Source: Paracoccaceae bacterium (GTDB lineage: Bacteria; Pseudomonadota; Alphaproteobacteria; Rhodobacterales; Rhodobacteraceae). Taken from it: a stretch of 22,029 nt of DNA. The translations under genes were made by a program, and so were the position numbers. The DNA lies in assembly GCA_002400675.1 (NCBI GenBank), contig NVQY01000005.1, forward strand, positions 10,016 through 32,044. Reading direction: 5' to 3'. Positions within the stretch are counted from its first letter, which is position 1. Each line of letters begins with the position of its first letter. Of this stretch, positions 1-22,029 are shown one piece after another. The notes under the pieces were generated by a model, which worked only from the letters and a program-made list of their open reading frames with translations, was not told the origin of the DNA and did not search any database.

Positions 1-278
1 TTTATGAGATTTAGGTGCCTTTGGTGCGCGCGCGCCTTCACCCGCACCACTCTTTTATCTTACGGTGCGCAGCACCTCCGATGGGGCGGGCTGGCCGCCC
101 GACACGCGGTCGCGTGTTTGGGCGTTGCGTCGGGCGTTTGTACTGTGGGTCAGGTGGGGTGGTCGCGCGGTGCGTTGGTGAAAATGTATCTGTTTGGCAC
201 CGTGGTAAGGGCAGAGGCGCAACAGCGGTTGTCACGCCAAGTCCGGTCAAGGCATAATCCCATCAGCGAAGCAGCACA
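1..278. other. Leading non-coding region with hairpins, no supported gene
   Basis: I see no convincing gene here. Several frames are open only because the DNA is GC-rich, and their translations look like random Arg/Ala/Gly-rich sequence without family motifs. Two perfect small hairpins lie in tandem: GGTGC/GCACC with a 3-nt loop (64-76) and GGGCGG/CCGCCC with a 5-nt loop (84-100). Neither is followed by a T-run, so they do not look like intrinsic terminators. The end of the region (229-258) holds a promoter-like sequence for the porin gene. The stretch could be the 3' region of a gene left of the window or a structured leader. Confidence 0.4.
229..258 (+). promoter_or_regulatory. Putative sigma-70 promoter for first porin gene
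   Basis: A -35-like TTGTCA (229-234) and a -10-like CATAAT (253-258) are separated by 18 nt. Each hexamer matches the sigma-70 consensus at five of six bases. Transcription would start near 265, leaving a leader of only about 14 nt before the ATG at 279. No strong ribosome binding site is visible in that leader, which is a weakness of the model. Confidence 0.45.
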
Positions 279-1412
279 ATGAACCCCCGCGTGATGGCCC
301 GGAAAATCCTGATACCCATACTGGCCCTGGCCATACTGGTGACCTTTGCGGCCCCCCTGTGGGCAGGCGACCCCAAACCGGTGGCAAAAATCGGCGGCAC
401 ATTGCAGATCTACGGCCAGTTTAGCCCGGCGTCGCTGACCTTTGACGATGGTGGCCAGACATCCAGCCTCGTGGTGGACAACTCAAACTCAAACAGCCGG
501 GTTGGCCTGTGGTATCGCCGCCCGTTTGTCTGGGGTCAGCTGAACGTCAACTTTGAAACGGCAGTGGGCTTTCGCGGCTCTAACAGCATCAGCCAGAACT
601 TCCAGATATCCGACTGGGGCTGGAGCAAGTCGAACATCCGCAAAGCCGAGGTGATCTGGGAAACCAGCCGGATCGGCACGTTCTATCTGGGGCAGGGGGC
701 CATGGCCAGCGACGGCGTGGCAAACCGCGATCTGTCGGGCACCTCTATCGTGTCTTATGTGGGGATACCGGATGTCGCCGGGGCATTTTTCCTGCGCACG
801 CAGGCGGGCGGTTTGTCACCGGTGGCTATCGGTGCCGTATTCCCCAATTGCGACGGCGGGCGGCGCACGCGGTTGCGCTATGACACCAGATCGTTCCGGG
901 GAGTGGTCTTTTCCACCTCGATTGGCAAGCAGGTGCTGTCCAACCTCGCGCAAACGCAGGACAGCGACGCGGTGATCCGCTATGATCGCGACTTTGACCG
1001 GTTCAGGATCATCGCCGCCGGTGGATACACATGGATCAACCGCAAGACCGCCGCCAACAACCGCACGGTGGTCGGGTCGTTTTCGATCGAGCACAAGGCC
1101 ACCGGCCTTAGTTTCACCACCTCAAGCGGCAGCCGGAATACCCAAGGCAGCTATCGCTACTTCAAACTGGGCTACAAGGCTGAATTGCCCCGGGTTGGGC
1201 CGTTTTCGATTTCGATCGACTATTACGGGGCCAATAACATGGTCATTGGCGGGTCGCGTTCTGAAAGCTATGGGATGGGCATCCTTCAGAGGTTTTCCAA
1301 CCCGCGCGTAGAGGCCTATCTGGGGGTGCGCACATACCGTTTCACTGACCCGTCACCAGTGCGTTACCAGGACGCAGACTCTGTCCTGGTTGGTGCTAGA
1401 TGGAAATTCTGA
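279..1412 (+). CDS. Porin-like outer-membrane beta-barrel protein (copy 1)
   Basis: This 377-residue protein starts with an Arg/Lys-containing N-terminus and a hydrophobic segment ending in LWA, typical of a Sec signal peptide cut near residue 29. The mature part alternates short amphipathic strands rich in Gly, aromatic and polar residues and ends in ARWKF. A C-terminal Phe is the classic BamA-recognition feature of outer-membrane barrels. It shares many blocks with the next gene, for example LYGQF/IYGQF, FDDG, VDN-NSNSRVGLW and DLSGTS near residue 150, so the two are tandem paralogues. The likely role is diffusion of small solutes across the outer membrane; specificity cannot be read. An alternative ATG at 294 would still leave a signal peptide. 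Neither start has a strong ribosome binding site. Confidence 0.8.
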   Translation: MNPRVMARKILIPILALAILVTFAAPLWAGDPKPVAKIGGTLQIYGQFSPASLTFDDGGQTSSLVVDNSNSNSRVGLWYRRPFVWGQLNVNFETAVGFRGSNSISQNFQISDWGWSKSNIRKAEVIWETSRIGTFYLGQGAMASDGVANRDLSGTSIVSYVGIPDVAGAFFLRTQAGGLSPVAIGAVFPNCDGGRRTRLRYDTRSFRGVVFSTSIGKQVLSNLAQTQDSDAVIRYDRDFDRFRIIAAGGYTWINRKTAANNRTVVGSFSIEHKATGLSFTTSSGSRNTQGSYRYFKLGYKAELPRVGPFSISIDYYGANNMVIGGSRSESYGMGILQRFSNPRVEAYLGVRTYRFTDPSPVRYQDADSVLVGARWKF

Positions 1413-1624
1413 ACGGTCAGACGGTGCGCATAGGGGCGAATTGCGACCATTTGGTGAACTGGATCACGCGACCGTAAAGCCTGCGTGACGCGCCCCCTGA
1501 CGGCCTTGTGCGTCCGCGTCTGTATTCTATCGTATACCCAGCCCGTTTGATCTGAGACAAAGTAATATTGTCCGGCCAGGCGTATGGCTACGCAACCTTA
1601 CTTCAACCAATAGTGGGAATCGTC
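1413..1624 (+). other. Spacer between tandem porin genes
   Basis: No gene is visible in these 212 nt. A perfect GCGTA/TACGC hairpin with a 4-nt loop lies at 1580-1593, about 30 nt before the second porin, and probably sits in its leader. AT-rich stretches around 1527-1540 and 1561-1570 could hold a promoter, but I cannot find a clean -35/-10 pair. Confidence 0.35.
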
Positions 1625-2734
1625 ATGACCAGATCCATCACAAGTAAATTGGCCTTGTTTGCGGTTGCCGCAGGCTTTGCGATGCCTGCCGCCGCCGAAA
1701 TGAAATTCGAAAACGGGTCAGGGGGCAGCGTCCTGTTGTATGGCCAGTTCGACCCGGGATACCTGTCGTTTGACGACGGGGTGACCACCACCAGCGAACT
1801 GGTGGACAACACGAACTCGAACAGCCGCGTCGGCCTTTGGGTGCGCCAGCAATACGGTGAAAACCTGTTTACCTTCAACTTTGAGACCGCCCTTGGGTTC
1901 CGCCCGTCGGCAGGCTTAAGCCAAAATTTCACACCCAAAGGGGTGAACTGGCAACGGACCAACATCCGTAAGGTTGATTTCGCACTGAAAACGCCGCGCT
2001 ATGGTACATTCTCGGCTGGTCAGGGCAGCATGGCCACCGACGGCGCCGCCGAAGTAGATCTGTCCGGTACGTCGCTGGTAACTTATGTTTCGATCCCCGA
2101 CACCTCAGCGGCTTTTCAGTTTCGGACAAGTGCGGGTGCACTATCAGGCAAATCCATTGGTGGGGCCTTTGGTGATTTTGATGGCGGGCGACTGGGTCGT
2201 GTCCGCTATGACACACCAAGTTTCAACGGGTTCACGGTATCAGCGGCTTATGGTGATAACATCCTGGCCACCAATGTTACTTTCAAAACTTCGGACATTG
2301 CGTTGCGCTACGCCGGGGACGCGGGTGACTTCAAGTTGAAAGGCGCGGTTGGTTACAAGCATGTCGAACTGGCGGCCGGCGTTACGTTTAATGACACCAT
2401 TGGATCGTTCAGCGTGTTGCACGCGTCGGGTTTCAACGCCACGATTGCCGCCGGTAATCGATCGACCAACGGCGATTACGGATATGGCAAGCTGGGGTAT
2501 CGGGCCAATTGGTTCGATATTGGCGAAACCGCGCTGTCGGTTGACTATTATCGCGCCAATGATCGGGTATCTGCCGGATCCACGTCGACCTCTTACGGTT
2601 TTGGTGCCGTGCAGAAGTTCGACAAGTACCGGGTCGAGGCCTATCTGGGCTATCGCACCTATCAACTGACCGAAACTGCGGCGAGCTATCAGGACGCCTC
2701 ATCCGTTCTGTTTGGCGCGCGCCTCAAGTTTTAG
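1625..2734 (+). CDS. Porin-like outer-membrane beta-barrel protein (copy 2)
   Basis: This is the paralogue of the preceding gene (369 residues from the chosen ATG). It begins MTRSITSKLALF and has a clear signal peptide ending in PAAA before EMKFENG, so cleavage is expected near residue 23. An upstream in-frame start at 1568 would put about 19 unrelated residues before this signal peptide and is rejected. A GGGAA stretch just upstream is a weak ribosome binding site. The protein ends in GARLKF, with the terminal Phe expected of barrels. Conserved blocks with copy 1 include the SNSRVGLW region, the NFETA-GFR strand, the TNIRK segment and the SYGxGxxQ-F strand near the C-terminus. Divergence between the copies suggests an old duplication. 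Family assignment as a porin is firm in type but not in substrate. Confidence 0.82.
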   Translation: MTRSITSKLALFAVAAGFAMPAAAEMKFENGSGGSVLLYGQFDPGYLSFDDGVTTTSELVDNTNSNSRVGLWVRQQYGENLFTFNFETALGFRPSAGLSQNFTPKGVNWQRTNIRKVDFALKTPRYGTFSAGQGSMATDGAAEVDLSGTSLVTYVSIPDTSAAFQFRTSAGALSGKSIGGAFGDFDGGRLGRVRYDTPSFNGFTVSAAYGDNILATNVTFKTSDIALRYAGDAGDFKLKGAVGYKHVELAAGVTFNDTIGSFSVLHASGFNATIAAGNRSTNGDYGYGKLGYRANWFDIGETALSVDYYRANDRVSAGSTSTSYGFGAVQKFDKYRVEAYLGYRTYQLTETAASYQDASSVLFGARLKF

Positions 2735-2760
2735 GCGTTGATTCCCGCCCGTCTGGGCAC

Positions 2761-2790
2761 CGGTGCTGCAATGCCTCTTGCGCAGCACCG
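2761..2790 (+). terminator. Hairpin downstream of second porin
   Basis: A perfect 9-bp stem CGGTGCTGC/GCAGCACCG encloses a 12-nt loop, beginning 27 nt after the porin stop codon. It is not followed by a T-run (the next bases are CGTGGGGCAA), so it may act as an mRNA 3'-end stabiliser or a Rho-assisted terminator rather than an intrinsic one. Confidence 0.4.
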
Positions 2791-2821
2791 CGTGGGGCAA
2801 TAAAAGGCGACAAAATTGTCT

Positions 2822-2843
2822 GGGCGCGCGTCTTTGCGCGCCC
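2822..2843 (+). promoter_or_regulatory. GC-rich hairpin in trigger factor leader
   Basis: A perfect 8-bp stem GGGCGCGC/GCGCGCCC with loop GTCTTT ends 22 nt before the tig start codon. It is preceded by a GACAA-AA-TTGTC inverted repeat at 2809-2820. With no T-run after it, it could be an element of the tig 5' leader or part of the upstream transcript's 3' end. Confidence 0.4.
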
Positions 2844-2865
2844 CTAACCTTATGGGGAACACGGG

Positions 2866-4197
2866 ATGCAAGTCACCGAGACGCTGAATGAAGGTCTGAA
2901 ACGCGGATACGCGATCACTGTCACCGCCGCAGAGCTGGAAGCAAAGGTTGGCGAAAAGCTGGCCGAGGCGCAGCCCGAAGTTGAGATGAAGGGTTTTCGT
3001 AAGGGCAAGGTTCCCATGGCGCTGCTGAAAAAGCAGTTCGGCCAGCGTTTGATGGGCGAAGCAATGCAAGAAAGCATTGATGGCGCCATGAACAAACATT
3101 TCGAGGATAGCGGCGACCGTCCCGCCATGCAGCCCGACGTCAAGATGACCAACGAAGACTGGAAAGAGGGCGACGACGTTCAGGTCGACATGTCCTACGA
3201 GGCACTGCCGGTGATCCCCGAGGTCGATCTGTCCTCTGTCACGCTGGAAAAGCTGGTGGTCAAGGCCGACGACGCTGCCATCACCGAAGCGCTGGAAAAT
3301 CTGGCCGAGACCGCGCAGGATTTCGAATCCCGCAAGAAAGGCACCAAGGCCAAGGATGGCGATCAGATCACCATGGATTTCCTTGGCAAGGTCGACGGTG
3401 AACCGTTCGAAGGCGGCGCCGCAGAGGATTATCCGCTGGTTCTGGGGTCGAATTCGTTCATTCCCGGCTTTGAAGAGCAGCTGGTTGGCGTGACAACCGG
3501 CGAAGAAAAAGACGTCACCGTCAATTTCCCCGACGATTATCAGGCCGAGCATCTGGCCGGCAAAGAGGCCGTGTTTGCCTGCACCATCAAGGATGTGAAA
3601 AAGCCGGTTGCCGCCAAGATCGACGATGAACTGGCCAAGAAATTCGGGGCCGAAGATCTGGCCGCGCTGAAAACCCAGATTGGTGAACGTCTTGAGGCCG
3701 AATATGCCGGCGCTTCGCGCGCCATCATGAAGCGGTCTTTGCTGGATCAACTCGACGCGCTGGTGTCGTTCGACCTGCCGCCATCGCTGGTCAGCGCCGA
3801 AGCCGGGCAGATCGCCCATTCGCTGTGGCACGAGGAAAACCCCGACGTCGAGGGCCACGACCACCCCGAGGTCGAACCAACCGACGAGCATAACAAACTG
3901 GCCGAACGCCGGGTGCGTCTGGGTCTGTTGCTGGCCGAACTGGGCGGCAAGGCCGAAGTCGAGGTTTCCGACGCCGAGATGACCCAAGCCATCATGAATC
4001 AGGCCCGTCAGTATCCGGGGCAAGAACGTGAGTTCTTTGAATTCGTTCAGAAGAACCCGCAGATGCAACAGCAGATGCGCGCGCCCTTGTTCGAAGACAA
4101 GGTTGTTGATTACGCGTTCGAACTGGCCAAGACCAGCGACAAGGAAGTCTCAAAGGACGACCTGCAAAAAGCTGTCGAGGCGCTTGAGGAAGAGTAA
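2866..4197 (+). CDS. tig: Trigger factor, ribosome-associated chaperone and prolyl isomerase
   Basis: Trigger factor docks next to the ribosome exit tunnel and shelters nascent chains, with a peptidyl-prolyl isomerase domain. This 443-residue protein has the family's usual length and order. The N-terminal ribosome-binding domain carries the signature loop GFRKGKVP (43-50). The FKBP-type isomerase domain spans about 160-246 and includes the motif [12 protein letters not shown] (197-208). A long, charged, helical C-terminal chaperone domain follows to the end. The start at 2866 places the conserved N-terminal segment correctly, with GGGG/CGGG stretches upstream as the ribosome binding site. It appears monocistronic: hairpins precede it and a strong terminator follows. 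In many bacteria clpP-clpX follow tig; here they do not. Confidence 0.97.
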
Positions 4198-4223
4198 CTT
4201 TTCCCCAACGTTCCAATTTTTTG

Positions 4224-4254
4224 AAAAGGCCGCCCCATCCCGGGCGGCCTTTTT
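4224..4254 (+). terminator. Rho-independent terminator of tig
   Basis: The stem GGCCGCCC/GGGCGGCC has a 6-nt loop (CATCCC). It is preceded by AAAA and followed by TTTTT, giving an A-tract/stem/T-tract arrangement that lengthens the stem to about 12 bp. It starts 27 nt after the tig stop codon. The flanking A-tract means it could also act on the opposite strand. Confidence 0.92.
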
Positions 4255-4329
4255 GCATTTTGGCAAAAAGAATCAGTTGATGCTCTGCCTTCTACATTTT
4301 GTCGATCCCGCGAATCGGTTTCGCTATGG

Positions 4330-5265
4330 GTGACGGAAAAACAAAATCATCGGGCGGGCAGGCCAATAAAAAGGGATACGCGAGGGTTCGTGCTGGTGGC
4401 GACGGTCAAGGACGAAGGTCCTTCGATTGTCGAATGGGTGGCATGTCACCTGAACATCGGCGTCACTGATATCATCAACTATCAGAACGATTCCACCGAC
4501 GGCATGCAAAAGCTGTTGGGCACCATGGCGCTGGATGGCGACGAATTCCTGCTGGTCAAGGTCGGGGATGGCAAGGTGGCCGATCTGGTTGACGCGGTGC
4601 CCGAGGGCATCAATTCAATTCAGGTGAACTGGAAGCTGTTTGGCAACTTCAACCGCAAGAGCACCTCGGACGCGCTGGTTAGCGAGGATTTTGTCTGGTG
4701 CGAGAAATCAGGCCGCATCGCGCTGCATCTGATCGGGTTCAAAAGCCTGTTCCGGCCATCGGATTATGTCCGTCCGGGCAATCACCGCCCCAAGGGTCTG
4801 CGCGAAGGCAAGGTTGATCAGATCTGCAACGGGTCAGGGTTGAAAGAAGGGTTTTTCGACGCCAAAGGCTGGCATTCGGCAGATACCCAGATGCGCAAAC
4901 TGGCGCAGGTCAACCATTATGTGATCCGCGACGCCCAGCGTTTCATGATCAAGTCGGCGCGCGGGCGCACGTTGAACGAAGAACGCGACGTCATAACCGA
5001 ATACTGGCGCGAATACGATCTGACCGGAGAACTGGACGCAGATCTGGCGGTTCAGGCCAACGCCACGCGGGCGAAGATGAAGGAAATGGACGACGCCTGC
5101 AACGGTCGGCTGACCTTTCTGACCGACCACGCGCGGCGGATTCAAAAGGAGCGGTTTGACGAATTGATGAGCGAACAACAGCACCGCGAGGTGTCTTCCA
5201 CCATCACCGGGGATGTCTTGCCTCACGTCGCTGAGGTCGTGGAAAAGGTCAAAAAAATTGCGTGA
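4330..5265 (+). CDS. Glycosyltransferase family 2-like protein
   Basis: This 311-residue protein resembles the Glyco_tranf_2_4 type (GT-A fold) common in Rhodobacteraceae, which transfers sugars to polysaccharide or lipid acceptors. The N-terminal core begins with FVLVATVKDEGPSIVEWV (about 21-38), followed by HLNIGVTDII and the QNDSTDG segment (about 42-60), the usual nucleotide-sugar-binding region. A NWKLFGN segment near residue 100 fits the same family. No signal peptide or membrane segment is seen, so it is probably cytosolic. The start is uncertain: GTG at 4330 overlaps an out-of-frame ATG at 4326 and has no clear ribosome binding site. A GTG near 4390, preceded by GAGGG, would remove about 20 non-conserved residues. 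It stands alone between the tig terminator and aqpZ; acceptor and pathway are unknown. Confidence 0.72.
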   Translation: MTEKQNHRAGRPIKRDTRGFVLVATVKDEGPSIVEWVACHLNIGVTDIINYQNDSTDGMQKLLGTMALDGDEFLLVKVGDGKVADLVDAVPEGINSIQVNWKLFGNFNRKSTSDALVSEDFVWCEKSGRIALHLIGFKSLFRPSDYVRPGNHRPKGLREGKVDQICNGSGLKEGFFDAKGWHSADTQMRKLAQVNHYVIRDAQRFMIKSARGRTLNEERDVITEYWREYDLTGELDADLAVQANATRAKMKEMDDACNGRLTFLTDHARRIQKERFDELMSEQQHREVSSTITGDVLPHVAEVVEKVKKIA

Positions 5266-5344
5266 CGGCAATAACCCCGGGTCGTAAGGCGTTTTCTGGG
5301 GTCGTGTAACTTAGTGCAAGCCAGTTTTAGGTAAGGGGTGGACT

Positions 5345-6034
5345 ATGAGTAAGAGATTGATGGCCGAATTCGTTGGCACGTTTTGGTTGGTTCTGGGCGG
5401 GGGCGGTAGTGCGGTCATGGCCGTAGGGGTGGCGGATGTCGGCATTGGCTGGCTGGGTGTTTCGCTGGCGTTTGGTTTGACTGTGATGACAATGGCCTTT
5501 GCGGTCGGGCATATTTCGGGCGGGCATTTCAATCCGGCGGTAGCGCTTGGGTTGGTGACGGGCGGGCGTCATGATGCCAGGGATCTGGTGCCATACTGGG
5601 TGGCGCAGGTGGCCGGCAGTATCTGCGCCGCGGCGGTGTTGTATCTGATCGTCTCCAACGCCGCCGGGTTCACTGGGGTTGGCGGGTTTGCCTCCAACGG
5701 GTACGGCGAGGCCTCGCCGCAGGGTTACAACATGATTGCCGCGCTGGTGACGGAAACCGTGATGACCGCGTTTTTTCTGATCATCATTCTTGGGGCGACG
5801 TCCTCGGGGGCGCCCAAGGGGTTTGCGCCGATTGCCATCGGTCTGGGTCTGACGCTGATCCATCTGATATCGATTCCGGTGACCAATACGTCCGTCAATC
5901 CGGCGCGCTCAACCGGGGTGGCGCTGTTTGCCGATGGTCCTGCGTTGGGGCAGTTGTGGCTGTTTTGGGTTGCGCCGCTGGTTGGGGCCGCTCTTGGCGC
6001 GATCATCTGGAAGGCGATGACCACCGACGATTAA
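5345..6034 (+). CDS. aqpZ: Aquaporin Z, water channel
   Basis: AqpZ conducts water across the cytoplasmic membrane as a tetramer. The 229-residue length and six hydrophobic segments fit the family. Both NPA boxes are present: HFNPAVALG (NPA 63-65) and SVNPARSTG (NPA 185-187). The selectivity-filter residues that mark water-specific channels appear to be present: Phe43, His173, a Thr near 182 and Arg188 directly after the second NPA. This argues against a glycerol facilitator. The ATG at 5345 has a good ribosome binding site (AAGGGG just upstream). The gene lies 79 nt after the glycosyltransferase, so cotranscription is possible but there is no functional link. Confidence 0.95.
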
Positions 6035-6054
6035 TGCCGGCAACACACGGGCCC

Positions 6055-6077
6055 AAGAAAATTCGCCGAATTTTCTT
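6055..6077. terminator. AT-rich perfect palindrome after aqpZ, possible bidirectional terminator
   Basis: The arms AAGAAAATTC and GAATTTTCTT form a perfect 10-bp stem around a 3-nt GCC loop. It lies between the 3' ends of aqpZ (plus) and the lytic transglycosylase (minus). The stem is mostly A/T but gives T-rich 3' flanks on both strands, so a bidirectional terminator is the simplest reading. A repeated intergenic element is the alternative. Confidence 0.5.
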
Positions 6078-6137
6078 CTGCGGTCGCGTGGTCGGGTCAG
6101 GCGAGAACCGGGCGTTTTGTTGCGGGCGCGCGTGGGG

Positions 6138-6617
6138 TCAGTTCACCAGCCCGGTTTCCACCAACATGCCCCGGCGTTTTGCCTCGTAGTAGAAGCCGCG
6201 CGAATACCATTTGACCGCCACGTCATAGCTGCCATCCGCCAAAAGCCATGCCCCACGCAGGTACTTTCCCGCGTATTTGAGGTTGGTTTCCGCGTCCAGC
6301 AGGTCCCTGGCCGGGCCGCTGAACCCCATAGAGCGCGCCGTGGCCGGCAAAATCTGCATCAGCCCATAATAAGGTCGGTTGATCGCGCCCGGCCTATGGG
6401 TGCTTTCGCGGATGATGACCCGGTGGACCAGTGGGCGCGGGATTTCGTACAGGTCAGCGTATTTGTTGATCAGCTGGCGCAGTTCCGGCGTTTCATTCGG
6501 GTAGAGCGGCGGTTCGGGGTGCGACTGGCTGCTGCGCCGTTGCTGGCCGCCGCAAGCGGCGGTGGTCAGGGTGGCACCCAGTACAATCAACAGGTGGCGG
6601 CGGGAAAGGCTGGACAT
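6138..6617 (-). CDS. Small lipoprotein lytic transglycosylase (SLT domain)
   Basis: Lytic transglycosylases cleave the MurNAc-GlcNAc bond of peptidoglycan. This short protein (159 residues) has an N-terminus with SRRHLL, which resembles a twin-arginine motif, then a hydrophobic stretch and a lipobox-like TTAAC with Cys22, so it is probably a lipid-anchored envelope protein. The SLT-like core follows: VIIRES with the likely catalytic Glu71, GLMQI (85-89), PATAR, and the TNLKYAGKYL helix (111-120). The usual Tyr-rich AYN-G motif is represented by KWYSRG near 136-141, so the C-terminal part of the domain is slightly unusual. The protein is near the minimum size for the fold. Its 3' end faces aqpZ and its 5' end faces the DUF1330 gene. 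Confidence 0.86.
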   Translation of the reverse strand: MSSLSRRHLLIVLGATLTTAACGGQQRRSSQSHPEPPLYPNETPELRQLINKYADLYEIPRPLVHRVIIRESTHRPGAINRPYYGLMQILPATARSMGFSGPARDLLDAETNLKYAGKYLRGAWLLADGSYDVAVKWYSRGFYYEAKRRGMLVETGLVN

Positions 6618-6802
6618 GGCACTCGTTCTGATTAGGAAACCTTAGCGTTCTTTAGGTCCAATTCGCGCCAGAGCAAAGGGCAGCAACCGGAGGGTGTCGA
6701 ATGTGGCAAGGCATTGCCGACGTTACGTTCGCCCAAAGGTGGGCTTGATTTGCCAATCCCGCCCCATCACGGTGGCGGTACCCAACACAAAGGTTGCCCC
6801 CC
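6618..6802. promoter_or_regulatory. Divergent intergenic region with two hairpins
   Basis: This 185-nt spacer must hold the promoters for the lytic transglycosylase (minus) and probably the DUF1330 gene (plus), but I cannot assign clean hexamers. Two small perfect hairpins, GGCAA/TTGCC (6705-6718) and GCCCA/TGGGC (6731-6744), lie within the short ORF described separately. A third, weaker CCGCC/GGCGG pairing lies near 6762-6778. Confidence 0.4.
6701..6748 (+). CDS. Possible 15-residue leader peptide upstream of DUF1330 gene
   Basis: An ATG at 6701 follows a strong GGAGGG ribosome binding site (6689-6694) at 6-nt spacing. It opens a 15-codon ORF, MWQGIADVTFAQRWA, ending at a TGA (6746-6748). 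It has two Trp codons (2 and 14) and overlaps two small hairpins. The downstream gene begins 54 nt later. This arrangement resembles a translated leader, but such short ORFs also arise by chance and no classical attenuator T-run is seen. Confidence 0.3.
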   Translation: MWQGIADVTFAQRWA

Positions 6803-7228
6803 ATGCCCCACCTCAGTTTCAGCCGCGAAGGTTTTGATCAGTTCCGCGCCAATGACCGGCCCGGCCCGATCCACATGCTGAATTTGGTGTTGCTGCGCGA
6901 TCAGGCGGTTTACGAGGACGGCGCCATCGCTACCGGGGCCGAGGCCTATGGCACCTATGGCCGCCTAAGCGCGCCTGTTCTGGCCCGCGTGGGCGGGCAT
7001 CTTGTCTGGCGCGGGGCGATGGAGCAGATGTTGATCGGGCCGCAGGACCAATCGTGGGATCTGTGTTTTATCGTCCAATACCCTGAACCCGGCGCGTTTA
7101 CCGACATGCTGAAGGACCCGGAGTACCGCGTTGCCATGCCACACCGACAGGCCGCCGTGCTGGATTCCCGCCTGATCCGTATGGCACCGCTGCCGGTGGG
7201 CGAAGACTTTGGCGGGTCAGGGGACTAG
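6803..7228 (+). CDS. DUF1330 family protein
   Basis: This 141-residue soluble protein matches the DUF1330 pattern (dimeric ferredoxin-like alpha/beta-barrel fold). The GPIHMLNLVLLRD segment near residue 22 is the typical N-terminal strand. A central block GAEAYGTYGRL and a Trp-Asp-containing region (SWDLCFIVQYP) precede the C-terminal DPEYR motif (about 106-110). The biochemical role of the family is not established. An in-frame TTG at 6794 is rejected because it would directly abut the AAGG ribosome binding site. The ATG at 6803 is spaced 9 nt from it. The 3' end is embedded in a nested hairpin. Confidence 0.8.
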   Translation: MPHLSFSREGFDQFRANDRPGPIHMLNLVLLRDQAVYEDGAIATGAEAYGTYGRLSAPVLARVGGHLVWRGAMEQMLIGPQDQSWDLCFIVQYPEPGAFTDMLKDPEYRVAMPHRQAAVLDSRLIRMAPLPVGEDFGGSGD

Positions 7229-7254
7229 CGGGTCTTGACCCGTTCCCCCTGACC
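7215..7254 (+). terminator. Nested hairpin at the end of DUF1330 gene
   Basis: Outer arms GGTCAGGGG (7215-7223) and CCCCTGACC (7246-7254) pair perfectly, enclosing an inner CGGGTC/GACCCG stem (7229-7242) with a TT turn. The stop codon TAG (7226-7228) is inside the structure. There is no T-run, so termination would have to be Rho-assisted, or the structure protects the mRNA 3' end. Confidence 0.5.
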
Positions 7255-7300
7255 TGAACTCGCCCCGTTTCAACCCTGTCCTGACCGGCACCGCTGGGCC

Positions 7301-7418
7301 GCGCCTGACCTTCCCCCCGGGAAGGCGCATTGCAACGTCGCAAAATCATCTAAGGTATCGGAGGCGGCGCGCATTTGCCTGATTGCACCCTTAACGACGC
7401 CTTCCCAAGGTCAGGCGC
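7301..7418. repeat. Large interrupted inverted repeat between convergent genes
   Basis: The left arm (7301-7327) reads GCGCCTGACCTT, then CCCCCC, then GGGAAGGCG. The right arm (7398-7418) is CGCCTTCCC followed by AAGGTCAGGCGC. The reverse complement of the right arm equals the left arm except for the six inserted C residues, so 21 bases pair across a 70-nt core. The left arm can also fold on itself (CCTTCCC/GGGAAGG). It lies between the 3' ends of the DUF1330 gene and mnmA. It could be a bidirectional terminator, a MITE-like remnant or a structured RNA. Confidence 0.55.
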
Positions 7419-7433
7419 ACCCCTTTGCCTATC

Positions 7434-8576
7434 TCACCCGCGCCAGATCCACCCGCCGCCCAGAATACGACTGCCGCCCGATTCGTAGAACACACAAGCC
7501 TGCCCCGGCGACACTCCTTCTTCGGGGGTCAGCAACTCAACCTCGGCGGTGCCATCCGCGTGGGGGCGCAGGATCGCCTCGCGTGCAGGGCGAGTGGAAC
7601 GCACCTTGACCATCACCGGCCATTCCGTGCGGCTGCTTAGTGCGTCATCCCCCAGCCAGTTGATTTCCCGCACCGGAATGATCCGCGTGGCCAGCATGTC
7701 CTTTGGTCCGACGATCACCTGTTTGGCGTCAACGTCCAGCCGCACCACATACAAAGGATCCGCCAACCCGCCGATGCCCAGTCCCCGCCGCTGACCTATG
7801 GTATAATGAATGACCCCGTCGTGTTTGCCCAGAACCCGCCCGTCCGCATGCACGATCTGCCCTGATTCGCCGGCACCGGGGCGCAATTTCTCGATTACGG
7901 ACGCATAATCGCCGTTTGGTACAAAACAAATGTCCTGACTGTCGGGTTTATCCGCCACCGCCAGCCCAAATTGCGCCGCCAACGCGCGGGTGGCATCCTT
8001 GGACGGCAAATGGCCCAGCGGAAACCGCAGATACTCCAGCTGATCCGGGGTGGTCGAAAACAGAAAATACGACTGATCGCGATTGGCATCAGCAGCAGAG
8101 TGCAATTCCGGCCCATTCGCGCCGATCTTGCGCTGAATATAATGCCCGGTGGCCATGCAATCGGCCTCAAGATCACGTGCAGTCTGCATCAGATCCTTGA
8201 ACTTCACCCGCTCATTACAGCGGATACAAGGTACCGGCGTGGCCCCGGCCAGATAGCTGTCAGCAAATTCATCAATCACCGCATCCTTGAAAATGTTTTC
8301 ATAATCAAGCACATAATGTGGAAACCCGCGTTCCTCGGCGACCCGGCGTGCATCATGAATGTCGATGCCGGCACAGCACGCACCCTTTTTCGACAACGCC
8401 GCGCCATGGTCATACAGCTGCAACGTCACCCCAACCACGTCATAGCCCTGATCGGCCAGCATGGCGGCGACCACGGAACTGTCCACGCCCCCGGACATGG
8501 CCACGACCACGCGGGTTTCGGACGGTGGTTTGGCAAAGCCAAGCGAATTCAATGGGGTGTCGGTATCAAGCGCCAT
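7434..8576 (-). CDS. mnmA: tRNA-specific 2-thiouridylase MnmA
   Basis: MnmA uses ATP and a relayed persulfide sulfur to make 2-thiouridine at wobble position 34 of tRNA-Lys, -Glu and -Gln. From the chosen start the protein has 380 residues. The PP-loop ATP-binding motif SGGVDSS is at 28-34, the PCIRCN motif with the first catalytic Cys region at 116-121, and the DSQDICFV motif with the second catalytic Cys at 212-219 (Cys217). The ATGHY tRNA-binding region (142-146) and a C-terminal beta-barrel with GQRRGLG and SPGQACVFY motifs complete the family. The ATG at 8576 has a perfect AAGGAG ribosome binding site (complement of 8585-8590). The in-frame upstream extension to 8642 is rejected. The gene is divergent from sciP. 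Confidence 0.96.
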
Positions 8577-8710
8577 GTCGGCGACTCCTTGGGTGATTTG
8601 GGAAGGCCGTTCAGAATATAGGAAAATACGAACTATCCACAAGGGGTGGTTTCATTGCCCGTTAAGGCCATTGCCCCACAATCCCCCTTGTCATGCGAAG
8701 GAACAAGGCA
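8577..8710. promoter_or_regulatory. Divergent mnmA/sciP promoter region
   Basis: This 134-nt spacer must drive mnmA to the left and sciP to the right. A weak CtrA-like site, TTCA-N7-TTAAG, lies at 8651-8666, about 45 nt before the sciP start. One half-site deviates from the TTAA consensus, so I rate it only as possible. In Caulobacter sciP is itself CtrA-activated, which makes the position suggestive. Confidence 0.3.
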
Positions 8711-9004
8711 ATGTTTTTGAAAAAAGTGGACGGCCCGCGGGCCGTGACCCTGGCCGACGGGACGGTGATGACCCGCGCCGATCTGCCGCCTGCGACAACC
8801 CAGCGATGGGTTGCCTCGCGCAAGGCGGCGGTGGTGCGGGGGGTTGTGTATGGGTTGATCACGCAGTCGGACGCGCTGCGACGATACGGATTAAGCGAGG
8901 AAGAGTTTCAGGGGTGGGTTGGTGCCGTCGCTGACCACGGAATCGACGCTTTGAAGGCAACTGCGGTTAAAAAGTATCGACAACCTAAGGGAGAGTCTCC
9001 ATAA
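8711..9004 (+). CDS. sciP: SciP, CtrA-inhibiting DUF1153 protein
   Basis: SciP is a small alphaproteobacterial helix-turn-helix protein (DUF1153) that binds CtrA and blocks its activation of promoters, including ctrA itself. This 97-residue protein has the hallmarks: the GPRAVTLADGT start, the RADLPP segment (residues 23-28), the TQRWVASRKA helix and the YGLS-EEFQGW region, ending in a KKYRQ tail. The ATG at 8711 is preferred because it follows AAGGAA (8698-8703) and matches the usual N-terminus (MFLKKVDGPR). The start at 8693 would add six residues. It lies 83 nt upstream of ctrA in the same direction, the order seen in Rhodobacteraceae. Its last codons overlap a GANTC site. Confidence 0.9.
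   Translation: MFLKKVDGPRAVTLADGTVMTRADLPPATTQRWVASRKAAVVRGVVYGLITQSDALRRYGLSEEEFQGWVGAVADHGIDALKATAVKKYRQPKGESP
8940..8944. promoter_or_regulatory. GANTC site (GAATC) upstream of ctrA
   Basis: GAATC matches the CcrM methylation motif GANTC of alphaproteobacteria. It is inside the sciP coding sequence, about 145 nt before the ctrA start. With the GAGTC at 8993 it could let methylation state or GcrA influence ctrA transcription, as known for Caulobacter ctrA. A five-base motif can occur by chance. Confidence 0.35.
8993..8997. promoter_or_regulatory. GANTC site (GAGTC) upstream of ctrA
   Basis: GAGTC lies at the very end of sciP, 19 nt before the CtrA-type box and about 91 nt before the ctrA ATG. 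It fits the CcrM motif GANTC. Its position matches the idea of methylation-sensitive ctrA transcription, but function is inferred only from analogy with Caulobacter. Confidence 0.4.
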
Positions 9005-9015
9005 TCTTACTCATG

Positions 9016-9051
9016 GTAACGCTGGGTTAACCTTTATTGGTCAAGGTTAAC
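9016..9051 (+). promoter_or_regulatory. CtrA box and inverted half-sites in ctrA promoter
   Basis: GTAA-N7-TTAAC (9016-9031) matches the CtrA consensus TTAA-N7-TTAAC with one mismatch. The second half-site is also the left arm of a perfect inverted repeat, GTTAACC (9026-9032) and GGTTAAC (9045-9051), separated by 12 nt. The element ends 36 nt before the ctrA ATG. It is the natural place for CtrA autoregulation and SciP restraint. The inverted TTAAC copy could be a second CtrA or SciP contact. Confidence 0.65.
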
Positions 9052-9087
9052 GCAAATGGGATCAAAGTAACGGCGGAGATAGAAAAA

Positions 9088-9810
9088 ATGCGTGTATTAC
9101 TGGTCGAGGATGACCCGACAACCTCAAAAAGCATTGAACTGATGCTGACCCATGCCAACCTGAACGTCTATGCGACGGATCTGGGGGAAGAAGGCATAGA
9201 TCTGGCCAAGCTCTATGATTACGATCTGATCCTGCTGGATCTGAACCTGCCGGACATGAATGGACACGAGGTGCTGCGACAGTTGCGACTGGCGCGCATT
9301 GAAACGCCTATTCTGATCCTGTCAGGGGCGGATGATACCGAAAGCAAGATCAAGGGATTTGGCTTTGGTGCCGATGATTACCTGACCAAACCGTTCCACC
9401 GTGAAGAACTGGTGGCACGTATTCATGCGATCATCCGCCGTTCAAAAGGTCATTCGCAATCGGTCATCCACACGGGCAAGATTGCCGTGAATCTGGATGC
9501 CAAGACGGTTGATGTGGACGGGTTGGCAGTGCATCTGACCGGCAAGGAATATCAGATGCTGGAATTGCTGAGCCTGCGCAAGGGCACGACCCTGACCAAG
9601 GAAATGTTCCTGAACCATCTGTATGGCGGCATGGATGAACCGGAACTTAAGATCATCGACGTGTTCATTTGCAAGCTGCGCAAGAAACTGAACACGGCGA
9701 CGGGCGGCGAAAACTACATCGAAACGGTGTGGGGACGTGGCTATGTGTTGCGTGAACCGCACCCGGATCATCTGGACAATGACACCCCCCGCATTGCCGT
9801 CGGGGCCTGA
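9088..9810 (+). CDS. ctrA: CtrA, cell-cycle response regulator
   Basis: CtrA is the OmpR-type response regulator that controls cell cycle, motility, gene-transfer agents and related traits in alphaproteobacteria. The 240-residue protein has a receiver domain with the acidic pair in VEDDP (Glu7, Asp8, Asp9), the phosphoacceptor Asp51 in LLDLNLPD, the SGADD switch and the conserved Lys in YLTKPF. The winged-helix DNA-binding domain is characteristic of Ctr[21 protein letters not shown] followed by [13 protein letters not shown] and the recognition helix ending CKLRKKL. The ATG at 9088 has GGAGA at 9-nt spacing; an in-frame TTG at 9037 would add 17 non-family residues. The C-terminal tail beyond YVLREP is short and charged. 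CtrA is normally phosphorylated by the CckA-ChpT pathway, which is not in this window. Confidence 0.97.
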
Positions 9811-9825
9811 CGCGGACGTTATCGA

Positions 9826-9857
9826 CCTGTGCCACAGGGGCTGACACAGCTTGTCAG
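9826..9857 (+). terminator. Two small hairpins after ctrA
   Basis: CCTGT/ACAGG with a 3-nt loop (9826-9838) and CTGACA/TGTCAG with a 5-nt loop (9841-9857) follow the ctrA stop closely and reach the stop codon of the convergent gene. There are no T-runs. They are candidates for the transcription end between two convergent genes, but weak ones. Confidence 0.35.
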
Positions 9858-11218
9858 ATCTGCGGCGCAGGGTTCAGGCTTTGCTGATGGCTTTCCAGAT
9901 CAAAGCCCAGTCGCGTTGTCAGTTGCACCAGATGCGCGGTGGTGCCGGCTTGGGTTTTCTGCAACAGGTTGGCGCGGTGAAACTCTACCGTTTTGGGGCT
10001 GATGCCCAGGTCCTCTGCAATCGCCTTTGAGCCATGGCCGTTACAGATCAGACACAGAACTTCGCGTTCCCGCCGGGTCAGGCTGTTGAACTTTGCCCGA
10101 ACCGCTTGGGTCTCTGCTGTGTCGGGCGCATCGCCCGGTGCGGTCCTGACCGGAATACGCCGCAAGATCAGTAACAGAGTTGCCCCGACAAACAGGCTTA
10201 GCAGGATACCAAGGGCAAACGCCGTCAGCACCGGGTTCTGCGACACCCACCCTACCGGAGATTTCGCGCCGCGTGGGCGGGCCTGAAAATCAGTCAGTAG
10301 TTGGCGAACACCTCCGTAAGACAATGGTGTTGACCATATGTCCAACAGCCCGAACTGCGCGCGAATTTGCGGGTTCTGGGTGTTCAGCAAGGCAAGGCTC
10401 ACATTTTCACGCAGAAGTTTGTCGATCCACGGCAGCGCCAGAAATGGCCACTCGGGGTACAGATGGCCGGTGACCAGATAGGGGTAGTCCGGTTGCGATT
10501 TGCTGTCGAGAACCTCGAAATCTGCGAGGTCAATGCGCCCTTCCGCCTGAAGTTTTTCCAGCAACCCACTGCGGATCACCCCCGCATCCATGTCGCCATT
10601 GAACACCGAGGTGACAATGGCATCCTGCGGAAAGCCCATGAAATGAATGGTGTCCAGATCGGTAAACGCATCAATCCCCTGACGGCGCAATTCGTCCCAC
10701 GCCACCTGAAACCCGCCAAAGGCCTCAGGGCTGACAGCGGCCAGACTTTTGCCTTTCAGATCGCCGATGGTGCGAATGCCCGACCCTTTTCGGGTGAAAA
10801 TGGCGGTGCCAAAGGTCAGCAGGCCGGGCGGTTCCCGGGACCCAAGCCGCTCGCGGGTGGCCAGCGCGCTTAGCGGGTGATCCTTGGCCAGCACCACGAA
10901 ATGACCGGGATTGGTGACCAGAAAATCTATCCGCTTGGCTTTGATCATCTCGGGTGCCGATACCAGAGTGATCGGCACGATCTCAAACGTCCAGCCCGGC
11001 ACCGATTGCGACAGGTATACCCCCAGATTGCGCCAGTTATCCTCGGCGGATTGCGCGCCGCGAAATGCCAGAACGCCGATGCGCGTGACCCTGTCAGCCC
11101 CTTGCGCCAAAGCGCCTAACGGCCAGTGCGCCAGCACGATCCAGACCAATATTCCCCAAATTCCGTGGCGCACCGATTTCCCCCATCGCAGCGAGTTGCC
11201 GCCCAACCTGATCTTCAT
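9854..11218 (-). CDS. TtrS/PhnD-type periplasmic sensor fused to LuxR-type DNA-binding domain
   Basis: This 454-residue protein appears to be a membrane-bound one-component regulator. A hydrophobic signal anchor or signal peptide (about 19-38, ending GALAQG) precedes a periplasmic PhnD-like substrate-binding domain (about 43-310). Its motifs resemble those I know from the tetrathionate sensor kinase TtrS: RIGVLAFRG (46-54), FLVTNPGHF (99-107), AFGGF (166-170), FMGFPQDA (193-200) and LYPEWPFLALP (253-263). A clear transmembrane helix follows (about 328-354, ending in ILRR). The C-terminus is a GerE/LuxR helix-turn-helix (about 378-440: LTRREREVLCL, then GISPKTVEFHRANLLQK). No histidine kinase, ATPase or receiver domain is visible between them. 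The start has AGGAT upstream. The gene follows the hydrolase gene by 38 nt and converges with ctrA. Ligand and targets are unknown. Confidence 0.85.
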   Translation of the reverse strand: MKIRLGGNSLRWGKSVRHGIWGILVWIVLAHWPLGALAQGADRVTRIGVLAFRGAQSAEDNWRNLGVYLSQSVPGWTFEIVPITLVSAPEMIKAKRIDFLVTNPGHFVVLAKDHPLSALATRERLGSREPPGLLTFGTAIFTRKGSGIRTIGDLKGKSLAAVSPEAFGGFQVAWDELRRQGIDAFTDLDTIHFMGFPQDAIVTSVFNGDMDAGVIRSGLLEKLQAEGRIDLADFEVLDSKSQPDYPYLVTGHLYPEWPFLALPWIDKLLRENVSLALLNTQNPQIRAQFGLLDIWSTPLSYGGVRQLLTDFQARPRGAKSPVGWVSQNPVLTAFALGILLSLFVGATLLLILRRIPVRTAPGDAPDTAETQAVRAKFNSLTRREREVLCLICNGHGSKAIAEDLGISPKTVEFHRANLLQKTQAGTTAHLVQLTTRLGFDLESHQQSLNPAPQI

Positions 11219-11256
11219 GTTAGGCGATCCTACCCCATTTTGTCAGGGGGCGGGTG

Positions 11257-12474
11257 CTATTTGGTGTCCGGGACCAGCGCGGCGCGGATCGTGTCGATGG
11301 CGCGAAACGTATCCAGCGTGAATTGATAGATCAGATAATCCGGCCAGCTCGACAGTTTTACCACCATCAGATCACTGGCGCGGTCCACATAGATCAACTG
11401 CCCGAACACGCCGCGCGCGGCAATGTCGCCGCGGGCGTTGTCGCGTATCCACCAAAAATTCCGATAGGCCCCGTCCGGCGTCACGTCAGTGTAGGGCGCG
11501 CCGAATTTCTCGGCCTCGCCCCGCCCGGTGCCGGCGATCCAGCTGTGCGGCACCACGCCCGATTTCGGCTCAAGAAACAACCGGCCAAACCGCGCGTAGT
11601 CGCGCAAAGTCGCGTTGAAACCGCCATCGGCAAGGGCGGTTCCGGCGCGATCAATGGTAAAGAACCCGTCGCGCTGTGCCCCCATCGGTTGCCAGATTTC
11701 CCGGCTCACCAGTTCGGCTAGCGGCGTGCCCGTCACCCGTTCCAGCACCCATGCGGCCACATCGGTTTCGATTGAGCGGTATTCAAATTGCTGCCCGTGC
11801 GGGCGCTGTTTGGGCAGGGTCAGGATCACATCGCGGATCGACTGATAGGGGGCCCCCGGCGCGGCAGGCCGCCAGCCCGCGGCCACGTCAATCCGGGTCA
11901 TGTCCGACTCCGGGGCACCATAGTCTTCGACAAACCGAACCCCCGACTGCATGTTCAGCACATGGGTCAGAGTGGCATCACCGTACCCGCACGCCGCCAG
12001 TTCCGGCACATAGACCTGCATTGGCGCGTCAAGATCGACGATTCCGCGCCCGTTCAGGATGCCCGCCACCGCGCCGACAACCGACTTGGCCACCGATTGC
12101 GACAGATGCGGGGTTTCAGGGGCCATGTCATTATAATAGCTTTCGTGGCGGATTTTTCCGCCCTGATAGACCAACAACGCATCTGTATAAGTCTCGTCCA
12201 GAAACTGCGCGATGGTGCGGTTTTCCCCGGCGGTGTTGGTGAAATTCAGCTCAAGCAGCGCCACCTCGTCCGTATCAAACGCGGAAACCGGCCCGGTGCC
12301 GCGATACACATCCACCGTGGGAAACAAAGAGCGCATGTTCTGAAACGACCAGCGATTAAAGGGGGGTAAATCCCAATTATCGCCACTGGGCTGCTTTTCC
12401 GGTGGCGGTGGAAACCCGGCCATGATGCCCAGTTCGCGCGCGGTCTTTGGGCGGATGTGATTCCAGGTTTTCAT
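11257..12474 (-). CDS. Beta-lactamase-fold serine hydrolase (NylB-like)
   Basis: This protein of 405 residues belongs to the serine beta-lactamase/penicillin-binding fold, class C-related type, and resembles 6-aminohexanoate-oligomer hydrolase (NylB) and esterases. The catalytic SxxK motif is SVAK (127-130) in LSQSVAKSVVG. The second motif is FEYRSIETD, with the likely general-base Tyr at about 232. GARGVFGQ near 352-359 occupies the position of the third motif. No signal peptide is visible, so it is likely cytosolic, unlike true beta-lactamases. The ATG at 12474 is chosen over an in-frame TTG at 12486; both have weak ribosome binding sites. It lies downstream of the pot genes, separated by a hairpin, and 38 nt before the sensor-LuxR gene. 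An amidase or esterase acting on an imported compound is plausible but unproven. Confidence 0.8.
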   Translation of the reverse strand: MKTWNHIRPKTARELGIMAGFPPPPEKQPSGDNWDLPPFNRWSFQNMRSLFPTVDVYRGTGPVSAFDTDEVALLELNFTNTAGENRTIAQFLDETYTDALLVYQGGKIRHESYYNDMAPETPHLSQSVAKSVVGAVAGILNGRGIVDLDAPMQVYVPELAACGYGDATLTHVLNMQSGVRFVEDYGAPESDMTRIDVAAGWRPAAPGAPYQSIRDVILTLPKQRPHGQQFEYRSIETDVAAWVLERVTGTPLAELVSREIWQPMGAQRDGFFTIDRAGTALADGGFNATLRDYARFGRLFLEPKSGVVPHSWIAGTGRGEAEKFGAPYTDVTPDGAYRNFWWIRDNARGDIAARGVFGQLIYVDRASDLMVVKLSSWPDYLIYQFTLDTFRAIDTIRAALVPDTK

Positions 12475-12501
12475 GGGTTTATCCAAAAGTTCGAAAGGAA
12501 T

Positions 12502-12529
12502 GCCAGAGGGCGCAGGCGCACCCTCTGGC
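12502..12529 (-). terminator. Strong hairpin after potF-like gene
   Basis: A perfect 9-bp stem GCCAGAGGG/CCCTCTGGC encloses a loop that can itself pair as GCGC/GCGC with a bulge. It lies between the pot operon and the hydrolase gene. On the minus strand it is followed by CATTCCTTTC, a weak T-rich tail, so partial termination is likely and read-through into the hydrolase is possible. Confidence 0.65.
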
Positions 12530-12536
12530 GGGTGTG

Positions 12537-13568
12537 TTACTGCTTTAGCTTGGTCCAGATCTTGTTGTAGAAATCCACAACTTCCTGATTGCAGGGTGGC
12601 ACGAAATCAGGGGCCGGCGCGTCTGCCGGCATGACGATTTCAGGGGCCGATCCCAGTTCCGGCTTCATGAAGGGGGCCGATCCGGTGATGCCGTTAGCGT
12701 AGCTGGCAAAGTTGGAAATCAGCGCCGCGTTTTCCGGGTCCATGATGAAGTTCACGAACAATTTGGCATTTTCCAGATTGGGCGCGCCTTTCAGAACCGC
12801 TACGTTGTCCATCCAGCCGGTAAAGCCCTCTTTGGGATAGGCATAGACCAGGCTTGGCCGCTGTGCGCGTGCCCGCATCGACGCGCCATTCCAGTTTTGT
12901 GACAGGTCCACATCGCCCGAGGTCAGTTTTTCGATGGTGGAATAATCCATTGTGCGCCAGTCGGCCTTGGCCCGGATCAGCAACTCGGTCAGTGCCTTCA
13001 ACTCTTCCCTGTTCGAGTTGCAGCGATCATAGCCAAGATAGCGCAGACCTGCATTGATCACATCGTTCATGTCGTTCAACATGTTGATGCGCCCTTTAAG
13101 TTCAGGCGGCGCATCAAAGATCAGCGCAAGGGTGTTGATGTCGCCCTTGTAAACCTCGCTGTCGACGACAAACGACGTGGTGCCCCACTGCCACGGCACC
13201 GAATACGAGCGGCCCGGATCCCAATAGACGTCAACCCATTTGGGATCGACATTGCCAAAGTTCTCCATGGTGTTGGGGTCGATTTTTTCCAGCAGACCCT
13301 GTTCGATCATGATTGAAATCATGTAATCGCCCGGCACCACGATGTCGTAACCTGTGTTGCCCTGCTTGACCTTGGCCAGCATCGTTTCGTTGGAATCGTA
13401 GCCGTCTATTGTCACTTTGATATCAAAGGCTTCTTCGAACTTGGTGATCAATTCGGGGCTGGTGTAATTGCCCCAGTTATAGATGTTGAGCGTCCCCTCG
13501 GCGAGCGCGACACTGCCCGACATGGCAAGCCCAAGGGCCAGTCCGGTGCTGATGATTTTGGTCTTCAT
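12537..13568 (-). CDS. potF: Polyamine-type ABC transporter substrate-binding protein
   Basis: This is a PotD/PotF-family periplasmic binding protein (343 residues). The signal peptide runs to ALA|EG near residue 23. The mature protein opens with LNIYNWGNYTSPELI, the diagnostic start of the family. Pocket motifs include SVPWQWGTT (123-131), the TSGDVDLSQNWNG segment (217-228) and GWMDN (251-255), whose Trp and Asp correspond to the polyamine-contacting Trp/Asp pair of the E. coli proteins. Conserved pocket residues support binding of a polyamine or similar amine, but the exact ligand cannot be read. The start codon has an excellent AGGAGG ribosome binding site. It is the last gene of a potA-B-C-F order with a 27-nt gap to the permease, and a hairpin follows. 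Confidence 0.88.
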   Translation of the reverse strand: MKTKIISTGLALGLAMSGSVALAEGTLNIYNWGNYTSPELITKFEEAFDIKVTIDGYDSNETMLAKVKQGNTGYDIVVPGDYMISIMIEQGLLEKIDPNTMENFGNVDPKWVDVYWDPGRSYSVPWQWGTTSFVVDSEVYKGDINTLALIFDAPPELKGRINMLNDMNDVINAGLRYLGYDRCNSNREELKALTELLIRAKADWRTMDYSTIEKLTSGDVDLSQNWNGASMRARAQRPSLVYAYPKEGFTGWMDNVAVLKGAPNLENAKLFVNFIMDPENAALISNFASYANGITGSAPFMKPELGSAPEIVMPADAPAPDFVPPCNQEVVDFYNKIWTKLKQ

Positions 13569-13595
13569 GGTATCCTCCTGAAGGTGGTTTAGTGA

Positions 13596-14399
13596 CTATT
13601 TCGTCCGTTTCTTCTGAACGAGGAAAAAGATCGCGACGAAGACGATCGAAGCGACCAGCAATATAGTGGAAACAGCGTTGATTTCCGGGGTGATGCCGCG
13701 CCGGATTGCGCCAAGGATAAAGATCGGCAGGGTGGTTTCACCCGGTCCGGCCACCATCAGTGTGATGATCACATCGTCCAGCGACACCACAAAAGCCAGC
13801 ATCGCTCCGGCGACGATTCCGGGGATCAACAGGGGGAACGTTACCTTCCAGAATACCTTTGTTGGCGGCGCATACAGGTCCGCCGCCGCCTGTTCCAGCG
13901 TCAGGGTCATGTCCTCAAGTCGCGCGCGGATCGGCATATAGGCAAACGGAATGGTGAACACGGTGTGCGCCAGCATCAGGTAGCCGATGCCAGTCACGCC
14001 GGTCAGTTGCTTGATCAGCGCAAACAGCGACAAGGACGCGATGGCGGTGACGATTTCCGGGATCATCAGCGGCTGATTGATCACCGCATAGGCCAGATAC
14101 ATGCCCTTATAGGGTTTGGTTCTGGTGGTGGCGAGGGCAGCCATGGTGGCGAATATCGTGCCAAAAAACGCCGAGACAAAGGCCAGTTTCAACGAAATCG
14201 CTGTGGCCGCGCGGATACCGTCATTGTCGAATGCCTCGTAATACCAGCGCAGGGAAAACTCGGTCCATTTCACCACCGACCGGTTGTCGTTGAACGAAAA
14301 CACCACCAGCATCAGGATCGGCGCGTATAGCGCGAACAGGCAGAACCACGCGATTTCGCTGAACCCGGTCTGGCGGCGCAGGTCAAATCGTTTAGCCAT
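13596..14399 (-). CDS. potC: Polyamine-type ABC transporter permease (PotC-like)
   Basis: This 267-residue inner-membrane permease has about six hydrophobic helices and the BPD_transp_1 EAA loop, seen as LEQAAADLYAPP followed by FPLLIPGIVAG, where it couples to the ATPase. The N-terminal segment with ILMLVVFSFNDN is typical of PotC/PotI proteins. The ATG at 14399 is chosen because it has an AAGGGGG-like ribosome binding site and overlaps the potB stop by 8 nt, a usual coupling arrangement. An upstream ATG at 14429 would extend 30 nt further into potB. With PotB it forms the heterodimeric channel. Confidence 0.88.
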   Translation of the reverse strand: MAKRFDLRRQTGFSEIAWFCLFALYAPILMLVVFSFNDNRSVVKWTEFSLRWYYEAFDNDGIRAATAISLKLAFVSAFFGTIFATMAALATTRTKPYKGMYLAYAVINQPLMIPEIVTAIASLSLFALIKQLTGVTGIGYLMLAHTVFTIPFAYMPIRARLEDMTLTLEQAAADLYAPPTKVFWKVTFPLLIPGIVAGAMLAFVVSLDDVIITLMVAGPGETTLPIFILGAIRRGITPEINAVSTILLVASIVFVAIFFLVQKKRTK

Positions 14400-15345
14400 G
14401 TCGCGCCCCCTTTGCGCCGTGGCGCACATAAAGCAGCAGGGCCAGCATCACCACCGCCATCAGGATCAGTGCTGCGGCCGAGCCAAACGGCCAGTTGCGC
14501 GACGATCCGAACTGAATGGCGATCAGATTGCCGATCATCAGTTTCTTGCCGCCGCCCAACAACTCCGGCGTGATGTAGGCACCAAGGCCGGGGATGAACA
14601 CAAGGATACAGCCCGCGACGATGCCCGGTTTGGCCAGTGGCAAAATGATCTTTGTCAGCACTTTGAAACGGCTGGCATAAAGGTCATAGGCGGCCTCTAT
14701 CAGGCGTAGATCCAGCTTTTCCAGGCTGGCGTATAGCGGCAGAACCATGAACGGCAGGTAGCTGTAGATCAGGCCGATGAACACGGCCGTGTCGGTGTAA
14801 AGGATGCTGATGGGCTTGTCGATTATCCCGGCATTCATTAGCGCAAGATTGATAACCCCTTGATCTCGAATGATTATCAACATCGCATAGGTGCGGATCA
14901 ACAGGTTGGTCCAGAATGGCAGGGTGATCAGGAACAGCCAGAAATTCCGCTGATGCGCCGGTTTTGAAGCGATGTAATAGGCGGTTGGAAACCCAAGGAT
15001 CAGCGCACCCAGCGTGGCCCCGAACGACAAGCCGATCGAGCGCGAAAAGATCGAGATATAGGCCCAGTTGGGTGAAAGGGTGTCATCGAAAATGTCGCGT
15101 TCGACAAAGAACTGCACATAGGCATCCAGTGAGAACACCCATTCAACCCCGCCGTAAGACCCCGGTTTCAGGAACGAATAGACCAGCGTGATCGACAGCG
15201 GCATCAGCCCGAACAACCCAATGATCACCAACCCCGGCAGCAACAGGTACAGGCGCGTATTGCGCTTGCGCCGGGCGTCGATCTGCCGGGCACGCGCCAG
15301 TTTCTGACTGTCTGAGGTGGGGGATATGTCGGCAGGGGCGACCAT
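14392..15345 (-). CDS. potB: Polyamine-type ABC transporter permease (PotB-like)
   Basis: This is the second permease of the importer (317 residues). A charged cytoplasmic N-terminus (about 30 residues) leads into LYLLLPGLVIIGLFGLMPL, the usual first helix. A large periplasmic loop follows (about 60-90), then five further helices. The EAA loop reads IEAAYDLYASRF followed by LPLAKPGIVAG. The LPFWTNLLIRTYA segment is a strong PotB/PotH signature. Its ATG overlaps the potA stop codon by one base (TGATG at 15343-15347), so the genes are translationally coupled. Confidence 0.9.
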   Translation of the reverse strand: MVAPADISPTSDSQKLARARQIDARRKRNTRLYLLLPGLVIIGLFGLMPLSITLVYSFLKPGSYGGVEWVFSLDAYVQFFVERDIFDDTLSPNWAYISIFSRSIGLSFGATLGALILGFPTAYYIASKPAHQRNFWLFLITLPFWTNLLIRTYAMLIIIRDQGVINLALMNAGIIDKPISILYTDTAVFIGLIYSYLPFMVLPLYASLEKLDLRLIEAAYDLYASRFKVLTKIILPLAKPGIVAGCILVFIPGLGAYITPELLGGGKKLMIGNLIAIQFGSSRNWPFGSAAALILMAVVMLALLLYVRHGAKGARHG

Positions 15346-16433
15346 CAGTTGTCCAGCACCTTGGCCGCGTCGCGCTCAATGGCGATGGCCACCGTGTCAC
15401 CGGGTTTGCAGCCGCTTTCCTGTCCCTGAATACGCACAATGAACCCTTGGCCATTGTTCAGCATCAGGTGGATGTTGGTCCCGGCCCCGAAAAACACGTT
15501 GTCGGTGACGCGCGCGGACAACGTTTCCGGCGCGCCCACGACCGCAAAATGGCTGCGTTCCGGGCGAATGGCCACCGCCACGGATTGGCCCACGGACGCA
15601 GTTCCTGCCAATGTCATCTCAAGATCGCCGGCCAACGTAACCTGCATGCTGCCGTCAGATGTTGAATTAACTTCGCCTCGTATAATGTTGATATCACCAA
15701 TAAAATCTGCAACAAAGCGGGTTTCTGGCGCGTAGTAGATATCATGCGGCGTGCCGACTTGTTGGATCAACCCGTTGCTCATCACGGCGATCCGGTCTGA
15801 CATGGTCAGGGCTTCTTCCTGATCGTGGGTGACGAATACAAAGGTGATTCCGGTCTCGTCCTGAAGCCGTTTCAGTTCCAGTTGCATGTCCTTGCGCAGC
15901 TTCAGATCAAGCGCGGCAAGCGGTTCGTCCAGCAACAAAACCCGCGGTTCCGGGGCCAGGGCGCGGGCCAGTGCGACCCGCTGTTGCTGACCACCTGACA
16001 ATTGGTCGGGCATGCGGTTGGCCAGTGGCTCCAGCTTGACCAGTTCCAGCATCCGCTCGACCGTCGCCGTGACTTTCGCCTTGTCCCAGCCCAGCATTTC
16101 AAGCCCAAAGGCGATGTTGCGCGACACGCTAAGGTGCGGAAAAAGCGCGTAATTCTGGAACACCGTGTTCACCGGGCGCTTGTGCGGCGGCAGATGGGCG
16201 ATTTCCTTACCGTGCAGCAAAACTTCGCCCTGATCGGGCAACTCAAAACCTGCGATCAGCCGCAACAGCGTGGTCTTGCCACAGCCCGAGGGCCCCAGAA
16301 GAGTGAAAAATTCGTTCTGGCGGATATCAACCGAAACGTTGTTCAGCGCGGTGATCATCTCGGCCCCGCGGCCAAAGGTTTTGACCAGTGAGCGCACGGA
16401 AATCGCCGGAGTCGTGTCTTGCGGTTGGTTCAT
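15345..16433 (-). CDS. potA: Polyamine-type ABC transporter ATP-binding protein (PotA-like)
   Basis: This 362-residue ATPase powers the importer. All nucleotide-binding motifs are intact: Walker A GPSGCGKT (47-54), Q-loop FQNYALFPH (92-100), signature LSGGQQQR (145-152), Walker B LLLDEP (166-171), D-loop and the switch His203 in [10 protein letters not shown]-terminal TOBE domain (about 240-362) is present, as in PotA/PotG. It is the first gene of the importer operon. Upstream GGGGGAA serves as ribosome binding site, and the start region contains a tandem TTGGTTCA duplication. A putative NarL-type operator lies about 75-90 nt upstream. Confidence 0.93.
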
Positions 16434-16506
16434 TGGTTCAATATTCCCCCGGCCTTTTCACAGGCAACTTGGCGTCAGTTTAGGATCGCCCGCACCGCGC
16501 CGTATA

Positions 16507-16522
16507 TACCCCCAAAGGGATA
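16507..16522. promoter_or_regulatory. NarL/LuxR-type 7-2-7 inverted site upstream of potA
   Basis: TACCCCC (16507-16513), AA, AGGGATA (16516-16522) form two inverted heptamers in the 7-2-7 spacing used by NarL-type proteins. Each half matches the NarL consensus TACYYMT at six of seven bases. It lies directly after the LuxR-type gene's stop codon and about 75-90 nt upstream of potA. A weak -10-like TAAACT (complement of 16477-16482) would put the site near -45. It is a candidate operator for the LuxR-type regulator next door. Confidence 0.4.
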
Positions 16523-16523
16523 G

Positions 16524-17315
16524 TCAGACGTGGGTGCCGTTGAAAAACGCATGAAACAATTCGCCCTGAGACGAGATTTGCAGCTTACGAAACAGGTTCT
16601 TGCGATGGGTTTTCACCGTGCCAACCGAGGTTTCAGTGCGCGCCGCGATAGAGCGCGACGAATGACCCTTGAGGATCAGATTGGCAATTTCCTGTTCGCG
16701 CGGGGTCAGCACGCCCTGGCCAAATTGCGCCAGCGCGGAATCAATGCTGTGGCCGGTGCCCTGATCGGGATCGCTGCGCAAGGCACGGTTGAAATGTTGT
16801 TTGTTCAGGGCCGCGAACACCGGCAAAAGCGTGTGAAATGCGGCGATTTCCGGCTTGGAAAAGCGGCGTTCGTCGTGGCGACGTCCCAGCGAATAGAACA
16901 GGGTGCTTTTGGTCGAAAGTTGGACAAAGATGCCGATTTCATCCTGTAAATTCAAGCCATTATAGTAGACTTTGAAATAGGTAGAGCTGTGAAATCGGTC
17001 CGGGGAAACCTCGTTCAGTGTGGCAATCCGACTGCTTGGGTCCTTGAGGTAGCTGTCAAAAAACGGGTCCAGCAGGTAAGATCGGTCAAGGTAGGTATCC
17101 ACGACGTCATAGCGCCGGTCAGATTGCACATTGTCGTAGACGTGGCGCGGCGGTTTGCGCCCGCGCAGCTCGGACACGAACACCCCCTTGAACCACACGG
17201 ACGCGCGCAGATAATCGGTGGCGCAAGCGATGAAATCCGAGGTGCCAATGGCCAGAATCGCCCGTTCAAGGGCGTCGGTGGCAACCTGCTGATGGGTGGG
17301 TTTCTTACGAGTCAT
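16524..17315 (-). CDS. LuxR-type transcriptional regulator beside polyamine transporter
   Basis: This protein (263 residues from the chosen ATG) carries a C-terminal GerE/LuxR helix-turn-helix (about 200-255): LTPREQEIANLILKGHSSR, then TSVGTVKTHRKNLFRKLQ. The N-terminal 190 residues contain no receiver Asp motif that I recognise. Their aromatic-rich pattern (SSTYFKVYYNG, LLDPFFDSYL) resembles ligand-sensing domains of solo LuxR-type regulators without matching a named one. No autoinducer synthase is nearby. It lies upstream of the pot genes on the same strand, so control of the transporter is the obvious hypothesis. An upstream ATG at 17360 is possible, since neither start has a convincing ribosome binding site. 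Confidence 0.78.
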   Translation of the reverse strand: MTRKKPTHQQVATDALERAILAIGTSDFIACATDYLRASVWFKGVFVSELRGRKPPRHVYDNVQSDRRYDVVDTYLDRSYLLDPFFDSYLKDPSSRIATLNEVSPDRFHSSTYFKVYYNGLNLQDEIGIFVQLSTKSTLFYSLGRRHDERRFSKPEIAAFHTLLPVFAALNKQHFNRALRSDPDQGTGHSIDSALAQFGQGVLTPREQEIANLILKGHSSRSIAARTETSVGTVKTHRKNLFRKLQISSQGELFHAFFNGTHV

Positions 17316-17459
17316 ATGTGGCCGGACGTGAACGGGATTGGCGCAGAGTTTGCACCTCATTCCGGCTTTTGACCAGAGCGCATTTTATCGCGGTTTTTCT
17401 TGCCAAGCGGTCTTGTCGCTGTCTATCAAAGGCGAATCACCACTGGGAGTACATGAAAG

Positions 17460-18332
17460 ATGTTCGGTAAAATTCTGTTTTATACCATATTGTTAGCGGC
17501 CTATGTTAACGTGACACCTGAAGTTCTGGCGCAGCAACAAGGCCTTGGAAATCCCACCAAGACCTTTACCGACCCATCGCAAATGACCGGTCTTGAGGCC
17601 AGCGACAGCGCCGAAATTGCCCGCTCCTGGGATGCGGCGATCGTGCGGTTTCCAACCCGGGCCGGAAAATCGAAGACAAGTTCGATTGCGGCTCTTGCCA
17701 GCGATATCGACGCAACCCGGACCTATCCGGTGGTGATCTATATGCACGGATGCAGCGGTGTCTGGCAGGGCACCAGGGACCGGATCAAATTCTACGCCGA
17801 TAATGGGTTTCTGGTGATCGCGCCGGTCAGCTTTGCCCGCCTGAAATACCCCAAGTCCTGCGACGTGGCGACCAATCGCGGCGGGCTGTATCGTGGCACC
17901 TTGGCGATGCGCCAGAAGGATGCCGGGTATGCCATTGAAATGGCGCGCAAAATGCCGTTCGTGGATGGGGCGAAAATCGTGCTGGCTGGGCTTAGTCAGG
18001 GGGCGATCACCGCCGCCACGTTCAGCGCGGCCAACCCCGATCAGAAAACTGCGGCGCGCGTGGTCGAAGGCTGGACCTGCAACGCCGGCTGGCCCGAGTA
18101 TAAAGGCGTTAACGCCGGCGCGGATGAGCCGGTTTTGACGCTTGTCGCCAAGAACGATCCGTGGTTTCAGAATGAATGGACCAAGGGCGACTGCACAAAG
18201 TTCCTCAACAAGAAAAATGGCAGCAAATCAGTGGTTTACAGTGATGGTGAACTGGCGTGGCGGCATGAGTTGCTGGACCTTTTGGCCCCCCAGCAAGAGG
18301 TGCTTGAGTTTCTGCAAACGCAGTTAAATTGA
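17460..18332 (+). CDS. Secreted alpha/beta hydrolase (dienelactone hydrolase-like)
   Basis: This 290-residue protein has a signal peptide (hydrophobic 4-18, VLA|QQQ cleavage near 24), so it is probably periplasmic. The alpha/beta-hydrolase core is complete: the oxyanion-hole motif MHGCSG (95-100), the nucleophile elbow GLSQG (177-181, Ser179), an acid candidate in KNDPW (Asp233) and the catalytic His269 in WRHELL. Four Cys residues in the mature part (98, 134, 207, 245) suggest disulfides, consistent with export. The substrate is unknown. The ATG at 17460 lies 10 nt after GGGAG; an earlier ATG at 17453 is out of frame and opens only a five-codon ORF. The 3' end overlaps the convergent regulator by 9 nt. 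Confidence 0.8.
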   Translation: MFGKILFYTILLAAYVNVTPEVLAQQQGLGNPTKTFTDPSQMTGLEASDSAEIARSWDAAIVRFPTRAGKSKTSSIAALASDIDATRTYPVVIYMHGCSGVWQGTRDRIKFYADNGFLVIAPVSFARLKYPKSCDVATNRGGLYRGTLAMRQKDAGYAIEMARKMPFVDGAKIVLAGLSQGAITAATFSAANPDQKTAARVVEGWTCNAGWPEYKGVNAGADEPVLTLVAKNDPWFQNEWTKGDCTKFLNKKNGSKSVVYSDGELAWRHELLDLLAPQQEVLEFLQTQLN

Positions 18333-19328
18333 CAAACGCGCCGCGTGGCTGCCCCGTTCGCGGTAAGGCGTCGTTTCATAATGTGCGCGGTAACATTTTG
18401 AGAAATGCGACGGTGAGGCAAAGCCACAGGCCAGCGCCACGTTGATCACGCTCATATCGGTTTGCATCAACAGGTTACGCGCCTTTTGCAGTCGCAACTC
18501 CATGTAATACCGCTTTGGCGAGCGGTTCAGATAGCGGCGAAACAGCCGTTCAAGTTGGCGCGTGGACATGCCCACATCCTTGGCCAGAATCGACGGGCTG
18601 ATCGGCTCTTCGATGTTGTTTTCCATCATCTGGATAACCTGGCTTAACTTGGGATGCCGCACGCCGATGCGGGTGGGCACGGACAGGCGCTGGGTGTCCT
18701 GATCGGTGCGGATCGATGAATAGATCATCTGATCCGCCACCGCATTGGCCAGTTCTTCGCCGTACTCATCAGCAATCAGCTTCAGCAACAGGTCAATCGA
18801 AGACGTGCCCCCAGCGGTGGTCATCCGCCCGCCATCAACCACAAACACCGATTTGGTCAGCTCGATATCATCGAACTCTTCGGTGAAACTATCGGCATTC
18901 TCCCAGTGGATCGTCGCCTTTTTCCCGTCCAGCAACCCTGCCTTGGCCATCACAAAGGCTCCGGTGCACAGACCGCCAATCTTCAGCCCCTGCCGCGAAA
19001 TACGCCGGACCCAGCCCAGCAACCGCTTGGTAGTGGCCTGTTGAATATCGGCTCCGCCGCACAGCAGGATGATGTCGTCGCGCTGAACCTCGCCCAGATC
19101 ATTGTCCAGTTTGAACGTGGTTCCGGCCGAACAATGGGCCAGCTCGCCGCCTTCGCCGATCAGGGTCCAGGAATACAGCGCCTTGTTGCTCATCCGGTTG
19201 GCGATGCGCAAACAATCCAGCGCCGAGGCAAACGACAGGATGGAAAACTGGTTCAGCAACACGAATACAAACCGGCGCGGGCGCGCGGCGCTGGTGTCCA
19301 CATCGACATGTTGAAGTTGCTCTTGCAT
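18324..19328 (-). CDS. GlxA-type AraC family transcriptional regulator
   Basis: This 334-residue protein combines an N-terminal DJ-1/PfpI-type amidotransferase-like domain (about 18-185) with a C-terminal AraC double helix-turn-helix (about 230-330). The elbow motif GGLCTGAFVMAKAG retains the Cys of the enzyme fold. The AraC part shows PSILAKDVGMSTRQLERLF, then LNRSPKRYYMELRLQKAR and the second motif VALACGFASPSHFSKCYR. Relatives such as GbdR, CdhR and ArgR sense betaine, carnitine or arginine metabolites, so an amine-related inducer is a reasonable guess, not a call. The ATG at 19328 is chosen over 19391 because it has GGGAAAG upstream and removes 21 non-conserved residues. It converges with the secreted hydrolase. 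Confidence 0.86.
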   Translation of the reverse strand: MQEQLQHVDVDTSAARPRRFVFVLLNQFSILSFASALDCLRIANRMSNKALYSWTLIGEGGELAHCSAGTTFKLDNDLGEVQRDDIILLCGGADIQQATTKRLLGWVRRISRQGLKIGGLCTGAFVMAKAGLLDGKKATIHWENADSFTEEFDDIELTKSVFVVDGGRMTTAGGTSSIDLLLKLIADEYGEELANAVADQMIYSSIRTDQDTQRLSVPTRIGVRHPKLSQVIQMMENNIEEPISPSILAKDVGMSTRQLERLFRRYLNRSPKRYYMELRLQKARNLLMQTDMSVINVALACGFASPSHFSKCYRAHYETTPYRERGSHAARLSI

Positions 19329-19514
19329 GGTGCGATCTTTCCCGGAAATTCGGCGGCGCTGAGCGAACCTTGTTCCTTGCCGCAAAATCACCTTGTTCAG
19401 AGGTTTTCAACTCCGTCAAGTGGGCACCTGCACGCGCGCCGAATTTCTGATATGGCCAGAACGCAAAAGGCATAGTACAGAGGCCCCTCGAAACCCCATG
19501 CGGAGATAGGGATT

Positions 19515-20891
19515 ATGACTGACTGGCAAAAAACGAACTGGCGTGCGCTTCCACGGGTTCAGATGCCTGATTATTTGGATGCGACGGCCCTGAACACGGT
19601 CGAAGCACAGCTTTCCAAGTATCCGCCGCTGGTCTTTGCCGGTGAGGCACGCCGCCTGAAGTCAGAACTGGGCGCGGCCGCGCGCGGCGAGGCGTTTCTG
19701 TTGCAAGGCGGCGATTGTGCCGAGAGTTTCGAACAGTTCAGCGCCGACAATATCCGCGACACCTTTAAGGTGATGTTGCAGATGGCGATGGTTCTGACGT
19801 ATGGCGCGAAAGTGCCGGTGATCAAGTTGGGGCGCATGGCCGGGCAGTTTGCCAAGCCGCGTTCGGCCCCGACCGAAGTGATCGACGGCGTGGAATTGCC
19901 CAGCTTTCGCGGCGACATCATCAACGAGATAGAGTTCACACCAGAAGCAAGAATTCCCAATCCTTCCAAGATGTTGCAGGCCTATACTCAGGCGGCTGCA
20001 ACGCTGAACCTGCTGCGGGCGTTTTCAACCGGTGGTTACGCCGACGTCAATCAGGTGCATTCCTGGACGCTGGGGTTTGTCGAAGGCGAAAAGGCCGAGA
20101 AATACCGCGAACTGGCGGGGCGTATCAGTGACACGCTTGATTTCATGCGCGCCGCTGGCGTTGACAGCGACCGTGCGCATACCTTGCAGACGGTGGATTT
20201 CTACACCAGTCACGAGGCGTTGCTGCTGGAATACGAAGAGGCGCTGACGGTGCGCGATTCGACCTCTGGTAACTGGCTGGCCGGGTCCGGGCACATGATC
20301 TGGATCGGCGATCGCACCAGGCAGCCGGACGGCGCACATGTAGAGTTTGCGCGCGGCGTGTTGAACCCGATTGGTCTGAAATGTGGGCCGTCAATGACGC
20401 CCGAGGACCTCAAACTGCTGATGGCGCGGCTGAACCCGGAAAACGAAGAGGGGCGCCTGACCCTGATCGCACGGTTTGGTGCGGGCAAAGTGGGCGACCA
20501 CCTGCCACGGTTGATCAAGACGGTGCGTGAAGAAGGGGCCAATGTTCTTTGGGTGTGCGACGCCATGCATGGCAACACCATCAAGTCCAACACCGGCTAT
20601 AAAACCCGGCAATTCCATGCGGTTATGGGCGAAGTGCGCGAATTCTTTGCGATTCATCAGGCCGAAGGCACGGTGCCCGGCGGCGTGCATTTCGAGATGA
20701 CCGGTCAGGATGTGACCGAATGCACCGGCGGTGTGAGGGCCGTATCAGAGGAAGATCTTTCGGCGCGTTATCACACCGCGTGCGATCCACGTCTGAACGC
20801 CAGCCAATCGCTGGAACTGGCGTTTCTGGTGGCCGAAGAACTGTACGCTCTGCGCGACAGTCGTCAGGCGGCGGCGGTTCGCAACGCCTGA
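19515..20891 (+). CDS. Class II DAHP synthase (3-deoxy-7-phosphoheptulonate synthase)
   Basis: This enzyme condenses phosphoenolpyruvate and erythrose 4-phosphate to DAHP, the first step of the shikimate pathway. The 458-residue length fits the class II (plant-like) family. Motifs include [13 protein letters not shown] (8-20), [10 protein letters not shown] (63-72) with the metal-binding Cys68, [14 protein letters not shown] (104-117), [10 protein letters not shown] with the metal-binding His, and [15 protein letters not shown] with the metal-binding Glu. The ATG at 19515 follows GGAGATAGGG. It is preceded by the divergently transcribed GlxA-type gene and followed by a hairpin, so it is probably monocistronic. 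No regulatory aromatic-binding extension is evident beyond the normal length. Confidence 0.95.
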
Positions 20892-20899
20892 CGCCTCAG

Positions 20900-20925
20900 G
20901 CCCTTGCGGGCTTCTTCGCAAGGGC
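20900..20925 (+). terminator. Terminator-like hairpin after DAHP synthase
   Basis: A perfect 9-bp stem GCCCTTGCG/CGCAAGGGC with an 8-nt loop begins 9 nt after the DAHP synthase stop codon. No T-run follows; instead there is a 10-bp tandem repeat. It can serve convergent genes on both strands. Confidence 0.6.
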
Positions 20926-20942
20926 TGGTTAGGGCTGGTTAG
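20923..20942. repeat. 10-bp tandem duplication GGGCTGGTTA
   Basis: GGGCTGGTTA occurs twice in tandem directly after the hairpin stem, followed by a partial third copy (GGGCTG). It looks like a small slippage duplication in the convergent spacer. Confidence 0.7.
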
Positions 20943-20952
20943 GGCTGCGCGG

Positions 20953-21651
20953 TTACTTCACCAGTCGCAGATGCCGGGCCGGTCCGGTTGTTGGGTCGGC
21001 AACTGGGTCGTTCTGCGGGTCATCCAGAACGCCTTGCGTTTCTGCAAAGCCTTCAACGTATTGCGCGGGTTGCTTTGCATCAAACGACCTATCAACCTGC
21101 CCCGTGACCGGGCGCAAAGTGGTGGCCCCCAGATCAAACCGAAGCGGGTCATTGGTGGGCGGACCGTCAGATATCAGAACCCCCAACGCGCGGGTGACGT
21201 CGCCGGATTCGTTGGCCAGCGGCAACAGGATCATCCGGGCCTCATGCCGCGCACGGCCCCGTACAACATTGGTTTTCAACGTCAATTCGGCCACGGCGGG
21301 GGCGTCGAACATATGTTCCAGAATCGCACCGATCTGCGTGCGGGCGGCGGGGGTGAAAAACGCCGTCAGGGGCATGCCGCGCACTTCCATTCCGGCCAGA
21401 TCGTTCAGGTGGTGCCCGGCCAGCCGGAACCGAGCGACGCCCGGCGCGATGCGCTCAATGATAAAGGCGTACTCCAGAATGTTTTCCAGCCCGCGCGGAT
21501 CAATCTGCGACCGTTTTGGCACGGCGGGTCCGGTGCGCAGCGCGCTCCAATACGCTTCGGCCTGCCGGATCGGAGACAGGGTTTTGCCGCTGCGAAACCG
21601 GTCCATCGAGACAACCTTTCCTGTCGCCCATTTGCCAAAAAATCTGCTCAT
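20953..21651 (-). CDS. PAS_5-type domain protein
   Basis: This 232-residue protein resembles the PAS_5 group of alphaproteobacterial proteins. The conserved block reads EAYWSALRTGPAVPKRSQID followed by LENILEYAF (about 32-60), then the GVARFRLAGHHLNDLAGMEV stretch (about 71-90) typical of a PAS-like sensory fold. The C-terminal 60 residues are Pro/Asp-rich and probably disordered. No kinase, GGDEF or DNA-binding domain is visible, so the output is unknown. The ATG at 21651 has AAGGA at 8-nt spacing and is preferred to 21711, which adds 20 charged residues. Its upstream region holds two CtrA-type boxes, one about 85-105 nt upstream of this start. Confidence 0.75.
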   Translation of the reverse strand: MSRFFGKWATGKVVSMDRFRSGKTLSPIRQAEAYWSALRTGPAVPKRSQIDPRGLENILEYAFIIERIAPGVARFRLAGHHLNDLAGMEVRGMPLTAFFTPAARTQIGAILEHMFDAPAVAELTLKTNVVRGRARHEARMILLPLANESGDVTRALGVLISDGPPTNDPLRFDLGATTLRPVTGQVDRSFDAKQPAQYVEGFAETQGVLDDPQNDPVADPTTGPARHLRLVK

Positions 21652-21738
21652 ATCCGTCGTCCTTGCGCTTGCGTCCCGTTGATCCCGCCGCCGGTCCCGG
21701 GAAAACGCCACCGCGTGTCAGGACTAACTTAAGAATGC

Positions 21739-21754
21739 TTACTCAAGTATTAAC
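21739..21754. promoter_or_regulatory. Near-consensus CtrA box upstream of PAS gene
   Basis: TTAC-N7-TTAAC matches the CtrA consensus TTAA-N7-TTAAC with one mismatch. It lies about 88 nt upstream of the PAS gene start and 145 nt upstream of yicC. On the minus strand a -10-like TTAAGT follows at a distance that would let the box overlap the -35 region of the PAS gene. Confidence 0.55.
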
Positions 21755-21788
21755 ATGCCACATTCTGCGCTGAATTTGGAGCAATTCC

Positions 21789-21803
21789 TTAATGGTTGGT
21801 TAA
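21789..21803. promoter_or_regulatory. Perfect CtrA box TTAA-N7-TTAA
   Basis: TTAATGGTTGGTTAA (21789-21803) is an exact TTAA-N7-TTAA. It is in the divergent spacer, 95 nt before yicC and 138 nt before the PAS gene. Together with the box at 21739 it suggests direct CtrA control of one or both genes. The same motif with one mismatch is found at ctrA in this window. Confidence 0.65.
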
Positions 21804-21824
21804 TCATGGTGCGTGGACGGGTGG

Positions 21825-21885
21825 CGGGGCTTGCCCCGGGACGTTGGATGGCATTAGGTGCGGCCAGATCCCATTTGGCCAGATC
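21825..21885 (+). repeat. Hairpin and 9-bp direct repeat in yicC leader
   Basis: CGGGGC/GCCCCG with a 2-nt turn (or CGGGG/CCCCG with 4 nt) lies at 21825-21838. GGCCAGATC occurs at 21862-21870 and 21877-21885, the second copy ending directly before the AGGAG ribosome binding site of yicC. Function is unknown; either could affect translation initiation. Confidence 0.4.
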
Positions 21886-21898
21886 AGGAGCGCCGGAA

Positions 21899-22029
21899 AT
21901 GATAAGATCAATGACCGGTTTTGCCGCCGCCAAGGGCGAACTTGGCACCTATCGCTGGGGCTGGGAATTGCGCAGCGTCAACGGCAAAGGGCTGGACATG
22001 CGCCTGCGCGTGCCCGACTGGCTGGACGG
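21899..22029 (+). CDS. yicC: YicC family endoribonuclease, 5' part only
   Basis: The reading frame from ATG 21899 gives MIRSMTGFAAAKGELGTY, then WGWELRSVNGKGLDMRLRVP, which is the very conserved N-terminus of YicC proteins (MIxSMTGFA and the E-R-SVN-L-D motif). YicC proteins are about 290 residues and act as endoribonucleases in RNA turnover. Only 43 codons are in the window; the gene runs off the right end. AGGAG at 21886-21890 gives 8-nt spacing to the ATG. The gene is divergent from the PAS gene and shares its CtrA-box region. Confidence 0.93.
   Translation, partial: MIRSMTGFAAAKGELGTYRWGWELRSVNGKGLDMRLRVPDWLD

Follow-up and report, generated by a model that had tools for sequence, protein, structure and literature searches.

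The sensor gene and its surroundings

Within the window, by which we mean the whole 22,029-nucleotide stretch of DNA analyzed here, the gene of interest is an ATG-initiated open reading frame on the minus strand (9854..11218) that encodes 454 amino acids and has no internal stops. The features of the locus are as follows:

9037..9810, plus strand: convergent OmpR-type response regulator (receiver + Trans_reg_C), in the place held by the partner gene in relatives
9854..11218, minus strand: one-component membrane regulator, 454 aa (PhnD/TtrS-like sensor, transmembrane [TM] helix, FixJ/LuxR-type helix-turn-helix [HTH]), from the reading frame, Pfam, NCBIfam, homologues, and a structural model
9923..10084, minus strand: GerE/LuxR HTH, residues 379-432, with FixJ as both best-matching model and best-matching solved structure (Pfam, NCBIfam, structure match)
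10085..10162, minus strand: linker, residues 353-378, partly low-confidence in the model, no domain found (Pfam and model)
10163..10234, minus strand: single predicted TM helix, residues 329-352 (model and hydropathy)
10283..11092, minus strand: periplasmic binding-protein domain, residues 43-312 (Pfam, model, comparison)
11105..11218, minus strand: presumed signal peptide, residues 1-38, ending GALA before Q, with Ala38 in 36/40 (model and alignment)
11257..12486, minus strand: serine hydrolase (PF00144), 38 nt upstream of the sensor gene and outside the conserved system

The serine hydrolase and sensor genes are possibly one transcript. The response regulator is one we take to be CtrA-like. 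Elsewhere in the window, a second LuxR-type regulator (16524-17360, minus strand; GerE at residues 217-270, no Pfam match in the N-terminal part) adjoins the ABC transporter genes, which we presume to be of polyamine type, and two similar porin-like genes (by eye) lie in tandem on the plus strand at 279-1412 and 1568-2734.

Domain architecture and topology

An earlier note on this DNA had proposed a TtrS-like periplasmic sensor joined directly to a LuxR-type HTH, and the domain analysis agrees. Pfam places Phosphonate-bd (PF12974) at residues 47-282 (E 2e-34, above the curated cut-off) and GerE (PF00196) at residues 379-432 (E 2e-17; 63 bits against a curated cut-off of 23.5), with Sigma70_r4_2 also above its cut-off on the same HTH. 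The motifs claimed for the N-terminal domain (FLVTNPG, AFGGF, GFPQDA) are all present, as is LYPEWPFLALP in full. Residues 283-370 have no Pfam match, and no kinase, receiver, or Response_reg domain was found there; the Pfam and model results thus bear out the claim that no kinase, ATPase, or receiver separates sensor and HTH. The N-terminal winged helix Trans_reg_C likewise has no Pfam match in the protein, whose HTH is the C-terminal GerE. The NCBIfam TtrS kinase model NF040750 aligns with the sensor section only (model positions 8-300 with residues 46-345), scoring 178.6 bits, below its cut-off of 750; HisKA and HATPase_c are absent.

The AlphaFold2 model (mean pLDDT 86.8) has a binding-protein fold at residues 43-312, a TM helix at 329-352, a stretch with pLDDT <50 at 355-364, and HTH helices at 368-437. 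Among solved structures, FixJ (1x3u, E 1.3e-18) is the best match to the HTH. Hydropathy supports the TM helix in this protein and in 40/40 aligned homologues, close to where it had been placed (about 328-354). A kinase or receiver hidden in the linker was considered and rejected, since neither Pfam nor the model has one at 355-378. Membrane attachment had been described as an N-terminal signal anchor plus the TM helix. The single TM helix before the HTH stands, but the N-terminus has the look of a signal peptide that is cleaved off, not of an anchor: the presumed -1 position (residue 38) is Ala in 36/40 aligned sequences. Therefore, the mature protein is probably single-pass, N-out/C-in. The predicted architecture is sensor-TM-HTH in one chain, with sensor and HTH on opposite sides of one TM helix.

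A family of fused sensors

Of 8000 candidates scored in a protein search, 409 were hits at E<=1e-3, and both Pfam domains (sensor and GerE) occur in 120/120 of the homologues among the matches listed, which therefore excludes a chance join. From a species-genome scan, the best 80 of 248 confirmed loci were kept. By HMM, a single reading frame encodes both sensor and HTH at 57 of the 58 best genome loci (L034-L091), all recorded as Alphaproteobacteria. L037 (357-1718) is a split member, with sensor and HTH in two adjacent frames and with palindrome and partner (see below) present. L097 and L098, one sequence under two names, have both sensor and HTH; apparently a single contig was assigned both to a Flavobacteriia MAG and to a Roseobacter MAG, so that a record is likely mislabelled. 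The remaining 20 loci lack the HTH in the sensor reading frame; most are kinase-length and some are cut by contig ends.

Among 394 genomes of the window's family, 24 have a sensor hit at 1e-30 and 13 of these are of the fused architecture. Another of the 24, G291, carries a variant with ~200 extra residues ahead of the HTH (L150:1289-3172, minus strand): its 627 amino acids comprise the sensor, the ~200 residues (no Pfam match), and the HTH, c5 (see below) lies downstream, and it clusters with kinases in the sensor tree.

The fused sensor-HTH regulator is real and widespread. Some sources annotate homologues as "sensor histidine kinase TtrS", a name that needs correcting for the member in the window, in which no kinase domain was found. 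We found no description of a fused TtrS-type sensor and LuxR-type HTH in those parts of the open-licence PMC literature that were accessible, and this one-component variant of TtrS/TtrR-type signalling is apparently undescribed. The gene had been called the window's best candidate for an undescribed system; this holds insofar as no characterised case was found in open-licence PMC, but it is a recurrent family with conserved downstream genes rather than a peculiarity of the window.

Conserved downstream partners

Clustering of the reading frames around the sensors yielded three recurrent families, c0, c6, and c5, lying 3' of the sensor on the same strand. Families c0 and c6 are secreted DsrE-like proteins (PF02635 over cut-off in the first-tested member of each), and c5 is a secreted SBP_bac_11 solute-binding protein with a CxxC motif. 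By HMM, a partner of either kind (PF02635 or SBP_bac_11) lies within ~410 nt downstream on the same strand in 54/58 loci L034-L091, or 55/58 with L039. As for the others, the L052 contig ends 436 nt past the sensor gene and holds neither partner nor site; L082 is a true miss, lacking partner and palindrome; and L063 is a true miss for the partner, yet has the palindrome. L147 also lacks a partner, and its best site scores 9.4 bits.

DsrE carriers work through a single cysteine. A cysteine is conserved in c0 (37/37) and c6 (11/11), and the CxxC in c5 (12/12). Because DsrE3A of Metallosphaera reacts with tetrathionate, according to the part of that report available to us (PMC4175335), a polythionate link of the DsrE-like partners is by analogy plausible, no more. 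No sensor hit at 1e-30 occurs in 17 of the 26 genomes with c0 or in 3 of the 6 with c5; therefore, the partners also occur in sensor-free genomes.

A palindrome at the sensor-partner junction

A 20-bp palindrome, ACCTAGGG-n4-CCCTAGGT, recurs around the junction of sensor and partner genes. It was obtained by palindrome-constrained expectation maximization (EM) on 54 regions, each starting 77 nt before the end of the sensor gene and reaching the start of the partner, with the window genome left out. The real set scored 507.6 (80 starts); five shuffled sets, with 15 starts apiece, scored 47-58. The best site reaches >=9 bits in 52/54 regions (~0.02 expected per region) and >=20 bits in 35; two loci, L059 and L088, have the partner and no site, and a number of the 52, L055, L072, and L078 among them, have a site that is weak or out of place. 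In 40/52 regions the palindrome is 95-135 nt ahead of the partner start. When only intergenic DNA was used, the palindrome came out weaker (score 175.3 at width 20; 40-49 in five shuffles) because the main site often overlaps the 3' end of the sensor gene. An unconstrained motif search was set aside, its main result being an apparent ribosome-binding site.

The position relative to the sensor stop varies: the palindrome is inside the coding end in 17/52 regions, where it can encode D-L-G-F-S-L-G-like residues, across the stop in 17/52, where its TAG serves as the stop codon, and beyond the stop in 18/52. Its place at or past the stop in 35 of the 52, and 11 nt past an upstream gene's stop on the predicted target contig of the window genome (see below), would suit a transcription terminator or RNA hairpin 3' of the sensor gene in place of an operator. 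We consider this highly improbable: the letters are conserved beyond pairing, 17 sites are within coding sequence, some loci have a second, weaker site 33-35 bp on (7 spacings), and the sensor-free partner loci examined lack the palindrome.

These sensor-free controls came from 9/17 sensor-free c0 genomes and 3/3 sensor-free c5 genomes. Ahead of the gene, no site reaches 9 bits in any of the nine c0 loci or in the two c5 loci with an intact gene; the two hits found in control loci (9.4 and 9.7 bits) lie to either side of the gene, ~1.5 kb upstream in one case and ~0.5 kb downstream in the other. In the other c5 genome, G194, c5 is broken, a 22.7-bit palindrome is kept (L225:3524-3543), and a remnant of a sensor HTH lies just upstream (C64:25283-25539), as if sensor and target had decayed together.

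Within 932 kb of 58 loci there are 40 sites of >=20 bits, and 40/40 lie from -100 to +450 nt of the sensor stop; this clustering shows specificity, not independent recovery, because most of the sites were training data. Two sites held out of training score 30.7 bits (window genome) and 23.1 bits (L063). A core with 0 mismatches occurs in 5/394 family genomes, all five with the sensor, although four of them are training loci.

Could another FixJ/TtrR-type response regulator bind the palindrome, with the membrane protein acting only as a ligand-dependent modulator or decoy? A match, GGCTAGGGTAAACCCTAGGT, lies 16 nt past the stop of a FixJ-like regulator and ahead of a 223-aa gene that is CRP/FNR-like by eye (L196:5097-5116), in genome G151, where no sensor hit was found at 1e-30. 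A published FixJ site, TAAGTAATTTCCCTTA, is also similar, as far as the excerpt of that paper goes (PMC4999443). Given these two resemblances, sites of this type may be a property of the FixJ/TtrR output family at large. As an account of the palindrome, another regulator is very unlikely, given that the sensor occurs in each of the five family genomes with a perfect core and that the sensor-free partner loci examined have no site, save the decayed one. Altogether, the palindrome is a strongly predicted site for the fused regulator and the partner genes are its predicted targets. The earlier note had left the targets unknown; neighbours and palindrome now point to the DsrE-like and solute-binding genes.

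An unlinked predicted target in the window genome

In the window itself, partner gene and palindrome are absent, and the gene next to the sensor is the convergent response regulator, the only neighbour within 7 kb that falls in a cluster common to at least three loci. The C-terminal end of the sensor protein has no D-L-G-F-S-L-G stretch. The best site in the window scores 6.9 bits, with 0 matches at up to 3 mismatches, and none was found at the 5' or 3' end of the sensor gene. Autoregulation was rejected, there being no site near the 5' end.

Another contig of the same assembly, C206, carries c5 (77% identical to that of L034) followed by c6 (PF02635 score 20.1, below the cut-off of 22.7), with ACCTAGGGTTTTCCCTAGGT ahead of c5. 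This is a perfect palindrome and the sole match with fewer than 3 mismatches in the 2.88 Mb of the (incomplete) assembly, which has six places at <=3 mismatches (five of them with 3), compared to five for a reversed control. The search pattern was this genome's own, already known site; EM without it gave the same consensus. A second site 34 bp on scores 19.1 by the intergenic matrix and 6.3 by the final matrix. The tetranucleotide make-up of C206 fits the window (0.966, vs 0.964-0.974 for other contigs of the bin), which is weak support for its belonging to the bin because a contig from another species of the genus reaches 0.954 and binning itself uses make-up. As the sensor gene is unlinked and without a site of its own, the sensor-target link in this organism depends on a single site, and the MAG is 67.6% complete.

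On C206, the predicted target operon (L157:4441-8533) is flanked on one side by a cytochrome b561-YceI fusion gene and on the other by an SBP_bac_6 binding-protein gene, with ABC transporter genes after the latter. A further contig, C80 (L158:62-13204), appears by eye to contain a complete reverse-type dsr operon, in which Pfam recognizes two DsrE-family genes; sulfur oxidation is therefore a probable trait of the organism. The three other genomes of the genus yielded no c5 and no complete sensor; in one genome of the genus (G001), the first ~110 sensor residues stand at a contig end. In a locus of the same genus (L152:33-2179), integrase-like and transposase-like genes (by eye) lie upstream of the cut sensor gene.

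The window sensor could instead be an orphan, repurposed or decaying, that no longer regulates the SBP/DsrE-like pair and perhaps acts on the polyamine-type ABC or serine hydrolase genes upstream. Such a reading draws on the lack of a linked partner and 3' palindrome, and on the position of the gene 38 nt past the serine hydrolase gene and near ABC transporter genes. It is unlikely, in that the frame is intact and all residues invariant in the alignment are kept, the window offers no palindrome to such a regulator, and the unlinked pair on C206 keeps a perfect site.

Ligand

The arginine R216 is invariant in 65/65 one-component and 30/30 kinase-length sensors and is absent from three aligned PtxB-type phosphite/phosphonate-binding chains. 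In phosphonate/phosphite-binding proteins, the His of a G-x-H-D loop takes part in ligand binding; PhnD and AioX illustrate its role in the available part of PMC5908839. GFPQDA aligns with GSHDA/GTHDA/GAHDA of the three PtxB-type chains, their His being replaced by Pro-Gln in the sensor family. Because R216 is invariant and the His of the phosphite proteins is replaced, the comparison favours a TtrS-like anion over a phosphonate.

Of the ligands proposed earlier (sulfur oxyanion, phosphonate, or amine), phosphonate is thus weakened, and an amine has behind it only the upstream polyamine-type ABC genes. A role as a phosphonate transporter component was rejected, the neighbouring ABC genes being of another type by eye and the phosphite-protein His missing. 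The most likely ligand, judged by residue comparison and context, would be a small anion, namely a sulfur oxyanion such as polythionate or thiosulfate; the context comprises the TtrS-like sensor, the DsrE-like partners, and the apparent reverse-type dsr operon. For Alphaproteobacteria, the result is a candidate regulator responding to a sulfur compound, together with a candidate regulon of genes for DsrE-like and CxxC binding proteins, both secreted.

Proposed mechanism

We think it quite probable that the protein is a one-component membrane counterpart of TtrS/TtrR. Its outer Venus-flytrap domain would bind a small anion, presumably a sulfur oxyanion, and binding would alter how the TM helices pair or are oriented. 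Two cytoplasmic FixJ-type HTHs might then occupy ACCTAGGG-n4-CCCTAGGT while still held at the membrane, with the palindrome-marked genes for the secreted DsrE-like and/or CxxC solute-binding protein, recognized by comparing palindrome placement, as predicted targets. In the window organism, the sensor would act apart from its targets, which lie on another contig with the perfect palindrome. Membrane-tethered DNA binding, the ligand class, and the sign of regulation are what we infer.

Release from the membrane offers a different route: ligand binding would set off regulated intramembrane proteolysis of a precursor protein, and the cytoplasmic HTH fragment so liberated would reach its targets by diffusion. 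The distance from TM window to HTH varies from 18 to 47 residues in the 40-sequence alignment, with low model confidence in the linker, and in the window genome the target is unlinked, both of which would suit a diffusible fragment. By eye, however, the stretch from TM to HTH shows no cleavage motif conserved across the alignment, and the tight sensor-target linkage in most loci would better fit a tethered regulator. We therefore regard proteolytic release as rather improbable.

Two-component relatives and evolution

Among the 20 loci without the HTH in the sensor frame, L111 has HisKA and HATPase_c by Pfam, and the TtrS kinase model aligns along almost its full length with L095, L096, and L111, although with scores below its cut-off. 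A TtrR-like gene is next in 13 of the 20, followed by c5 in three and by c0 in three (6/20). The exact core TAGGG-n4-CCCTA occurs in 4/21 two-component loci (L095, L103, L111, L151), at or within ~140 nt past the TtrR-like gene; it is absent from the other 17, with near matches in L105 and L110.

The sensor tree unites 61 one-component rows in a clade (SH-aLRT 97; with L147, 62 rows and SH-aLRT 90), the split L037 being labelled one-component by hand. The window protein is sister to that of Thioclava atlantica (97). L150 falls among kinases beside L093 and L105 (93, below the 95 mark), and L148 and L149 sit near an unreliable root with a very long outgroup branch. The HTH tree shows no origin, and the mean identity of the HTH is 41.1% to TtrR-like proteins vs 39.8% to other LuxR proteins, the latter including the split member L037. 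These placements suggest that more than one sensor-HTH join event is likely.

A broader reading is that one regulon is served by both a phosphorelay and a one-protein switch, the two sharing an ancestor. TtrS/TtrR-type systems would have become one membrane protein more than once (the main clade and the L150 form), keeping operator type and targets, so that in Roseobacter relatives and other Alphaproteobacteria a sulfur-oxyanion signal might cross the membrane without phosphorylation and control a secreted DsrE-type sulfur carrier. We put this forward tentatively, as possible but somewhat short of an even chance. The two- and one-component forms make a natural pair; since sensor class and downstream genes are the same and the sites are similar, replacement of a phosphorelay by a one-component regulator becomes testable through swaps within such pairs.

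Comparison with known systems

The closest known systems are TtrS/TtrR and ThsS/ThsR, which respond to tetrathionate and thiosulfate and share with the window protein a PhnD-like periplasmic sensor and a LuxR/FixJ-type output. The window protein differs in having no HisKA, HATPase, or receiver, in being one polypeptide, and in its family's downstream genes. The ThsR operator is a FixJ-like inverted repeat and TtrR operator mapping was inconclusive, both according to the accessible portion of one paper (PMC5408782). AioX and ArrX, oxyanion-sensing binding proteins, differ in being separate proteins that act on a histidine kinase (PMC5908839, in part).

In the main text of a survey of transmembrane regulators (PMC10269533), LuxR, GerE, and phosphonate were not found. 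DadR-type LuxR regulators of Eggerthella lenta, an actinobacterium, resemble the window protein in having a membrane-spanning N-terminal part and a C-terminal LuxR HTH; they differ in having 10-12 TM helices and, in the portion of the report consulted, no described binding-protein domain (PMC9734109). FixJ response regulators share the HTH (1x3u being the best match) and, from the excerpt cited above, a similar site (PMC4999443), and have a receiver domain where the window protein has a fused membrane sensor. ToxR, TcpP, and CadC are likewise one-component proteins in which, as predicted for the window protein, one TM helix separates the HTH from the sensor. Their winged helix is N-terminal, that is, domain order and topology are opposite to those predicted here.
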